Assembly: GCA_947072565.1 (NCBI GenBank)
Contig: CAMTIM010000046.1
Coordinates: 1 to 64,000 of the forward strand
Origin: an uncultured Peptostreptococcaceae bacterium
GTDB taxonomy: Bacteria; Bacillota; Clostridia; Peptostreptococcales; Peptostreptococcaceae
Direction: 5' to 3'
Length of the DNA stretch: 64,000 nt
Part shown: positions 1 through 64,000 of the stretch, piece after piece
Numbering within the stretch: position 1 is the stretch's first letter
Layout: each line of letters opens with the position of its first letter
Notes under the pieces: model-generated
Databases searched by the model: none
What the model was told of the DNA's origin: nothing
What the model saw: the letters and a program-made list of their open reading frames with translations, nothing else
Translations under genes and position numbers: made by a program

Positions 1-993
1 CAAGATGTAGTTATGTCAATCCGTATGGTTCCAATTTCTTCAACTTTTACTAAGATGCAAAGAGTTGTAAGAGATATGAGTAAGAAAACTGGAAAGATAG
101 TAGATTTAGTTTTAATTGGTGAACAAACTGAAGTAGATAAAAATATTTTAGAAAACATTTCAGATCCTTTGATGCATATGATAAGAAATAGCATGGATCA
201 TGGTATAGAAATGCCAGATGTTCGTAGGGAAAATTCAAAGCCAGAAAAAGCAACTGTAACATTAGAGGCAAAAAACACTGGTGGGGATGTTGTCATCATA
301 ATTAAAGATGATGGTAAGGGATTAGATAAAGAGGTTATTGTTAAAAAAGCAATTGAAAAAGGAATAACAAGTAAAAGCATTGAAGAAATTAGTGATAAAG
401 AAGCATATAACTTTATATTAGCACCTGGATTTTCTACAAATACTGCCGTAACTGAGTATTCAGGTAGAGGTGTAGGTATGGATGTTGTTCATACAAACAT
501 TCGTAAGTTAAGAGGTTCTATTAGTATAGATAGTGAAAAAGGAAAAGGTACTATGATTGTGCTTAGGATTCCATTAACATTAGCAATTGTAGATGGTATG
601 AAAGTGCAAATAGGAAATGAAATATATATTATTCCATCACTTAACATAAAAGAAGTGTTTAGACAGGGAGTATATGATATTGTTGAAAATCCAAATGGAG
701 AAGAACATAGCATAATTAGAGGTAACTGTTATGAAATCCGTAGATTATCAAACATACTAGGAATAAGTGACGTTAAGTCTGATGATGGAATCATGATTTT
801 AGTTGAATCTGAAATGGGGAATGCTTGTATTATAGTGGATGGAATAATTGGTCAACAGCAAGTTGTAATTAAACCGATACCTACACTTTTAACACAGTTT
901 GAAAAAGTTCAAAATTGTATGTCAGGGTGTTCTATTTTAGAAGATGGGTCTATTAGTTTAATATTTGATGTGAATTCCGTTATAAATAAATGA
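1..993 (+). CDS. cheA: Chemotaxis histidine kinase CheA, C-terminal part (5' end outside window)
   Basis: The reading frame is open from base 1, so the N-terminal phosphotransfer and dimerisation regions lie upstream of the window; about 330 residues are visible. CheA phosphorylates CheY and CheB in the receptor signalling array at the cell pole. The visible part has the end of the dimerisation region, then the ATP-binding domain: N-box with IRNSMDHGIE, G1-type DDGKGLD, and G2-type GRGVGMDVV. The last ~130 residues look like the CheW-like P5 domain that docks to CheW and receptors. It is the first gene of a che cluster (cheB follows after 115 bases). Family assignment is firm; only the N-terminus cannot be assessed. 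Confidence 0.96.
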   Translation, partial: QDVVMSIRMVPISSTFTKMQRVVRDMSKKTGKIVDLVLIGEQTEVDKNILENISDPLMHMIRNSMDHGIEMPDVRRENSKPEKATVTLEAKNTGGDVVIIIKDDGKGLDKEVIVKKAIEKGITSKSIEEISDKEAYNFILAPGFSTNTAVTEYSGRGVGMDVVHTNIRKLRGSISIDSEKGKGTMIVLRIPLTLAIVDGMKVQIGNEIYIIPSLNIKEVFRQGVYDIVENPNGEEHSIIRGNCYEIRRLSNILGISDVKSDDGIMILVESEMGNACIIVDGIIGQQQVVIKPIPTLLTQFEKVQNCMSGCSILEDGSISLIFDVNSVINK

Positions 994-1108
994 TGTTAAC
1001 ATAATAGCATAGACATAATTACTATAGACAAGTTGTGCCAATTGCTGAAAAAATTAGGCTAAAAGCGTGTAGTAAGACAGTAGATATATTCAAAAGGAGA
1101 GAGAGTCT

Positions 1109-2194
1109 ATGGCAGATAATAAAAAGATAAAAGTATTAGTAATTGATGATTCTAGCATGTTTAGGCGTATTATAGCGAAGTACCTTCAAGAGTATACAGA
1201 TTTGGAAGTTGTGGGTACAGCTAAAGATACATATGATGCTAGAGACAAGATAATACAATTTAGGCCTGACGTATTAACATTAGATATTGAGATGCCAGGT
1301 ATGAATGGAATTGAATTTTTAAAAATTCTAATGGATCAATGCCCTATTCCTACAATTGTAATTAGTGGAGCTGATGGTAGATGCTTTGAGGCTATAAGTG
1401 CAGGAGCAGTTGGATTTGTTGAAAAACCAACTGCAAGTACAATGAGCGAATTTTCTATTGATCTAGCATCTAAAATAAGAGAAGCTTCGGTTGCTAAATT
1501 AGATAAAACAAAGTATTCAAAAGGCAATCCTTCACAAATTAATAAAGATGTACAAAAAAAAGATACAGTTATAAATGATGATATAAGAAGAAAAAATTAT
1601 AAAGATATAATTGCGATAGGAGCATCTATGGGTGGCGTAGAAGCCGTTAGTAAATTATTAAGGCAACTACCTCTAGGATTACCTGGAATTGTAATTACAC
1701 AACATATGCCACCAGTTTTCACTAAAAAATATGCCGAACGCTTAAATAAAGAATGCTTGATAAACGTAGTAGAAGGTAAAGATGGAGATGAAGTACTGAG
1801 TGGATATGCATATATAGCTCCTGGAGCTTTACAAATGGGTATTATAAAGAAAAATAATAAATATATATTACAGATTAAAGAAGGAGAAAAAATTAGTGGT
1901 CATTGCCCTTCAGTAGATTATTTATTTGAATCTGTTGCAAAAGAGGCTAAAGAAAATGCTATAGGTATTATTTTAACTGGCATGGGCTCAGATGGAGCTA
2001 AAGGACTGCTTGATATAAAGAAAGCACGAGGATATACTATTGGGCAAAATAGGAATTCTTGTGTTGTATATGGAATGCCAATGGCAGCGATGAATCTGGG
2101 GGCAGTTTTAAAAGAGACTTCACTAGAGATGATTCCAAATGTAATATTAAATCAACTAAAGAAAAGAGAGTTAATCGCAAAATCTAGAGATTAG
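1109..2194 (+). CDS. cheB: Chemotaxis response regulator / protein-glutamate methylesterase CheB
   Basis: Removes methyl groups from receptor glutamates (and may deamidate glutamines), giving adaptation in chemotaxis. The 361 residues have the two expected parts: a receiver domain (about 8-125) with VIDDSSM, the phospho-acceptor Asp in TLDIEMPGMNG and Lys in VEKP, then a linker and the methylesterase domain (about 170-355). The catalytic Ser is in GASMGGVEA, the His in TQHMPP and the Asp in TGMGSDGAKG, so the triad is intact. A GGAGAGAG ribosome site precedes the ATG. It lies between cheA and cheC in the same orientation and is probably co-transcribed with them. Confidence 0.96.
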   Translation: MADNKKIKVLVIDDSSMFRRIIAKYLQEYTDLEVVGTAKDTYDARDKIIQFRPDVLTLDIEMPGMNGIEFLKILMDQCPIPTIVISGADGRCFEAISAGAVGFVEKPTASTMSEFSIDLASKIREASVAKLDKTKYSKGNPSQINKDVQKKDTVINDDIRRKNYKDIIAIGASMGGVEAVSKLLRQLPLGLPGIVITQHMPPVFTKKYAERLNKECLINVVEGKDGDEVLSGYAYIAPGALQMGIIKKNNKYILQIKEGEKISGHCPSVDYLFESVAKEAKENAIGIILTGMGSDGAKGLLDIKKARGYTIGQNRNSCVVYGMPMAAMNLGAVLKETSLEMIPNVILNQLKKRELIAKSRD

Positions 2195-2211
2195 ATAGAA
2201 AGTAGGAAAAT

Positions 2212-2838
2212 ATGAAATTCGAGTGTGATAGATTAAATGTACTTCGTGAAATTAGTAATATAGGTTCAGGTAATGCATCAAATTCATTAGCTACAATGCT
2301 AAATGAGATAGTAGATATAGGACTTCCTAAAAGTGATATGATTAAATTTATAGACATAACTAATAGTTATAATTCGCCAGAAGAACTAGTTGTAGGAACT
2401 GTTTTACAACTTTCAGGCGATATGGAAGGCTTTATTATAGTTATTATGAAAGTTGACTCAGCACTTAACTTATTAGAGAAACTTTGTAAAAAAGAAATAA
2501 TATGTGATAGAAATGACTATAACTCAGTTTGTGAAGAATTGAGCTCAATGGGAGAAATTTGTAATATACTTTGTGGAACATATTTAACGGCAATATCTGA
2601 TATGACAAACTTAAATATATATCCATCTGTTCCTTATTTTAGAGTAGATATGGTTATGGAAATTATGAACTTACCTATTTCATTATATGATCTAGTAGAT
2701 GATTCAATTTTATGTATTGAAACAGATTTTTTCACTACAGATTTAAAAATTGAAGGGAAATATTATTTTATTCCTAAAGTAGAATCATGTGAAAAACTGT
2801 TAGAATCATTGGGTATTGTCGATCCACAAAAAAGATAA
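2212..2838 (+). CDS. cheC: CheY-P phosphatase CheC
   Basis: CheC-family proteins dephosphorylate CheY-P and, with CheD, take part in adaptation. The family motif is [D/S]-x3-E-x2-N-x22-P, usually twice. Here the first copy (near residues 9-38) has Asn where Asp or Ser is usual but keeps E-x2-N-x22-P (REISNIGSGN). The second (near 107-137) is complete with Ser, Glu (GEICN), Asn and the Pro 22 residues later. The 208-residue length fits CheC. It starts 17 bases after cheB with a weak AGGAAA ribosome site. No cheD is present in the window; it could lie elsewhere in the genome. The altered first site suggests one active centre may be weaker. Confidence 0.9.
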   Translation: MKFECDRLNVLREISNIGSGNASNSLATMLNEIVDIGLPKSDMIKFIDITNSYNSPEELVVGTVLQLSGDMEGFIIVIMKVDSALNLLEKLCKKEIICDRNDYNSVCEELSSMGEICNILCGTYLTAISDMTNLNIYPSVPYFRVDMVMEIMNLPISLYDLVDDSILCIETDFFTTDLKIEGKYYFIPKVESCEKLLESLGIVDPQKR

Positions 2839-2873
2839 TGAAAAATGTTATTTAAAAGGAGAGTGTATTATTT

Positions 2874-3365
2874 ATGAATATAGATGATGAGATAATAGAA
2901 AATAAAATAGATGATTTATATATGGTGTTTGTTATAAATAATCAAAAATATGCATTATCATCAAAGTATATTATAGAGATTATTGAAATGCTACCTATAA
3001 CTAAAGTTCCATTCCTTCCTAATTATATAAATGGAATTATAAACTTAAGAAGTATAATTATTCCTGTAATGGATGCTAGGATGAGATTTGATATGGAGCC
3101 TATGGATTACAATGAGAGAACATGTATTATTATAATAGAAAATAAAATGGATAAAATTGGGTTGATAGTTGATGCTGTAAATGAGGTAATCCATATATCA
3201 CCTAGTCAAAGCATGAATATAAATTCTAAAAAAGATGAATTTAATAAAAATTTCATAAATGGTATAAGTGAGATAAATAATGAAATTCAATTAATATTAG
3301 ATTGTGACTCACTAATGGAAATTTTAGATGATAAAATTCATTTAAACAAAGAGTCTACTTTATAA
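2874..3365 (+). CDS. cheW: Chemotaxis coupling protein CheW
   Basis: CheW links receptors to CheA in the signalling array. The 163 residues form one CheW domain: the opening strand YMVFVINNQKYALSSKYI, the conserved core PNYINGIINLRSIIIPVMD, and the later GLIVDAVNEVIHI segment. No second domain is attached, so this is CheW and not CheV. An AAAGGAGAG ribosome site lies a normal distance upstream of the ATG. It sits between cheC and cheY in an apparent operon, with a 35-base gap after cheC. Slightly long at the C-terminus (about 15 extra polar residues), which is unremarkable. Confidence 0.94.
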   Translation: MNIDDEIIENKIDDLYMVFVINNQKYALSSKYIIEIIEMLPITKVPFLPNYINGIINLRSIIIPVMDARMRFDMEPMDYNERTCIIIIENKMDKIGLIVDAVNEVIHISPSQSMNINSKKDEFNKNFINGISEINNEIQLILDCDSLMEILDDKIHLNKESTL

Positions 3366-3421
3366 TTTAAAAAAATTATTGTATAACCAAGATTGTATAT
3401 GATTAAAATGGAGGAGAAGTT

Positions 3422-3775
3422 ATGAAAAGAGTATTAATAGTTGATGATGCTGCATTTATGCGTATGTCTATTAAAAATATGCTTTCAAACTATGAATTTG
3501 AAATAGTTGGCGAGGCAGAAAATGGTTTAATGGCAATTGAAAAATATAAAGAGCTACAACCAGATATAGTAACATTAGATATTACTATGCCGGAGATGGA
3601 TGGCTTACAAGCATTAAGAGTTATTAAAAAGCTTGACCCATCGGCATCAGTTGTTATGGTATCAGCATTAGGGCAAGAAGCAAGAATGAAAGAAGCAATT
3701 ATTTATGGAGCAAAAGGATTTATTGTAAAACCATTTAAAGAAGAAATTATTGTATCTGCATTATCTAAGTTATAA
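3422..3775 (+). CDS. cheY: Chemotaxis response regulator CheY
   Basis: A stand-alone receiver domain of 117 residues that, when phosphorylated by CheA, would bind the flagellar switch. Diagnostic residues are all present: acidic pair in LIVDDAAFMR, phospho-acceptor Asp in TLDITMPEMDG, Ser in VSALGQ and Lys in VKPFKEE. There is no output domain. A GGAGGAG ribosome site is just upstream. It is the last gene of the che cluster and is followed by a weak hairpin. The flanking che genes support CheY over a generic receiver such as Spo0F. Confidence 0.93.
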   Translation: MKRVLIVDDAAFMRMSIKNMLSNYEFEIVGEAENGLMAIEKYKELQPDIVTLDITMPEMDGLQALRVIKKLDPSASVVMVSALGQEARMKEAIIYGAKGFIVKPFKEEIIVSALSKL

Positions 3776-3839
3776 TTTATTGTGTTAGTCAATAATTAAA
3801 TTAAAAGAATAATAGGAATAACTAATATTATAACAAATG

Positions 3840-3881
3840 AGACTTATGTATGCTTTTATAAGAATATGTAAGTCTTGTTTG
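3840..3881 (+). terminator. Probable terminator of the che operon
   Basis: The sequence AGACTTATGTAT can pair with ATATGTAAGTCT about 12 bases later, giving a 12-base-pair stem with two G-U pairs, followed by TTGTTTG. The T-run is short, so it is a moderate candidate. The rest of the 346-base gap between 3776 and 4121 is AT-rich, and nothing else was recognised in it. Confidence 0.5.
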
Positions 3882-4121
3882 ATTGTTTTAAAATATCTAT
3901 TAAATAAAGTGCTTAAATAAATAAATTTGAGTAGGTATTCATTAATAAGTGAAATATTGGTAAAATAGAATTATAGACGATAATAAGGAATAATTTGTTT
4001 TTAAATATAGGTCAAAAATATGCTAATCTACATATAGAAGCAAAAATACATAACAGACTAAGTAATAATTAAATTAGTAGGTAAAATAAATACCTATATA
4101 GCAAGTGAGGGATAATGGTGT

Positions 4122-5240
4122 ATGGCGAAAGTATTAAGGAGTAAATACAACAGTACAGGAGAACGGTGTGTGGATGCTTGCCTAAACTATGGCGAGCTAA
4201 GATATGTAGATGAAAATGGGTGCCCAATGAATATAGAAGTACCTTTTGATAAATATGAGGAGGCAATAAGTGATTTTGAAGATAGAGTAAGGGAGGGTCT
4301 AACTCAAAGTTATATAAATCCAAAAGAAATATTGAAAAGAGGCAGCTTAACTTATATTCAATCTAAAAAGTTGGCTAATGAAGGAAAAATAAGAGGGTTA
4401 GATTTATTTGAAATTGATGGTAGTGTTGAGTGTGACCATTTATTAGGGGTTTCAGGTAGTGTAGAATATGCACTATCATTATGGAATGGTGAATCAAGAA
4501 ATGAAGCATTATTAAAATCAGTAGTAAGAGCAATAACTGTATATGGAGAATCATTTATAAAAGGTTTAGATTTAGATAATACAGTGGATTTAACTTCATA
4601 TAATAGATTTGCTAAAAATTTATATAGTATAGATACAATGGTAGATATAAATTTGTATAAAGTTAGAAATTATCAGATAGATAATGAAATAAGCGTTGAG
4701 GGATTATATGTTAAAAAGAAAAGTATTAAAAATGTTGATTTACCACTAGGCATATTAGGGGCTTTTTTAGGGTTTATAGTAATGCAAGTTTGTACTAACT
4801 CTGGTGAAATTATAAATAATGATATAACCTCAATTTTGTTAAACGGTATAGCTATGATAGTATTTGGTTTAATAGTTATGAAAGGAAGTAGATATATAAT
4901 TGATAAATATGTTAAAAATAATACTCATTTAATTATGGAAATGTTTAATGAAGAATTAGAAAAATCAAGCTACGATAACTTATTGACAGAAAAGGAAGCC
5001 TGTATAATATTAAAAAATATAACCAAGGGCGAAGTTACAAAGCTACTTCTTGATATGAAAGGCAGCGTAAATAAGAAAGTATCGAGTGTCAATATTGTAA
5101 CAAAAGAAACTAAATTTATATTAGATGCTAGAAGGTCAGTTGTATTGCCAAGTGAATATGAAATAAAGGAAGCTTTATCTAAATTAGTAGGTAGATATAA
5201 GGATAAGTTGTTGAATGATTATAATGTTAATAATATATAA
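4122..5240 (+). CDS. Uncharacterised protein with two C-terminal-half membrane segments
   Basis: I do not recognise this family. The 372-residue product starts at an ATG 10 bases after GAGGG. Residues 1-200 look soluble and mixed in character. About 204-225 (LPLGILGAFLGFIVMQV) and 236-255 (ILLNGIAMIVFGLIVM) are membrane segments, followed by a charged region of about 115 residues. No signal peptide is seen, so a plausible topology has both ends in the cytoplasm. There are no known catalytic motifs. It stands alone between the che terminator and its own terminator at about 5261, so the neighbours give no functional clue. A role in motility or signalling next to che is possible but not shown. 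Confidence 0.75.
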   Translation: MAKVLRSKYNSTGERCVDACLNYGELRYVDENGCPMNIEVPFDKYEEAISDFEDRVREGLTQSYINPKEILKRGSLTYIQSKKLANEGKIRGLDLFEIDGSVECDHLLGVSGSVEYALSLWNGESRNEALLKSVVRAITVYGESFIKGLDLDNTVDLTSYNRFAKNLYSIDTMVDINLYKVRNYQIDNEISVEGLYVKKKSIKNVDLPLGILGAFLGFIVMQVCTNSGEIINNDITSILLNGIAMIVFGLIVMKGSRYIIDKYVKNNTHLIMEMFNEELEKSSYDNLLTEKEACIILKNITKGEVTKLLLDMKGSVNKKVSSVNIVTKETKFILDARRSVVLPSEYEIKEALSKLVGRYKDKLLNDYNVNNI

Positions 5241-5260
5241 ATATAAAAAAATATTATTGA

Positions 5261-5293
5261 AAAGGAACTTTAAATTAAAGTTTCTTTTTTTAT
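5261..5293 (+). terminator. Intrinsic terminator
   Basis: AAAGGAACTTTAA pairs with TTAAAGTTTCTTT with almost no loop (one G-U pair), followed by a run of T. It ends the single-gene unit 4122-5240. The 5294-5583 stretch is AT-rich and shows no gene or structured element I can support. Confidence 0.8.
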
Positions 5294-5583
5294 AGAAAAT
5301 AAAGTTTTTATATTTAAATATAAAGCTATACAAAAAATATTCTTTAACTTCTATTTTACAAAATTATATATAAAATTTTTTTCAAAAAAATAACTTGATA
5401 AATTTTTAATTAGAGATTTATTTTATGAAAGTTTATAAGTTTTTAAATTCAAAAATTAAATTTACTCAGTGTTATTAAGGTGAAAAATAAGTAAAATTTA
5501 AATAAATTTTCAACTTCATTCAATTTACTGAAAATTACAAAAAAAGCCTTTGAATTACAAAAAAATATAGCAAACAACAAGTA

Positions 5584-5611
5584 TTGACAACGGTTCCAAA
5601 AAATATATAAT
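5584..5611 (+). promoter_or_regulatory. Sigma-A promoter with overlapping cre-like operator
   Basis: TTGACA at 5584-5589 and TATAAT at 5606-5611 match the housekeeping consensus exactly, with a 16-base spacer. Bases 5584-5599 (TTGACAACGGTTCCAA) match the Bacillus cre consensus WTGNAANCGNWWNCAW at all but one defined position. CcpA binding here would block RNA polymerase, suggesting glucose repression of the permease that follows. The promoter is seen directly; CcpA control is inference. Confidence 0.75.
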
Positions 5612-5656
5612 AGACAAAGTAATCGTTTTTATTAAAAATAATTGGAGGTAAATTTA

Positions 5657-7108
5657 ATGCCAGATCAAAACAGAAATTTAAAATGGCAAAACATTGCATT
5701 AATGGGATTTGTCATGGTATGGGGATTTGGGAACGTAGTTAATAACTTTGCCAACCAAGGACTTACTGTAGTATTTTCATGGATATTCATGATAGCGCTA
5801 TATTTTGTTCCATATACTTTAATGGTAGGGGAATTAGGTTCTGCATTTAAAGACTCACAAGGTGGAGTATCAGCATGGATAAGATCAACAACAACACCAA
5901 TGCTTGCTTTTATGGCAGGATGGACATATTGGGTTGTGCATGTACCTTATTTAGCTCAAAAGCCACAAACGTTATTAATAGCATTGTCTTGGGCAATAAG
6001 TCCATCAGGAGAATTAGCGACAGTATTAAAGGAACTAAACCCTATGATACTTCAAGGTATGGTATTATTAATATTTTTAGTATTCTTATACATATCAACA
6101 AAAGGAGTTAAAGTATTAAAAGTTATAGGAAATGTAGCTGGGACATCAATGTTTGTTATGTCTTTATTATTTATAGCTTTAGGATTAGCAGCACCTGCTA
6201 TAACAGGGCATGTAGCAACACCTGATATAACTCTAAAATCATTTATACCTAAGTTTGATTTTGCATACTTAACAACTTTATCAATGCTAGTATTTGCAGT
6301 TGGTGGATGTGAAAAAATTGCACCTTATGTAAATAATACTAAAAATCCATCTAAAAACTTCCCTAAAGGAATGCTAGTATTAGCAGGTATGGTAGCAGTG
6401 TGTGCTCTTTTAGGATCTATAGCAATGGGTATGATATTTAATGCTAATAATATACCAAAAGACTTAATGATGAATGGCCAATATTATGCATTCCAATTAC
6501 TTGGAGATCATTATGGTGTAGGAAGTTTATTTGTTATAATTTATGCTTTAGCTAACACAGCGGCACAATTATCAGCACTAGTATTCTCAATAGATGCTCC
6601 ACTTAGAGTATTATTAGGAGAAGCAGATGATAACTTTATACCAAAAGGATTATCTAAGACTAACAAAAATGGTGTTTTAGTTAATGGATATATAATGACA
6701 GCAATACTAGTTTCAATTTTAATAATAGTTCCTGCGTTAGGAATTGGTAATACAAATGAATTATTTAACTGGTTATTGAAATTAAATTCAGTTGTAATGC
6801 CAATGAGATACTTATGGGTATTCTTAGCTTATATGGGGCTTAAAAAAGCTATAGGTAAATTTGATACTGAATATAAATTCATAAAAAATCCTAAAATTGG
6901 ATTCTTAGTAGGACTTTGGTGTTTTGGATTTACAGCATTTGCATGTATAATGGGTATGTTCCCAACAGATGTTCCTGCATTTAGTTCAGAATGGATATTT
7001 AGAGTTGGATTAAACGTTATGACTCCTATTGTATTAATGGGAATCGGTTTAATATTACCGTTTATAGCGAAAAGAACTAATAACGCTAATAAAGTTAATG
7101 AAAAGTAA
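5657..7108 (+). CDS. APC-family amino-acid permease (glutamate:GABA antiporter-like, YjeM-type)
   Basis: A 483-residue integral membrane protein with about 12 hydrophobic segments, of the amino acid/polyamine/organocation superfamily. The N-terminus (VMVWGFGNVVNNFANQG) carries the glycine-rich first helix used for substrate binding. Segments such as FAVGGCEKIAPYVNNTKNPS resemble the YjeM and GadC-like subgroup, so an amino acid is the probable substrate, but which one cannot be read. I start at the ATG at 5657, not the in-frame TTG at 5642, because the TTG lies within the ribosome site TTGGAGG. It is a single-gene unit with an excellent promoter overlapping a cre-like site and a strong terminator after it. 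Confidence 0.9.
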   Translation: MPDQNRNLKWQNIALMGFVMVWGFGNVVNNFANQGLTVVFSWIFMIALYFVPYTLMVGELGSAFKDSQGGVSAWIRSTTTPMLAFMAGWTYWVVHVPYLAQKPQTLLIALSWAISPSGELATVLKELNPMILQGMVLLIFLVFLYISTKGVKVLKVIGNVAGTSMFVMSLLFIALGLAAPAITGHVATPDITLKSFIPKFDFAYLTTLSMLVFAVGGCEKIAPYVNNTKNPSKNFPKGMLVLAGMVAVCALLGSIAMGMIFNANNIPKDLMMNGQYYAFQLLGDHYGVGSLFVIIYALANTAAQLSALVFSIDAPLRVLLGEADDNFIPKGLSKTNKNGVLVNGYIMTAILVSILIIVPALGIGNTNELFNWLLKLNSVVMPMRYLWVFLAYMGLKKAIGKFDTEYKFIKNPKIGFLVGLWCFGFTAFACIMGMFPTDVPAFSSEWIFRVGLNVMTPIVLMGIGLILPFIAKRTNNANKVNEK

Positions 7109-7146
7109 TCTATGTTCAAATAGATTAATGAATATATAAGTAAAAG

Positions 7147-7176
7147 GCGAGTGAAATACATTCACTCGCTTTTTTA
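7147..7176 (+). terminator. Intrinsic terminator after the permease gene
   Basis: GCGAGTGAA (7147-7155) and TTCACTCGC (7161-7169) form a perfect 9-base-pair stem with loop ATACA, followed by seven T residues. It is GC-rich compared with its surroundings and is a textbook terminator. Confidence 0.95.
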
Positions 7177-7250
7177 TGTACGCTTAGAAATTTTATTAGT
7201 TAAGATATAACTAAATGCAATATATAGTATTAAATATGTATTCGTAAGAA

Positions 7251-7332
7251 AATCTTAAGAATTAAGTTAAGAAATTCTTAAGATTTTTATATTACTATGT
7301 AAGTATAGTTAAATCTTAAGAAAATTTACATA
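7251..7332 (+). promoter_or_regulatory. Repeated TCTTAAG boxes upstream of a response regulator gene
   Basis: AATCTTAAGAA at 7251, TTCTTAAGATTT near 7265-7277 and AAATCTTAAGAAAA near 7311-7324 share the core TCTTAAG (itself nearly palindromic). The first two can also fold into a hairpin. They lie about 40-110 bases upstream of a TATAAT-like -10 near 7368 that lacks a good -35, the arrangement expected for an OmpR-type activator binding its own promoter. The repeats are visible; the binding protein is inferred. Confidence 0.5.
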
Positions 7333-7410
7333 ATTAACATAATAGGAAAAAGGATGTGACTTTATTGTATAATGATAATGTGAACTATAAAATAGAAAGG
7401 TATTTGATAA

Positions 7411-8103
7411 ATGTACAATATATTAGTGGTGGATGATGATAAGGATATAGTTGAATCTATAAACATATATTTAAAAAATGAAGGATATAAAATATACAAA
7501 GCTTATGATGGAATACAAGCTTTAGAGGTTATACAAAACAAAGAAATACATCTTATACTTATGGATATAATGATGCCGAATTTAGATGGAATAAAAACAA
7601 CCATAAAAATTAGAGAAGATAAAAATATACCAATAATATTAGTTTCAGCTAAAAGTGAAGATACTGATAAAATAATTGGTCTTAATATTGGGGCAGATGA
7701 TTACATCACTAAACCTTTTAATTTACTAGAACTTATAGCTAGGGTTAAATCAAATTTAAGAAGATATGTTAGTTTAGGGAATTATAATAATGTAAGTAGC
7801 GAAATTTTAAAAAGTGGACAACTTACAATGAATTTATCTACTACAGAGGTACATGTAGATGGAGATTTGGTTAGATTAACTCCTATTGAATCTAAAATAC
7901 TAAAGCTTCTTTTATGCAATAAAGGAGTAGTTTTTTCAATAGATGACATATATGAAAAAGTATGGAAAGAAGATAGCTACAATGCTGAAAATACAGTAGC
8001 TGTACATATTAGAAGAATAAGAGAAAAAATTGAGATAAATCCGAAAGAACCAAAATATTTAAAGGTGGTGTGGGGCGTTGGCTACAAAGTTGAAAAATTA
8101 TAG
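7411..8103 (+). CDS. OmpR/PhoB-family response regulator
   Basis: A 230-residue two-component transcription factor. The receiver domain (about 2-115) has acidic VVDDDKD, the phospho-acceptor Asp in LMDIMMPNLDG, and Lys in TKPFNLLELIARV. The winged-helix DNA-binding domain (about 135-228) ends with the usual VWGVGYKV. It is followed by a small membrane ORF and a large histidine kinase, its probable partner. Repeats upstream suggest autoregulation. The ribosome site GAAAGG is 11 bases from the ATG. The signal sensed is unknown; multi-spanning partner kinases of this sort often respond to envelope stress or antimicrobial peptides, but this is only context. Confidence 0.93.
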   Translation: MYNILVVDDDKDIVESINIYLKNEGYKIYKAYDGIQALEVIQNKEIHLILMDIMMPNLDGIKTTIKIREDKNIPIILVSAKSEDTDKIIGLNIGADDYITKPFNLLELIARVKSNLRRYVSLGNYNNVSSEILKSGQLTMNLSTTEVHVDGDLVRLTPIESKILKLLLCNKGVVFSIDDIYEKVWKEDSYNAENTVAVHIRRIREKIEINPKEPKYLKVVWGVGYKVEKL

Positions 8104-8296
8104 TGGAAAGCTTATAAAGGAAAGAAGTCTGATTTTTAATATGGTGTTAATTTTAGCTATATTTATGATATCTCAAGTTGTTGGAGTTTTATTATGTTTT
8201 AAGTTCTTTGCTCATAATTTATTGTTGACATTAGCAAGCATATTCCTAATAAATTTTGTCATGTATAAAATAATGAGAAAATTACTTATATTATAA
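8078..8296 (+). CDS. Small two-helix membrane protein between regulator and kinase
   Basis: A 72-codon frame starts at TTG 8078, inside the end of the response regulator gene (26-base overlap), behind the purine-rich GGTGGTGTGGGG. A short basic N-terminus (KLKNYSGKLIKERS) is followed by two hydrophobic segments (about 19-42 and 46-63). I do not recognise a family. The tight overlap and position within a regulator-kinase operon suggest a partner of the kinase, or a detached membrane part of it. An internal ATG at 8141 is an alternative start giving 51 residues. It could be non-coding, but the hydrophobic pattern and lack of other features argue for a real small protein. Confidence 0.5.
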   Translation: MATKLKNYSGKLIKERSLIFNMVLILAIFMISQVVGVLLCFKFFAHNLLLTLASIFLINFVMYKIMRKLLIL

Positions 8297-8324
8297 GTGA
8301 TTTATAAAGAGATGAGGGAGTTTT

Positions 8325-10388
8325 ATGAACAGTAGCAAAATAAAAAATATACTTTTAACATTATCTATGGTTTCATTAGCTGTTTTGTTAGTAGTAATTC
8401 CTGCTACATTAACACTATATGGAGAACACCAAGGTCTATGGACAAGTTATATGCACGAAGATAAAAAAATATTAGAAAAAGATTTTTATAAAAGTAATGA
8501 CTTTGAATTTAGTATGCTTGGACCAATGTCTTGTTGGATAGCTGATAGTGTAAATAATAGAGGCGAGTCTAAAAAAGAAATTGAAGATATTAAAAAGCAA
8601 TCAAAGATCCGAATAGATAATTTATATAAAAATATGAAATTTTTAGCAATAAATACTAAAGATAATAGTTATTATAGTAATACAAAATATAAAACAGTAG
8701 AAGAATATAAGAAAAATATAGATGAATACCTTGATATAGAAATACATAAAACACCAATGGATAAATCATATAGTAAAGATATAAATGGAAAAGTAGTAAA
8801 AAATGGTGCTGGCGTAGAATACAAGCTATTAAGTGCGATAGATGGTGAAAATATGGATATATATATATCATTACCTAATCCTAAAGAATTTAAATACGAT
8901 GATGCCATATATAAGTTTTATAATTCTTACACACAAATAACAAAAGTTGTAGAAAATCTTATAGCTATAGTTATTACAAGTTTAGCAGTATTTTTAATAT
9001 CAATATTTTCTTATAAATTTTGTAAGAAGAATACTCCGAATAAACAGGGAATAATACTTAAAATTTCAAAGAAAATACCGCTAGAATTATGGTTTATGGG
9101 TATATTTATTGTAGCTATTTATTATATGCTTGTTTCATTTTCAGGATTATATAGTGGATACGGAGAGATATATGAGTATGTAGGTATGATGTCACTTGCT
9201 ATTATTGGCAATTTAATATTTATATTTATGATACATCTATTTATAAAAGTATTATTTAGTTTTGATAGTAAATTAGACTTGTTAAAAAATACTATAATAT
9301 ATAAACTATATAAATTATTAAATAAAATATATAAGGTAATTAAAAAGAATGTGGAAACTGTTCTAATTTCATCTAAGAAAATACCATTAATAAAAAGGAT
9401 AATAGGGTTATCTATATTGTTTAGTATTTGCAGCATAATTTTAGGATTATTTATAGATTCGATTTTATACGCTGGAGGAATTATTTTTATAATAACTCCA
9501 TTTATAGCTATGGGAATATTTACATGGTACATAGTTAAACAATTAACTTACTTATCTAAAATAATGGATGGAACAGAAAAAATAAAAAATGGGGAATTAA
9601 ATTATAAGATAGATACAAATGGTTATGATAATTTTACAGTTCTTGCAGAAAATATAAACAATATTGGAGATGGACTAGAAAAATCAATAGATAGCCAATT
9701 AAGAAGTGAAAGAATGAAGTCTGAACTTATAACTAATGTAAGTCATGATTTAAAAACACCTTTGACTTCCATAATAAATTATGTGGAACTTATCAAAAAA
9801 GAAGAAAATATCCAACCAGAATATATAAATGAATATGTAAATGTATTAGAAGCTAAAGGTAGGAGACTAAAAGCCTTAATAGAAGATTTATTTGAAGCTA
9901 GTAAGGCTAGTAGTGGTAATATTGAATTAAATATGGAAAAATTAGATATAAAGCAACTATTGAGACAAAGTATAGGTGAAATGGAAGAAAAATTAGGAAA
10001 TGCAAACTTAGACTTAAAGTTAAATATGCTAGATGATAAAGTATATATATATGCTGATGGAAGAAGAATGTATAGAGTATTTGAAAATCTTTTATCCAAT
10101 ATAGCAAAATATTCTCTGCACAATACTAGAGTATATATAGATTTAGTTGAAAATAATGAAAATATAAAAATTACTATGAAAAATATATCATCTTATGAAC
10201 TTAATTTTGATGTAGATGAAATAACAGAAAGGTTTAAAAGGTCTGATGAATCTAGAAATACAGAAGGTAGTGGGTTAGGTCTTGCTATTGCTAAGGACTT
10301 AGTTAAAATCCAAGGTGGGAAGTTTGATATTGAGATTGATGGAGACCTATTTAAGGCAACTTTAGAATTTAAAAGCATAACAAAATAA
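8325..10388 (+). CDS. Membrane sensor histidine kinase
   Basis: The 687-residue partner of the upstream response regulator. An N-terminal membrane segment (about 8-32) leads to an extracellular region of about 175 residues. Further membrane segments lie near 208-230, 252-272, 283-306, 357-376 and 380-402. A HAMP-like linker (about 403-455) is followed by the kinase core: phospho-accepting His in NVSHDLKTPLTSI, an N-box-like ENLLSNIAKYSLHN, and the G2 box GSGLGLAIAKDL. The Asn-rich N-box departs a little from consensus and no clear G1 DxGxG is visible (the segment reads MKNISSYEL), which may lower ATP affinity. GATGAGGGAG precedes the ATG. Confidence 0.9.
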   Translation: MNSSKIKNILLTLSMVSLAVLLVVIPATLTLYGEHQGLWTSYMHEDKKILEKDFYKSNDFEFSMLGPMSCWIADSVNNRGESKKEIEDIKKQSKIRIDNLYKNMKFLAINTKDNSYYSNTKYKTVEEYKKNIDEYLDIEIHKTPMDKSYSKDINGKVVKNGAGVEYKLLSAIDGENMDIYISLPNPKEFKYDDAIYKFYNSYTQITKVVENLIAIVITSLAVFLISIFSYKFCKKNTPNKQGIILKISKKIPLELWFMGIFIVAIYYMLVSFSGLYSGYGEIYEYVGMMSLAIIGNLIFIFMIHLFIKVLFSFDSKLDLLKNTIIYKLYKLLNKIYKVIKKNVETVLISSKKIPLIKRIIGLSILFSICSIILGLFIDSILYAGGIIFIITPFIAMGIFTWYIVKQLTYLSKIMDGTEKIKNGELNYKIDTNGYDNFTVLAENINNIGDGLEKSIDSQLRSERMKSELITNVSHDLKTPLTSIINYVELIKKEENIQPEYINEYVNVLEAKGRRLKALIEDLFEASKASSGNIELNMEKLDIKQLLRQSIGEMEEKLGNANLDLKLNMLDDKVYIYADGRRMYRVFENLLSNIAKYSLHNTRVYIDLVENNENIKITMKNISSYELNFDVDEITERFKRSDESRNTEGSGLGLAIAKDLVKIQGGKFDIEIDGDLFKATLEFKSITK

Positions 10389-10407
10389 ATAGAAACTTAA
10401 TTTATTA

Positions 10408-10444
10408 ATTACCGGTAAGATATATCTTATCGGTAATTTTTTTT
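10408..10444 (+). terminator. Intrinsic terminator of the two-component operon
   Basis: ATTACCGGTAAGA (10408-10420) pairs with TCTTATCGGTAAT (10425-10437) with a four-base loop (one G-U pair), followed by a run of T. Confidence 0.93.
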
Positions 10445-10471
10445 GATAGTAAGATTAACAGATGTTATAAT
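10443..10471 (+). promoter_or_regulatory. Sigma-A promoter of the dCMP deaminase gene
   Basis: TTGATA at 10443-10448 and TATAAT at 10466-10471 with a 17-base spacer. It sits at the end of the previous terminator's T-run and about 60 bases before the next start codon. Confidence 0.75.
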
Positions 10472-10533
10472 AGCATTAACAATAATTGAAAATACGAGAA
10501 TAGAAAATAACAGCTATGGGAGGAAAACAGGAT

Positions 10534-11052
10534 ATGAGCAAAAGAGAAGATTATATAAGTTGGGATGATTACTTTATGGGTATTGCTTTATTAGCAGGCA
10601 AAAGAAGTAAAGACCCAAGCACTCAAGTTGGAGCTTGCATAGTAAGTGCAAATAGCACAGATGGATCAAACAGTAATACTATTTTAAGTGTTGGTTACAA
10701 TGGACTTCCTATTGGTTGTTCTGATGATGAATTTCCATGGGATAATAAAGGAGACTTATTAGAAACTAAGTATCCATTTGTAGTTCACGCAGAGTTAAAT
10801 GCAATTTTAAATGCTAGAGGAAAATCACTACACGGGTCTAAGTTATACGTAGCTTTATTCCCATGTAATGAATGCTGTAAAGCTATTATTCAATCTGGAA
10901 TAAGAGAAGTGATTTTTTTATCAGATAAATATTCACAGACAGATGCAGTTAAAGCATCTAAGAGAATGTTCAGTGCAGCTGGAGTTAAATTAACTCAGCT
11001 AAATCCACAAATTAAAAAAATAGAATTATCTTTAGATATAAATACTATATAG
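10534..11052 (+). CDS. Deoxycytidylate (dCMP) deaminase
   Basis: Zinc enzyme that converts dCMP to dUMP for thymidylate synthesis. The 172 residues contain the deaminase fold with zinc ligands in HAELNAILNA (His and catalytic Glu) and PCNECCKAI (two Cys), and the nucleotide-binding KDPSTQVGACIV. Overall it resembles the ComEB/dCMP deaminase group and lacks any long DNA-uptake extension. I chose the ATG at 10534, because the upstream in-frame ATG at 10516 overlaps the ribosome site GGGAGG. A HAD phosphatase gene follows after 28 bases and is probably co-transcribed; it might act on nucleotides, but that is not shown. Confidence 0.92.
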   Translation: MSKREDYISWDDYFMGIALLAGKRSKDPSTQVGACIVSANSTDGSNSNTILSVGYNGLPIGCSDDEFPWDNKGDLLETKYPFVVHAELNAILNARGKSLHGSKLYVALFPCNECCKAIIQSGIREVIFLSDKYSQTDAVKASKRMFSAAGVKLTQLNPQIKKIELSLDINTI

Positions 11053-11080
11053 TGAAAATACAACTAGGGGGGATATTTAA

Positions 11081-11863
11081 ATGATAAAATTTATAGCAAC
11101 GGATATGGATGGAACTCTTTTAAATAAACATAATGAAATACATGATGAATTTTTTGAAATATTTGAAAAACTAGAAAATAAAAATATAACATTTGCAGCA
11201 GCTAGTGGAAGACAATATTTTAATCTTGCTAAGAGGTTTGAATCTATAAAAGATAGGATGATGTTTATAGCGGAAAACGGAACATTTGTAGTTTATAAAG
11301 GAGAAGAATTATTCATAAATGCACTAGATAAAAATGTAGCAATTGAGCTTATTGAAATTGGAAGAAAGATAGATAATGCTAATGTTATATTATGTGGGAA
11401 AAAAGCTGCATATATAGAAAATGATAATTTAGCTTTTGTAAAAGAAGTACAAAAATACTATGAAAGATATGAAATAGTTAAAGATATTAATGAAGTAGAA
11501 GATGATATATTAAAAGTTACTATATGTGATTTTTCTGGTTCACAAAATAATAGTAATTCTTATTACAATGACTATAGAGAAAAATTACAAGTTACTGTGT
11601 CTGGTGAGATTTGGCTAGATATTACAGCAAAAGGTGCTAATAAAGGTGTAGCAATTAAAGCACTACAAGAAAAGCTTGGTATAACTTTTGATGAAACTAT
11701 GGTGTTTGGAGATTATTTAAATGATTTAGAAATGATGGAAGTAGCGTATCACAGTTATGCTATGGAAAATGCTCATGAAGATTTGAAAAAAGTGGCACGA
11801 TTTACAGCCAAGAGTAATGATGAAAATGGGGTAGTTGAAGCTATAAAAAGCCATATATTTTAA
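11081..11863 (+). CDS. Cof-type HAD phosphatase
   Basis: A 260-residue haloacid-dehalogenase hydrolase of the Cof/YidA group, expected to dephosphorylate small phosphorylated metabolites (sugar phosphates, nucleotides or cofactors). Motif I is ATDMDGTLLNKHNE with the nucleophilic Asp; motif II is the Ser/Thr in AAASGRQ; a Lys lies in AKGANKGVA (motif III); and motif IV is GDYLNDLEM. The C2-type cap lies between motifs II and III. The ribosome site is GGGGGGAT. It is followed by a terminator. A related enzyme is at 14487. The exact substrate cannot be read from sequence. Confidence 0.9.
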   Translation: MIKFIATDMDGTLLNKHNEIHDEFFEIFEKLENKNITFAAASGRQYFNLAKRFESIKDRMMFIAENGTFVVYKGEELFINALDKNVAIELIEIGRKIDNANVILCGKKAAYIENDNLAFVKEVQKYYERYEIVKDINEVEDDILKVTICDFSGSQNNSNSYYNDYREKLQVTVSGEIWLDITAKGANKGVAIKALQEKLGITFDETMVFGDYLNDLEMMEVAYHSYAMENAHEDLKKVARFTAKSNDENGVVEAIKSHIF

Positions 11864-11882
11864 ATGAATATTAAACATAAAA

Positions 11883-11929
11883 AACTACTTAATTACTATA
11901 AATCAAAACATAGTATTAAGTAGTTTTTG
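11883..11929 (+). terminator. Intrinsic terminator
   Basis: ACTACTTAATTACTA pairs with TAGTATTAAGTAGT across a loop of about a dozen bases, followed by TTTTTGT. It ends the dCMP deaminase/HAD unit. Confidence 0.88.
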
Positions 11930-12052
11930 TATTATTCATAATAAAATTAAGGCAATGAATAGAATGAGGCAATAAAATATTATTTAAATTTACGTAGAAA
12001 ATATGTATAATTAAAGGGTAAACGTTGTTATTATATGTTGGGGGGCATTATT

Positions 12053-14452
12053 ATGGAAAAAATATTTAATAAAATTAATAAATATATTTTAATTGTAGAT
12101 AAGCAAGGGAATATAAAATTATGTAATGATAAACTAATGTCAAAGTTAGGTTATAGTGAGTTTGAATTATATAATTCAAATATAAATAAAGTTATATATA
12201 ATCAAGATGAAATTATAAAACAAATATTAAATATTAAAGACGATATTGATATTATATTAAATATAAATTCAAAGTCTAAAAATATAATACCTTTAAAATG
12301 TGAAGTAACAATGAGCGATTATAAGGGCGAAAAAGCACTATTTATAATAGGTGAAGATATAAATAAAAATCTATATAATAGTGATGATTTAGAAATACTG
12401 CTAGATAATATTCAAATGAATGCATGGATTAAGGATATAAATGGAAAGTATTTATATGTTAATAAAAGTCTTGCTAATTTAGCTCAAAAAGATAAAGAAG
12501 ATATAATAGGAACTTATGATAGAGACCTTTGGATAGAAGATGAATATAAAATTTATGAAAAAACAGATAGTGATATAATACAAAGTAAAGAAGGTAGGCT
12601 ATTTCAAGATGGAAATAGCAAAGATGGTTGTAAAAGACTATTTGAAACATATAAAGCTCCAATATTAGATGAAAAACAAGAGATTAAGTACATTATAGGA
12701 ATAAATAGAGACGTTACATTAAAAAAGAAAATTGAAAAAGAATTACAGAATAATTATGATAAATTAAACAGTATGAATGATATAATAAGCACCAAAAATG
12801 ATTATAAAAACATACAAGAGTTATTAAATAGTATATGTGATTATTTCTTAACTCATTTAAAAGCAGACAGTCTATGTATTATAAGTTATGATTCAATAAA
12901 AAAAGAATTAAAACCATATTTAGAAATTGGTTGCTGCGAAGATAGTTTTAAAGATTTATATTGTGTGAAGATAGATAAAGAAGAAGAAAAAGAGCTTTTT
13001 GAAAAGGAAAGCGAAGGAATAAGAGCAATAAATGAAGTGGAGCAAATGAAAAATTACACAGTTAAAGTAGATAAAGATATAAAATACTTAGGAACATATA
13101 ATATAAAATTTAAAGATGAATTTTTAGGTATACTATGTATATCATATAAAAATGGAAATAAACCAAAATTTAATCAAGATGATTTTATAAAGTCATCCTG
13201 TAGGCAGATAGCTGTATTAATAAAAAATCATAGACTTTGTGAGCAAGTGAAGATAGAAAACAAAAAGAGAAGCAATACGGAAAAAACGCTAGAATTATTT
13301 TTAAGTACAGCAGCTGATATTATGGCTATAGTAAATTTAGATGGATATTTTAAGAAAGTAACTCCAAAATGGACTGAAGTTTTGGGATGGAGTGAAGCAG
13401 AGTTATTATCTATGCATTGCAGCAAAATAATACATAAAGATGATATGTTGGTTGTGTTAAATACCATTTTTAAGGATGAAATTTCAAAATATAAACAAAA
13501 CATAAAAATGAGATGTTTATGTAAAAATAATAACTATGTATGGATAGATTGGACTAGTAAATATATAAAAGAGCATAATCATTTTATTATTACAGGTAAG
13601 GATATTACAGAAGAAAAAAAGATGGAAGAACAAAAAAATGAATTAGAAAAAGCTATCCATCTAGAAAGCATAAAAAATGAATTTTTTGCAAATATATCTC
13701 ATGAATTTAAAACTCCATTAAATATTATACTTGGATCTATGCAATTATTAAACCAAAATATACAAAACGATAATATAACGATAGATAAACTTAAAAGATG
13801 TTCAGGTACAATAAAACAAAATTCATATAGATTGTTAAGACTTGTAAATAACTTGATTGATATGAGTAGAATTGATACTGGATATTATGAACTACAACTT
13901 TCAAATAATAATATAGTTAGTATAATTGAGGATATAACTCTTTCAGTAGTACATTATGTAGAAAATAAAAATATAAGTCTTATATTTGATACCGAAGTAG
14001 AAGAAGAATTTATAGCTTGTGATCCTGATAAAATAGAGAGAATTATGCTAAATCTTTTATCCAATGCTATAAAATATACGGATGTAGGTGGAACGATAAG
14101 TGTTGATTTAAAATCAGATAACAAAAATATAATAGTATGTGTAAAAGATAATGGAGCTGGTATGCCTAATAATAAGCTTGATATAATCTTTGACAGATTT
14201 GGACAGGTCAATAGTTCGTTAACCAAAAAGTGTGAAGGTAGTGGAATTGGTTTATCTTTAGTAAAGTCACTCATAGAGATGCATGGTGGTAGCATAGATG
14301 TAAGAAGTGAAGTTGGAAAAGGGTCAGAGTTTATATTTAAACTTCCTATTTTAAAAATAAAAAATGAAGAAAATATAGTTGCATATAGAGAATCAAAGCA
14401 TACTCAAATAGAAAAATGTAATGTGGAATTTTCAGATATATATAATTTATAA
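12053..14452 (+). CDS. Soluble PAS/GAF sensor histidine kinase
   Basis: A 799-residue kinase without membrane segments, so it senses something in the cytoplasm. In order: PAS (about 1-110), a second PAS (about 115-230, ending in GINRDVTLKKKIEKEL), a GAF-like region (about 245-400), a third PAS with PAC (about 410-530, GKDITEEKKMEE), then the kinase core. The phospho-His is in ISHEFKTPLNIIL, the N-box in NLLSNAIKYT, G1 in VKDNGAGMP and G2 in GSGIGLSLVKSLIEMHGG. No response regulator is adjacent, so it is an orphan. Orphan kinases of this kind in clostridia can feed Spo0A, which is one possibility. I use the ATG at 12053 because the one at 12035 overlaps the GGGGGG ribosome site. Confidence 0.92.
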   Translation: MEKIFNKINKYILIVDKQGNIKLCNDKLMSKLGYSEFELYNSNINKVIYNQDEIIKQILNIKDDIDIILNINSKSKNIIPLKCEVTMSDYKGEKALFIIGEDINKNLYNSDDLEILLDNIQMNAWIKDINGKYLYVNKSLANLAQKDKEDIIGTYDRDLWIEDEYKIYEKTDSDIIQSKEGRLFQDGNSKDGCKRLFETYKAPILDEKQEIKYIIGINRDVTLKKKIEKELQNNYDKLNSMNDIISTKNDYKNIQELLNSICDYFLTHLKADSLCIISYDSIKKELKPYLEIGCCEDSFKDLYCVKIDKEEEKELFEKESEGIRAINEVEQMKNYTVKVDKDIKYLGTYNIKFKDEFLGILCISYKNGNKPKFNQDDFIKSSCRQIAVLIKNHRLCEQVKIENKKRSNTEKTLELFLSTAADIMAIVNLDGYFKKVTPKWTEVLGWSEAELLSMHCSKIIHKDDMLVVLNTIFKDEISKYKQNIKMRCLCKNNNYVWIDWTSKYIKEHNHFIITGKDITEEKKMEEQKNELEKAIHLESIKNEFFANISHEFKTPLNIILGSMQLLNQNIQNDNITIDKLKRCSGTIKQNSYRLLRLVNNLIDMSRIDTGYYELQLSNNNIVSIIEDITLSVVHYVENKNISLIFDTEVEEEFIACDPDKIERIMLNLLSNAIKYTDVGGTISVDLKSDNKNIIVCVKDNGAGMPNNKLDIIFDRFGQVNSSLTKKCEGSGIGLSLVKSLIEMHGGSIDVRSEVGKGSEFIFKLPILKIKNEENIVAYRESKHTQIEKCNVEFSDIYNL

Positions 14453-14486
14453 AAATAAACGTACTTTAATTATAAAGGAGCTAAAT

Positions 14487-15281
14487 ATGAAAAAATTACT
14501 GGCATCAGACATAGATGGAACTCTTTATATAAATGATAGCATTCATGAAAAAAGCATAGAATATATAAAAACTTTTAGAAAAAATGGTCACGCTTTTTTA
14601 TTATGCACAGGGCGAAACTTTGGAGGGATAAAACATTTATTTGAGGAGTATGATATAGAAGTAGATGGTTATATACTTTGCAATGGAGCAGTAGTATTAG
14701 ATAAAGACCTCAATGTAATATATAATAGATCAATAAATGATGAAGTCATAAAGCAAGTTTTTGAATGCTCAAAAGATAATACGCAATTTAATTTTTATTT
14801 TGCAGACAGTGAAAATTTATATATAGTAGATGGATACAATAATCACCCTATGCTTAGTGATGCTAACATTGATGAGAAAATGGGAGTAATAAGGATAAAA
14901 GAAGAAGAATTTTATAAAAATAAATATAGTGCTAATATTATAGGTATAGATATAAAAGACCAAAGTATAGAAAAAACAAAAATAAAAATTAATGAAATAG
15001 AAAATCAATTTTCAGATGTAGTAAGTGTATACAGAAATAAATATTTTATAGACATAGTTCCAAAAGATGCATCTAAAGCAGATGGAATTTCAAAGGTACT
15101 AAGTACTTACGGAGTTAAAGAAGATGATGTATTTGTTATAGGTGATTCATGGAATGATTTAAGTATGTTTGAAAAATATAAAAATTCATATACGTTTAAT
15201 TATGTAGAAGAAGAGTTAAAGCCTCACGTTAATAACTTAGTAAATGAGTTTCATAATTGTCTAGAAATAATTTTAAAATAA
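14487..15281 (+). CDS. Cof-type HAD phosphatase
   Basis: A second Cof/YidA-group HAD hydrolase, 264 residues, related to the one at 11081. Motif I is LASDIDGTLYIND, motif II is the Thr in LLCTGRNFGG, and motif IV is GDSWNDLSMFE; a Lys in PKDASKADG serves motif III. The start is the ATG at 14487, seven bases after AAAGGAG; the longer frame from 14421 lies mostly inside the preceding kinase gene and has no ribosome site. The gene starts 34 bases after the kinase and shares its orientation, so co-transcription is likely. Substrate unknown. Confidence 0.9.
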   Translation: MKKLLASDIDGTLYINDSIHEKSIEYIKTFRKNGHAFLLCTGRNFGGIKHLFEEYDIEVDGYILCNGAVVLDKDLNVIYNRSINDEVIKQVFECSKDNTQFNFYFADSENLYIVDGYNNHPMLSDANIDEKMGVIRIKEEEFYKNKYSANIIGIDIKDQSIEKTKIKINEIENQFSDVVSVYRNKYFIDIVPKDASKADGISKVLSTYGVKEDDVFVIGDSWNDLSMFEKYKNSYTFNYVEEELKPHVNNLVNEFHNCLEIILK

Positions 15282-15290
15282 CATATCTAA

Positions 15291-15333
15291 AAATAGCCAG
15301 TCTAAATTATAAAAATTAGGCTGGTTATTTTAT
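15291..15333 (+). terminator. Intrinsic terminator
   Basis: AAATAGCCAGTCTAA pairs with TTAGGCTGGTTATTT (one mismatch region and G-U pairs) across a loop of about ten bases and leads into TTTTATT. Confidence 0.85.
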
Positions 15334-15437
15334 TGAAATAAAAAGTAAAAAAATATAAACATATAACGATAATTTGCATATTTTGGAGTATAGAGGAAAA
15401 CCTCTAAAATATTAACTAACAAGGATGGTAATAATTA

Positions 15438-16004
15438 ATGATATATAGAAAATATGACAATAAATATGAGAGTAAATGCGATAATAGATGTAAAAATAAA
15501 AACTGCAAACCAGAATGTGACGTAGCTTACTACCAATGCAAAAATTGTAAGAAAGACTCTAAAAAATGTGATTGTTATATAGAAAAAACTTACGATCTTA
15601 TAGAAGAACTTGAAAATAAGAATGACAAATTAGAGGATACTTTAGAAAAAGCACAAACTAATCAAGCATTAGCTAATGCAAATATAGATGATGTAGGAAA
15701 TGATTTAGCGGATATAGGTAAACAATTGGCAAAATTAGCTGATGATTTATTAGCAGCTCAAAGTGACTTAGCAGATGCAATAGAAAAAGTAAATGAAGCT
15801 ATACCAAACCAAACTAAGGCTATAGAAGCTATAGACGATGCTATAAAACAACAAGAGCATATAGAGGGTATTATAGAGTGTTTAGAAGACTCATTCAAAG
15901 ATACAGTAAAATGTCTAAAAGGATCTAGCAGTAATAATTGTCCTGTATTAATACCAATGCCTTCAGATTGTTATGAATACTGTGATAAAGGACATGATTG
16001 TTAA
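15438..16004 (+). CDS. Cys-rich coiled-coil protein, possibly spore surface
   Basis: Unrecognised 188-residue protein with a striking layout. The first 50 residues are Cys- and Lys-rich (pairs such as CDNRCKNKNCKPEC and CKNCKKDSKKCDC). Residues about 52-150 form a long Ala/Asp/Leu/Lys heptad-like coiled coil. The last 40 residues hold more Cys (ECLEDS, VKCLKG, NNCPV, DCYEYCDKGHDC). About 17 Cys in a cytosolic-type protein with no signal peptide suggests disulfide cross-linking or metal binding, as in spore coat or exosporium proteins, but this is inference. It is a single-gene unit with its own hairpin afterwards. Sporulation-sigma promoter elements were sought and not convincingly found. Confidence 0.75.
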   Translation: MIYRKYDNKYESKCDNRCKNKNCKPECDVAYYQCKNCKKDSKKCDCYIEKTYDLIEELENKNDKLEDTLEKAQTNQALANANIDDVGNDLADIGKQLAKLADDLLAAQSDLADAIEKVNEAIPNQTKAIEAIDDAIKQQEHIEGIIECLEDSFKDTVKCLKGSSSNNCPVLIPMPSDCYEYCDKGHDC

Positions 16005-16090
16005 TTGTTGTAAATTAAGCGAAAATAAATACACTTCAATAAATTATAAAATATCTTGTAATATATAAAATGAAATTTTTAAAATACAAT

Positions 16091-16138
16091 TTTCATAGTA
16101 TGGTTTTCTTTATTGAAAATTATACTATGAAATTTTAT
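16091..16138 (+). terminator. Hairpin with long loop, probable terminator
   Basis: TTTCATAGTAT (16091-16101) and ATACTATGAAA (16122-16132) are perfectly complementary, with a 20-base loop, followed by TTTTATAT. It lies about 90 bases after the Cys-rich gene. The loop is longer than usual for a terminator. Confidence 0.6.
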
Positions 16139-16228
16139 ATATTATAAACAACGGTAATTAACATATATAACAAAACATGTTAAACTAAAGATAAATTATA
16201 AAATATAGAAAATCGAGGTAATAAGAAT

Positions 16229-16420
16229 ATGGATGGAACTAAAAGAAATGATATTAAAGTAGGATCTAAGGTTTTAGTAGTTCAAAAACAAGATCAACGT
16301 AGTGGTAAGTTAACTGAAGGCATAGTATCAAGAATACTTACAAATTCTCCTAACCATCATCACGGTATAAAAGTAATGCTTGAAAGTGGAATTGTTGGAA
16401 GAGTTAAGGAGATAAAGTAG
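16229..16420 (+). CDS. YwbE-family small protein
   Basis: A 63-residue basic protein matching the YwbE family (DUF2196), whose function is unknown. The recognisable core is VGSKVLVVQKQDQRSGKLT, the His-rich NSPNHHHGIKVML and the end VGRVKEIK. It looks like a small beta-barrel, perhaps nucleic-acid binding, but that is a guess from composition. A CGAGG ribosome site lies upstream. The next gene starts six bases after the stop codon, so the two are translationally close. Confidence 0.85.
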   Translation: MDGTKRNDIKVGSKVLVVQKQDQRSGKLTEGIVSRILTNSPNHHHGIKVMLESGIVGRVKEIK

Positions 16421-16426
16421 ATTAAT

Positions 16427-17203
16427 GTGAATTTAAAAAAAGTTGAATTAATAGGAGTTATTTTTTTTAGTATATTTGCATTAAGTATAAATGGAATTAC
16501 CTTTAGTGCTTTATTTGTAGTATCTACATTATGGATAATATACATAGCTATAATTTTAAATAAAATTGCTTATAGAAAAAATGAAAGATGGATTAATATA
16601 TTATGTAAAATATATAAAAGCTTAGTAATTATATTTATAATATCATTCTTTTTAATTGAAGGCGTTATTATATTTAATATCAATAAATTTAAAGAAGTAA
16701 AATACATAGAAAAATTAGAGTATATGATTGTTTTAGGAGCAGGAATTGATGGGGAAAAAGTAGGTAAAACTTTAAAATCTAGATTAGATGAAGCACTTAA
16801 ATACTATAAATTAAATAAGAGCGTAGATATTATAGTATCAGGTGGTCAAGGTAGAGATGAAATTGTATCTGAAGCTGAGGCAATGTATAGATACCTTGTA
16901 GAAAAAGGAGTAAATCAAAATCAAATTATTAAAGAAGATAAAGCTACAACAACTTTAGAAAACATAATGTTTAGCAAAGAAATTTTGAAAAATAGAAGCG
17001 ATGAAGATAAAAAAGTTTTAATAGTAACCAATGAATTCCACCTTTATAGGTCGATGCTCATAGCAAATATTTTAGATGTTAAAAATGAAGGGTTATCATC
17101 ATACACTCCTTTTAAAATTAGAGTTAATTATCTTTTAAGAGAATATCCTACTATAATAATAGACATTGTAAAATCAAATTTATATAAAGTAAAAACACAC
17201 TAA
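16427..17203 (+). CDS. DUF218 (YdcF/SanA/ElyC-like) membrane protein
   Basis: A 258-residue protein with three hydrophobic segments (about 8-25, 27-46 and 65-87), then a DUF218 domain (about 97-250). Hallmarks of the domain are the first strand YMIVLGAGIDGEKVG, the SGGQGRDE loop, SEAEAM, the KEDKATTTLENI segment and VTNEFHLYRSM. Family members such as SanA and ElyC act in envelope or cell-wall processes; biochemical function is unsettled. The start is taken as GTG 16427; AAGGAG lies about 15 bases upstream within the end of the YwbE gene, which is long, so a slightly later start is possible. A terminator overlaps the stop codon. Confidence 0.85.
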   Translation: MNLKKVELIGVIFFSIFALSINGITFSALFVVSTLWIIYIAIILNKIAYRKNERWINILCKIYKSLVIIFIISFFLIEGVIIFNINKFKEVKYIEKLEYMIVLGAGIDGEKVGKTLKSRLDEALKYYKLNKSVDIIVSGGQGRDEIVSEAEAMYRYLVEKGVNQNQIIKEDKATTTLENIMFSKEILKNRSDEDKKVLIVTNEFHLYRSMLIANILDVKNEGLSSYTPFKIRVNYLLREYPTIIIDIVKSNLYKVKTH

Positions 17204-17239
17204 AAAGCGCATTAATTTACGTTTTTTTAGTGTGTTTTT
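17191..17239 (+). terminator. Intrinsic terminator overlapping a stop codon
   Basis: AAAAACACACTAAAAA (17191-17206) pairs with TTTTTTTAGTGTGTTTTT (17222-17239). The left arm contains the TAA of the DUF218 gene. Both arms end in A or T runs, so it could work in either direction. Confidence 0.88.
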
Positions 17240-17417
17240 ACTTTGTTAAGATATAAATTAAACGATATATGAAAGTTTAGTAATTGAACATTTCAATATT
17301 GAACTATTTTTAAAAATTAAAAATATTCTTTTAATTTTTTTAACACAAATTTTACACACAAGTAGCATCAAAAAGTAATACAATTCAAAGTAAATATAAA
17401 TTTAGGGAGTGAAATAT

Positions 17418-17810
17418 ATGTATATCATAATAGCTGGATGTGGAAGAATTGGTTCAACTCTAGCACAAGAACTTATAGATGAGGGGAATGACTTAGTAAT
17501 AATAGACAGGGATAAAGGTAAACTAGATTCTCTTGGAAGTGGGTTAAACGCTACAAGGATATTAGGCATTGAATATGATATAGACATATTAAAAGAAGCG
17601 GGGATAGAACACGCAGATATGTTTTTAGCCTTAACTCAAAATGATAGTGTAAATATAACCTCGTGTCAGGTAGCGAAAAACGTATTTAACGTTAAAAAAG
17701 TTATAGCAAAAGTAGTTGATGCAAATAAAGAGAGAATATATATATCACTAAATTTGGACTATATAAATCCGATTAAATTAAGTATAGATGATTTGAAATC
17801 TAGAATTTAA
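17418..17810 (+). CDS. RCK_N-only TrkA-like potassium-uptake regulatory protein
   Basis: A 130-residue Rossmann-fold protein with the dinucleotide-binding GCGRIGS (about 7-13), the acidic strand end VIIDRDK and the later LALTQNDSVN. It matches the N-terminal RCK domain of TrkA/KtrA but lacks the C-terminal RCK_C domain. Such proteins bind NAD(H), ATP or ADP and gate the membrane partner. The start is the ATG at 17418, eight bases after GGGAG; the GTG at 17409 overlaps that site. The next gene, a full-length RCK protein, follows after 29 bases, so the pair may form mixed rings under TrkH. The stop is well formed and there is no sign of frameshift. Confidence 0.88.
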   Translation: MYIIIAGCGRIGSTLAQELIDEGNDLVIIDRDKGKLDSLGSGLNATRILGIEYDIDILKEAGIEHADMFLALTQNDSVNITSCQVAKNVFNVKKVIAKVVDANKERIYISLNLDYINPIKLSIDDLKSRI

Positions 17811-17839
17811 AAAATTATGATGTTAAAGAGGAGTAAGTT

Positions 17840-18523
17840 ATGAAAGTTATAGTAATTGGCGGGGGAAAAGTAGGGTTTTATCTTATAAAAACATTAAAAA
17901 ATAAAAAACATGATGTTACATTAATAGAAAAAGATAAAAAATTATGTGAAAAGATATCAGATGAAGTTGATATAGAAATAATAAATGGGGATGGAACGGA
18001 TATAGAGGTATTAAAAGATGCAGATATAGATGTAGCGGATGTAGTAGCTGCAGTTACTGGAAAAGATGAAGAAAACTTAATAATATGCCAGGTTAGTAAA
18101 AAGAATTTCGATATACAACATACAATAGCGAGAGTAAATAATCCTAAAAATCAAAAACTTTTTAAACTTTTAGGCGTAGATAGTACTGTATGTAGTACAC
18201 AAGTAATAACAAACTTAATAGAGTGGGAATGTGAAAGCGATAAGATAAAGATAATACAGACTTTTGAAAGAGGAGAAATGGTGCTTGTAGAGGTTGAAAT
18301 AGATAAAAAGATTGTATGGTGTAATAAGGCTATAAAAAATCTTAAAATGCCAATTGATAGCGTTATAGTTTCTATATTTAGAGAAGGTCATGTAATATAT
18401 CCAAAGGGAGATACGATTATACAAGAACATGACAAAGTAGTTTTAGTAACAGATAGTAAAAATATGGTAAATGAGAATAAGAAGGCATACTCAGTACTAG
18501 AAAAATATTTGTTCAAAAATTAA
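17840..18523 (+). CDS. trkA: TrkA/KtrA-type potassium-uptake regulator (RCK_N + RCK_C)
   Basis: The 227 residues hold both domains: RCK_N (about 1-120) with GGGKVGFYLIKTL, acidic LIEKDKKL and AAVTGKDEENL; then RCK_C (about 135-222) with GEMVLVEVEID and the KGDTIIQEHDKVVLVTDS end. These cytoplasmic rings control K+ transport in response to nucleotides; the C domain of some members binds cyclic di-AMP, which cannot be judged here. It lies between the RCK_N-only gene and a small membrane ORF followed by the TrkH/KtrB channel gene. AAGAGGAG precedes the ATG. Confidence 0.92.
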   Translation: MKVIVIGGGKVGFYLIKTLKNKKHDVTLIEKDKKLCEKISDEVDIEIINGDGTDIEVLKDADIDVADVVAAVTGKDEENLIICQVSKKNFDIQHTIARVNNPKNQKLFKLLGVDSTVCSTQVITNLIEWECESDKIKIIQTFERGEMVLVEVEIDKKIVWCNKAIKNLKMPIDSVIVSIFREGHVIYPKGDTIIQEHDKVVLVTDSKNMVNENKKAYSVLEKYLFKN

Positions 18524-18553
18524 TAAATTGGATATATAACATTTTTAATATAG

Positions 18554-18584
18554 TCTGCAATTTAAATTTAGCGGACTTTAAAAT
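18554..18584 (+). terminator. Weak hairpin inside the potassium operon
   Basis: AGTCTGC (18554-18560) can pair with GCGGACT across AATTTAAATTTA, followed by TTAAAATTAG. The T-run is poor, so it may be a processing or attenuation site between the RCK gene and the downstream membrane genes, if anything. Confidence 0.35.
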
Positions 18585-18596
18585 TAGGGGGACCAA

Positions 18597-18695
18597 ATGT
18601 TAAAATTAAAAAATATAGTTAATGGTATATTTAAAGAAATATCATATATGAGCATATTAGTAGTAATTTTGTTATTTATGACAAATGTTATGTAG
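18597..18695 (+). CDS. 32-residue membrane peptide in potassium operon
   Basis: An ATG six bases after AGGGGGACC opens a frame of 32 residues ending in TAG, 12 bases before the TrkH gene. The peptide starts basic (MLKLKNIVNGIFKEISYM) and ends in one hydrophobic helix (SILVVILLFMTNVM). Good ribosome site, correct orientation and tight packing in a potassium-uptake operon argue that it is real. It recalls small single-span subunits such as KdpF, which stabilises the Kdp pump, but I see no sequence similarity to it; the comparison is only of size and setting. Confidence 0.6.
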   Translation: MLKLKNIVNGIFKEISYMSILVVILLFMTNVM

Positions 18696-18707
18696 GTGGG
18701 GTAAATT

Positions 18708-20234
18708 ATGAAAACAGCTAAAAGAAATATAGATGATTTGAAAGTAATAAGCTATTATACTGGATATATTGTTATAGGGACAGCGTTACTTATGTTAATA
18801 CCTGTAGTAGTAGCTTTGTTTACAAAAGAATATGAACCACTATTAGATTTTCTAATAAGTATGAATATATCTTTAATAATAGGATTTACATTAATGATAC
18901 TAGGCAATGTAAATAAAGACAAATTGTACATGGAGTGGAAGCATGGATTAATTATAGCATCTCTATCATGGATTTTACTTATGATTTTATGTGCGATACC
19001 ATATTATTTAAGCAGCCATATGATGTCATTTGTAGATGCTTGCTTTGATGTAATGAGCGGATTTACAACTACAGGAGTGTTTTTATTACAAGATTTAGAT
19101 CATGTAAGTAGAAGTTTAAATATATGGAGACACATCTTAACATTTGTTGGTGGGCAAGGAATGGTTGTACTAGCATTAACGTTTTTATCAGCAAAAACTC
19201 AAGGCGCATATAAAATGTATGTTGGAGAAGGGAAAGATGTTGAACTCGTTCCAAATGTAAAACATACAACACGATTAATTTGGCAAATAAGTTTGCTATA
19301 TTTCTCATTAGGAACTTTTATATTTTGGTTAAACGGAATGTATATAGGATTAAAGCCACTAAGTTCCATATATCATGCAGTTTGCGTATTTGCATCAGCA
19401 TGGAGTACGGGTGGATTTTCTCCAATGAGTCAAAATATGCTTTATTACCATAGTTTTTCATATGAAATAGTTACAATAGTATTTTGTATATTAGGAGCAT
19501 TAAACTTTGGATTCCATTATTCTGTATGGAAAGGAAATAAAAAAGAAATTTATAAAAATATAGAAATACAAAGCTTTTTTGTGACAATAATGATTACATC
19601 ATTTTTTATAATAAAAGGATTAACAAAACTTAGTGTATATCCAGATGCGTTATCGATTTTTAGAAAGGGTGTTTATGGATTGATATCTGCTCATACTACA
19701 ACTGGATTTATGAATCTCTATGCAAGACAATTTTCATTAGAATGGGGAAATTTTGCTAATTTAATAATGATAATAGCAATGTTGCTTGGAGGTTGTGCTT
19801 GTTCAACAGCAGGTGGATTTAAAGCTCTTAGAATAGGTATTGTATTTAAAGGATTTATAGCAGAAATTAAAAAATCATTGATATCTGAGCGAAGAGTAAA
19901 GGTGTTTAAATTTCATAATCTAAAAGATCATGTGCTAGATAGTGATATAGTAAAATCTAGTGCATTAATAATACTTTTATATATTATATTATTTGTAATA
20001 GGCACAATGATAGGTTGTTACTATGATTATCCAATTTTGGATTCAGCATTTGAATCAGCATCTGTAACTGGGAATGTTGGATTATCAATAGGAATAACAT
20101 CTGTTACAATGCCACAAGTACTAAAGGTATTTTATATAATAGCAATGTATTTAGGTAGATTAGAATTTATATCAGTATTTGCTTTAGTAGGATTTACTAT
20201 TGGGGGTATAAAAAAAGTATGTATGAGAAAATAA
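18708..20234 (+). CDS. TrkH/KtrB-family potassium uptake channel
   Basis: A 508-residue multi-spanning protein of the TrkH/TrkG/KtrB superfamily, which carries K+ inward, in some systems with Na+ or H+. The four pore-loop motifs are visible: SGFTTTGVFLL (about 118), SAWSTGGFSPM (about 237), SAHTTTGFMNL (about 328) and SASVTGNVGLSIG (about 455). The ligand Gly is present in each pore. The pore helix pattern and GGCACSTAGGFKALR are typical of the family. GGTGGGG precedes the ATG. The gene for an exported OB-like protein overlaps its last 16 bases. With two RCK genes upstream this is a complete Trk/Ktr-type system. Confidence 0.94.
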   Translation: MKTAKRNIDDLKVISYYTGYIVIGTALLMLIPVVVALFTKEYEPLLDFLISMNISLIIGFTLMILGNVNKDKLYMEWKHGLIIASLSWILLMILCAIPYYLSSHMMSFVDACFDVMSGFTTTGVFLLQDLDHVSRSLNIWRHILTFVGGQGMVVLALTFLSAKTQGAYKMYVGEGKDVELVPNVKHTTRLIWQISLLYFSLGTFIFWLNGMYIGLKPLSSIYHAVCVFASAWSTGGFSPMSQNMLYYHSFSYEIVTIVFCILGALNFGFHYSVWKGNKKEIYKNIEIQSFFVTIMITSFFIIKGLTKLSVYPDALSIFRKGVYGLISAHTTTGFMNLYARQFSLEWGNFANLIMIIAMLLGGCACSTAGGFKALRIGIVFKGFIAEIKKSLISERRVKVFKFHNLKDHVLDSDIVKSSALIILLYIILFVIGTMIGCYYDYPILDSAFESASVTGNVGLSIGITSVTMPQVLKVFYIIAMYLGRLEFISVFALVGFTIGGIKKVCMRK

Positions 20235-20713
20235 GAAGGACTTTATTAATAGCAACTGTTTTTGCATTTTTAATAGTACCTATAAAAATTAATGCACAAG
20301 AATCTAGTTTGAATAATTTAATTGAAAATGGAAAAAACTTTGATAAAAAACAAATAGTTGTAAAAGGTGAAGCTATTGGAGAACCATTAAGTAGAAATAA
20401 TTATACTTGGATAAACATAAATGATACAACAAGCGCAATGGGAATTTATATGAATAGTGAAGATGCAAAAAAAGTTGAAGCTTATGGAGGTTATAACAAA
20501 AAGGGTGATAGCATAAAAGTAATGGGACAGTTTAATAGGGCTTGTAAAGAACATGGTGGAGATATGGATATACATTCAAACAAAGTGGAAATAATTAAAA
20601 AAGGCGAAAAATTGAATAATATATTTCCAAAATATAAAATTTTCATATCTACAATATCATCTATAATAGTATTGATTTTGGGATATATAATATATAAAAA
20701 GAAAAGAAAATAA
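20219..20713 (+). CDS. Exported, membrane-anchored OB-like protein
   Basis: The 164 residues show an N-terminal signal peptide (RRTLLIATVFAFLIVPIKI, probable cut near NAQES), an extracytoplasmic domain of about 100 residues, and a C-terminal membrane anchor (about 140-158) with a basic tail KKKRK. The middle (KQIVVKGEAIGEPLSR, YTWININDTTSAMGIYM, GDSIKVMGQFNRAC) has the strand pattern of an OB-fold. The gene overlaps the TrkH gene by 16 bases, so translation is probably coupled. A function in potassium uptake is implied by position only; I do not know a characterised relative. Confidence 0.8.
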   Translation: MYEKIRRTLLIATVFAFLIVPIKINAQESSLNNLIENGKNFDKKQIVVKGEAIGEPLSRNNYTWININDTTSAMGIYMNSEDAKKVEAYGGYNKKGDSIKVMGQFNRACKEHGGDMDIHSNKVEIIKKGEKLNNIFPKYKIFISTISSIIVLILGYIIYKKKRK

Positions 20714-20841
20714 GTATTCTAATATAGAAATAAAAGCACTTTAAGATACTTTACACCTATATAAATATGTGTTATATTTGGGACAATTGGGTATTATACC
20801 TAGTAAAATATAAAAGTTAAATAATTACATAGGAGAAAATT

Positions 20842-21138
20842 ATGGATATACTTATAACACAAAGCGCAAAACCAGAACTTGAAAAGTTAATGCAAAATAG
20901 TGAGCATAAAAACATAAGAGTACGTACAAGATGTATAACTATGCATGATGATGCAAAACTTGATATTGAATTAGATGAAATAACAGAAAATGATGAAGTA
21001 TATGAAGTAGATGGATACAAAGTAGTAATAAGTAGAAATTTAGCAGATCAACTGTACAGTTTAGTAATATCATATGGAGGCTTACTAAGTAGAGATAAGT
21101 TTTCAGTAGATGCAGATTTTGGATTTTATCAGTATTAA
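20842..21138 (+). CDS. HesB/IscA-like protein lacking the cluster cysteines
   Basis: A 98-residue protein whose pattern resembles the HesB/IscA (A-type Fe-S carrier) fold: ILITQSAKPELEKLM at the start, a middle DIELDEITENDEV, GYKVVISRNLADQL and a C-terminal SVDADFGF. Only one Cys (RTRCITMHD) is present, and the usual C-terminal Cys pair is missing, so a role as an ordinary cluster carrier is unlikely. AGGAGA lies upstream of the ATG. It is a single gene between the potassium operon and the structured RNA. The family call is tentative. Confidence 0.65.
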   Translation: MDILITQSAKPELEKLMQNSEHKNIRVRTRCITMHDDAKLDIELDEITENDEVYEVDGYKVVISRNLADQLYSLVISYGGLLSRDKFSVDADFGFYQY

Positions 21139-21239
21139 AAATTGTAAATTAAATTAATATAAAAAATTATATAAATTATGAATTAAAACAATAAAAATGG
21201 TTAATATATTATTACAAAGTTAATTAAGATTAATTTTGT

Positions 21240-21536
21240 ATCTAAACGCACTAGATAAAAGCTAGGCTATAACCTAACCTTTTACTAGTATCTATTGGGT
21301 GTTTAGATGATTAGATATCTATTGATATCGTATTAAATAACTTACCTAAATTAAGACAACCTCATTTTAATTTATGTCTGCTAGCTTATAAGGTTAATTG
21401 CCAATGGGTAACTAAATGCTAGGTAGTAAATGTTATTTAATAAATCGAATAAGAGGTAAAAGCTAATTGTTTAAGGTGCTTTGGTAAAAGACATTAGATT
21501 TGATAGTTATAACTATTAAATTTATTGTCTTTTATT
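21240..21536 (+). ncRNA. Structured RNA of unknown class with its own terminator
   Basis: About 300 bases with no reading frame but many nested helices. TCTAAACGC (21241) pairs with the segment ending TGTTTAGA (21307), and TAGATA with TATCTA inside it. GATATC-TATT-GATATC makes a hairpin at 21314-21329. TATTAAATAAC (21331) pairs perfectly with GTTATTTAATA (21432-21442), enclosing AGACA/TGTCT and CTAGC/GCTAG (around GTTA/TAAC). The element closes with a long AU hairpin (21486-21533) and TTTTATTTTG. A separate promoter for the thiamine leader follows, so this is its own transcript. I could not match it to RNase P, SRP, tmRNA or 6S RNA. The 5' end is approximate. Confidence 0.7.
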
Positions 21537-21550
21537 TTGACGTTTTTTAG

Positions 21551-21578
21551 TTGACAATGGAGATTAAAGTACTATAAT
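21551..21578 (+). promoter_or_regulatory. Sigma-A promoter of the thiamine salvage operon
   Basis: TTGACA at 21551-21556 and TATAAT at 21573-21578, 16-base spacer, about 25 bases before the TPP aptamer. Both boxes are perfect. Confidence 0.88.
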
Positions 21579-21602
21579 GAAAGTATAAAATAAAATAAAA
21601 AT

Positions 21603-21680
21603 AAGCTAGGGGAGCCAATTGGCTGAGAGGATAGACTGACCCTTATACTTGATCTGGATAATGCCAGCGTAGGAAAGCTT
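21603..21680 (+). ncRNA. TPP (thiamine pyrophosphate) riboswitch aptamer
   Basis: Contains the conserved THI-element blocks: GGGGAGCC, GGCTGAGAGGATA, then GACCCTTATACTTGATCTGG and ATAATGCCAGCGTAGGAA. The closing helix is AAGCT (21603) with AGCTT (21680). Binding of TPP would turn off the thiM-tenA-thiT operon through the downstream terminator. Confidence 0.97.
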
Positions 21681-21738
21681 TTATATAAACTTAGAATATG
21701 AATATAACAATATTTAAATTTTAGCTATGTAAATAGAA

Positions 21739-21769
21739 AGCTATACCTAATTAGGTATAGCTTTTTTTA
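21739..21769 (+). terminator. Riboswitch-controlled terminator
   Basis: AGCTATACCTAA pairs perfectly with TTAGGTATAGCT, followed by seven T. The upstream TTAGCTATG can pair with part of the left-arm complement, offering an alternative fold. This is the expression platform of the TPP riboswitch. Confidence 0.9.
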
Positions 21770-21800
21770 TATAAATAAAAGATTATTAGGGGGAATAGAG

Positions 21801-22604
21801 ATGTTTAAATTAATAAAAAAGGTAAAAGAATTAAATCCACTTGTGCTTCATTATACAAATAATGTAACAATAAATGATTGTGCAAACATTACATTAGCTG
21901 TAGGTGCAAGTCCTTTAATGAGTTTTTCGTATGAGGAAGTAGATGATATTGTTAGCATTGCAAGTTCTGTTGTCATAAATATAGGGACTATGAATTCAGA
22001 ATTATTAAATTTATATTTAATAGCAGGTAAATCTGCAAATAAATACAAGAAACCTGTAATACTAGATCCAGTAGGAGTATTTGCAACTAAGGCAAGAACA
22101 GAACTTACAAATAAACTTTTAAATGAAGTTAAATTTGATGTAGTAAAAGGAAATATAGCTGAGATTAAGTTTATTGGTGGATTTGATGTAAAAGGAAAAG
22201 GTGTAGATTCTTTTGATGACGATGAAGATGCAAGTGAAATAATAAAAAAGGTTGCTAAGAAGCTAGAATGTGTAGTAGTAGCTACTGGAAAAACTGATAT
22301 AGTAACTGATGGAGACATAGTTTATAAAATAAATAATGGGACTTCAAAACTAAAAAGTATAACTGGAACAGGTTGTATGAGCGCTAGTTTAATAGCTAGT
22401 TATATAGCTTGTAGTGAAAAAATTATAGAAGGTGCAACTATGGGGATACTTACAATGTCTTTGAGTGGAGAATTAGCAGATCTTAACAATCCTAAAATAG
22501 GAACATTTAAAGTTAATTTAATGGATGAGGTATATAGCTTAGATGAGGACAAGTTAAATAAATATGCAAAATTAGAAATGATAAAGGAATTATCAATCGT
22601 ATAA
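21801..22604 (+). CDS. thiM: Hydroxyethylthiazole kinase ThiM
   Basis: Phosphorylates 4-methyl-5-hydroxyethylthiazole for thiamine salvage. The 267 residues carry the ribokinase-like fold: VLHYTNNVTINDCANITLAVGASPLM at the start (substrate site), PVILDPVGVFAT, KGNIAEI and the catalytic anion hole ITGTGCMSASLIA near residue 190. The GTGC motif with its Cys is typical of ThiM. GGGGGAATAG precedes the ATG. It is the first gene behind the TPP riboswitch, followed by tenA and thiT. No thiD or thiE was seen in the window; the operon serves salvage and uptake, with the coupling enzymes presumably elsewhere. Confidence 0.96.
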   Translation: MFKLIKKVKELNPLVLHYTNNVTINDCANITLAVGASPLMSFSYEEVDDIVSIASSVVINIGTMNSELLNLYLIAGKSANKYKKPVILDPVGVFATKARTELTNKLLNEVKFDVVKGNIAEIKFIGGFDVKGKGVDSFDDDEDASEIIKKVAKKLECVVVATGKTDIVTDGDIVYKINNGTSKLKSITGTGCMSASLIASYIACSEKIIEGATMGILTMSLSGELADLNNPKIGTFKVNLMDEVYSLDEDKLNKYAKLEMIKELSIV

Positions 22605-22676
22605 AATATTTAAGTTTTACTTAAATGATGATATTACTAAAGTATTAAAATTTTATTTAATGAAGGGATTTTGAAT

Positions 22677-23336
22677 ATGAAATTTACAGATTATTTATTT
22701 GAGGCAAGCAAAGATATATGGCAAGGATATTTAAAACATCCATTTATAGTTGAAATAGGGGAAGGAACTTTACCTAAGGATAAATTCAAAGATTATTTAG
22801 TGCAAGATTATCTATACTTAAAGGAATTTGCAAAAGTATTTTCTATGGGAGTTGTAAAAGCAGAAACTATGGATGAAATGAGATTTTTCTATAATGCTAT
22901 AAAAGGAACTATGGAAAATGAAACAGCTATACATCTACAATATATGGAAAAGTTAGGAGTTCCAGTAAAAAACGCAGAAAATCTTGATTATCATCTTGTA
23001 ACAAACAGCTACACAAGTTACATGCAGGCAATATCTTTAACAGGAAGTTTAAATGAAATAGCAATGTGTACTCTTCCATGTACATGGAGTTATTACTATA
23101 TAGGTAAACATTTAAAAGAGCAATATAATGATAAACTGGAAAATAATTATTATAAAGAATGGATAGAAATGTATTGTGATGAAGAGTTTTATAAATTTAC
23201 AGAAGAATGGATAGAGTATGTTGATATAGCATGTGAAAATATATCTGAAAAAGAAAAAAATAAATTAACAGAGATATTTGTAAAAGCAAGTTTATATGAA
23301 ATGGAATTTTGGCATATGGCTTACAAAACTATATAA
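22677..23336 (+). CDS. tenA: Aminopyrimidine aminohydrolase TenA (thiaminase II)
   Basis: Hydrolyses degraded thiamine pyrimidines so that the pyrimidine can be re-used. The 219 residues match the all-helical TenA family: HPFIVEIGEGTLPKDKFKDY and LVQDYLYLKEF at the start, then the catalytic Cys region AMCTLPCTWSYY (about residue 137) and Glu in EMEFWHMAY at the end. The ATG at 22677 lies nine bases after GAAGGGA; the TTG at 22671 is less well placed. It sits between thiM and thiT under the same TPP riboswitch. Confidence 0.95.
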   Translation: MKFTDYLFEASKDIWQGYLKHPFIVEIGEGTLPKDKFKDYLVQDYLYLKEFAKVFSMGVVKAETMDEMRFFYNAIKGTMENETAIHLQYMEKLGVPVKNAENLDYHLVTNSYTSYMQAISLTGSLNEIAMCTLPCTWSYYYIGKHLKEQYNDKLENNYYKEWIEMYCDEEFYKFTEEWIEYVDIACENISEKEKNKLTEIFVKASLYEMEFWHMAYKTI

Positions 23337-23350
23337 ATAGGAGTAAAAAT

Positions 23351-23950
23351 ATGATTATATCAATATCAATAATAAGTGTTATATTGTTAGGGCTTTATGC
23401 CTTAGAAATGAAAAAGACTAAGCTTACAACTAAAGTTATGATTACAATATCTGTAATGGTTGCAATAGCTTATGTATTATATATGATTAAGTTTATAAGC
23501 TATCCTCAAGGTGGAGGAATTACATTATTCTCTACACTACCAATTATGATGGTAGCATTAATATATGGAAGAGGTCCAGGCCTTACAGCTGGATTAATAT
23601 TTGGAGTACTAAAGCTTTTAAATGGTGGTGTTATAATGCACCCTATACAATTTATACTTGATTATATGTTGGCTCAGATGGCTTTAGGTTTAGCGGGAAG
23701 TTTTGGAAATGATAAAAAAAGTAAAATTATTTTAGGTTGTTTATTTGCAGGCATAATGGGAACTATTGTAAGTACAATATCTGGATATGTATTCTTTGGA
23801 ATGTATGCACCACCAGGTATGAATCCTTTATTATACTCAATTGTGTATAACTTCTCAAGTGCAGGTGTAGAATCTGTATTAACTGCAATTCTTATGGGAT
23901 TAATACCAATGGAAAAATTTATAAAGGTCGCTAAATTGGGACATAATTAA
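23351..23950 (+). CDS. thiT: Thiamine transporter substrate-binding subunit ThiT
   Basis: S-component of an energy-coupling-factor importer; it binds thiamine in the membrane and docks to a shared EcfAAT module encoded elsewhere. The 199 residues have about six membrane segments. The characteristic PQGGGITLFSTLPIMMVALIYG and the GLIFGVLKLLNGG segment fit ThiT/YuaJ. I start at ATG 23351 behind TAGGAG; a longer frame from 23309 would overlap tenA and has no ribosome site. Gap to tenA is 14 bases. An intrinsic terminator follows. Confidence 0.94.
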   Translation: MIISISIISVILLGLYALEMKKTKLTTKVMITISVMVAIAYVLYMIKFISYPQGGGITLFSTLPIMMVALIYGRGPGLTAGLIFGVLKLLNGGVIMHPIQFILDYMLAQMALGLAGSFGNDKKSKIILGCLFAGIMGTIVSTISGYVFFGMYAPPGMNPLLYSIVYNFSSAGVESVLTAILMGLIPMEKFIKVAKLGHN

Positions 23951-23958
23951 ATTAAAAT

Positions 23959-24008
23959 GAAGGTGTAGATAGATTATTTTATATAAATTTATCTGCATCT
24001 TTTTTTGT
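23959..24008 (+). terminator. Intrinsic terminator of the thiamine operon
   Basis: GGTGTAGATA pairs with TATCTGCATC (one G-U pair) across an AT-rich loop, followed by seven T. The remaining bases up to 24324 are AT-rich with no feature I can support. Confidence 0.85.
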
Positions 24009-24324
24009 ATAAAATGCTATTTTAATATTTATACTTTATTATAGATAACTCATTATGATTGTATTTATTTTGTATTTAATTATTGATATAAAGAGTTACA
24101 TATTAAGTATAGATATTACACATAACTATTATAGAAAAATTGTTTTTAAATAAAAAATATGAAATTATTTACATTAATAAAAGGGCACAAAAAAGCTTAT
24201 AAAAAATGATTTTTATAGAAATATTAAGAAAATGTAAGAAACTAAATAAATAATATATGATAAAATAAGAATATGTTGCTAAAAAAAGCGAAAAACAATG
24301 ACACAAAATAGGGAGAATAATATT

Positions 24325-26856
24325 ATGAAATTAAATAAAGATAAGATTACAAAGACATGTAAAATTTTATTTGCATTATTTATATTTTTTATAGTAATAA
24401 AAGAGTCTATAGGTGTAATTACCTCTTTTGACCTTAATACATTTAAAACTTATGCAGATAAATTAACTATAATGAATATTTGCATAATAATAGGTTTAGG
24501 TATTATATCATATCTGCCACTTAGTCTGTATGATTTTGTACTAAAAAAGAGAGCAGGAATAGATTTAGACAATAAAAAATTATATAAGTTTTCATGGATA
24601 GCTAGTTCAATAGCAAGTGTAGCTGGTTTTGGAGGAAGTACTGCTATTGGATTAAAAAATAATTTTTATAAAGATCATGTAAAAGATAATAAAGTTTTAA
24701 TTAAAGAAATATCTAAGATTGTAGCTTTAAACTTCACAGGATTTTCGATAGTTTGCTTTGGCTATGTATTAACAAATCTTAGTGATTTAAAATTTAATAG
24801 CCTTATAGATATAGTAACAATTTTAATAAGTTTATACATACCTGTTTTAACAGTATATTTAATTTATAAATATATAAAAGGTGTAGAGGTAGAAAAAGTA
24901 GCTGTTAAAGATGCAGTTAAAATAATACTTATATCGACTGCAGAGTGGATAAGCACTTTAGTTTTAGTTTACGGGATATTAATTATATTAGATGTGAAAA
25001 TAGAAGTTTTCCAATTTATACCTATATTTATAATAGCTATCCTTGTAGCTATCGTAAGTATGTCTCCAGGTGGGATTGGTTCATTTGACTTAAGTTTGAT
25101 AATAGGTCTTAGAGCTTTTGATGTACCTTCAGAAAAAGTATTGCTAGCTATATTTTTATATAGAGCATCGTATTACTTAATACCACTTATAATAGGCATT
25201 GTATTGTATGCACATGAAATGTGGCTAAAAATAGATGAAGATATTGCAGACATAATAACAACTGCACTATCAAAGGCAGCACACATAGGGATAATAATTT
25301 TAGTATTTTTATCAGGTGTTATATTATTAATAAACGAAGCAATTCCAGATGTTGTAGATAAAATAGCCATTGTTAAAAAAGCATACTATTTATCTATAAT
25401 GCATCCAGTTGATAAAGTCGGAATAATAGTAGGGTTTTTATTAATTGCTATATCTAGATTGTTAATTTATAAATCTAAAAAAATATATAAATTAACACTA
25501 GGATTAGTTGCGTTAGCAGTTTTAGTTACTTTTGTAGGGGACGTAGACTATAGCAGAAGTATTTATCTAATAGGTGTAGCTATTTTACTTTGGATTAGTA
25601 AAAAACAATATTATAGAGAAAATTTTGTTATGAGGTGGGGTATATTCCTGCAAGATATCTTAATATTATTTTCTTTCCAAATACTATATTTATACACAGT
25701 ATACGTTAATTTACATGGAATAATAGGAAAAATACCATTAACTAACTATAAAATACAGCACATTAAAAACTATGGAAATAGCATGCTTATAATTAGTGTA
25801 GTAGGATTTGTAGTATCATTACTATTTTTAGGTATTTTATATTTTAAGAATAGAAAAAATGATTTTCCTAGAATTAAATTCAGTGATTGTGAAGAAGAGG
25901 TAAATTCAGTTTTAAGTAGATTTGAAGGGAACTCTGTTATACATTTTGTTTATTTAGATGATAAATTTGTTTATTTTAACAAAGATAAAGATGTTTTTAT
26001 GCAGTATCAAATTTATGCTAATAAGATTGTTATATTAGGAAATCCAGTAGGAAATAAAGAAAAAATATTTGATTCAATACAAGAATTGTATGATTTAGGA
26101 GATAAATACGGATATACTCCAGTATTTTGTTCAATAGATAAAACGCTAATTCCATATCTTCATGAAACTGGATATGAATTTATGAAATTAGGTGAAGAAG
26201 CAGCAGTTAACTTAAATGATTTTACACTTCAAGGAAGAAAAATGAAAAGTGTAAGAAATGCACTTTCAAGGGTAGAAAAAGAAGAATATACTTTTGAAAT
26301 TGTTAAACCTCCATTTAATGATCAATTTATTATAGATATAAAAAATGTATCAGATGAATGGCTAGGAGGTAGAAAAGAAAAAGGATTCTCAATAGGGTTC
26401 TTTGATATAGATTACTTAAGCCGTCAGCCTATCGCAGTAGTGAAAAATAGTGAAGGTGAGATAAAAGGATTTACAAATATCATGCCTATGTATGATAATA
26501 ATAAAACATTATCAATTGATTTAATGAGATTTTCACATAGTGCTTGTAATGGAATAATGGACTTTATGTTTGTAAATTTATTTGAATGGGGTAGAGAAAA
26601 TGGATACTCTAGATTTAATATGGGTCTTGCACCTTTATCTAATGTAGGTAGATCAAAATACTCATTCTTAAGAGAAAAAATAGCATTCCAAGTATACTTA
26701 CATGGGCAAAATTTCTATTCATTTAAAGGATTAAAGAAATTTAAAGAAAAGTACTGTGAATCTTGGGATGGAAGATATATGGCATATAGAAAAAGAACAT
26801 CTCTAGTAATAACTATGACACAACTGATATTATTAATTTCAAAAGAAAATATGTAA
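24325..26856 (+). CDS. mprF: MprF: lysyl-phosphatidylglycerol synthase and flippase
   Basis: Adds an amino acid (typically lysine from Lys-tRNA) to phosphatidylglycerol and flips the product outward, reducing surface negative charge and sensitivity to cationic peptides. The 843 residues have an N-terminal flippase region with about 14 hydrophobic segments (to about 520) and a C-terminal soluble DUF2156 GNAT-like synthase (about 530-830), with AAVNLNDFTLQGRKMKSVRNA, WLGGRKEKGFSIGFFD and RFNMGLAPLSNVG. The start is the ATG at 24325 behind GGGAG; the in-frame ATG at 24298 lacks a ribosome site. Single-gene unit; regulation is not visible. The amino acid specificity cannot be read. Confidence 0.95.
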   Translation: MKLNKDKITKTCKILFALFIFFIVIKESIGVITSFDLNTFKTYADKLTIMNICIIIGLGIISYLPLSLYDFVLKKRAGIDLDNKKLYKFSWIASSIASVAGFGGSTAIGLKNNFYKDHVKDNKVLIKEISKIVALNFTGFSIVCFGYVLTNLSDLKFNSLIDIVTILISLYIPVLTVYLIYKYIKGVEVEKVAVKDAVKIILISTAEWISTLVLVYGILIILDVKIEVFQFIPIFIIAILVAIVSMSPGGIGSFDLSLIIGLRAFDVPSEKVLLAIFLYRASYYLIPLIIGIVLYAHEMWLKIDEDIADIITTALSKAAHIGIIILVFLSGVILLINEAIPDVVDKIAIVKKAYYLSIMHPVDKVGIIVGFLLIAISRLLIYKSKKIYKLTLGLVALAVLVTFVGDVDYSRSIYLIGVAILLWISKKQYYRENFVMRWGIFLQDILILFSFQILYLYTVYVNLHGIIGKIPLTNYKIQHIKNYGNSMLIISVVGFVVSLLFLGILYFKNRKNDFPRIKFSDCEEEVNSVLSRFEGNSVIHFVYLDDKFVYFNKDKDVFMQYQIYANKIVILGNPVGNKEKIFDSIQELYDLGDKYGYTPVFCSIDKTLIPYLHETGYEFMKLGEEAAVNLNDFTLQGRKMKSVRNALSRVEKEEYTFEIVKPPFNDQFIIDIKNVSDEWLGGRKEKGFSIGFFDIDYLSRQPIAVVKNSEGEIKGFTNIMPMYDNNKTLSIDLMRFSHSACNGIMDFMFVNLFEWGRENGYSRFNMGLAPLSNVGRSKYSFLREKIAFQVYLHGQNFYSFKGLKKFKEKYCESWDGRYMAYRKRTSLVITMTQLILLISKENM

Positions 26857-26912
26857 AAATTTATAGACTAGCATATATAGTTTTTAAGTAAAACGTGTTA
26901 GTAGATGATAAT

Positions 26913-26950
26913 AAAAGGATTTATCTAAAATTTTAAGATAAATCCTTTTT
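26913..26950. terminator. Bidirectional terminator between mprF and the symporter gene
   Basis: AAAAGGATTTATCT pairs with AGATAAATCCTTTT across AAAATTTTA. Convergent genes flank it, with T-runs on both strands. Confidence 0.9.
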
Positions 26951-26971
26951 ATTATTAAAAAATATAGTTTG

Positions 26972-28345
26972 TTAAATAACCTCTTTAGAAACATTAGAAT
27001 CCTTTTTAGATTTTAAATAGTCCATATAAGTATTAGTTTCACTAATAACCACAGGCATAAGAAGTATCAAAGCTATTAGATTAGGTATAGCCATAAGAGC
27101 ATTTACAATATCTGCAATTATCCAAATCATCTCTAACTTTAAAAAGGAACCAAGAAGTACCATTGATACAAAGACCATCCTATATCCATTTATTCCTTTA
27201 GTTCCAAATAAGAATTCAAAACATCTTTCACCGTAGTAACTCCAACCAAGTATAGTAGTAAAAGCAAATAAGCTTAAAATAAGAGTTAAAAACAAAGGTC
27301 CAACTAAAGGTAGTACACTTGCAAAAGCAGATTGAGCCATAAGAGCACCATTTGTATCTCCTTGCCATACTCCAGATAATATAAGTGAAAAACCAGTAAG
27401 AGAGCAAATTATTAAACTATCTATAAAAGTACCTGTCATAGAAACAAGACCTTGTTCAGCAGGCCATTTAGTCTTAGCTGCAGCTGCAGCAATAGGCGCA
27501 CTACCAAGTCCTGATTCATTTGAAAATACACCACGGGCGATACCATTTCTAATAGCCATAGAAACACTAGCACCTAAAAATCCACCCATTGCAGACGTTG
27601 GATTAAAAGCACCATTAAATATTAATAAAAAAGTGGCAGGTATTTTATCTGCAAAACTTACAAGGATTAATAAGCATATTGATATATAAGCAAAAGACAT
27701 AAAAGGTACGATAGTTGTAGCAACTTTTGAAATATTTTTAATACCTCCAAAGATAACTAAGGCAACTAATAAAGTTAAAGCTATTCCAGTTAACCTAGGA
27801 TCAATACCAAAACTACCATTAATAGAATCTGTTATAGAATTAACTTGAGTAAATGTACCAATTCCAAGTAAAGCTACTAATATACCACTTATGGCAAAGA
27901 ACATTGCTAAAGGTTTATATTTTTCACCCAAACCATTTAATATATAGTACATAGGCCCACCTGAAACTTGTCCATTTTCATCTTTAGTTCTATATTTTAT
28001 AGCAAGAACACCTTCTGCATATTTTGTAGCCATACCGAAAAATGCAGCAATCCACATCCAAAACAGCGCTCCGGGTCCTCCCACTTTTATAGCAGTAGCA
28101 ACACCCACAATATTTCCGGTACCCACAGTAGCGGCTAAAGCTGTACATAAAGCTGAAAAACTAGAAATATCTCCATTGCAATTATTATCAGATTTAAATA
28201 TTAAATTTGCTGCTAGAGGAAGCTTGGTAATTTGTAAAAATCCAAGTTTAAAAGAAAATAAAATACCAGTACCAACTAGTAATGCTAGTAACGGTGGTCC
28301 CCATATAAATGAGTTAGCTTGATTTAAGATATCAATTAAATTCAT
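26972..28345 (-). CDS. Sodium:alanine/glycine symporter (AGCS family)
   Basis: Takes up alanine or glycine with a cation. The 457-residue protein has about ten membrane segments. The signature is TVGTGNIVGVATAIKVGGPGA-type sequence (near residue 75) and TKYAEGVLAIKYR, followed by GGPMYYILNG, then SNESGLGSAPIAAAAAKT (near 277). The reading frame is complete and ends close to the convergent terminator. GGGGTG lies upstream of the ATG. It sits behind a tandem glycine riboswitch, so glycine is the probable main substrate or at least the inducer; clostridia ferment glycine, and uptake would feed that pathway. The substrate choice is inference from the riboswitch. Confidence 0.95.
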   Translation of the reverse strand: MNLIDILNQANSFIWGPPLLALLVGTGILFSFKLGFLQITKLPLAANLIFKSDNNCNGDISSFSALCTALAATVGTGNIVGVATAIKVGGPGALFWMWIAAFFGMATKYAEGVLAIKYRTKDENGQVSGGPMYYILNGLGEKYKPLAMFFAISGILVALLGIGTFTQVNSITDSINGSFGIDPRLTGIALTLLVALVIFGGIKNISKVATTIVPFMSFAYISICLLILVSFADKIPATFLLIFNGAFNPTSAMGGFLGASVSMAIRNGIARGVFSNESGLGSAPIAAAAAKTKWPAEQGLVSMTGTFIDSLIICSLTGFSLILSGVWQGDTNGALMAQSAFASVLPLVGPLFLTLILSLFAFTTILGWSYYGERCFEFLFGTKGINGYRMVFVSMVLLGSFLKLEMIWIIADIVNALMAIPNLIALILLMPVVISETNTYMDYLKSKKDSNVSKEVI

Positions 28346-28469
28346 AAAACACCCCTTAATTATCGTATATATTAACGACTAAATTTTAGAGCTAAATAAA
28401 TCCATGGAGTAAAATGAATTAATTGACAGGAATGAATATAGATTTTGAATATTTATCCAAATTTAAAAT

Positions 28470-28502
28470 AATAAAAGCTAAATCTAATTTAGATTTAGCT
28501 CT
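28470..28502 (-). terminator. Terminator of the glycine riboswitch expression platform
   Basis: On the minus strand AGCTAAATCTAA and TTAGATTTAGCT form a perfect 12-base-pair hairpin followed by TTTTATTATTTT. It lies between the riboswitch and the symporter start; flanking TTTATCCA/TGGATAAA can pair and may form the alternative fold. Confidence 0.8.
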
Positions 28503-28552
28503 GGATAAACGACACACTATAAATAAGTACTCAAAAAAGTACTAAATAGTAT

Positions 28553-28715
28553 ATAATCCCTGTCCTTTTGCCTGAGAGATTGAGCGAAATTGCCTTGCCC
28601 CTTCGGCGCCTATAATAGGTCTCTCCAGAGTTCCCTAAACTTTACAGTCCTACTTATAAAAAAGTACCTGAGAGTGTGACTCCTTCGGTGTGTCATAATT
28701 TGACAACTCTTCTAT
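28553..28715 (-). ncRNA. Tandem glycine riboswitch
   Basis: Read on the minus strand, the first aptamer has CACACCGAAGGAGTCACAC, CTCTCAGGTAC and GGACTG; the second has CTGGAGAGACC, GCGCCGAAGGGGCAAGGC, TCTCTCAGGCAAAAGGACAG. Both copies hold the conserved CCGAAGG...G and CTCAGG...GGAC blocks of the glycine riboswitch. A terminator follows before the AGCS symporter gene, so glycine probably switches expression on, as in the usual tandem class. Confidence 0.94.
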
Positions 28716-29033
28716 AAAGCTTCAATCGGGTATTGATTTGTATTAGCATTATTTACATAATATTATATATATTTTGAAAATTTGTCAACTAAATATTATA
28801 AAAATATATAAATAAAAACGTATTTTAAACATTACCCCCTAGTTACTTTTAAAATATATGGTAATATTAACTTATAATGTTTATTGAATCTATAATAAAT
28901 TAATGCACTTAGATAGTATGTAATAAAATTTTAAAATAGCTAAATTTAGTTTAAAATATACTTATAGTATTTATTGTATTAAAAAGTATAATATTAAAAA
29001 TTAAAATAGATGGATTGAGAGAAAGGAAATAAT

Positions 29034-31151
29034 ATGAAGAAAATATTAGTATTAGCAGAAAAACCTTCAGTAGGAAGAGATATAGCTAAAGTATTAGGAT
29101 GTAGTAATGTAAAAAATGGATACATAGAAGGACCAAAATATATAGTAACATGGGCACTAGGTCACTTAGTTACATTAGCAGACCCAGAGAGTTATGGAGA
29201 AAAATATAAATCTTGGAATATAGATGATTTACCAATACTGCCAAAGTATTTAAAAACAGTAGTAATTAAAAAAAGTAGTAAACAGTTTAATGCAGTAAAA
29301 TCACAAATGAATAGAGATGATGTATCTGAAATAGTAATAGCAACAGATGCAGGGCGTGAAGGGGAACTTGTAGCAAGATGGATAATTGAAAAAGCGCAAG
29401 TTAAAAAGCCTCTAAAACGTCTATGGATATCATCTAGTACAGACAAAGCTATAAAAGAAGGATTTTCTAAACTTAAAGATGGAAAAGAGTACGAAAATTT
29501 ATATCATTCAGCAATAGCAAGAGCAGAAGCTGACTGGATAGTTGGAATAAATGCAACACGTGCACTTACAACAAAACATAATGCACAACTTTCTTGTGGT
29601 AGAGTTCAAACACCAACTATAGCTATGATCCTTAAAAGAGAAAAAGAAATAATGGAATTTAAACCTAAGAACTACTATGGAATAAATTTAGTAGCTAGTA
29701 AGGGAAATGAGCAACTTAAATTTATATGGCAAGACAAAACTAATTCAACTAATAGTTTCAATGAAGAAAAAATAGATAACACAATAAATAAAGTTAAAAA
29801 TAATGATATAAAAATAAATAAAGTTAATAAGTCACATAAGAAAAAATATTCACCAGCATTATATGACTTAACAGAATTACAAAGAGATGCAAATAAAATA
29901 TTTGGATACTCAGCAAAAGAAACACTTTCGATAATGCAAAAATTATATGAATATCATAAAGTACTTACTTATCCAAGAACAGATTCAAGATACTTAACTA
30001 GTGATATAGTAGAAACTTTATCAGATAGAGTAAAAGCAGTTAATGTAAGTGATTATTCTAGGGTTTGTAATAAGTTATTAAAATCAAAAATAAATGGGAA
30101 TAAATCATTCGTAGATGATTCAAAAGTAAGTGATCACCATGCTATTATACCAACTGAAGAAAAAGTATTTTTAGGAGAACTAAGTGATAAAGAAAGAAAG
30201 ATTTACGACCTTGTTGTAAAAAGATTCTTAGCAGTCCTTTGCCCACCATTTGAATATGAGCAAACTTCAATAACTGGTGAAATAAATGGAGAGAACTTTA
30301 GTGCAAAAGGAAATAAAGTAATAAGCTTAGGATGGAGAGAAACTTACAAAGATAGTGAAGATGGTGAAAGTTATGATAGCATACCTTCTGTTAAAGAAGG
30401 CGAGATTTTAAGCGTAGTTAAGTTAAATAAAACTACTGGAAAAACTAATCCTCCAGGATACCTAAATGAAGGAACATTGCTTACAGCTATGGAGAAAAAT
30501 GGATTAGGAACGGTTGCTACAAGAGCAGATATAATAGAAAAGTTATTTAATTCATTCTTGTTAGAAAAAAAAGGAAAAGATATTTATATAACTTCAAAAG
30601 GAAAGCAATTATTAGAATTAGTTCCAAGTGAATTAAAAACACCAGAATTAACATCATCTTGGGAATCTAAATTATTAGATATATCAAAAGGAAAATTAAA
30701 TAAAAATAATTTTATAAATGATATGAAAAATTATTCACAAGATGTAGTTAAAGAAATTAAAAATAGTGATTCTAAATTTAAACATGATAATTTAACTAAG
30801 AATAGATGTCCAGAGTGTGGAAAATTTATGCTTGAAGTAAACGGGAAAAAAGGTAAAATGCTGGTTTGTGAAGACAGAGAATGTAATACAAGAAAAACTG
30901 TTTCACAAATAACAAATTCAAGATGTCCTATATGTCATAAAAAGTTAGAACTTCGTGGTGAAGGTGAAGGAAAAACATTTGTATGTAGTTGCGGGCATAG
31001 AGAAAAATTAAGTACTTTTAATAAAAGAAAAGCAGAAGAAAAAAACAAAGGATCTAAAAAAGATATAAATAAATACTTAAAAAATCAAAATAAAGATGAA
31101 GAAGTATTTAATAATCCATTTGCAGCAGCACTAGCAAAACTTAAAAAGTAA
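29034..31151 (+). CDS. topB: DNA topoisomerase III
   Basis: Type IA topoisomerase that passes single strands to decatenate or relax DNA. The 705 residues start with a Toprim domain (LAEKPSVGRDIAKVLG; ATDAGREGELVARWI with the acidic metal site). The catalytic Tyr is in VLTYPRTDSRYL (near residue 314), with SDHHAIIPTE and GTVATRADIIEKL following. Two C-terminal zinc-binding modules are present: CPECGKFM...CEDRECN and CPICHKKL...CSCG (about 600-665). A basic tail follows. Long for TopB because of the zinc region, as in many Firmicutes. GAAAGGAAAT precedes the ATG. The 28740-29033 stretch upstream is AT-rich with nothing recognised. Confidence 0.95.
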   Translation: MKKILVLAEKPSVGRDIAKVLGCSNVKNGYIEGPKYIVTWALGHLVTLADPESYGEKYKSWNIDDLPILPKYLKTVVIKKSSKQFNAVKSQMNRDDVSEIVIATDAGREGELVARWIIEKAQVKKPLKRLWISSSTDKAIKEGFSKLKDGKEYENLYHSAIARAEADWIVGINATRALTTKHNAQLSCGRVQTPTIAMILKREKEIMEFKPKNYYGINLVASKGNEQLKFIWQDKTNSTNSFNEEKIDNTINKVKNNDIKINKVNKSHKKKYSPALYDLTELQRDANKIFGYSAKETLSIMQKLYEYHKVLTYPRTDSRYLTSDIVETLSDRVKAVNVSDYSRVCNKLLKSKINGNKSFVDDSKVSDHHAIIPTEEKVFLGELSDKERKIYDLVVKRFLAVLCPPFEYEQTSITGEINGENFSAKGNKVISLGWRETYKDSEDGESYDSIPSVKEGEILSVVKLNKTTGKTNPPGYLNEGTLLTAMEKNGLGTVATRADIIEKLFNSFLLEKKGKDIYITSKGKQLLELVPSELKTPELTSSWESKLLDISKGKLNKNNFINDMKNYSQDVVKEIKNSDSKFKHDNLTKNRCPECGKFMLEVNGKKGKMLVCEDRECNTRKTVSQITNSRCPICHKKLELRGEGEGKTFVCSCGHREKLSTFNKRKAEEKNKGSKKDINKYLKNQNKDEEVFNNPFAAALAKLKK

Positions 31152-31175
31152 TTATTCTAAATAAGGGTGATTTTA

Positions 31176-32924
31176 GTGAAAACAAGTATAACTTCAAGAC
31201 AATTAAATATAATAAAAACACTATTAAGTAGTACTGATGCACTAAGTAGTATAGCTTTAAGTCAAGAAATAGGATGTTCTACAAAAACTATTCAAAGTGA
31301 AGTTAAAGATATAAACAAAGAACTTAAAAATAGTAGAATAATTTCTATAAGAGGTGTTGGATATAAAATAGAAGGATGTTTAGACGAATTAGATTTGAGT
31401 GATAATAGTTACTATGATATAGATAGAGTTCACTATATTGTGAAAGAAATGCTTAATTTAAGCAAAGAAAATGAGAATGCAGTTAAGTTAGAAGACTTAG
31501 CAGATTCAATGTATATAAGTGTATCTACTGTAAAAAACGACTTAAAAGAAGTTAAAAAAATATTACAAAAGCATAATCTCAACATAGGCACAAAACATAA
31601 ACAAGGAATATTTATAGTTGCTAAAGAAGAAGATATTATAAAATGTATAATTGATTTGTGTAATAAAAAAGACAATGTATTTAGCATTAAAAAAAGTTTG
31701 TTAGATATGCTTAAGATAGAAAAAATAATTTTGACAGATATAGAATTTAAAAATATTTTAAACAAGATATTAATAAATTTAAGCAGAGATGAATATAAAG
31801 ATGATTTAAATTATGAAAATGAATATATAAAAAAGTATCTATCAAATTATAAAGAAAAAAGAAATGCTATATTAAACAATTATGAAAATAAAAACATAAT
31901 AATAGATTCTATAAAAGAGTTTACTCAAAATTTAAAAGTAGCAACATCTATAGACATTAGTAATGATAAGATATTTGAAGAATGTTTGTATAATCATATA
32001 AACAACTTATATAAAAGATATAAATTAGATATAAATCAACAGACTATAAATAGTAATGATATAAAAATAAAATATCCATTTGCATTTGAGTTAGCTAAAA
32101 TAGCAAAAAAAACTATACAACGAAATTTAAAAATGGAAATATGTGAAGATGAGGTTTCAAATATTGCTCTTCATGTTGGAGGAGCACTAGAGAGAGCATC
32201 TAAAAACAATGAAAAAAAAGTATTAAAAACAATAATAGTTTGTACATCGGGTATAGGAACGTCTATGCTTATAAAATCAAAATTAGAAAGTATATTTAAA
32301 GAAAAGCTAGAGATACTTAAAATAATACCTTCATATTTAGTAGATTACATAAATGCCATAGATGTAGATTTTGTAATATCAACAATACCTCTTAATTTAG
32401 ATAATATACCTGTAATAAATGTATCACCAATGCTTAATGAAAAAGAAATAAAGCTTATAGAAAAATATATAGAAACCGAAAAAGTATATATGGATATAGA
32501 AGTTAAAAATTTACTGCAACCAGATTTGTTTTTTATAGACCTTAAAATGAATACTAAAGAAGACGTTATAAATTTTATGGCTGATAAACTTATAGAAAAT
32601 AATTATATAGATAGTGAGATGAAGCAATCCTATTTAGAAAGAGAAAAAATCGCAACTACAGAAATTGGAAACATGGTTGCGATTCCTCATGGTGCTAATG
32701 GAATAATAAATGAAAGTAAGATAGCAATAGGCATTTTAAAAAATCCTATACATTGGGAAATAGGAAAAGTAAGATTAGTAATAATGCTATCTGTAGATAA
32801 AGATAAAATATTAGATTATGAAGAACTATTTTTAAATATATACAAAAGAGTTGATTCAATAGCAAAAGTAATAAGTATATGTGAAAATAAAAGTTTTGAT
32901 AAGTTTGTGAATATGTTTAAATAA
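31176..32924 (+). CDS. PRD-containing PTS transcriptional regulator (BglG/MtlR-type activator)
   Basis: A 582-residue regulator that senses PTS phosphorylation. Two N-terminal helix-turn-helix regions (about 1-60, LSQEIGCSTKTIQSEV; and about 85-120, LADSMYISVSTVKNDL) are followed by PRD-like regions to about 330, an EIIB-like domain (VCTSGIGTSML, with Cys) and a C-terminal EIIA domain (about 440-580) with phospho-His in VAIPHGANG. This resembles MtlR/LicR activators, not RNA-binding antiterminators. It directly precedes fruK-fruA and is probably their regulator. The start is the GTG at 31176, spaced properly from AAGGGTG; the GTG at 31167 lies within it. Confidence 0.9.
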   Translation: MKTSITSRQLNIIKTLLSSTDALSSIALSQEIGCSTKTIQSEVKDINKELKNSRIISIRGVGYKIEGCLDELDLSDNSYYDIDRVHYIVKEMLNLSKENENAVKLEDLADSMYISVSTVKNDLKEVKKILQKHNLNIGTKHKQGIFIVAKEEDIIKCIIDLCNKKDNVFSIKKSLLDMLKIEKIILTDIEFKNILNKILINLSRDEYKDDLNYENEYIKKYLSNYKEKRNAILNNYENKNIIIDSIKEFTQNLKVATSIDISNDKIFEECLYNHINNLYKRYKLDINQQTINSNDIKIKYPFAFELAKIAKKTIQRNLKMEICEDEVSNIALHVGGALERASKNNEKKVLKTIIVCTSGIGTSMLIKSKLESIFKEKLEILKIIPSYLVDYINAIDVDFVISTIPLNLDNIPVINVSPMLNEKEIKLIEKYIETEKVYMDIEVKNLLQPDLFFIDLKMNTKEDVINFMADKLIENNYIDSEMKQSYLEREKIATTEIGNMVAIPHGANGIINESKIAIGILKNPIHWEIGKVRLVIMLSVDKDKILDYEELFLNIYKRVDSIAKVISICENKSFDKFVNMFK

Positions 32925-32958
32925 CTAAGGTCACTATACAATTAAATAGAATAACGAT

Positions 32959-32990
32959 AAATTTCTCTTTTAACTAAGAGAAATTTTTTG
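32959..32990 (+). terminator. Intrinsic terminator after the PTS regulator
   Basis: AAATTTCTCTT pairs with AAGAGAAATTT (loop TTAACT-type), followed by a T-run. It separates the regulator from fruK. Confidence 0.88.
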
Positions 32991-33077
32991 ACTTTCAGGG
33001 AAAATGATTTCGAGGTAGTATAAATACATAAACAAAAGATATTAAAAATCAAACAACTAAAAATAGAGGTGTAAATT

Positions 33078-33998
33078 ATGATATATACAGTAACATTAAA
33101 CCCTTCGATAGATTACGTAGTTAAATTGGATGATTTAAAAAAGGGTGATATAAATAGAACAGTTGAAGAATATGTATATCCAGGTGGAAAGGGAATAAAC
33201 GTATCTTTAATATTAAAAGAATTAGGATATGAAAGTTGTTCACTTGGATTTATAAGTGGATTTACAGGAGTGTACATACAAAGTATATTAGGTGAAAAAA
33301 ACTTAAAATCTGATTTTATAAATCTTGAAAATGGATTTACAAGAATAAATGTAAAAGTAAAGTCACAAGAAGAAACTGAGATAAACGGACAAGGTCCTCA
33401 TATTTGTAAAGAAAAGCTAGATATGCTATATGAAAAAATAGATAAGTTAGATAGTGACGATATATTAGTACTAGCTGGAAGTATACCATCTACACTTGAT
33501 GAAATACTTTATGAAAATATAATGGCTAGGATACAAAATAAAAATATAAAGGTAGTAGTAGATGCTACTAAAAAATTACTTTTAAATGTATTAAAATATA
33601 AGCCGTTTTTAATAAAACCAAACAATCATGAATTGGAAGAAATGTTTAATGTAAAGCTAGAAAACATAGATGATGTTATATTTTATGGCAATAAATTAAA
33701 AGAAATGGGAGCACAAAATGTATTAGTGTCTATGGGTAAAGATGGAGCACTATTAATTACAAAAGATAATCAAATATTAAGAAGTAACGTAGGTAGAGGC
33801 ATTGTCAAAAATTCAGTTGGTGCAGGTGATTCTATGGTTGCTGGATTTATTGGAGGATATTTAAAAAATAAGAAATATGAAGATGCTTTAATATTAGGTG
33901 CAGCAAGCGGTAGTGCAACGGCATTTTCTTATGATTTAGCTACTAATGATTTTATAAAGACAATAAAAAGTGAAATTAAAATAGAAACATTAAATTAA
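33078..33998 (+). CDS. fruK: 1-phosphofructokinase
   Basis: Phosphorylates fructose 1-phosphate to fructose 1,6-bisphosphate. The 306 residues show the PfkB fold: TLNPSIDYVVKLDDL start, the substrate motif YPGGKGINVSLILKELG, DATKKLL, IKPNNHELEEMF, and the catalytic NSVGAGDSMVAGFIGGYL near residue 250 with its Asp base. Length and order are normal. AGAGGTG precedes the ATG. It is followed after 25 bases by fruA; the pathway is therefore fructose uptake by PTS to fructose 1-phosphate, then this kinase. Since fruA is interrupted, fruK may be left without its usual substrate in this strain. Confidence 0.94.
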   Translation: MIYTVTLNPSIDYVVKLDDLKKGDINRTVEEYVYPGGKGINVSLILKELGYESCSLGFISGFTGVYIQSILGEKNLKSDFINLENGFTRINVKVKSQEETEINGQGPHICKEKLDMLYEKIDKLDSDDILVLAGSIPSTLDEILYENIMARIQNKNIKVVVDATKKLLLNVLKYKPFLIKPNNHELEEMFNVKLENIDDVIFYGNKLKEMGAQNVLVSMGKDGALLITKDNQILRSNVGRGIVKNSVGAGDSMVAGFIGGYLKNKKYEDALILGAASGSATAFSYDLATNDFIKTIKSEIKIETLN

Positions 33999-34023
33999 AA
34001 ATATTTCTAGAGAGGACAATAAA

Positions 34024-35922
34024 ATGAGAATAACAGACTTAATAAATAAGAAATCTGTAAATTTAAATTTACAAAAACAAAATAAGTTAGAAGCAATAGA
34101 TAACTTAGTAGACTTAGTAAATAATAGTGGAAACTTAAACAATAAAGAAGAATATAAAAAAGCTATAATAGCTCGTGAAAATATGAGTACAACAGGAATA
34201 GGTGAGGGAGTAGCAATACCTCATGCAAAGACTAAATCAGTTAATAGTGCATGTTTGGCTGCTGCAGTTTGCAAGGATGGTATAGATTATGAATCTTTTG
34301 ATGGAAGCTTAGCAAATTTATTTTTTATGATAGCAGCACCAGATGGTGCTAATGACACTCATCTTGAGGTGTTATCTAGATTATCTACAATACTTATGGA
34401 TGAAGATTTTAGAATTAATTTAATGAACTCAAAATCAATAGATGAATTTATTCAATTAATAGACAAAAAAGAAAATGAGAAATTTCCAGAAGAAGCTATA
34501 GAAGAAATTTCTTCTATAAGTACATCATCAAAATATCCAAAAGTACTTGCAGTAACAGCTTGTCCAACTGGAATAGCGCACACTTTTATGGCGGCTGAGA
34601 GTTTAAATAAAATGGGTGAGAAAAAAGGAATTTCTATAAAAGTAGAAACAAATGGTTCATCAGGAGCTAAAAATATATTAACTAAAGATGAAATAGAAAA
34701 TGCAGAATGTATAATAGTAGCTGCTGATAAAAAGGTTGAAATGAGTAGATTTAATGGTAAAAAGGTTATTATAACTAAGGTTGCAAATGGAATACACAAA
34801 GCAGAAGAATTAATAGATAAAGCTTCAAGAGGAGATGCACCAATTTATAATCACTCTGGAGGAAATAGTTCTAGTGAAGAAAGTAGAGAGGATGAAACTG
34901 CTTTTAGAAAAATATATAAACATTTAATGAATGGTGTATCAAATATGCTACCGTTTGTTGTAAGTGGAGGTATACTTATAGCACTAGCATTCTTGTTTGA
35001 TGATTATTCAATAAATCCTAAAAACTTTGGTTCGAATTTACCTCTTCCAGCATTTCTTAAAGGAATAGGAGATTATGCATTTGGATTTATGTTACCAGTA
35101 CTTGCTGGATACATTGCATATTCTATAGCTGATAGACCTGCTATGGTAGTAGGTTTTGTAGGTGGGATAATTGCAAAAGAAAGTGGTTCTGGATTTTTAG
35201 GAGCATTACTTGCAGGTTTCATAGCAGGATATATAGTAGTAGGATTAAAGAAATTATTTAGTAAGTTACCGCAGTCACTTGATGGTATAAAGCCAGTACT
35301 TCTATTCCCATTGTTTGGAACACTTTTAATAGGAATAGTTATGACATTTGTAGTAATACCACCTGTAACAGCTATAAATAATGCGATGGTAGCATTTTTA
35401 AATGGTCTTGGTGGTAGTTCAAAGGTAGTACTTGGATTAGTATTAGGTGCTATGATGGCAATAGATATGGGTGGACCTATAAACAAAGCAGCATATGTAT
35501 TTGGAGTAGCTTCACTTGATGCAGGACAATTTGAAATAATGGCAGCAGTAATGGCTGGAGGTATGGTTCCACCACTTGCGATAGCTTTAGCTACAACATT
35601 CTTTAAAAATAGATTTACAAAAGAATAACAAGAATCAGGTAAAGTTAACTATGTAATGGGATTATCATTTATTACAGAAGGTGCAATACCATTTGCAGCA
35701 GCAGATCCACTTAAAGTAATACCAGCATGTGTAGTAGGTTCTGCAACTGCAGGAGCGTTAAGTATGTTATTTGGGGCAGCACTTAGAGCTCCTCATGGAG
35801 GAATATTCGTAGTACCAGTAGTTTCAAATCCACTAGGATACTTAGCTGCAATAGTAATAGGTTCTGTAGTAGGAATGCTACTTTTAGCAGTATTAAAGAA
35901 ACCTTTAGAAAAAGAAGCTTAA
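34024..35922 (+). pseudogene. fruA: Fructose PTS permease EIIABC, interrupted by an in-frame TAA
   Basis: Fructose-specific phosphotransferase permease. Domains in order: EIIA (about 1-145, phospho-His in VAIPHAKTK), EIIB (about 170-270, Cys in TACPTGIAHTFMAAE), then the EIIC membrane domain from about 300. A TAA at 35626-35628 stops the frame after ...NRFTKE, but the same frame carries on with no shift: QESGKVNYVMGLSFITEGAI and PFAAADP to 35922, which is the conserved end of EIIC. The normal family sequence has Glu at this spot, so one GAA-to-TAA change explains it. The downstream piece begins an ATG at 35656 with no ribosome site. Options are a nonsense mutation, a sequencing error, or readthrough (the stop is followed by CAA). 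Confidence 0.92.
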
Positions 35923-35964
35923 TATATTATAAATGTTAAAAGAATGTAAAATTTATAAAAACTG

Positions 35965-35993
35965 TTGCTAAAGAAAAAATATAGACGTATAAT
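35965..35993 (+). promoter_or_regulatory. Sigma-A promoter for the manganese riboswitch transcript
   Basis: TTGCTA at 35965-35970 and TATAAT at 35988-35993, with a 17-base spacer, about 20 bases upstream of the riboswitch. Confidence 0.75.
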
Positions 35994-36009
35994 GAGTATA
36001 TAAATAAAT

Positions 36010-36120
36010 AATATTCCCTTGAAGGGGAGTAGCTTTCACGAAAGTGATAATCAGTCGTCAGTTCGGATTATATATCCCGGTTGATTAGCGAGTATATTAA
36101 CTTGTTAGCAAGACCTTCAA
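36010..36120 (+). ncRNA. Manganese (yybP-ykoY) riboswitch
   Basis: Begins with the signature GAAGGGGAGTAGC, followed by a TTTCACGAAAGTGA hairpin, AATCAGTCGTCAG, CCCGGTTGATT and GCAAGACCTTCAA. TTGAAGG at the 5' side pairs with CCTTCAA at the 3' side to close the aptamer. The same CCTTCAA is the left arm of the terminator at 36111, so ligand-stabilised closure would stop the terminator forming and turn expression on with Mn2+. Confidence 0.88.
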
Positions 36121-36159
36121 AGTAAACTCTAATTAGAGTTTACTTTGAAGGTCTTTTTT
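36111..36159 (+). terminator. Terminator of the manganese riboswitch
   Basis: A very long perfect hairpin: 22 bases from AGACCTTCAAAG (36111) pair with the mirror ending TTTGAAGGTCT, followed by six T. Its left arm overlaps the 3' strand of the aptamer's closing helix. The 36160-36307 stretch holds the rest of the leader and the ribosome site. Confidence 0.93.
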
Positions 36160-36307
36160 ATTTTATAAAAATTAAATTATCATTAAAGCATAGAGAATTT
36201 TAGGTAATTACATAACAAAGACAGACATCAAAAAATTCTGCAAACGCGAATTGATAGTAGCTTTAACTTCAGGGAAGAGATTTAAATAATTAAAAGTGGA
36301 GGTAAGT

Positions 36308-38932
36308 ATGTTTTATAAAAAAAGTGTAGAAGACGTAACCAAAAAGCTAAATACTAGTTTAAATGGTATAGCTAAGGAAGAAGTACAAGAAAGATTAGAA
36401 AAATTTGGATATAATGAATTACAAGAAAAAGAAAAGACACCAACGTGGAAATTATTCGTTGATAGTTTTAAAGATCCATTAGTTATAATTCTTTTAATAG
36501 CAGCTCTTGTTCAAGTATTTTTAGGAGAAGTAGTAGAATCTAGTATAATATTTGCGGTACTAATATTAAATTCAATACTTGGTGTAGTTCAAACTAAAAA
36601 GGCAGAGGGTTCATTATCAAGTTTAAAGAAAATGTCAGTACCAAATGCAAAAGTAATAAGAGATAATATCAAAGTTACTGTACCATCAAGAGAATTAGTT
36701 CAAGGTGATATCGTAATATTAGAAGCTGGGGATTATGTGCCAGCAGATGGTAGAATAATAGAAGCTCAAACTCTTAAGGTTGTAGAAGGTATGTTAACAG
36801 GAGAATCAGAACCTGTACTAAAACATCACGAAACAATACTTGATGAATGTGCATTAGGTGACCAAAAGAATATGGTATTTAGTGGTTCTATGGTTGTTTA
36901 TGGTAGAGCGACTTATGTAGTTACAGGATGTGGTATGAATACAGAGGTAGGTAAGATAGCTGATTTATTAGATAATGCAGAGAATAAAGAAACACCTCTT
37001 CAGAAAAAATTAGATGACTTTGGTAAAAAGTTAGGTGTAGGTATAGTAGTATTATCAGTTATAATATTTGCAGTTCAAGTTTTTAGAGGTGATAATGTAG
37101 TTGATTCATTTATGTTTGCAATAGCAATAGCAGTTGCAGCAATACCAGAGGCTCTATCTTCAATAGTTACGATAGTGCTAGCAGTTGGAACAAATACAAT
37201 GGCTAAAAAACAAGCTATAATAAGAAAATTACCAGCAGTTGAAACACTAGGTTCTACAAGTGTAATATGTACAGATAAAACTGGTACATTAACTCAAAAT
37301 AAAATGACTGTAGTAGACACTTATATGTATGGTGTTAAAGAAGTAAATTTAGATAATAATAGTGGTGGATGTGAAGCAGCGTTAACTAAATATGGTTCTG
37401 TTCAAGAAGAATATTTGACATTAGCATCTGTACTTTGTAATGACTCTGATATAACTAATGAAGGTATTGAAATAGGAGACCCTACAGAAGTAGCACTTAT
37501 AAATTACGCAGATAAAAATAGTTTGAATTATAAAGAAATAAGAGAAAAACATAATAGAATAAGTGAATTACCATTTGATAGTGATAGAAAACTTATGTCA
37601 ACTGTAAACAAGATAAATGATAAATCTATAATGCTTACAAAAGGTGCACCTGATATAGTATTTAACAGATGTAAATATGCTCTAGAAGATGGAGAATTAG
37701 TTTCTATTAATGAAGAAATAATAAATGAATACAAAAAAATTAATGAAGAATTTTCAAATAAAGCACTAAGAGTTTTAGCATTTGCAACTAAGAATATAGA
37801 AAGTGAAAATTCTGATATAAGTATAGAAGATGAAAAAGACTTAACACTTGTTGGAATAATGGCTATGATAGATCCTCCAAGAGAAGAAGTATATGAAGCT
37901 GTTAGAGATGCTAAAAAATCTGGAATAAAAACAGTAATGATAACAGGAGACCATAAAACAACTGCAAAAGCTATAGCAAAAGATATAGGAATAATGGTTG
38001 ATGGTGACTTAGCACTTACAGGTCAAGAATTAGATGAATTAAGTGATATACAATTAGATGAAAACCTAGAAAAAATATCAGTTTATGCAAGAGTTTCACC
38101 AGAAAATAAAATAAGAATAGTAAAGGCATGGCAAAGCAAAGGTAAGGTATGTGCTATGACAGGAGATGGTGTAAATGACGCACCAGCTTTAAAACAAGCA
38201 GATATAGGAATAGGTATGGGAAGTGGTACTGAAGTTGCTAAGGATGCATCTTCTATGGTATTACTTGATGATAATTTTGCAACAATAGTTAAAGCTGTTG
38301 AAGTAGGTAGAACAGTTTATGATAACATTAAAAAATCTATAACTTATTTATTTGCAGGAAACTTAGGTGGAATAATAGCTATATTATTTGCAGTATTTGC
38401 AGATTGGGCTAATCCATTTACAACGATACAATTACTATTTATAAACTTAGTAACAGATTCGCTTCCAGCAATAGCACTAGGTCTTGAAAAGCCTGAAAAA
38501 ACTGTAATGAATAACCCTCCAAGAAATCCTAATGAAGGAATACTTGCAGGAGGAACTTTAAGAGCTGTAGCTGTTAGAGGAACTATAATAGGGGTTGTAA
38601 CTATAGTAGCTCAATATATAGGAACACAACATTCACCAGAATTAGGAACTGCAATGGCATTTGCTACACTTACATTATCTAGAATAATACAAACATTTGC
38701 ATCAAGATCTAATACTGAAACAATATTTAAATTAGGTTTTGCTAGTAATAAATATGTTTTAGGTGCAGTTGTTATATGTTTAGCTATGTTTGGTATAACA
38801 TTAGTTCCATTTATGAGAGATATATTTGCAATACCAGAGTACTTCAATTTACAAAGCTTAGGAACTTGTTTCGCATTAGCTATAGTTGCTAGCTTAGGTA
38901 TGGAGGGTAGCAAGTTTATAAATAAAAACTAA
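36308..38932 (+). CDS. P2A-type cation ATPase, probable manganese (or calcium) exporter
   Basis: An 874-residue PacL/SERCA-like P-type ATPase that pumps a divalent cation outward. The actuator has LTGESEPV; the transmembrane ion site has VAAIPEALSSIVTIVLA (PEAL, M4); the phosphorylation site is CTDKTGTLTQNKM with the Asp; the nucleotide domain has KGAPD and the hinge is TGDGVNDAPALKQADIG. M5 and M6 carry NLVTDSLPA. The Mn2+ riboswitch upstream makes manganese the likely physiological substrate, as in Lactococcus YoaB-type pumps; calcium is the alternative by homology. I use ATG 36308 with GGAGG just before; GTG 36296 overlaps that site. Confidence 0.93.
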   Translation: MFYKKSVEDVTKKLNTSLNGIAKEEVQERLEKFGYNELQEKEKTPTWKLFVDSFKDPLVIILLIAALVQVFLGEVVESSIIFAVLILNSILGVVQTKKAEGSLSSLKKMSVPNAKVIRDNIKVTVPSRELVQGDIVILEAGDYVPADGRIIEAQTLKVVEGMLTGESEPVLKHHETILDECALGDQKNMVFSGSMVVYGRATYVVTGCGMNTEVGKIADLLDNAENKETPLQKKLDDFGKKLGVGIVVLSVIIFAVQVFRGDNVVDSFMFAIAIAVAAIPEALSSIVTIVLAVGTNTMAKKQAIIRKLPAVETLGSTSVICTDKTGTLTQNKMTVVDTYMYGVKEVNLDNNSGGCEAALTKYGSVQEEYLTLASVLCNDSDITNEGIEIGDPTEVALINYADKNSLNYKEIREKHNRISELPFDSDRKLMSTVNKINDKSIMLTKGAPDIVFNRCKYALEDGELVSINEEIINEYKKINEEFSNKALRVLAFATKNIESENSDISIEDEKDLTLVGIMAMIDPPREEVYEAVRDAKKSGIKTVMITGDHKTTAKAIAKDIGIMVDGDLALTGQELDELSDIQLDENLEKISVYARVSPENKIRIVKAWQSKGKVCAMTGDGVNDAPALKQADIGIGMGSGTEVAKDASSMVLLDDNFATIVKAVEVGRTVYDNIKKSITYLFAGNLGGIIAILFAVFADWANPFTTIQLLFINLVTDSLPAIALGLEKPEKTVMNNPPRNPNEGILAGGTLRAVAVRGTIIGVVTIVAQYIGTQHSPELGTAMAFATLTLSRIIQTFASRSNTETIFKLGFASNKYVLGAVVICLAMFGITLVPFMRDIFAIPEYFNLQSLGTCFALAIVASLGMEGSKFINKN

Positions 38933-38943
38933 TAATAAATTAC

Positions 38944-38992
38944 AAAAAGTGTAGATATATTTATTTAAAATCAAATATATCTGCACTTTTTT
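38944..38992 (+). terminator. Intrinsic terminator
   Basis: AAAAAGTGTAGATATATTT pairs with AAATATATCTGCACTTTTT (G-U pair and short loop), with a T-run; the A-rich left side means it could also act on the minus strand. Confidence 0.88.
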
Positions 38993-39010
38993 ATATAACT
39001 ATAATGGTCT

Positions 39011-39610
39011 TTATTCCATATATTTATAATCAAGCCTAATCATATATATAATATCATTTTCGCCTAACCAAAACTCTAAACAACACTCTTTTTTCTTATC
39101 TATATAACCTATAATATTCAGACCTTGCTCAGTCCTTGTATAATAATTTTCTCCATAAAATTTGATTATTTGGTTTTTATCATCTCCAATATGTATTCCT
39201 CTAGATGTTTTTATGTTTTCATTATCTATAATAAATCTAATTATTTTATTATCATTTTTATTTGTTGCTATCTCAAGGCCATCTGTTAAATTATAATAAT
39301 TATATTCAACATTATCTTTGCTAGGAGAAAAAGATTTACCATACTTATTTTTTATTTTATATTGATTAGTTGAATCACCTAAATACATTTTTTCTATATT
39401 TTCTTCACTTAAATTTATTGATTTTGTAAAGTGAAATCGAAGGGATTTACTTTCCTCTATAAACAAAGCTAAAAATATAGAAATGAAAAATATTATAAAT
39501 AAGGAAATTAAAATTGATGATATTTTAATAATAAATTTATTTCTAATCAATATGCCTAATATTAGCCCTAATAAACACCCTAAAAATACAAAACTAATTA
39601 TTATGCACAA
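39011..39610 (-). CDS. Unrecognised membrane-anchored protein
   Basis: A 199-residue protein with two hydrophobic segments (about 3-22 and 27-52) and an outside domain of about 145 residues rich in Asn, Lys and Tyr. I recognise no family. The start is TTG at 39610, with GGGGG at the right distance on the minus strand. The C-terminal half (GIHIGDDKNQIIKFYG, GYIDKKKECCLEFWL) has the look of a small alpha/beta domain. It lies downstream of another small membrane gene on the same strand, 36 bases after it, so the two probably form a unit. Function unknown. Confidence 0.7.
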   Translation of the reverse strand: MCIIISFVFLGCLLGLILGILIRNKFIIKISSILISLFIIFFISIFLALFIEESKSLRFHFTKSINLSEENIEKMYLGDSTNQYKIKNKYGKSFSPSKDNVEYNYYNLTDGLEIATNKNDNKIIRFIIDNENIKTSRGIHIGDDKNQIIKFYGENYYTRTEQGLNIIGYIDKKKECCLEFWLGENDIIYMIRLDYKYME

Positions 39611-39646
39611 TCTCCAGTCCCCCTTAAATAACTATCCTGTATAAAA

Positions 39647-39988
39647 CTATAATTTTATAATTGAAATTATCATAGATATTTCTTGTTGGTCTAAATAGTC
39701 AAGATACTTAAATGATAGTGTTAAATATGAAACTGATAGTATTATAAGCGCTAGTGATATTCCAAAAACTGACTTATCTATCTTTGTTGGGCTATGAAAC
39801 AAAGCCCAAGTGCTTTGAATAAAACTAATAATAAGAGAGATTGAAGTTAATAAAAAACCAATTGGTATAAGTGCAAATGGTTCAATTAGTCTACCGTCAG
39901 GGGCTACCTTAGATCCGATAAGAGCAAATGCTGCGAAACATGATATACCTAAAATAAATGAAATGATTGTAAATATATATTTTTTCAT
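39647..39988 (-). CDS. Small four-helix membrane protein
   Basis: A 113-residue protein with four predicted membrane segments: about 5-25, 35-58, 70-95 with polar breaks (SPTKIDKS between), and a last amphipathic end QQEISMIISIIKL. No family recognised with confidence. The start is the ATG at 39988; AAAAGG lies 12 bases ahead, whereas the upstream in-frame ATG at 40000 abuts that site. It is divergent from the siderophore importer, sharing the intergenic region 39989-40350 that holds Fur boxes and a perfect palindrome. Confidence 0.72.
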   Translation of the reverse strand: MKKYIFTIISFILGISCFAAFALIGSKVAPDGRLIEPFALIPIGFLLTSISLIISFIQSTWALFHSPTKIDKSVFGISLALIILSVSYLTLSFKYLDYLDQQEISMIISIIKL

Positions 39989-40122
39989 GGTTTTTACCAT
40001 CCTTTTCTTATAATTTATTTTAAATTTAATTTTTAACTAGTTATCAAATTTATATTAAGAGCATAACATATTGTTTATTGATTTTCAATATATTGTTATT
40101 GAAAAATATGAAATAAGTTGTA

Positions 40123-40148
40123 TATAACAATAATTTATTATTGTTATA
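40123..40148. repeat. Perfect 26-base palindrome in the divergent promoter region
   Basis: TATAACAATAAT, two central T, ATTATTGTTATA: 12-base arms with no mismatch. It lies between the divergent small membrane gene (start 39988) and the iron importer promoter (40253). A second related motif TTGTTATTG is nearby. It could be an operator for the minus-strand unit. Confidence 0.5.
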
Positions 40149-40252
40149 TTGTTATGAAGATTGAATTTACAAACATAAAAAAATAATCACAGTCCAAATG
40201 TTGGAAAATACACAGATAAGGAGTATTTTAAATAATAAGTTATAAAAAATGA

Positions 40253-40310
40253 TTGACAATGATAATTTTTATCAATAAAATAAGATTAAAGTATATGATA
40301 ATTAATATCA
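40253..40310 (+). promoter_or_regulatory. Iron-regulated promoter with two Fur boxes
   Basis: TTGACA (40253-40258) and TAAAAT (40276-40281) with a 17-base spacer. TGATAATTTTTATCA at 40260-40274 lies in the spacer and is a near-perfect 7-1-7 Fur site; TGATAATTAATATCA at 40296-40310 is a second. A third TGATTATCA lies near 40320. Iron-loaded Fur would block the promoter. Confidence 0.88.
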
Positions 40311-40350
40311 ATAAATATTGATTATCATATAACTAAAAATAGGAGGAATT

Positions 40351-41304
40351 ATGAAAAAAAGGTACTTAATAATTTTATTGACAGTATTATCACTAATTTC
40401 TATTTTCATAGGAGTGAATGATATTAAAATATTAGATATATTGAAATTAAACAATGAGAAGTTAAATATATTACTTATAAGCCGAATACCAAGGTTAGTA
40501 AGTATATTAGTTGCAGGTATGGGAATGAGTATATGTGGTCTTATAATGCAACAGATAAGTAAAAATAAATTTGTATCGCCGACAACCGGAGCAACAATAG
40601 ATGCAGCTCAATTAGGGTTAGTATTTTCAATGCTTTTACTTCCTAAAGCTGGAATGGGTGCAAAGATGATAGTTTCATTTATATTTTCTCTTATAGGGAC
40701 ATTCTTATTTATGAATATCTTAAAGAGATTACAGTTTAAAAATGCAGTTTTTGTACCTTTAGTTGGGATAATGTTTGGTAATATAATTGGTTCAATGACT
40801 ACATTTATAGCTTATAAAAATAATTTAATGCAAGACATATCATCATGGATGCAAGGAAATTTTGCTATGATACTTAAAGGAAATTATGAAATGCTATACA
40901 TAACAATACCACTTATAGTAATAGCATATTTATACGCTAATAAATTTACTATAGCAGGTATGGGGGAAGATTTTGCAACAAATCTAGGACTTAATTACAA
41001 TAAAATAGTCAATATTGGTTTAACTATAGTAGCAGTAGTAACATCAAGTGTAGTTATAACTGTTGGAAGTATACCATTTATAGGTTTAATAGTTCCTAAT
41101 ATAGTATCTATGTATAAAGGCGATAACATAAAAGATAGCATCTGGCATACCGGACTATTTGGAGCAATATTTGTTTTAAGTTGTGATATATTCTCAAGAA
41201 TTATAATATATCCATATGAAATACCAATAGGTCTTACAGTCGGGGTTATCGGAAGTGGAATGTTCTTATACATGATATTAAGGAGGAATTTACATGCAAA
41301 TTAG
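40351..41304 (+). CDS. Ferric-siderophore ABC importer permease
   Basis: A 317-residue FecCD/BtuC-type inner membrane subunit with about nine hydrophobic segments. Typical family blocks are RIPRLVSILVAGMGMSICGLIMQ near the start and GSIPFIGLIVPNIV near the end (the coupling loop region). It is the first gene of an importer operon: permease, permease, ATPase, then binding protein. The order and types resemble the petrobactin or catechol importers YclNOPQ and FatDCEB. AGGAGG precedes the ATG. Regulated by Fur sites upstream. The ligand cannot be read. Confidence 0.93.
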   Translation: MKKRYLIILLTVLSLISIFIGVNDIKILDILKLNNEKLNILLISRIPRLVSILVAGMGMSICGLIMQQISKNKFVSPTTGATIDAAQLGLVFSMLLLPKAGMGAKMIVSFIFSLIGTFLFMNILKRLQFKNAVFVPLVGIMFGNIIGSMTTFIAYKNNLMQDISSWMQGNFAMILKGNYEMLYITIPLIVIAYLYANKFTIAGMGEDFATNLGLNYNKIVNIGLTIVAVVTSSVVITVGSIPFIGLIVPNIVSMYKGDNIKDSIWHTGLFGAIFVLSCDIFSRIIIYPYEIPIGLTVGVIGSGMFLYMILRRNLHAN

Positions 41305-42304
41305 TTATAGTAATAAATTACATAGTAAAAATAATTTATATATAAGTAAAGAAAACAAGCAAAAAAGAATAATATATATATTATTAGCAATGATTACAGT
41401 ATTTTCAATATTATTTTTAATATCAGATGTAAATCCTAGTTACTTTGACTATGCAATGAGTCAAAGAATACCAAAGTTAATAGCAATAATTTTAACAGGA
41501 GGGTGTATAGCTTTTTCATCTATGATTTTTCAAACTATAACTAATAACAATATACTAACGCCGAGTGTATTAGGGCTAGATTCATTATATGTATTAGTTC
41601 AAACTATAATAGTATTTTTCGTAGGAGTAGAAAGTAACTTTGTAACTAATAAAAGTAGTAACTTTCTATTATCAGTAACAGTAATGGTTATAGCTAGTTT
41701 TCTTCTTTATAAAAAGTTATTTGAAAAAAGCAATAATAATATATTCTTTTTATTACTAATAGGTATGATATTTGGAACATTATTTAAAAGTATGTCAACA
41801 TTTATGCAAGTTATAATAGATCCAAATGAATATGCAGCACTTCAAAATAGCTTATATGCAAGCTTTGGGAATGTAAACACACAAATCCTATTAATAGGTT
41901 CTGTAATTATAATAGCTATGGTTCCGTTTATATATGATGACTTAAAATATCTAGATGTTATAAGCTTAGGAAAAGACCATGCTATAAACTTAGGTGTAGA
42001 TTATGACAAGATTGTAAAAAAAATGATAATAGTAGTATCTATTTTAGTTTCAGTTTCTACAGCTTTAGTAGGTCCCATAACTTTCTTAGGTCTAATAGTA
42101 GTAAATGTTACAAAACAGATATTAAATACTTATAAGCATACTTATTTATTGTCTGTATCGGTATTAGTAAGTGTATTAACACTAGTAAGTGGTCAATTTT
42201 TAGTAGAAAGAGTATTTAGTTTCAACACAACTTTAAGTGTAATTATAAACTTTATAGGTGGAATATACTTTATATACTTATTATTAAAGGAGAGTAAGGC
42301 GTAA
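41294..42304 (+). CDS. Ferric-siderophore ABC importer permease, second subunit
   Basis: A 336-residue FecCD-type permease. It overlaps the first permease by 11 bases, a sign of translational coupling; AGGAGG in the end of the first gene is its ribosome site. It has about nine hydrophobic segments with RIPKLIAIILTGGCIAFSS and GPITFLGLIVVNV, the counterparts of the first gene's motifs. The N-terminus has a basic stretch of about 25 residues (NKLHSKNNLYISKENKQKR) before the first membrane helix. The two permeases would form a heterodimeric channel. Confidence 0.93.
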   Translation: MQISYSNKLHSKNNLYISKENKQKRIIYILLAMITVFSILFLISDVNPSYFDYAMSQRIPKLIAIILTGGCIAFSSMIFQTITNNNILTPSVLGLDSLYVLVQTIIVFFVGVESNFVTNKSSNFLLSVTVMVIASFLLYKKLFEKSNNNIFFLLLIGMIFGTLFKSMSTFMQVIIDPNEYAALQNSLYASFGNVNTQILLIGSVIIIAMVPFIYDDLKYLDVISLGKDHAINLGVDYDKIVKKMIIVVSILVSVSTALVGPITFLGLIVVNVTKQILNTYKHTYLLSVSVLVSVLTLVSGQFLVERVFSFNTTLSVIINFIGGIYFIYLLLKESKA

Positions 42305-43059
42305 TGATTGTAGTAAAAGATATAATAAAAAAATATTCTAATAAAATTGTTGTAGATAAATTTTCAGTTAATATAGAAAAAGGTAAAATTACTTCTTTTA
42401 TAGGCCCAAATGGAGCTGGAAAAAGTACTGCTTTATCAATGATAACTAGACTTATGAAAAAAGATGGTGGAAGTATAATAATAGATGGGAAAAATTTAGA
42501 TGAGTGGGATAATAAAGATTTATCTAAAAAAATAGCTATACTTAAGCAATCTAACAATGTGAACTTAAAACTTACAATAAGAGAACTAGTTAGCTTTGGA
42601 AGATTTCCGCATAGTCAAGGAAGACTTACAAGCGAAGATAATAAATACATAGATGAAGCTATTGAATACATGAAACTTAAAAGTATAGAAGACAAATACA
42701 TAGATGAACTAAGTGGAGGTCAAAGACAAAGAGCTTACATTGCAATGGTTATAGCACAAAATACAGAATATGTATTTTTAGATGAACCACTTAACAATTT
42801 AGACATGAAACACTCAGTAGAAATGATGAAAGTACTTAGAAATTTATGTGATGAGTTAGGTAAAACAGTTGTTTTAGTTATGCATGATATAAACTATACA
42901 TCTTGTTATTCAGATTACATAGTAGCGCTTAAAGATGGTAAAATAGCTAGTCATGGAACTCGTGATGAGATAATTAATAAAAAAATTCTAGAATCTATTT
43001 ATGAAATGCAATTTGATATAAGAGAGATAAACGGAGAAAAAATCTGTATTTATTTTTAA
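42304..43059 (+). CDS. Ferric-siderophore ABC importer ATPase
   Basis: The 251-residue ATP-binding subunit. Walker A is FIGPNGAGKSTALS, the Q-loop AILKQSNNV, the signature ELSGGQRQRAYIAM, Walker B EYVFLDEPLNNLD and the H-loop VMHDINY. This is the FhuC/FatE/YclP-type ATPase. The ATG overlaps the preceding stop codon by one base. After the stop comes a short gap with another Fur box before the binding-protein gene. Confidence 0.95.
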   Translation: MIVVKDIIKKYSNKIVVDKFSVNIEKGKITSFIGPNGAGKSTALSMITRLMKKDGGSIIIDGKNLDEWDNKDLSKKIAILKQSNNVNLKLTIRELVSFGRFPHSQGRLTSEDNKYIDEAIEYMKLKSIEDKYIDELSGGQRQRAYIAMVIAQNTEYVFLDEPLNNLDMKHSVEMMKVLRNLCDELGKTVVLVMHDINYTSCYSDYIVALKDGKIASHGTRDEIINKKILESIYEMQFDIREINGEKICIYF

Positions 43060-43077
43060 AAAAATTTTACAAAGTTA

Positions 43078-43096
43078 TTGATAATGATAATCGTTT
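43078..43096 (+). promoter_or_regulatory. Fur box ahead of the binding-protein gene
   Basis: TTGATAATGATAATCG contains overlapping GATAAT hexamers typical of Fur sites (GATAAT-type repeats). It lies in the 89-base gap between the ATPase and the binding-protein gene, with a TATAAT at 43119-43124. This suggests a second iron-controlled promoter. Confidence 0.75.
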
Positions 43097-43148
43097 TAAA
43101 GAAATAGAATCGATAAAATATAATAAAAAACAAGGGAGAATTAATAAA

Positions 43149-44111
43149 ATGAATAAAAAAGTAGCATTAATATCAGGATTAGCAATAGTAGGTATAATTG
43201 GAGGTATGTTAGTATTTTCAAACAAAGGAAAAGAAGAAGCAAAAGATGATAAAAAAGAAGTAATAAAGGTAGAACATGCATTAGGAAGTACGGACGTTTT
43301 AAAAAAACCAAAAAAAATAGTAGTATTTGATTATGCAGCATTAGATGCAATGGAAGTTTTAGATATAGATGGAGTTGTAGGGGTAGCAAAAGGATCTACG
43401 ATACCTAAATATTTAAATAAGTATAAAGCAGATAAATATGCAAATGTAGGTGGATTAAAGGAGCCAGATTTAGAAAAAGTAAATGAACTTAATCCAGATT
43501 TAATAATAATAAATGGAAGACAACATAGTTTTTATGATAAGTTAAATAAAATAGCACCGACTATATCAATGGCTAAAGAAGATGGAAAGTATATGGAAGA
43601 TTTCACTCACAATATGGAAGTTCTAGGAGATGTATTTGATAAAGAAGAAAAAGTAGATACAGAATTAGCTAGTATAAATAATAAGATAGAAAAATTAAAT
43701 AAAGAAGTAACTGATAAAAGATACAAAGCAACAACTTTAATGGTTAGTGATGGAAGTTTAAGTGTGTTTGGACAAGATTCAAGATTTGGATTAATATACA
43801 AAAACTTAGGATTTAAAAATACTGATGAAAATATAAAATCAGCAGACCATGGACAAGATGTTTCATTTGAATACGTAGCAAGCCAAGATTCTGATTATGT
43901 ATTTGTTATTGATAAATCTGTGATATCAAGTGATAAAGAGCAAAAGCCTGCAAAAGAGATATTAAATAATGAGTTGATAAATAATACTAAAGCAGCAAAA
44001 GAAGGCAAAATAATTTACTTAGATACTCAATCTTGGTATTTAAGTGACGGTGGGTTTACGTCTACAAATACAATGATAGATGAGATAAATGGTGCAATAG
44101 ATAATAAATAA
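43149..44111 (+). CDS. Ferric-siderophore substrate-binding protein without a lipobox
   Basis: A 320-residue periplasmic-binding-type protein (FatB/YclQ/FecB family) that delivers ferric-siderophore to the permeases. The family blocks KIVVFDYAALDAMEVLDIDGVVGVA, VGGLKEPDLEKVNELNPDLIIING and YVFVIDKSV are clear. The N-terminus (MNKKVALISGLAIVGIIGG, then MLVFSNKGKEE) is a hydrophobic segment but has no Cys, so it cannot be a lipoprotein as Gram-positive binding proteins usually are; it may stay tethered by this helix. AGGGAG precedes the ATG. It ends at a strong terminator. Confidence 0.93.
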   Translation: MNKKVALISGLAIVGIIGGMLVFSNKGKEEAKDDKKEVIKVEHALGSTDVLKKPKKIVVFDYAALDAMEVLDIDGVVGVAKGSTIPKYLNKYKADKYANVGGLKEPDLEKVNELNPDLIIINGRQHSFYDKLNKIAPTISMAKEDGKYMEDFTHNMEVLGDVFDKEEKVDTELASINNKIEKLNKEVTDKRYKATTLMVSDGSLSVFGQDSRFGLIYKNLGFKNTDENIKSADHGQDVSFEYVASQDSDYVFVIDKSVISSDKEQKPAKEILNNELINNTKAAKEGKIIYLDTQSWYLSDGGFTSTNTMIDEINGAIDNK

Positions 44112-44118
44112 TAAATTG

Positions 44119-44166
44119 AAAAATTTGTATGGTAATTATTATTTATTATCATACAAATTTTTTTTA
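44119..44166 (+). terminator. Intrinsic terminator of the iron importer
   Basis: AAATTTGTATG pairs with CATACAAATTT, extended by partial pairing inside, followed by eight T. Confidence 0.92.
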
Positions 44167-44265
44167 TAACGATAAAATAATGTATATATTTAAATTATAC
44201 TTAAATATAATTTGCATATACTTACTTTAGAAGATAAAATTGAGATAGTAATTTATACCATATAA

Positions 44266-44281
44266 TTCACGTAAACGTGAA
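44266..44281. promoter_or_regulatory. Palindromic operator, copy 1
   Basis: TTCACGTAAACGTGAA is a perfect 16-base inverted repeat with half-site TTCACG. It has a sister palindrome 34 bases downstream and lies upstream of the ABC exporter gene. The repressor is not known and no regulator gene is adjacent. Confidence 0.7.
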
Positions 44282-44299
44282 ATTAATATATATGTCTAT

Positions 44300-44315
44300 G
44301 TCACGTTTGCGTGAC
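44300..44315. promoter_or_regulatory. Palindromic operator, copy 2
   Basis: GTCACGTTTGCGTGAC shares the TCACG/CGTGA arms with the palindrome at 44266 but has a different outer base. Centre-to-centre distance is 34 bases, roughly three helical turns, which suits cooperative binding of two dimers. Confidence 0.7.
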
Positions 44316-44388
44316 AATGAATTTATATATTAAAGTTTAGTGAGGTTGATAAAAGTGTATATATATAAAGGATGAATGGAGGTAGAAT

Positions 44389-46089
44389 ATGTTAAAAGAA
44401 TTTATAAAGTATTATAAACCGTACAAAAGATTGTTTATACTTGATTTACTAGCTGCATTTACAGTAGCATTATGTGATTTAGTATATCCAATGATAACTA
44501 GAAGTATAATGGATGATGTTGTACCTAGTAAAGATTCAAGGATGTTAATAGTATTTGCGATAACATTATTAGTAATATTTATTATAAAAGCTGCTTTAAA
44601 CTATTTTATGCAGTATTGGGGTCATGTAGTTGGGGTGAGGATGCAAGCAGATATGAGAAGTGATGTATTTACTCATTTACAAAGACTTCCTAATTCATAT
44701 TTTAATGATAATAAATCTGGAGTTATAATGTCTAGGATAATAAATGATCTTATGGAAATTTCAGAATTAGCACATCATGGTCCAGAGGATCTATTCGTAT
44801 CTTTAGTAATGTTAGTTGGTTCTTTCTTTATATTACTTGGAATAAATGTAGAACTTACTTTGATAGTATTTGCAATACTACCAATTATACTTTTTTATGC
44901 AATAAGTCAAAGAAAAAAAATGAGCAGAGCATTTAAAGAAACTAGAGTAAAAACTGGTGATGTAAATGCAACTTTAGAAAATAGTATAGCAGGTATGAAA
45001 GTTACAAAATCGTTTGGAACACAAAATGAAGAATTAGAAAAGTTTAATAAATCTAATAATATATTTAAACATGCAAGAGAAAGTGCTTACAAAGTTATGG
45101 CACATTATTTTTCTGGAATGTTTTTATTAATAGATATATTAGAATTAATAGTATTAATAATAGCAGGATACTTTACTTATATGAATACTATAACTTTAGG
45201 AGATTTTGCAGCATATCTTCTTTATGTAAAAATGTTTATACAACCAATTAGAAAATTGATAAACTTTACAGAACAATACCAAAATGGTATGACAGGGTTT
45301 GAAAGATTTAGTGAAATAATAAATGAGGAAATCGAAAAAGAAAAAGAAAATCCAATAGAAATTAAAAATATAAAAGGTAATATAGAAATAGAAAATATAT
45401 CGTTTACTTATGAAGATAATAATGAAATTTTAAATAACTTAAGTTTATCAGTAGAAGCAGGTAAGAGTGTAGCATTAGTTGGACCATCTGGTGGTGGAAA
45501 AACTACATTATGTAATCTTATACCAAGGTTTTTTGATTTTAACGAAGGTGATATAAAGATAGATGGAATAAGTATAAAAGATGTAAGCTTAGACTCACTT
45601 AGAAAAAATATAGGTGTAGTTGCACAAGATGTTTTCTTATTTACAGGAACAGTAAAAGACAATATAGTTATAGGAAAATCAGATGCAACGGATACTGAAA
45701 TAGTAGACGCTTGTAAGAAAGCTAGAATACATGATTTTATAATGACTCTACCAGAAAAATATGATACATATATTGGTGAAAGAGGAGTTAAATTATCAGG
45801 AGGGCAAAAGCAAAGAGTATCAATAGCAAGGATATTTTTGAAAAATCCTCCAATAATGATATTAGATGAAGCTACATCAGCACTTGATAATGTTACAGAA
45901 TATGAAATACAAAAATCTCTAGAAGAATTAAGTAGTGATAGAACAAGTTTAGTTGTAGCCCATAGGTTATCTACAATTAAAAATGCAGATGAAATAATAG
46001 TTTTAACTGATAAAGGAATAGAAGAAAGAGGTACTCACGAAGAACTTATTAAAAAAGGCGGGGTATATAGCAAACTTCATAGAAAATAA
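44389..46089 (+). CDS. ABC exporter (MsbA/LmrA-like half transporter)
   Basis: A 566-residue membrane-ATPase fusion. Six N-terminal membrane segments (to about 320) precede the nucleotide-binding domain: Walker A GPSGGGKTTLCNL, Q-loop VAQDVFLF, signature KLSGGQKQRVSIA, Walker B PIMILDEATSALD, and H-loop VAHRLSTI. It would function as a homodimer. Substrate unknown; the family exports lipids, drugs and peptides. GGAGG lies ahead of the ATG. It is a single gene behind two related palindromes, so induction by a repressor's ligand (possibly the exported compound) is a fair guess. Confidence 0.93.
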   Translation: MLKEFIKYYKPYKRLFILDLLAAFTVALCDLVYPMITRSIMDDVVPSKDSRMLIVFAITLLVIFIIKAALNYFMQYWGHVVGVRMQADMRSDVFTHLQRLPNSYFNDNKSGVIMSRIINDLMEISELAHHGPEDLFVSLVMLVGSFFILLGINVELTLIVFAILPIILFYAISQRKKMSRAFKETRVKTGDVNATLENSIAGMKVTKSFGTQNEELEKFNKSNNIFKHARESAYKVMAHYFSGMFLLIDILELIVLIIAGYFTYMNTITLGDFAAYLLYVKMFIQPIRKLINFTEQYQNGMTGFERFSEIINEEIEKEKENPIEIKNIKGNIEIENISFTYEDNNEILNNLSLSVEAGKSVALVGPSGGGKTTLCNLIPRFFDFNEGDIKIDGISIKDVSLDSLRKNIGVVAQDVFLFTGTVKDNIVIGKSDATDTEIVDACKKARIHDFIMTLPEKYDTYIGERGVKLSGGQKQRVSIARIFLKNPPIMILDEATSALDNVTEYEIQKSLEELSSDRTSLVVAHRLSTIKNADEIIVLTDKGIEERGTHEELIKKGGVYSKLHRK

Positions 46090-46095
46090 AAAGTT

Positions 46096-46127
46096 AAAAC
46101 AGGAGTATTAAGAAATACTCCTGTTTT
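46096..46127. terminator. Bidirectional terminator
   Basis: AAAACAGGAGTATT pairs perfectly with AATACTCCTGTTTT across a four-base loop, followed by T on either strand. It serves the converging ABC exporter gene and the tocopherol-cyclase-like gene, and overlaps the very end of the latter. Confidence 0.92.
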
Positions 46128-47103
46128 AATTTATTATATTTATCAACTCACCACCATACTCAACACCTGTATTATTGCCGATGCCTTTGTATATTAATTT
46201 TTTGGTTTTTGTATTTTCTAAGGTCATTTCAACAATACCACTAAGTGTTTCATTAACTAGTGGAATCATTTCACCATTTTTAGGTCCCATACATAAAACA
46301 AAATCACTTTTTTTAGTTTTAGTTTTAAGTGTTAATTTTAAATTACCTTTTGATGCTGTCAATTCAATATCCTCACCAATACTTTTTAAATTCAACTTAC
46401 TATTATTTATAGTAGAAAAGCTAATAAATTTATTTTTTAATGTAACACCTATTAAAAACCCTTTGAAGTCCTTAATAGGGAATGGAATAGTAGCCAAAGA
46501 ACATGTAACGCTAACATTGTGTTCTTTAAAGCTATTACTTTGAATCCATACCCAAGACTTAGGGAAACTTTTACCCCAATTTTTTTCGATATATACTTTT
46601 CCGCCAGTAAAGTCTATCAACGTTCCATCAATATTTAACTTCCCTACAATATCACCATTTATAGCACATACTTGGCTATAGCATTCCATAAAATTTAAAT
46701 AATTATAAAATCCCATACTTCCAGGATTAATAAATGAATCCTTCCATTTTATTATATTTTTAAACTTTAGACTTCCTATTATAGTTTTATTATCGTACTT
46801 TAAATTTAAATTAATATTATTTAATGAAAAAGAATTAGATTTTATATTCACTTTAAAACCATTATTGTTATTAAAATCAAAATCATTTTTATCAAATTTT
46901 AAATAATTATATTTAACATTTAATCCATCTAATACTTGTATGAAACTGTGGTGTTCATTATAAGATTGTCCTAGAGAAATTCCAGGTATAAATGCAAATT
47001 TATTTGAATTGTTTTTATCAACAATCTTGAAATACCATCCTTCAAAAAAATTTTTTTCTTTATTACTTCCATGATATAAATCAGGATTAAGTATAGTTTT
47101 CAT
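46126..47103 (-). CDS. Tocopherol cyclase-like protein
   Basis: A 325-residue soluble protein resembling the bacterial tocopherol-cyclase-like family (lipocalin-type two-barrel fold). Markers are NPDLYHGSNKEKNFFEGWYFKIVD at the start, the FIPGISLG segment, YVEKNWGKSFPKSWVWIQS in the middle and GVEYGGELI near the end. Clostridia do not make tocopherol, so the actual role is unknown; lipid-like binding is plausible. AGGAAAAAT precedes the ATG on the minus strand. It is a single gene with the bidirectional terminator at its 3' side. Confidence 0.85.
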   Translation of the reverse strand: MKTILNPDLYHGSNKEKNFFEGWYFKIVDKNNSNKFAFIPGISLGQSYNEHHSFIQVLDGLNVKYNYLKFDKNDFDFNNNNGFKVNIKSNSFSLNNINLNLKYDNKTIIGSLKFKNIIKWKDSFINPGSMGFYNYLNFMECYSQVCAINGDIVGKLNIDGTLIDFTGGKVYIEKNWGKSFPKSWVWIQSNSFKEHNVSVTCSLATIPFPIKDFKGFLIGVTLKNKFISFSTINNSKLNLKSIGEDIELTASKGNLKLTLKTKTKKSDFVLCMGPKNGEMIPLVNETLSGIVEMTLENTKTKKLIYKGIGNNTGVEYGGELINIIN

Positions 47104-47202
47104 TATTTTTCCTCCAATATGTAGTTATATTATAATAATTACTTATTTTGGTGGGAACTATACTATATATGAAGAAATTTTATAATAAGGAGAAATAATA
47201 AT

Positions 47203-48726
47203 ATGAATGAGTCATACTGGATTTCAAGTTCAAAACACAATGATTTCAATAATTTAAAAACTAATATAGAAACTAATACAATAGTAGTAGGAGGTGGAAT
47301 TGTAGGATTAACTTGTGCATATCTGTTGGCTAAAGGAGGAATTGAAGTAACTTTAGTTGATGCAGATAAAATAGGTCATGGAAGTTCTGGAAGAAATACG
47401 GGTAAAATAACTTCACAACATGAAATTATTTATAGTAAAATAAATAAAAAATATGGAATAGAAAATGCAAGATTATACTATAAAGCAAATAATAAAGCCC
47501 TAGATTTAATAGAACAAATAATAATAAATAATAATATAGATTGTAACTTTGAAAGAGTTCCATCATATATTTTCGCAGAAAATGAAAATTATTTAAAAGA
47601 GCTAAAAGATGAATATGAAGTATGTAAAAAAATAGGGATAGATTGTGATTATCATGAAAATTTGGATTTACCATTAGATATAAAGGGAGCTATTAGTTTT
47701 AAAAATCAAGCACAGTTCAACCCTAAAAAATATTTAGATAGCTTAGTTAAAATCTGTGCAAAATTGGGTGTTAAAGTATATGAAAATACTCCAATAGCTG
47801 ATTTTGAAAAGGGTAAAATATGTAAGCTAACAACTAAAGATAATAAAAAAATACAAGCTGATAATGTAGTAGTAGCATCTCATGTACCTTGGTATGATGG
47901 GCTTAATTTTTACTTTGCAAAGCAAAAAGCAGATAGATCTTATTTGTTAGGTGCAGTATTAGACAAAGATATATTACCAGGTATGTTTTTAGGGGTTGAA
48001 GAATCTGGAGTAACATTTAGAGTACATGATGATAAAGGTAGTAAATTATTAATTATAGGTGGTGGAGATCATAAAGTAGGTCAATGTAAAAATGAAGAAG
48101 AAATATATGAAAAATTAAAAGAATATGCTACACAAAAATTTGGAGTAACAGACTTTAAATATCAATGGTCAGCGCAGGATTATATGAGCTTTGATAATGT
48201 ACCTTATATAGGACATATAAATAAAAACATAGAAAATATATATGTTGCAACAGGATTTTCTAAGTGGGGAATGACCAATGGTACAGCATCAGCAATGTTG
48301 ATAAGTGATTTATTGATTAAAAATAATTCAAAGTATAAAGAACTTTTTAATCCATCTAGAAAAGGAAGTTATTTCTCTGGTGACTTTATAAAAGAAAATA
48401 TAAATGTTGGCATAAATTATATTTCTGGTAAATTTAAAATAGGAAGTGATGAATACCCAATAAATAAAGGTGAAGGAAAAAAAGTAAATATTGAAGGTAA
48501 AAGATATGGTGCATATAGACATTATAATGATAAACTATATATTGTAGATATTAGTTGCACACACCTTGGATGTGAGCTTAACTTTAACTCAGCTGAAAAG
48601 ACTTGGGACTGTCCATGTCATGCTTCAAGATTTGATTATGAAGGCAATATATTGGAAGGTCCGGCAATTAAGCCTTTAAACAAATATGGGAAAGAAAAAA
48701 ATCATATTGATATAAAATTAGTTTAA
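47203..48726 (+). CDS. FAD-dependent oxidoreductase with C-terminal Rieske domain
   Basis: A 507-residue fusion. The N-terminal DAO-type FAD domain has VVGGGIVGLTCAYLLAKGG (about 28-46), GSSGRNTGKIT, and IYVATGFSKWGMTNG near residue 350. Residues about 415-505 form a Rieske [2Fe-2S] domain: CTHLGCELNF and CPCHASRFDYEGNILEGPA supply two Cys and two His ligands. No substrate can be named; such proteins oxidise amines or similar compounds and pass electrons to the Rieske centre. AAGGAG lies ahead of the ATG. The alkyltransferase gene follows after 23 bases. Confidence 0.93.
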   Translation: MNESYWISSSKHNDFNNLKTNIETNTIVVGGGIVGLTCAYLLAKGGIEVTLVDADKIGHGSSGRNTGKITSQHEIIYSKINKKYGIENARLYYKANNKALDLIEQIIINNNIDCNFERVPSYIFAENENYLKELKDEYEVCKKIGIDCDYHENLDLPLDIKGAISFKNQAQFNPKKYLDSLVKICAKLGVKVYENTPIADFEKGKICKLTTKDNKKIQADNVVVASHVPWYDGLNFYFAKQKADRSYLLGAVLDKDILPGMFLGVEESGVTFRVHDDKGSKLLIIGGGDHKVGQCKNEEEIYEKLKEYATQKFGVTDFKYQWSAQDYMSFDNVPYIGHINKNIENIYVATGFSKWGMTNGTASAMLISDLLIKNNSKYKELFNPSRKGSYFSGDFIKENINVGINYISGKFKIGSDEYPINKGEGKKVNIEGKRYGAYRHYNDKLYIVDISCTHLGCELNFNSAEKTWDCPCHASRFDYEGNILEGPAIKPLNKYGKEKNHIDIKLV

Positions 48727-48749
48727 ATAAATTACTGGGGGGAGCAAAT

Positions 48750-49235
48750 ATGGTTAAAATAGGTTATGACATATACGATTCTATTATAGGAAAACTATAT
48801 GTAGTAGTTAGTGATAATGGCGTAGAAAGAGTACTTTTAGAGAAGGATGAATTTGATAGTTATATACAAAAAAATGATATAAAAGAAGATAAGGATATAT
48901 GTAGAGAAACTATAAGACAATTAAGTGAATATTTTAATCAAAGTAGAAAAGAATTTGACTTAAAAATTAATATAGATACCACTGAATTTAGAAAAAAAGT
49001 ATACAATGAGGTTATAAAAATACCTTATGGTCAAACACGAAGTTATACGGATATAGCAAAGGCTATACAAAATGAAAAAGCTGTAAGGGCTGTAGGGCAA
49101 GCGAATAGAGTAAATAACATAATAATAATAATACCTTGTCACAGAGTAATTGGAAAAAGTGGAAAAATGGTAGGTTATGCAGGCAATAAAATAGATATAA
49201 AAGAAACGTTACTTAAACTAGAAGAGGGATTTTAA
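48750..49235 (+). CDS. O6-alkylguanine-DNA alkyltransferase
   Basis: Suicide repair protein that moves alkyl groups from O6-guanine to its own Cys. The 161 residues include a short N-terminal domain and the DNA-binding domain with IPYGQTRSYTDIAKAI, VRAVGQANRVNN and the active site IPCHRVIGKSGKMVGYAG with the acceptor Cys. The Arg finger is in AVRAVGQA. Length fits the Ogt/MGMT group with no Ada-type regulatory domain. GGGGGGAG precedes the ATG. It probably shares a transcript with the FAD/Rieske gene. Confidence 0.94.
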   Translation: MVKIGYDIYDSIIGKLYVVVSDNGVERVLLEKDEFDSYIQKNDIKEDKDICRETIRQLSEYFNQSRKEFDLKINIDTTEFRKKVYNEVIKIPYGQTRSYTDIAKAIQNEKAVRAVGQANRVNNIIIIIPCHRVIGKSGKMVGYAGNKIDIKETLLKLEEGF

Positions 49236-49252
49236 AATCTCTCTTTTTTTTA
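49222..49252 (+). terminator. Intrinsic terminator overlapping the gene end
   Basis: AGAGGGATTTTAAAATCTCTCT forms a hairpin (one G-U) followed by eight T. The left arm lies within the last codons of the alkyltransferase gene. Confidence 0.88.
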
Positions 49253-49429
49253 TTATTATAATAAAAGTTAGAAAACTTATAAAATGTGAAAATTATGAAA
49301 AATACGACTTTAGAAAAACGTATTTACAAAATAAAAATGAAATGATATTCTTTAAATATACACAAGGAAAACATTTTCAGATGTATAAGGGGATAAATTA
49401 AATTATATAACATCCAAGGGGGAACTAAA

Positions 49430-50623
49430 ATGAAAAATTTAGAAACTATGAGCTTTGCAACTAGAGCAATACACGGAGGGCATCACAAAGATCCAGTATC
49501 AGGTGCATTAACAACACCTATATTTCAAACATCAACATTTGTATTTGATAGCGCAGAGCAAGGTGGAAGAAGATTTGCTTTAGAAGAAGGTGGATATATA
49601 TACTCAAGATTAGGAAATCCTACTAACAGTCAATTAGAAGAAAAAGTAGCTATGTTAGAAGGAGCAGAAGCTTGTATGTCTACAGCTTCAGGAATAGGAG
49701 CAATAAGTTCAGCTTTGTGGACAGCTTTAAAAGCAGGGGACCATGTAGTAGCTAGTAAGACTTTATACGGATGTACTTTTGCATTATTAAACCATGGATT
49801 AACAAGATTTGGGATAGAAGTAGATTTTGTTGATGCATCAAACATAGAAGAAGTAAAATCAGCTATGAAAAAAAACACTAGAGTTGTTTACTTAGAAACA
49901 CCTGCAAATCCAGATTTAAAATTAATAGATATAAAAGCTATATCTGATGTAGCTCATCAAAATGAAAATTGTTTAGTATTTGTTGATAATACTTTCTGTA
50001 CACCATTTATACAAAGACCACTAGAATTTGGTGCTGACGTAGTACTTCACTCAGCTACTAAATACTTAAATGGGCATGGAGACGTTATAGCAGGATTTGC
50101 TGTTGGTAAATTAGATTTTATAAACCAAGTAAGATTATTTGGAGTAAAAGATATGACAGGGGCTGTATTAAGTCCATTTGATTCATATTTAATACTAAGA
50201 GGTATGAAAACTTTACAAATAAGAATGGAAAGACATACGAAAAATGCTATGGAAGTAGCTAAATTCTTAGAAGGACACAAAAATGTTACAATGGTTAGTT
50301 ATCCAGGGCTTGAAAGCTTCCCTCAATATGAGTTAGCTCAAAGACAAATGGATATGCCAGGAGGTATGATAGCATTTGAAGTTAAAGGAGGACTTGAAGC
50401 TGGTAAGAAGTTATTAAATTCATTAAATTTATGCACTCTTGCAGTTAGTTTAGGAGATTGTGAAACATTAATACAACATCCTGCATCAATGACTCATTCA
50501 CCATATACTCCAGAAGAAAGAGCTGAAGCTGGAATAACTGAAGGATTAATAAGAATTTCTGTTGGGCTAGAAGATGCCAAAGATATAATAAACGATTTAA
50601 ATGAAGGATTAAATAATTTATAA
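49430..50623 (+). CDS. megL: Methionine gamma-lyase
   Basis: PLP enzyme that breaks methionine to methanethiol, 2-oxobutanoate and ammonia. The 397 residues carry the Cys/Met-metabolism fold: [34 protein letters not shown] with the Cys found specifically in methionine gamma-lyases (equivalent to Cys116), VDNTFCTPF, and the PLP-binding Lys in [13 protein letters not shown]. The Cys makes gamma-lyase more likely than cystathionine gamma-lyase. GGGGGAAC precedes the ATG. A -10-like TATTCT follows TTTACA upstream. No SAM riboswitch or T-box was seen in the leader. Confidence 0.93.
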
Positions 50624-50630
50624 AAATAAA

Positions 50631-50664
50631 AAATAAACCCTAATTAATAGGGTTTATTTTTTTG
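50631..50664 (+). terminator. Intrinsic terminator after megL
   Basis: AAATAAACCCTA pairs with TAGGGTTTATTT across a short loop, then a T-run. A perfect hairpin. Confidence 0.92.
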
Positions 50665-50786
50665 TTTAAAATTATTAATTTATTAGCAATAGCTTGCGTA
50701 TTATAATATTGACCTATATCTTAAAAATAGATACAATTAGTGAAATAGAAATGTAGTAATAAAAATGGAAATGGGGGTAGCAATAT

Positions 50787-51347
50787 ATGGATAAAAACAA
50801 ACTTACAAAGTATATAACTTTGTTATTGTACATTATGTATGCTTTTTCAGCATCTTTTTTTATAAAAGAAAAAGATTTTATAAATATTATTATAATCGTA
50901 TTTTGTGTAGTTGCAACAATTGCATTAGTTATTATAAATAAGAAAAATAAAAAATTACTAAGTGATAAATTATATCTAGTGAGTGCTTTATTTATAATGA
51001 TTTCATCTTTACTTGGGTCTTGCTATAAATTCTATGATATAAACCATTATGATGATTTTTTACACATATGGTCAGGGTTGATAAGTTGTACTGTAGCTTT
51101 TTCATTAATAACATTTTTCTATAATGAACATCAGCTAAAAGATTTAAATAAAGTGTTTTTAATAATATTTTTATTTATGTTTAGTATGGGGGTAGCGAGT
51201 CTATGGGAGATCGCTGAGTTTTTCCTAGATACTTATTTTGGAATGAATATGCAAGTCGGTGGATTAAAAGATACTATTATAGATATGATAGATGCTTTAG
51301 TAGGCACAGTAATAATGATACCATTTATAATTAAAAAGAAAAAATAA
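50787..51347 (+). CDS. YjdF-like (DUF2238-type) membrane protein
   Basis: A 186-residue integral membrane protein with about six hydrophobic segments. Conserved-looking polar residues lie in or beside helices: YDDFLHIWSGLIS (about 92-104) and SLWEIAEFFLDTYFGMN (about 135-151), followed by KDTIIDMIDALVG. These match the pattern of the DUF2238/YjdF group, whose function is unknown. GGGGGTAGC precedes the ATG. It is a single gene with a bidirectional terminator downstream. The family call is fair but not certain. Confidence 0.78.
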   Translation: MDKNKLTKYITLLLYIMYAFSASFFIKEKDFINIIIIVFCVVATIALVIINKKNKKLLSDKLYLVSALFIMISSLLGSCYKFYDINHYDDFLHIWSGLISCTVAFSLITFFYNEHQLKDLNKVFLIIFLFMFSMGVASLWEIAEFFLDTYFGMNMQVGGLKDTIIDMIDALVGTVIMIPFIIKKKK

Positions 51348-51353
51348 TAATTA

Positions 51354-51398
51354 AAAAAACACTACTCAATTAAACTTAAAATTGAGTAGTGTTTTTTA
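51354..51398. terminator. Bidirectional terminator
   Basis: AAAAAACACTACTCAATT pairs with AATTGAGTAGTGTTTTTT across a short loop. It lies between convergent genes and has T-runs on both strands. Confidence 0.93.
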
Positions 51399-51399
51399 T

Positions 51400-52644
51400 C
51401 TAATTAGATGTTATAAATTGCTGCAAATATGCATCCATAGAATCACATACTTTCTTAGCATCGACAACGGCTTGAATTACAGTTCTAGCACCGTTAGTAA
51501 CATCACCACAAGCATACACACCTTCTCTAGTAGTAAGACCTGCTTCGTCAGTTAGTATAAGGCCGCCTTTTTTTACATCAAGACCTTTATTATTTATAAC
51601 TATAGTATTTTTAGGAACTTGGCTTATAGCAATTAAAATACTATCACATTCATATAATTTTTTACTATCAGGTATTGTAATTAAAGATGTAGAGCCATCT
51701 TCATTAACAATTTTTTTAGTATCTTCAAATATTATACCTTCATCAACTATTTCAACGGGAGATTTGAATGTTTTAAATAAAACTCCCTCTTCTTTTGCTT
51801 CGGAGATCTCATGCTTAGTGGCAGACATATCTTCAAAATCACGTCTATAGCATATAGAAACATCGCTACAATTGTAGTACTTAGCACTTCTAGCAGCATC
51901 CATAGCTACGTTTCCAGCACCTATAACAACAACTTTATCACCTAAATCAAAGCTGTTAGGATTTCTTAGATAGTCTATTGCATAATGAACGTGTCCAAAA
52001 GTTTCACCTTTTATATTTAATCTTTTAGGATTCCAAACTCCAGTACCTATAAATATAGATTTGTACCCATCTTCAAATAATTTACTTAAAGTTACAACCG
52101 GTCCTATTAAAGCATTAATTTTAATCTTAACCCCTAATTCTTTTAATCTTTTTTCCAATAGTGAAATATTAAATCTTGGTAATCTAAAAGCTGGAATACC
52201 ATAAGTTAATATACCACCTACTTTTTCATTTTTTTCAAATATAGTAACATCGTATCCACGACTAGCTAAGTTTAAGGCCACAGTTATACCAGCTGGTCCA
52301 GAACCTACTACGGCAACCTTAACTCCATTTTTCTTAGTTTTTTGTAGTTTTATATTTTCTAAATACTTAGTAGAAATCTCATATTCGATATCATGAAAAT
52401 GTACAGGTTCACCTTTAATTCCTTTTATACAATTTCCACTACATTGGTCCTCATGAGGGCAAACTACTGCACATATAGATGATAGAGGATTATTATCAAA
52501 TAGTATTTTACCAGCTTCTTCGAATTTTCCTTCTTTATATAAACTTATTATTTGCGGTATTGGAGTATCTATAGGGCAATTTTTTTGACACCTAGCGTTT
52601 TTACAAATAATACATTTATTAGCTTCAATTAAATTAGTAACCAT
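51400..52644 (-). CDS. GltD-like NAD(P)-dependent oxidoreductase (glutamate synthase small-subunit family)
   Basis: A 414-residue flavin/iron-sulfur enzyme. Two N-terminal Cys clusters (CIICKNARCQKNCPIDTPI and CAVVCPHEDQCSGNC) would hold [4Fe-4S] centres. The FAD site is VVGSGPAGITVALNLASRG (about 133-151), the NADPH site VVIGAGNVAMDAARSA (about 260), and the final FAD contact GVYACGDVTNGARTV. No large subunit is adjacent, so it may act with another partner or as a stand-alone electron carrier (NfnB- or PreT-like). I use the ATG 52644 with AAAGGTGG ahead; the longer frame from 52713 opens with an AT-rich stretch that looks non-coding. It is a single gene. Confidence 0.9.
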   Translation of the reverse strand: MVTNLIEANKCIICKNARCQKNCPIDTPIPQIISLYKEGKFEEAGKILFDNNPLSSICAVVCPHEDQCSGNCIKGIKGEPVHFHDIEYEISTKYLENIKLQKTKKNGVKVAVVGSGPAGITVALNLASRGYDVTIFEKNEKVGGILTYGIPAFRLPRFNISLLEKRLKELGVKIKINALIGPVVTLSKLFEDGYKSIFIGTGVWNPKRLNIKGETFGHVHYAIDYLRNPNSFDLGDKVVVIGAGNVAMDAARSAKYYNCSDVSICYRRDFEDMSATKHEISEAKEEGVLFKTFKSPVEIVDEGIIFEDTKKIVNEDGSTSLITIPDSKKLYECDSILIAISQVPKNTIVINNKGLDVKKGGLILTDEAGLTTREGVYACGDVTNGARTVIQAVVDAKKVCDSMDAYLQQFITSN

Positions 52645-52899
52645 AACCTTACCACCTTTACGACTATTTTTAACAAAAAAAAACAACTTTTTTATATTAT
52701 AGCAAAAAAACAAATATAAATATATATGTAACTATTATTACCAGATGCCAAATATTATTTTTATAATAAACACAAAATTTAAAAATAAATAAATAAAAAT
52801 TTCAATTAGTTTACTAATACCCTAAATTTTAGTAATATAATATAAGGAATAATACATAAAAAACTTTAATATTGACTAGATTTAGGGAGGAAAAAATAA

Positions 52900-53766
52900 T
52901 TGATAAAAAATTTTATTAATCGTGTGAAAAATTTAGTAGAACAAAATAAAGAAAGTAAGGGACATGTTGAATTAATAGATAAGAATAAAGAAACTATACA
53001 ACAAACTACTGTACCAGATATATGTGAAGAAAAAGTAATCAAAGATAAAGTTGAAGATGTTAAAAAATGTAGCCAAGAAAAAGTGAAATCTACAGAAGAA
53101 AAGGTAGAAAAAAAAGTTGAAGAAAAAATACAAGAACCTTTGACAGAAGAAGACAAAGAATACATAAAAGATATAAAAATTAAAAGAGGACAAAGTATAA
53201 AGGCTATAGACGTATATACTAAAGAACCACAAATTTTTAAAACACATAAAGAATGTAGTAAAAAACTTAAAATTCCTGTACAATATATACAAGAAAACCT
53301 AAAATATGGATATACAGATTATTTAGGAGAAGCTATAAATTATTTAAGTAAAGAACTAAAATTATCATCAGAAGAAGAAATAAATTATTTAGAAAATACT
53401 AAAACACCTTCTCAAATTTTAAGTTTATTAAATAATAAAATATTTACAACTAAGATGTCGGAGTCTAAAAGAGACGAAATTTTATGCAACGAAAAAATCG
53501 AACCAATAAAAATGCATTATACATTTGAATGTATAGATGAAGAATATGATGATTATTTTAAAAAATATAAGTCTATAATTAAAAGGGGTGGGAAGAAAAA
53601 GATAGAATTAGTAGATAAAAAGGGGGAAGTTATAGAGATATTTAAATCATTAGATGAATGTGCAACATTTATTAATAAAGAAAAAAATGAAGTAGTATAT
53701 ATGCTAAAATATAATGATAATAAAGTTGGAAGAAATGAAATAAGGTATAGTCTAAGAAATGTTTAA
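52900..53766 (+). CDS. Protein with two NUMOD1-like DNA-binding repeats, no nuclease domain
   Basis: A 288-residue protein starting at TTG 52900, nine bases after GGGAGG. The first 100 residues are charged and coiled-coil-like (KVEDVKKCSQEKVKSTEEKVEK). Then come two related modules: about 105-150 (SIKAIDVYTKEPQIFKTHKE and CSKKLKIPVQYIQENL) and about 235-285 (KKIELVDKKGEVIEIFKSLD and ECATFINKEKNEVVYML). Their pattern, a strand pair then a helix-turn-helix, resembles NUMOD1 modules found beside homing endonucleases. No GIY-YIG or HNH nuclease is present. A DNA-binding function is likely, but the role is unknown. Single gene, upstream of prsA. Confidence 0.7.
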   Translation: MIKNFINRVKNLVEQNKESKGHVELIDKNKETIQQTTVPDICEEKVIKDKVEDVKKCSQEKVKSTEEKVEKKVEEKIQEPLTEEDKEYIKDIKIKRGQSIKAIDVYTKEPQIFKTHKECSKKLKIPVQYIQENLKYGYTDYLGEAINYLSKELKLSSEEEINYLENTKTPSQILSLLNNKIFTTKMSESKRDEILCNEKIEPIKMHYTFECIDEEYDDYFKKYKSIIKRGGKKKIELVDKKGEVIEIFKSLDECATFINKEKNEVVYMLKYNDNKVGRNEIRYSLRNV

Positions 53767-53876
53767 ATTCATATTAAATTCATTACACTTTCATTTCACA
53801 TTCACACATTCAAAGTAAATATAATATAAAATAGAATTATAATGTAAATATAAAGAGAATATTAGGGAGGACATAA

Positions 53877-54989
53877 ATGTCTGAGGAAAAAAAAACAAAC
53901 CAAACGAATGAAGATGATTTAGCAAATCAGCTTATAAATCAAGAAAACGAAGTTAAACAAGAAACACACCAAAATAAAGATGAGGATATAAAGCCAAATA
54001 AAAAATCGAAATTTAATATAAAGGTGGTAGCTATAACAGCAGTTGCTGGTGTGTTATGTTTAGGTATTGGATTTACAGTAGGAAAAGATGCAGGAAGAAA
54101 ATTACCAGCAACATATAAACACTATAGCTCTAAGGTAATAGCTACAGTAGGGGATACTAAAATAACGGAAAAAGACCTTGAGAAAAAAATGGAACCTTTA
54201 TTTTATATAAATGGAAAAAAACAATTAACACCTGACGAAATAAAGACATATGAAGAAAGCATGACAAATTATATGACTACTACAGAAGTGTTATATCTTG
54301 AAGGTAAAAAAGATAAGCTTGATGCAACTAAAGAAGAAATAGAAGCAGAGTATAAAAATTTAATGGCGAGTATATCTCAAAATTTCACAATAACAGAGGA
54401 ACAATATTTAAAAGAATTTAAACTGTCTAAAGCAGATATAGAAAAAGACTTGAAAAAAGAATTGATAGCATCAAAATATATGCAACAATCTACAGAAGTA
54501 AGTGATAAAGAAGTTAAGAATTACTATGATAAAAACAAAGATGAGTTCTTAAAAGTAAGAGCATCTCATATATTAATTCAAAACAAAGATGATAAAGGAA
54601 AACCAGTAAGCGAAGAACAAAAGAAAAAAAATAAAGAAAAAGCACAAGAAATATTAAAGAAAGCTCAATCAGGAGCAGATTTTGCTAGCTTAGCAAAAGA
54701 ATATTCTCAAGATGGTAGTGCTGCAAATGGTGGAGATTTGAATTTCTTTGCAAGAGGACAAATGGTAGAGCCATTTGAAAAAGCTGCATTTGCTCTTAAA
54801 TCAGGAGAAATAAGTAAAGATATAGTAGAAAGTGAATTTGGATATCATATAATTAAAAAAACAGATGAAAAGCAAGAGGATTTTGATACAGTAAAAGAAG
54901 AATTAAAAACTAAATTATCTTACAGTAAACAAAGTAATTTATTAGATAATTTGTCAGAAAAATATAAGGTAAATATAAAAAAGAAATAA
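53877..54989 (+). CDS. prsA: PrsA-like parvulin peptidyl-prolyl isomerase
   Basis: An extracytoplasmic foldase for secreted proteins. The 370 residues have a cytoplasmic polar N-terminus of about 50, a membrane segment (about 53-72, [20 protein letters not shown]), SurA-like helices (about 85-225) and a parvulin domain (about 230-325) with [42 protein letters not shown] and [10 protein letters not shown]. No lipobox Cys fits a lipoprotein cut (the Cys in VLCLG is inside the helix), so it looks like a single-pass anchored form. GGGAGGAC precedes the ATG. Terminator follows. Confidence 0.92.
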
Positions 54990-54999
54990 ATGAGTTAAG

Positions 55000-55032
55000 G
55001 ATGTTCTAAGATTTTTTAGAGCATCTTTTTTC
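55000..55032 (+). terminator. Intrinsic terminator after prsA
   Basis: GATGTTCTAA pairs with TTAGAGCATC (one G-U) across a six-base loop and is followed by six T. Confidence 0.9.
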
Positions 55033-55201
55033 ATAAGTGTAAACTCTGCTATAATAAATATAATGATTAAGTTTTAAAACAATTGATTATAATTAAAAAG
55101 AGAATTTATAAAAATTAAAAATCATAATAATTAATAAGTCTAAATTATATTTGATTAATTATATGAGATAAAATTAATAGTTTTATTTAGGAAGTGGTGA
55201 A

Positions 55202-56770
55202 ATGAGAATCATAAAAGATAAAAAATATAGGAAATTCCTAGTATTAATATCTATACCTATACTAATCATTGCCCAATATTACTTTTTTAAAGTTGGAATT
55301 TTAAGGCCAATGGTAAAGGGAGTAGAAATTAAGATATCAAAAGGTGACTATATATTAGACATAGATCAATTTGTAATGAAATTAAAGGATAAAGTAACTT
55401 TATCAAGTGGAGAATACATAACTATACCATCATATGCGAAGGATCCAAATATTTGGTTTAATGTTTTAGACAATAGTGGAGTTTTAAAAATAGAAAATAA
55501 AAATGAATTAGTAGCGATGAAAGAAGGTACATCAACAGTTGCTATTATGAAGAACTCTAGGGTGTTGAGAAAAGCTAATGTGAAGGTTGTAGACCCAAAG
55601 GTCAAAGATATAATTGTAAAGTCTGATAATGACTTGAAATACGTTGGAGATGTGGCGAACATAAGCACAACACTTAAAGTAGATTATGATAAATTTGAGA
55701 AAAAAGAAAAAGTTACATATAAAAGTAGTGATGAAAGTGTTATAAAAATTGTAGACAATAAAGTAGAAGCTATAGGAGTAGGAAGTGCCAAAGTTTACAT
55801 AAAGGCAAAAAATAAAGAAGAAGTTCTAGAATATAATAATATAAAAGCTAAGGTATCTAAAATAGACATAGCAAGTAATATAAAAATAGAAGTTGGGGAA
55901 AGTAAAAAATTAAATCCTAACATAATTACGAATCCTAAAGGGTTAAAACATGCTAAGGTTAAGTACGAATTAGTTGAAAACAAACTATCAGTACAAAGGG
56001 CAATAAGATTAGACCCCGATGGAACTATAGTAGGTATTAGAGATGGAAGCGAAGAAGTAAGGGTTATATGTGATAATAAAAGTAAAATAGTTACAGTTGA
56101 AGTGGTAGAAAAATCTTTAACTAATAATAAAGTAGAAAATTTAAATGTAGATTATAATGTTAGTGATAATAAGCTTAAAGTATCGCTTACATGGGATTAT
56201 ATAGAAGGTATATTTGACTATGATGTTTACTTAAGAAATAATTCATTACAAGAATCTAAATTTAAGGTAGTGAAATCTGTAAATATAAAAGAAAAAGATG
56301 CTAAATCTTCTAAAAAAGTAAAAACTACAATAGAAGTAGATCTGATTGATGGAAAAATCCCGAGCTTGAGTATGTATGTAGTAGGAAAAACTCAAGACGG
56401 ATTGAATACTGATCCAAGTAATATTGTAAATATAGGTCCACCTAAAGAAGATATAGGTGAGATAGCAGTTCAAAACTTACAGGCTTATATAAATGAAGAA
56501 AGCAATACTGCTAAGCTTAATTGGAATGCTATACCTATTAAAGATATTCAATATAGTATATATGTAAAAAACAATTTAGCACAAGAAAGTGGATTTACTT
56601 TACTTGAAAGTTCAGTTTCTGCAAATGAATATACAATAAACCTTGAAGATACAGATGTAGACTTAGATGTATATGTAAAAGCAAAACAAGGAGATAAATA
56701 TTCTAAAGAAAGTAATATAATAAAAATAAAAAGAGAAAAAGTAACTGAAGAAAATAATCCAGAGACTTAG
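55202..56770 (+). CDS. Membrane-anchored protein with Ig-like and FN3-like domains
   Basis: A 522-residue surface protein. A basic start and one N-terminal hydrophobic segment (about 12-30) would leave the rest outside. Residues about 40-310 look like three bacterial Ig-like (BIG_2-type) repeats, with patterns such as KSSDESVIKIVDNKVEAIGVGSAKVYI and DPDGTIVGIRDGSEEVRVI. Residues about 315-515 show two fibronectin-III-like domains (KLKVSLTWDYIEGIFDYDVYL and TAKLNWNAIPIKDIQYSIYV), each ending in a similar NI motif. No sortase signal is seen. It would bind or build the cell surface, but no ligand is evident. AGGAAG lies upstream of the ATG. Confidence 0.83.
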   Translation: MRIIKDKKYRKFLVLISIPILIIAQYYFFKVGILRPMVKGVEIKISKGDYILDIDQFVMKLKDKVTLSSGEYITIPSYAKDPNIWFNVLDNSGVLKIENKNELVAMKEGTSTVAIMKNSRVLRKANVKVVDPKVKDIIVKSDNDLKYVGDVANISTTLKVDYDKFEKKEKVTYKSSDESVIKIVDNKVEAIGVGSAKVYIKAKNKEEVLEYNNIKAKVSKIDIASNIKIEVGESKKLNPNIITNPKGLKHAKVKYELVENKLSVQRAIRLDPDGTIVGIRDGSEEVRVICDNKSKIVTVEVVEKSLTNNKVENLNVDYNVSDNKLKVSLTWDYIEGIFDYDVYLRNNSLQESKFKVVKSVNIKEKDAKSSKKVKTTIEVDLIDGKIPSLSMYVVGKTQDGLNTDPSNIVNIGPPKEDIGEIAVQNLQAYINEESNTAKLNWNAIPIKDIQYSIYVKNNLAQESGFTLLESSVSANEYTINLEDTDVDLDVYVKAKQGDKYSKESNIIKIKREKVTEENNPET

Positions 56771-56831
56771 TAATAAACAATCCTATAAATACATATAAGT
56801 AGATATACTGTACTTTAGGGGAGAGATTACT

Positions 56832-57038
56832 TTGAAAAGAAGATATGAACAAATAAATGAATCGTCCAAAGCATTAGCTTCAGAGGCATTTAAGGCTTAT
56901 ACAGGAAAAAAAGACTATAAAAGAGCTATAGAAATTTACAGTATGTTAGCAACTTATACATGTATTCCTGAAGATATATCAAATTTTTCTAAAAATATGG
57001 TAGGAAGACTTAGCAAAAAAATTGAAGAAAATGCTTAA
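56832..57038 (+). CDS. Small helical protein of unknown function
   Basis: A 68-residue protein starting at TTG 56832 behind GGGGAGAG. It is mostly helical and charged (YEQINESSKALASEAFKAYT, KKDYKRAIEIYSMLATY), a pattern like a single TPR-type repeat. One Cys and no membrane segment. I do not recognise a family. It lies 61 bases after the Ig/FN3 gene and is followed by a terminator, so the two may share a transcript. Confidence 0.65.
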   Translation: MKRRYEQINESSKALASEAFKAYTGKKDYKRAIEIYSMLATYTCIPEDISNFSKNMVGRLSKKIEENA

Positions 57039-57042
57039 TATT

Positions 57043-57079
57043 AAAAAGGTTATCTCCATAAAGAGATAATCTTTTTTTT
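57043..57079 (+). terminator. Intrinsic terminator
   Basis: AAAAAGGTTATCTC pairs with GAGATAATCTTTTT across a short loop and runs into T residues. Confidence 0.92.
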
Positions 57080-57248
57080 ATACAATAAGTTATTAAAATT
57101 GACATAACTTGAAAGTGATAAATATATATGATAAAATTAAAATTAAAATAAATTAAAATGCAAGTTTAGATGCAAATAAGCAAAATAAATTTCTAATTTG
57201 GAAATTTACAGACTATTAAAAAATAATCACATAAGTAAAGGAGGTAAT

Positions 57249-58550
57249 ATTAAGGTAAAAAGCCTTAGTATACAACTTATGAACGAACAAACTAAAATAT
57301 CGCTAGAAAGAGCAAAAGAACTTAAGTCAAGAATAAAAGATTATATAGATATAAAAGATTCTATTCCAAAGGGAATTGAGAATGAAAATGAAATAAATAA
57401 AAGAAAAGAACATATATTAAACGTATTAGGTGCAACAACAGAAAATTGGAATGATTACAAATGGCAACTATCTAATCGAATAAGTGATGTAGATACTTTA
57501 GCTAAATTACTAAAATTAACAAACAAAGAGATAAGTCAAATAAAACAAGTACAAAGTCAATTCAGATGGGCGATATCACCGTATTATTTAAGTTTAATAA
57601 ATCCTGATGATATATATGACCCTATAAAATTAATGTCAATACCATCATATATAGAATTAGAGCATTCACAAGAAGATTTAGATCCAATGGGTGAAGAATT
57701 TACAAATCCAGCAGGTAGCATAACAAGGAGATATCCAGATAGATTAATAATAAATGTAACAAATGAATGTGCAATGTATTGTAGACACTGTCAAAGAAGA
57801 AGAAACATAGGACAAGAAGATTGCCATAGAAGCAAAAAGGCTATACAAGAGTCTATAGACTATATTAGAGATAATGAAGAAATAAGAGATGTGCTTATAA
57901 CTGGTGGAGATCCATTGGCATTAAATGATGAAATGTTAGAGTGGATAATAAGTGAAATCAGAAGTATAGAACATGTTGATTATATAAGACTCGGTAGTAG
58001 GACACTAGTTACAATGCCACAACGAATTACAGATGAGTTTTGTAATATGATAAAAAAATACCATCCAATATATATAAATACACATTTTAACCATCCTATG
58101 GAAATAACCAAAGAAACTAAAGAAGCTTGTACAAAACTTGCTAATAGTGGAGTTCCATTAGGAAACCAAGCAGTACTTTTAAATGGAGTTAATAATGATA
58201 AATATGTAATGAGATGCTTAAATCATGAATTGCTTAAAATAAGGGTAAAGCCATATTATATATTCCATAGTAAGCATGTAAGGGGAACTGCTCATTTTAA
58301 TACATCAGTAGATGCAGGACTAGAGATTATGGAGTATTTAAGAGGATACACTTCTGGAATGGCAATACCAACATATATAATAAATGCACCAAAAGGAAAA
58401 GGAAAGACACCTTTACTACCACAATATCTAATATCAAAAGGAACAGATTATATAATGATAAGAACTTGGGAAGGTGAAGTTGTAAAAGTAGAAGATAAGC
58501 CGGCTGTTGATATAAAGAGCATGATAGAAAATAGCATTAAAGAAGTTTAA
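57249..58550 (+). CDS. eam: Glutamate 2,3-aminomutase (radical SAM, KamA family)
   Basis: A radical SAM/PLP enzyme that moves the amino group of glutamate to give beta-glutamate. The [4Fe-4S] motif is CAMYCRHC; the family spans about 430 residues here. Lysine 2,3-aminomutase uses two Asp (Asp293, Asp330 in C. subterminale) to bind the lysine side chain. Here these positions read Lys in FHSKHVRG and Asn in IINAPKGKG, exactly the swap described for glutamate 2,3-aminomutase. The start is uncertain: the strong ribosome site AAAGGAGG (57237-57244) has no ATG, GTG or TTG at normal distance; an ATT at 57249 fits best, and the first in-frame ATG is 57279. A terminator follows. Confidence 0.9.
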   Translation: MKVKSLSIQLMNEQTKISLERAKELKSRIKDYIDIKDSIPKGIENENEINKRKEHILNVLGATTENWNDYKWQLSNRISDVDTLAKLLKLTNKEISQIKQVQSQFRWAISPYYLSLINPDDIYDPIKLMSIPSYIELEHSQEDLDPMGEEFTNPAGSITRRYPDRLIINVTNECAMYCRHCQRRRNIGQEDCHRSKKAIQESIDYIRDNEEIRDVLITGGDPLALNDEMLEWIISEIRSIEHVDYIRLGSRTLVTMPQRITDEFCNMIKKYHPIYINTHFNHPMEITKETKEACTKLANSGVPLGNQAVLLNGVNNDKYVMRCLNHELLKIRVKPYYIFHSKHVRGTAHFNTSVDAGLEIMEYLRGYTSGMAIPTYIINAPKGKGKTPLLPQYLISKGTDYIMIRTWEGEVVKVEDKPAVDIKSMIENSIKEV

Positions 58551-58552
58551 AT

Positions 58553-58588
58553 AAAAAGAGTTGTCTTTAATTAAAGGCAACTCTTTTG
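58553..58588 (+). terminator. Intrinsic terminator after eam
   Basis: AAAAGAGTTGTCTTT pairs with AAAGGCAACTCTTTT across AATT (one G-U pair); T-run follows. The minus-strand gene end is close, so it may be bidirectional. Confidence 0.9.
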
Positions 58589-58614
58589 TAATATGTATAG
58601 AATTTTATTGTATC

Positions 58615-58962
58615 TTAAGAATTAGTAATTAATTCAAGGTATCCACTTGGATGGAAGAAATAAATATTACAGTTAGTTTTGTCAACAAAATAACCAATAT
58701 CAGTTTCAACGTTTGGTAAAAAAACATATCCTTGGAGTTTTTTGTTTTTTAGAGCCTCAAATTGACTAGAGTCTCCTTGATAGATATAGTCAACTTTGTT
58801 GTTATATTTTAAAAGAAGTTGTTTTGCTTCTTTTTGTGTCAGTTGTTTATGTTTAACAGAAGTTCCTTTTGTATTGGTTTGAGCAAAGCTTAATTGATTT
58901 AGGGGTTGTACTAAGAGGAAGCTACAACATAAAACACAAAAAACGATAATTCCTTTTTTCAT
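58615..58962 (-). CDS. Small secreted protein
   Basis: A 115-residue precursor with a clear signal peptide (basic MKKG, hydrophobic IIVFCVLCCSFLLV, likely cut near LSFAQ-T) and a mature part of about 88 residues. The mature part ends in a compact aromatic-rich stretch (VDYIYQGDSSQFEAL, GYVFLPNVETDIGYFVDK, IYFFHPSGYLELITNS). No known motif is recognised. It is a single gene on the minus strand, with a good AAAGATGG ribosome site, preceded by two perfect inverted repeats (58981-59009 and 59016-59074). This leader could control its expression. Confidence 0.75.
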   Translation of the reverse strand: MKKGIIVFCVLCCSFLLVQPLNQLSFAQTNTKGTSVKHKQLTQKEAKQLLLKYNNKVDYIYQGDSSQFEALKNKKLQGYVFLPNVETDIGYFVDKTNCNIYFFHPSGYLELITNS

Positions 58963-58980
58963 AATGCACCATCTTTCATA

Positions 58981-59009
58981 ATTATATTAAAATATTATTT
59001 TAATATAAT
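58981..59009. repeat. Perfect inverted repeat, 13-base arms
   Basis: ATTATATTAAAAT and ATTTTAATATAAT enclose ATT. It lies 19 bases upstream of the start of the small secreted protein gene (minus strand), so it would fall in its leader or promoter. Confidence 0.75.
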
Positions 59010-59015
59010 TATTAT

Positions 59016-59074
59016 CATAAATTTAAATATTTATAAGCATTATGACTCACTATTTATAAATATTTAAATTTATG
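59016..59074. repeat. Perfect inverted repeat, 21-base arms
   Basis: The 21 bases at 59016-59036 (starting CATAAATTTAAATATT) are the exact reverse complement of 59054-59074 (ending TTTATG), with a 17-base unpaired centre that contains GACTCAC. Perfect arms of this length in a promoter region are unusual. No T-run on either side makes it an obvious terminator. Confidence 0.8.
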
Positions 59075-59108
59075 CATAAAAAAATATTGTTTAGAATAAA
59101 AAAAATAA

Positions 59109-59136
59109 AGAGAATATAAGTATATACTTACATTCT
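59109..59136 (-). terminator. Intrinsic terminator of the AI-2E family gene
   Basis: On the minus strand GAGAATGTAAGTA pairs with TACTTATATTCTC (one G-U), followed by TTTATTTTTTTATT. It lies just after the gene's stop codon. Confidence 0.85.
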
Positions 59137-59157
59137 CCTTATTAAAAAAAATTAATA

Positions 59158-60246
59158 TTAAATAATATTTTTATGCTTGTATTCAATAAATTCACTTAAA
59201 TATATTTTTATAACTCCCATTATAGGAACTGATAAAATCATACCAGGAATACCGAAGAATCCTCCACCTACAGTAACTGCAAGTATAGTTAAAAATGGAC
59301 TAAGTCCTAATTGACCACCGACTATCTTAGGTTCAATTACAGCTACCTCAATTTGTTGAACTAACATTAAATAAAGTAGTGAAAACAAAGCTATACGGGG
59401 CTCATAATACAAGTTTATTAAAACAACAGGAGCCATACCTATTACAGGTCCGAAATATGGAATTAAATTCATAACACCGATTAAGGTACCAAATAATAAT
59501 GAATATTTTGAACCTATAAAATAAAGCCCAACTGCAGACAATAATCCAACTATAAATGAATCTAGTATTTTACTTGTAAAATATTTTCCTATATTAGTAT
59601 TTAAAGTACATCCAACATCTAATGTTAATTTTGCATATTTTTTACCTAAAATAATGTTTAATGATTTTTTATAAAAAGAAAAGAAGCTTTCTTTTTCAAG
59701 TAAAATATAAAAACAAATTATAAAAGCTAAAATAAACTGTACTATAAATTTAGATATAGAAAAAGTAGTACTAAAGATTTGGCCTAAGTAGCCAATAAGT
59801 AAATTGCTAACTTGAGGCATTGCAGCCATAGCTTTGTCAGCGAATCCTTTTAATGTATCTGGATCGATATTTTTTAAACTATTACCAATCTCAAAAATAA
59901 AAGCTTGTGTTTTTTGAGCATATAAAGGGAATTGATTTATCATATCGGCCAAACTGCTTATTATTATAGGAGCTGTAAATAATACAAAAGAAGCGAACAG
60001 AAGTATTAAAAGTCCATATGTAATAAGAAGTGCAAATATTCTCTTAAACTTTAGTTTAACCTCTAAAAAATTAACAAGAGGACTAAAGATATAAGCTAAA
60101 ACAAACGCAATTACAAAAGGCGTAAGTAATGATAATAATAATCCAAGCACATCGAAGAAGTATTGATAGCTATCTATAAATTTAATACAAATATAAGACA
60201 GTACTATCGTAATCACTATACTTAGATGAAATTTTTTATCTTTCAA
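59158..60246 (-). CDS. AI-2E family transporter
   Basis: A 362-residue membrane protein with about eight hydrophobic segments, of the AI-2E/YdbI-like permease family. Typical blocks are VNFLEVKLKFKRIFALLITY near residue 65, the PQVSNLLIGYLGQIFSTTF segment, and GVMNLIPYFGPVIGMAPVV with VGGGFFGIPGMILSVPIMG near the end. Characterised members export AI-2 or act as Na+/H+ antiporters, so the substrate cannot be fixed. AAAGGATG precedes the ATG on the minus strand. It is divergent from cspBA, with 128 bases between the starts. Confidence 0.92.
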   Translation of the reverse strand: MKDKKFHLSIVITIVLSYICIKFIDSYQYFFDVLGLLLSLLTPFVIAFVLAYIFSPLVNFLEVKLKFKRIFALLITYGLLILLFASFVLFTAPIIISSLADMINQFPLYAQKTQAFIFEIGNSLKNIDPDTLKGFADKAMAAMPQVSNLLIGYLGQIFSTTFSISKFIVQFILAFIICFYILLEKESFFSFYKKSLNIILGKKYAKLTLDVGCTLNTNIGKYFTSKILDSFIVGLLSAVGLYFIGSKYSLLFGTLIGVMNLIPYFGPVIGMAPVVLINLYYEPRIALFSLLYLMLVQQIEVAVIEPKIVGGQLGLSPFLTILAVTVGGGFFGIPGMILSVPIMGVIKIYLSEFIEYKHKNII

Positions 60247-60344
60247 AATAACACATCCTTTTCAAAATTAAATTAAATCAATATATGTATTATACAATAA
60301 AAGCATTATTAATACATATATATATAGTGAAAATATTTAATATA

Positions 60345-60629
60345 ATAATAGTTAGTTAAAAAGGGGTGATTTAAATAGATTATGAAGTAGTAGTTAAATA
60401 CAACGGAGATATATTAAAACTTGAAAGTTTATTAGGTGTATCTGTAGAAGTTTTAGGATATAACTATGCAATAATAACAGCTGATTCACCACAACAAATA
60501 AAGAGCCTTTTAGATTATCCAGAAATAGAGTATATAGAAAAACCATTTATACTACAAACTCAAGATACTCAAAGCTTTTCAAGTTCGGGTATAACGAAAT
60601 TTAAACAAAATAACAACTTAACTGGAAAA
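60345..60629 (+). repeat. Direct repeat, copy 1 (csp leader and 5' coding end)
   Basis: Bases 60345-60629 match 63716-64000 with 16 mismatches and no gaps (about 94%), counted by eye. The match starts 30 bases ahead of the AUA start codon, including the ribosome site, and runs through the prodomain; it stops only because the window ends. Several mismatches are silent, so the copies are under coding constraint. Confidence 0.95.
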
Positions 60630-63600
60630 GGAGTAATACTTGGAATCATAGACTCGGGTATAGATTATAATTTACCAATATTTAAAGATGAAGATGGAAA
60701 CTCTAAGATACTTTATTATTGGGATCAGTCAATACCAGGAAACCCTCCAGATGGTTTTAAAGAAGGGTCTTTATATACAAACAAAGATATAAATAAGGCT
60801 ATAGATGGAAAGCTTAAAATACCAATACCAATAACTAGTAGTCATGGAACTCATGTAAGTGGCATTTGTGCAGAGATAGCAAATGATGCGAGCATAATAT
60901 TTGTAAGGGTTGGTAGTAGAGTTACTGATTCATTTTCAAAGAGTACAGAGTTTATGAGAGCTATAAAATTTATATTAGATAAATCCTTAGAATTAAAAAT
61001 GCCAGTAGCTATAAATATAAGCTATGGAAGTAATGAAGGCTCTCATACTGGATTATCGCTATTTGAACAATATATAGATGAGATGTGTGATTTTTGGAAA
61101 AATAACATAATGATAGCAGCAGGAAACAATGGAGATAAAGGCGGACATAAAAATATAAATATTAAAACAAATAATAATAAAGAGGTAAGCGTTGAATTTG
61201 TTGTTGGGCCAGAGGAAAAGATATTAAACTTAAATATATGGCCAGACTTTACAGATGATTTTAGCGTACATTTAATAAGTCCATCTAATTTACAGACTCA
61301 GCCCATATCAAGAGACTCTGGAGAAATAAAAAATATCATAGGTAATACAAAGCTCAAGGGATATTTTTACCCAATAACGCCTTACTCTTTAATAAGACAG
61401 GTAACTATTCAGATAAGCTCAGGTGCCAGTATTACACCTGGAATATGGAAAATTGTATTTACACCTAAAAATGTTATAACAGGAAATGTTGATATATATT
61501 TACCAACAGCAGAACGTATTAGTAGAGATACTAGATTTTTAATACCAGATAGAGTGAGAACTGTTACTGTGCCAGGAACGGCTACAAAGCCTATAACTGT
61601 TGGAAGTTACAATTCAAGGACGGATAACGTATCTATATTTTCTGGAACCGGAGATATAGAAAATGGTATATATAAGCCAGAACTATTAGCCCCAGGAGAA
61701 GATATAGTATCTGTATTGCCAGGAGGGAATATAGGAGCATTGACTGGAACAAGTATGGCAACACCTCATATGACAGGATCAGTAGCACTTTTAATGGAAT
61801 GGGGAATAGTTAGAAGAAATGATTTATATTTATATTCTCAAAAGATGAAAGCGTTACTTATACAATATGCAAGAAGAAATCCGAACTATACATATCCAAG
61901 TAATTCTAGAGGATATGGTTTTTTAGATTTATCAAATATAAATTTAAACACTGTATTTCAAGAAATCCCAACAGATATCTTTATCAGAAAAAGTAAAAAA
62001 AATAAAAATAAATATAGATTAGAAAATGAATTAGAAGGGTTTGTACCTACACTTAACATACTTCATGGGCCAAATTTTGAAGAGGAATTTAAAAAATTAA
62101 ATACTCCATATAAATATTATAAAATAGCTGATGATTTTAGCATTATATATACTAAAGATCAAAATATAAAAGCATTAGAAAGTGTTTTAAATTTAGTCTC
62201 AGTAATAAGAGGTCAAAGGAATGTATGGGTAGCTCCACTAGGAGAAGTCAGTCAAGGAACATCAGGTGGAGTAGTAGCAAGCGAAGAGATAGGAGCAAAT
62301 TTTTTCAAGAATAATCCAAATATATCTATAAATGGAAAAGGGGTTATAATCGGGATAGCAGACTCTGGAATAGATTATTTACACGAAGATTTTATATATC
62401 CAGATGGTACGTCTAAGATAGTGTACTTATGGGACCAAACAAAAGATGGCAATCCACCAAAGGGTTATGCTATAGGAACTGAATATACTCGTGAGGATAT
62501 AAACAAAGCTATAGCAGCTAAAGATGATAGTTTATCAAAAGATGAAGAAGGCAGAGGAACAATGATAAGTGGAATATGTGCTGGACTTGGAAATATAAAT
62601 AAAGAATATGCAGGTGTAGCAGAAGAAGCAGAATTGATAATAGTTAAATTAAAAAAATTAAATGGTTTTTATAATAATGGGCTATTGTACGCAGCAACAA
62701 GCTATATACAAGAGAAAACATATAGGTCTAGTATACCAGGTATAGTTAATTTATCAGTAGGAAGTAATTCAATGTTAGGAGTAAGCTCTAGGATTCTTTC
62801 AGAAAAATATTTTTTTAAAAGAGGAGTATGTACTGTAACTGGTGTTGGTAATGAAGGTAATACACAAACACATGTATTAGGCAATGTTAATTTTAAGAAT
62901 GAAAAAAAATTTATAGATATAGAGTTAGCAGAAGATGAAAAAGAGATATACATAGAATTATGGGTTGATAGACCTGATAAAATAAATATTGCACTTGTAC
63001 CACCAACAGGAGAGGTAAGTAAAGAACTTGATGTATCAAACCTTGGCTTAGTACAGGGATTATTTGATTTAGAAAGGACTGGATATTCAATACAATACAT
63101 GTATCCAACCTCAGACTCAGGGCAACAACTAACTATTATAAGACTAACAGATGCTAAAAAAGGAATATGGAGGATCCAATTAATTGGAAAATATATAACT
63201 ACGGGAAGATATAATGCATATTTACAAAATAGAGTATTCTTAAAGCCAGGAACAAAATTTACAAAAACTGATCCATCATATACTGTAAATTATACTGCCA
63301 CATATGAAGATGTAATTTCGGTAGGTGCATATGATACTACGAATAATACCATATGGCCGACTTCATCAAGAGGACCAAGCATAAGTGAGTTAAGCAAGCC
63401 TGATTTGGTGGCACCGGGAGTTAATATAATAGCTCCGTACCCAGGAAATAAGTATGCAAAATTAACAGGAACAGCAGCAGCAGGAGCACATGTGTCTGGA
63501 GCTGTTGCACTGTTTCTTCAATACATTTTAGTTGATGGTAATTACCCAGATAAGGCTTTTGCTCAAAAGATAAGAACGTATCTAAGCTCTGGTGCAAAAA

Positions 63601-63683
63601 GAGATTCACAAATTTTATATCCAAATCAAACTTATGGATATGGAGAATTAGATATAAGAGGGATGTTTGATCAACTAAAGTAG
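60375..63683 (+). CDS. cspBA: CspBA: fused germination protease CspB and pseudoprotease CspA
   Basis: Two subtilisin-like units in one 1102-residue chain. Unit 1 has a prodomain (1-60) and an intact triad: Asp93 (GIIDSGIDY), His157 (SSHGTHVSG), Ser460 ([10 protein letters not shown]). Unit 2 keeps Asp663 (GIADSGIDY) but has Arg727 where His belongs (EGRGTMISG) and Ala1034 for Ser ([10 protein letters not shown]), so it is a dead protease. That is the layout of CspBA of C. difficile-type spores, in which CspB cleaves pro-SleC and CspA is a germination cofactor. There is no ATG, GTG or TTG near the 5' end: the frame opens with ATA at 60375, right after an in-frame TAA, five bases after AAAAAGGGGTGAT. 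Confidence 0.92.
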
Positions 63684-63715
63684 TCTCTAGTAGCGAAAAT
63701 AAATATACTCATGCC

Positions 63716-64000
63716 ATAATAGTTAGTTAAAAAGGGGTGATTTAAATAAATTATGAAGTAGTAGTTAAATACAACGGAGATATATTAAAACTTGAAAGTT
63801 TATTAGGTGTATCTGTAGAAATTTTAGGATATAATTATGCAATAATAACAGCAGACTCAACACAGCAAATAAAGAGCCTTTTAGATTATTCAGAAATAGA
63901 GTATATAGAAAAACCATTTATACTAGAGACTCAAGACACTCAAAGTTTTTCAAGTACAGGTATAACGAAATTTAAACAAAATAACAACTTAAGCGGAAAA
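63716..64000 (+). repeat. Direct repeat, copy 2 (start of the second csp gene)
   Basis: Partner of 60345-60629, offset 3371 bases. It lies 33 bases after the cspBA stop codon. It shows a recent tandem duplication or gene conversion of the csp 5' region. Confidence 0.95.
63746..64000 (+). CDS. Second Csp-family protease, 5' end (cut by window)
   Basis: The 85 visible codons encode a prodomain nearly identical to that of cspBA ([20 protein letters not shown], then YIEKPFIL) up to NNNLSGK just before the catalytic Asp region. The frame again opens with ATA directly after an in-frame TAA, behind AAAAAGGGGTGAT. In related genomes cspC follows cspBA; here the start is much closer to CspB than expected for an old paralogue, so it is either cspC with a converted 5' end or a second cspBA. 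The remainder lies outside the window. Confidence 0.85.

Follow-up and report, generated by a model that had tools for sequence, protein, structure and literature searches.

A structured, pseudoknotted noncoding RNA of the Peptostreptococcaceae with a putative forespore-type promoter

Forespore RNAs are few: to our knowledge only a handful have been described, with a mechanism for almost none. CsfG, of Bacillus, is a noncoding RNA controlled by sigma F and sigma G and restricted to the forespore; its mRNA targets are given as unknown in the introduction of PMC9147052. Bvs196 (also S357), a 294-nt sporulation sRNA of Bacillus, has a conserved structure, is independently transcribed through forespore sigma factors, and binds mRNA in vitro by base pairing (PMC9147052). 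ModT, or raiA, is a structured clostridial noncoding RNA tied to sporulation; it is expressed in exponential phase, and yet sporulation is affected (PMC11706538). Multicopy motifs of inconsistent orientation, finally, have been classed as mobile or repeat sequence candidates (MRSCs; PMC11109978). The same 2024 survey, of 50 genomes, names the Peptostreptococcaceae once, for an rpsJ leader.

In this report, we describe a structured noncoding RNA encoded in a 64,000-nucleotide stretch of DNA (‘the window’) from an uncultured Peptostreptococcaceae bacterium. It is ~320 nt long, lies at about 21214-21537 on the + strand, and belongs to a form that we call ‘type A’. Compared by description, it is similar to Bvs196 in length, conserved structure and apparently independent transcription, and to CsfG in being noncoding; it may share with both a dependence on forespore sigma factors, judging by promoter resemblance. 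Bvs196 differs in its Bacillus lineage and in its base pairing to mRNA; a scan of genome contigs with one exact core pattern, which diverged homologues can escape, found no match in Bacillus. The likeness to ModT lies in structure and in the connection with sporulation; the differences are that the present RNA has no Rfam raiA match and is far narrower in distribution. With MRSCs it shares the occurrence of several copies per genome, but it has its own promoter-like block, a terminator and a covarying, pseudoknotted fold, type A is single-copy, and no association with transposases was seen. A literature search, to which subscription papers were mostly inaccessible, returned no description of such an RNA for Romboutsia, Paraclostridium or Peptostreptococcaceae. 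We class it as a new family of noncoding RNA, separate from CsfG and Bvs196, that probably works like the known forespore noncoding RNAs.

Rfam 15 matches only two elements in the window, the TPP riboswitch (21598-21692) and, on the - strand, a glycine riboswitch aptamer (28550-28638; 67.6 bits). Even with permissive filters, nothing credible falls on the RNA within 21140-21800, the best sub-threshold match being let-7 on the terminator hairpin (23.6 bits against a threshold of 53.5). The raiA model stays below its gathering threshold across the window, and finds no match up to E = 10 in 21140-21800, nor up to E = 1 in five homologous loci; those loci match no other family credibly either. A preliminary description, made from the sequence alone, had wavered between a known motif such as raiA and a new RNA, thought 6S, SRP, tmRNA and RNase P a poor fit, and suggested an Rfam scan to settle the matter. 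None of these families matched the RNA, nor did any other. The raiA alternative is thus not supported, the poor fit of the other four is borne out, and the RNA is without a match in Rfam 15.

The sequence folds far more stably than its shuffled versions. The minimum free energy of 21213-21539 (+) is -84.5 kcal/mol, whereas dinucleotide shuffles average -59.0 +/- 4.8 (z -5.4; 0/100 as good); for 21200-21560 the values are -91.7 and -64.2 +/- 4.5 (z -6.1; 0/100 as low). The complementary strand likewise folds well (z -3.9). In the conserved helices, G-U cells greatly outnumber A-C cells (126 versus 8 in type B copies, introduced below, and 74 versus 16 in type A), which points to the + strand as the functional one, although the structure itself had been derived on that strand. 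No open reading frame of at least 30 aa overlaps 21139-21800 on either strand. The start-stop ‘ATGTAA’ in helix P7 of type B was considered as a mini-ORF and rejected: it lies within a hairpin, and is missing from type A. The preliminary description, which gave the span as 21240-21536, was right about the existence of the RNA and the absence of a reading frame, but it placed the start too far downstream; the 5' end lies ~26 nt upstream, at hairpin P0. At least six helices had been counted, three of them long; the computed fold has at least 10, and the long ones are P0 (11 bp, just outside the 21240 start), P1 (10 bp) and the terminator (~22 bp). Also overlooked were P0, the promoter of forespore-like form, the paralogous copies and the pseudoknots, which could not be read from a single sequence. 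The parts of the locus, all on the + strand, are as follows.

21180-21208, +: putative forespore-type promoter, a bipartite block at fixed spacing in 31 unique filtered copies; -35-like GAATT at 21180-21184, 14 nt, then -10-like GGTTAATATA at 21199-21208
21214-21224/21229-21239, +: P0, a 5' hairpin of 11 bp that covaries in types A and B
21240-21308, +: P1 domain, closed by P1 (10 bp, 21240-21249/21299-21308)
21250-21254/21285-21289, 21256-21261/21279-21284 and 21263-21266/21273-21276, +: P1a, P1b and P1c, enclosed by P1
21292-21298, +: 5' strand of pseudoknot PK2, CUAUUGG, between P1a and the 3' strand of P1
21309-21446, +: second domain, closed by helix P2' (21309-21312/21443-21446)
21314-21319/21324-21329 and 21331-21341/21432-21442, +: hairpin P2 and helix P3, in the second domain
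21347-21356/21365-21374, 21381-21385/21418-21422 and 21392-21396/21409-21413, +: helices P4, P5 and P6, in the second domain
21359-21363, +: 5' strand of pseudoknot PK1, ACCUC, in the P4 loop; partner 21453-21457
21401-21407, +: 3' strand of PK2, CCAAUGG, in the 12-nt P6 loop; partner 21292-21298
21453-21457, +: 3' strand of PK1, GAGGU, 3' of the second domain; partner 21359-21363
21483-21537, +: intrinsic-type terminator hairpin, A+U-rich, ~22 bp
21551-21578, +: sigma-A promoter of the TPP leader, outside the RNA; TTGACA-16-TATAAT, 12/12 consensus
21598-21692, +: TPP riboswitch aptamer, a neighbour outside the RNA; 73.4 bits, gathering 54.3

The terminator hairpin was not flagged by our terminator scan because the scan requires three G-C pairs.

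BLAST with the window RNA against 61 genomes gave matches in 26, but only 11 have long matches or recognizable parts of the RNA; in the others, only short sequences rich in A+T matched, most of them from the terminator. A diverged second copy in one genome, used as a query over 71 genomes of the family, led to a multicopy subfamily, ‘type B’. A model of a 103-position core found 44 matches (38 copies, and 6 reverse-strand matches to copies) in 18 of the 71 genomes and 9 of 23 genera. Genomes carry from 1 to 5 copies, the window's own 4, and nhmmer detected a reduced form in an additional genome, G094. A full-length model searched against 391 genomes of the class found copies in the window's own and none in the other 390, which include at least seven other family genomes, these seven being non-carriers by the core model. 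The exact core pattern, run over genome contigs of 84,980 species (as described; the collection may omit the window's own genome), occurs in 11 stretches, a lower bound since the pattern misses some known copies. All are from Peptostreptococcaceae (Romboutsia sedimentorum, R. weinsteinii, Paraclostridium ghonii, [Eubacterium] tenue, Faecalimicrobium dakarense and strain VA2), and as far as searched the family appears confined to that group.

In a tree of 35 copies, 23 of type B form one group (100/100 support) and 12 of type A lie across that branch; the places of G019 and G093 are unsure because their branches are long. This set, also used for P1 and PK2 below, comprises the 38 copies minus three: one from G025 that is mostly N, a degenerate one from G075 (L073:7328-7618), and one from G013 broken by Ns. 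Type A, the window's type, occurs once per genome wherever seen. Type B is dispersed and also tandem (e.g. L064:8553-8883 with 9001-9335, and L070:10266-10599 with 10700-11033), and in genus g12, where five genomes bear the RNA, it is the only type found. Several variants were encountered. A type B copy at L074:6518-7026 (G013) is broken by a run of Ns, with model ranges that overlap on both sides, and is perhaps two collapsed tandem copies. Partial copies at L064:10316-10417 and L067:13110-13205 consist of the last ~100 positions only (P7 and the terminator); one sits at the very end of an SH3/L,D-transpeptidase-like gene (named by eye), and the 3' end of the RNA seems to have been reused in these as a gene terminator. 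L057 carries a reduced RNA—P0, P1 and the 3' hairpins, without the P2-P6 domain—a natural minimal form, and P0 is missing in G087 of genus g2.

Forespore promoters of Bacillus, recognized by sigma F and sigma G, have the form GYATA-N15-GGNNANAHTR. The block upstream of the RNA has the consensus GHATA-N14-GGTTAATATA. A TGG[TCA]TAAT filter kept 33 promoters, 31 of them unique (at least L052, L010 and L053 fail it), and so these eight positions are conserved in part because of the filter; among the 31, the A and T at -16/-15 never vary, 24 have G at -18, and the distance to the -10-like element is 14 nt. Sigma F promoters have a conserved G upstream of the -10 (PMC3789822), and those of spoVT and several genes for small acid-soluble spore proteins (SASPs) are nearer the sigma F form (PMC7438776). 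Across three genomes of the genus, GNATA-N14/15-GGNNAAWWTA has 74 matches versus 52 for a reversed control, a modest enrichment. The 24 sites inspected lie before sspH (in two genomes), spoVT and an alpha/beta SASP gene, the rest before or inside various genes; the same sspH site is listed in the third genome. Because the pattern was designed after SASP promoters had been viewed, the independent evidence comes from sspH and spoVT. All three proteins score above their Pfam cut-offs (SspH 38.9 bits, cut-off 25; SpoVT_C 31.4; SASP 87.1). The stricter GNATA-N14/15-GGTTAATATA matches 11 times in these genomes: at eight type B copies and, once per genome, at sspH.

In genus g2 the block takes another form, GAATA-N15-CATATTATAAT in G087 and something similar in G025. 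This ‘CATA form’ (GAATA-N15-CATA..AT) precedes 12 of 38 SASP genes versus 1 of 158 control genes, and the ‘GG form’ 5 of 38 versus 2 of 158, both forms having been picked after the SASP upstream regions were viewed. The RNA promoters divide into 26 of GG form, 2 of CATA form and 10 of neither, which mostly have another letter for the G that begins the -35 box. Scored with a weight matrix derived solely from the promoters of the RNA, SASP upstream regions did no better than controls (medians 1.7 versus 2.7; Mann-Whitney p 0.72). Two further sites deserve mention. An exact match to the promoter block at G000:C32:17021 is not a copy of the RNA, and at L159 a gene for a lysine-rich protein of 54 aa, with no Pfam match and possibly a new small spore protein, lies downstream of GAATATTAATTGTTTATTTTGGTTAAAATA, 34 nt after a forespore-like promoter.

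The RNA keeps company with SASP genes, which are present in 55 of the 71 family genomes. All carriers (the 18 genomes and G094) have them, and the 16 genomes without SASP genes all lack the RNA; the probability that 19 carriers fall within 55 of 71 is 0.003, relatedness ignored, and by genus the comparison is 9 of 18 SASP-bearing versus 0 of 5 others (p about 0.06). Since 36 of the 55 SASP-bearing genomes are without it (G094 counted as a carrier), it is not a general sporulation gene.

The promoter resemblance makes it likely, in our view, that sigma F and/or sigma G transcribe the RNA in the forespore. Vegetative expression is the main rival on timing: the RNA would be an ordinary sigma-A transcript of vegetative or stationary cells, like ModT or raiA, and its forespore resemblance an accident. 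TATAAT occurs within most type B promoters, making sigma A possible, but the conserved TTGACA-like -35 that might be expected with it is absent, and G-H-A-T-A stands instead at a fixed 14 nt from the -10-like element. The negative matrix test also suits the vegetative reading, as does ModT, whose exponential-phase expression goes with a sporulation effect (PMC11706538), while the change of the g2 block to the very form that is found before SASP genes does not. We regard vegetative expression as possible, though not likely.

RNAalifold consensus structures, from 10 chosen type A and 20 chosen type B sequences, have much the same architecture. With the structure fixed, 94.8% of cells are paired in type A, with 27 double-sided changes versus 14.1 in shuffles (0/500), and 97.7% in type B, with 13 versus 4.9 (0/500); these statistics ignore kinship, and the structures come from the sequences tested. 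In slid controls, pairing drops to 36-46%. When P1 is paired by hand in types A and B together, 225 of 270 cells pair across 27 unique strand pairs, a count that retains the mis-parsed G009 and G029 and two L068 copies one base out of register; shuffles average 183.2 with a maximum of 208, and none of 10000 reaches 225.

Two pseudoknots complete the structure. PK2, a long-range pairing of a kind that the folding programs are unable to display, joins CUAUUGG to CCAAUGG and keeps 6 or 7 of its 7 pairs in 35/35 copies. Its second pair is C-G in 23 copies, U-A in 10 and U-G in 2, its third U-A in 26 and A-U in 9; the 8 unique pairings have 54 of 56 cells paired, a level attained in 29 of 10000 shuffles. 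In type B, PK2 has a competitor in a short local ACC/GGU pairing. PK1, in which CCUC of the P4 loop pairs with GAGG, is weaker (92.5% of cells paired in type A, 90% in type B). It appears as UCUC/GAGA in two orthologous copies and, by eye, as CCUA/UAGG in G019; in G093, also by eye, there is no CCUC at that place. Covariation in relatives, which had been proposed earlier as a check, supports the conserved helices and the long-range pseudoknot in both types against shuffle controls.

Base pairing to other RNAs is the main mechanistic rival. A forespore antisense sRNA would bind the Shine-Dalgarno or coding sequences of spore mRNAs through CCUC, CCAAWRG or other loops, the pseudoknots being alternative states. 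CCUC is indeed complementary to the GAGG of ribosome-binding sites, but both loop motifs are conserved along with their internal partners, and the partners in PK2 co-vary. Bvs196 acts by base pairing (PMC9147052); conservation here, unlike that of a short-seed sRNA, is largely in helices. An antisense role thus seems to us unlikely. That the RNA acts through its fold, with a protein or the translation machinery as its probable binding partner while the spore develops or lies dormant, has in our estimate about an even chance of being correct; we prefer this to simple antisense because the conserved loops are consumed by the two intramolecular pseudoknots.

A mobile or selfish repeat, multiplying by copying and without a cellular role, might also leave several dispersed and tandem copies per genome, and multicopy motifs of inconsistent orientation have been assigned to just such a class (PMC11109978). 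It would hardly be expected to accumulate the compensatory changes that keep this RNA paired, to persist as a single copy (type A, where found), or to occupy several type B loci that different species have in common by their neighbouring genes. A phage or plasmid origin was considered and rejected: no match was found among 50,697 phage records (types A and B) or 72,556 plasmid records (type B as query), nor by a pattern scan of viral contigs (0), and no transposase was recognized beside the copies, their neighbours being read by eye. We consider this reading highly unlikely.

The neighbours of type A vary (names assigned by eye). On the upstream side, genera g1 and g8 have an IscA-like gene and the remaining loci have others. 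The next gene downstream is thiM in g1 and G009, is convergent in G010, G030 and G029, codes for an HD-domain protein in G004 and g14, and is ClpB-like in G019. What the copies have in common is the promoter-like block, the RNA and the terminator, which in type B is a textbook hairpin with a U-run. A cis-acting leader or attenuator of thiM or other downstream genes, suggested by the position of the window copy before the TPP-thiM leader with a terminator at its end, is thus extremely improbable and largely refuted by context, for the downstream genes of the homologues differ and are partly convergent, and the TPP leader has its own promoter. The RNA had been taken earlier for a separate transcript rather than part of the riboswitch, followed by an independent promoter for the TPP leader. 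The 12/12 promoter at 21551-21578 agrees with this, and the unrelated contexts, the promoter-like block, the terminator at 21483-21537 ahead of that promoter, and the homologues away from thiM all point to an RNA outside the TPP leader.

Some neighbours recur. A Cu/Zn superoxide-dismutase-like gene (by eye) lies near type B in g1 (L064:6952-7455, L067:6251-6754 and L076:1138-1641) and also upstream of type A in G014 (L008), perhaps an ancestral neighbourhood. In L009, L053 and L057 (genera g3 and g14), type A is directly upstream of the same HD-domain gene, which we take to be YhaM-like. One type B copy is followed by a gene for a small membrane-like protein (L066:5667-6083), the DNA of which recurs, often as a close doublet, in g17 genomes that lack the RNA.

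Taken together, the comparisons establish, at the level of sequence, a conserved fold, its strand, autonomy from neighbours and multicopy paralogues. The reading that we favour on balance is a trans-acting structured RNA of ~320 nt, transcribed independently in the forespore, and the founder of a new Peptostreptococcaceae family. Sigma F and/or sigma G would transcribe it there, the folded RNA would bind a protein or the translation machinery of the developing or dormant spore, and additional type B copies would raise its dosage. A bolder version, which we think quite unlikely, would make this a forespore-specific, multicopy RNA with two pseudoknots that is stored in the dormant spore and serves a structural role inside it; it might, for example, hold ribosomes or an RNA-binding protein in dormancy and release them at germination. 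Pseudoknotted, structured RNAs of this size in several expressed-looking copies are uncommon, and often go beyond antisense regulators. The promoter, the fold and compensatory mutants make the idea of a forespore RNA directly testable and, if the RNA is forespore-specific, part of the Peptostreptococcaceae would have a dedicated spore RNA.
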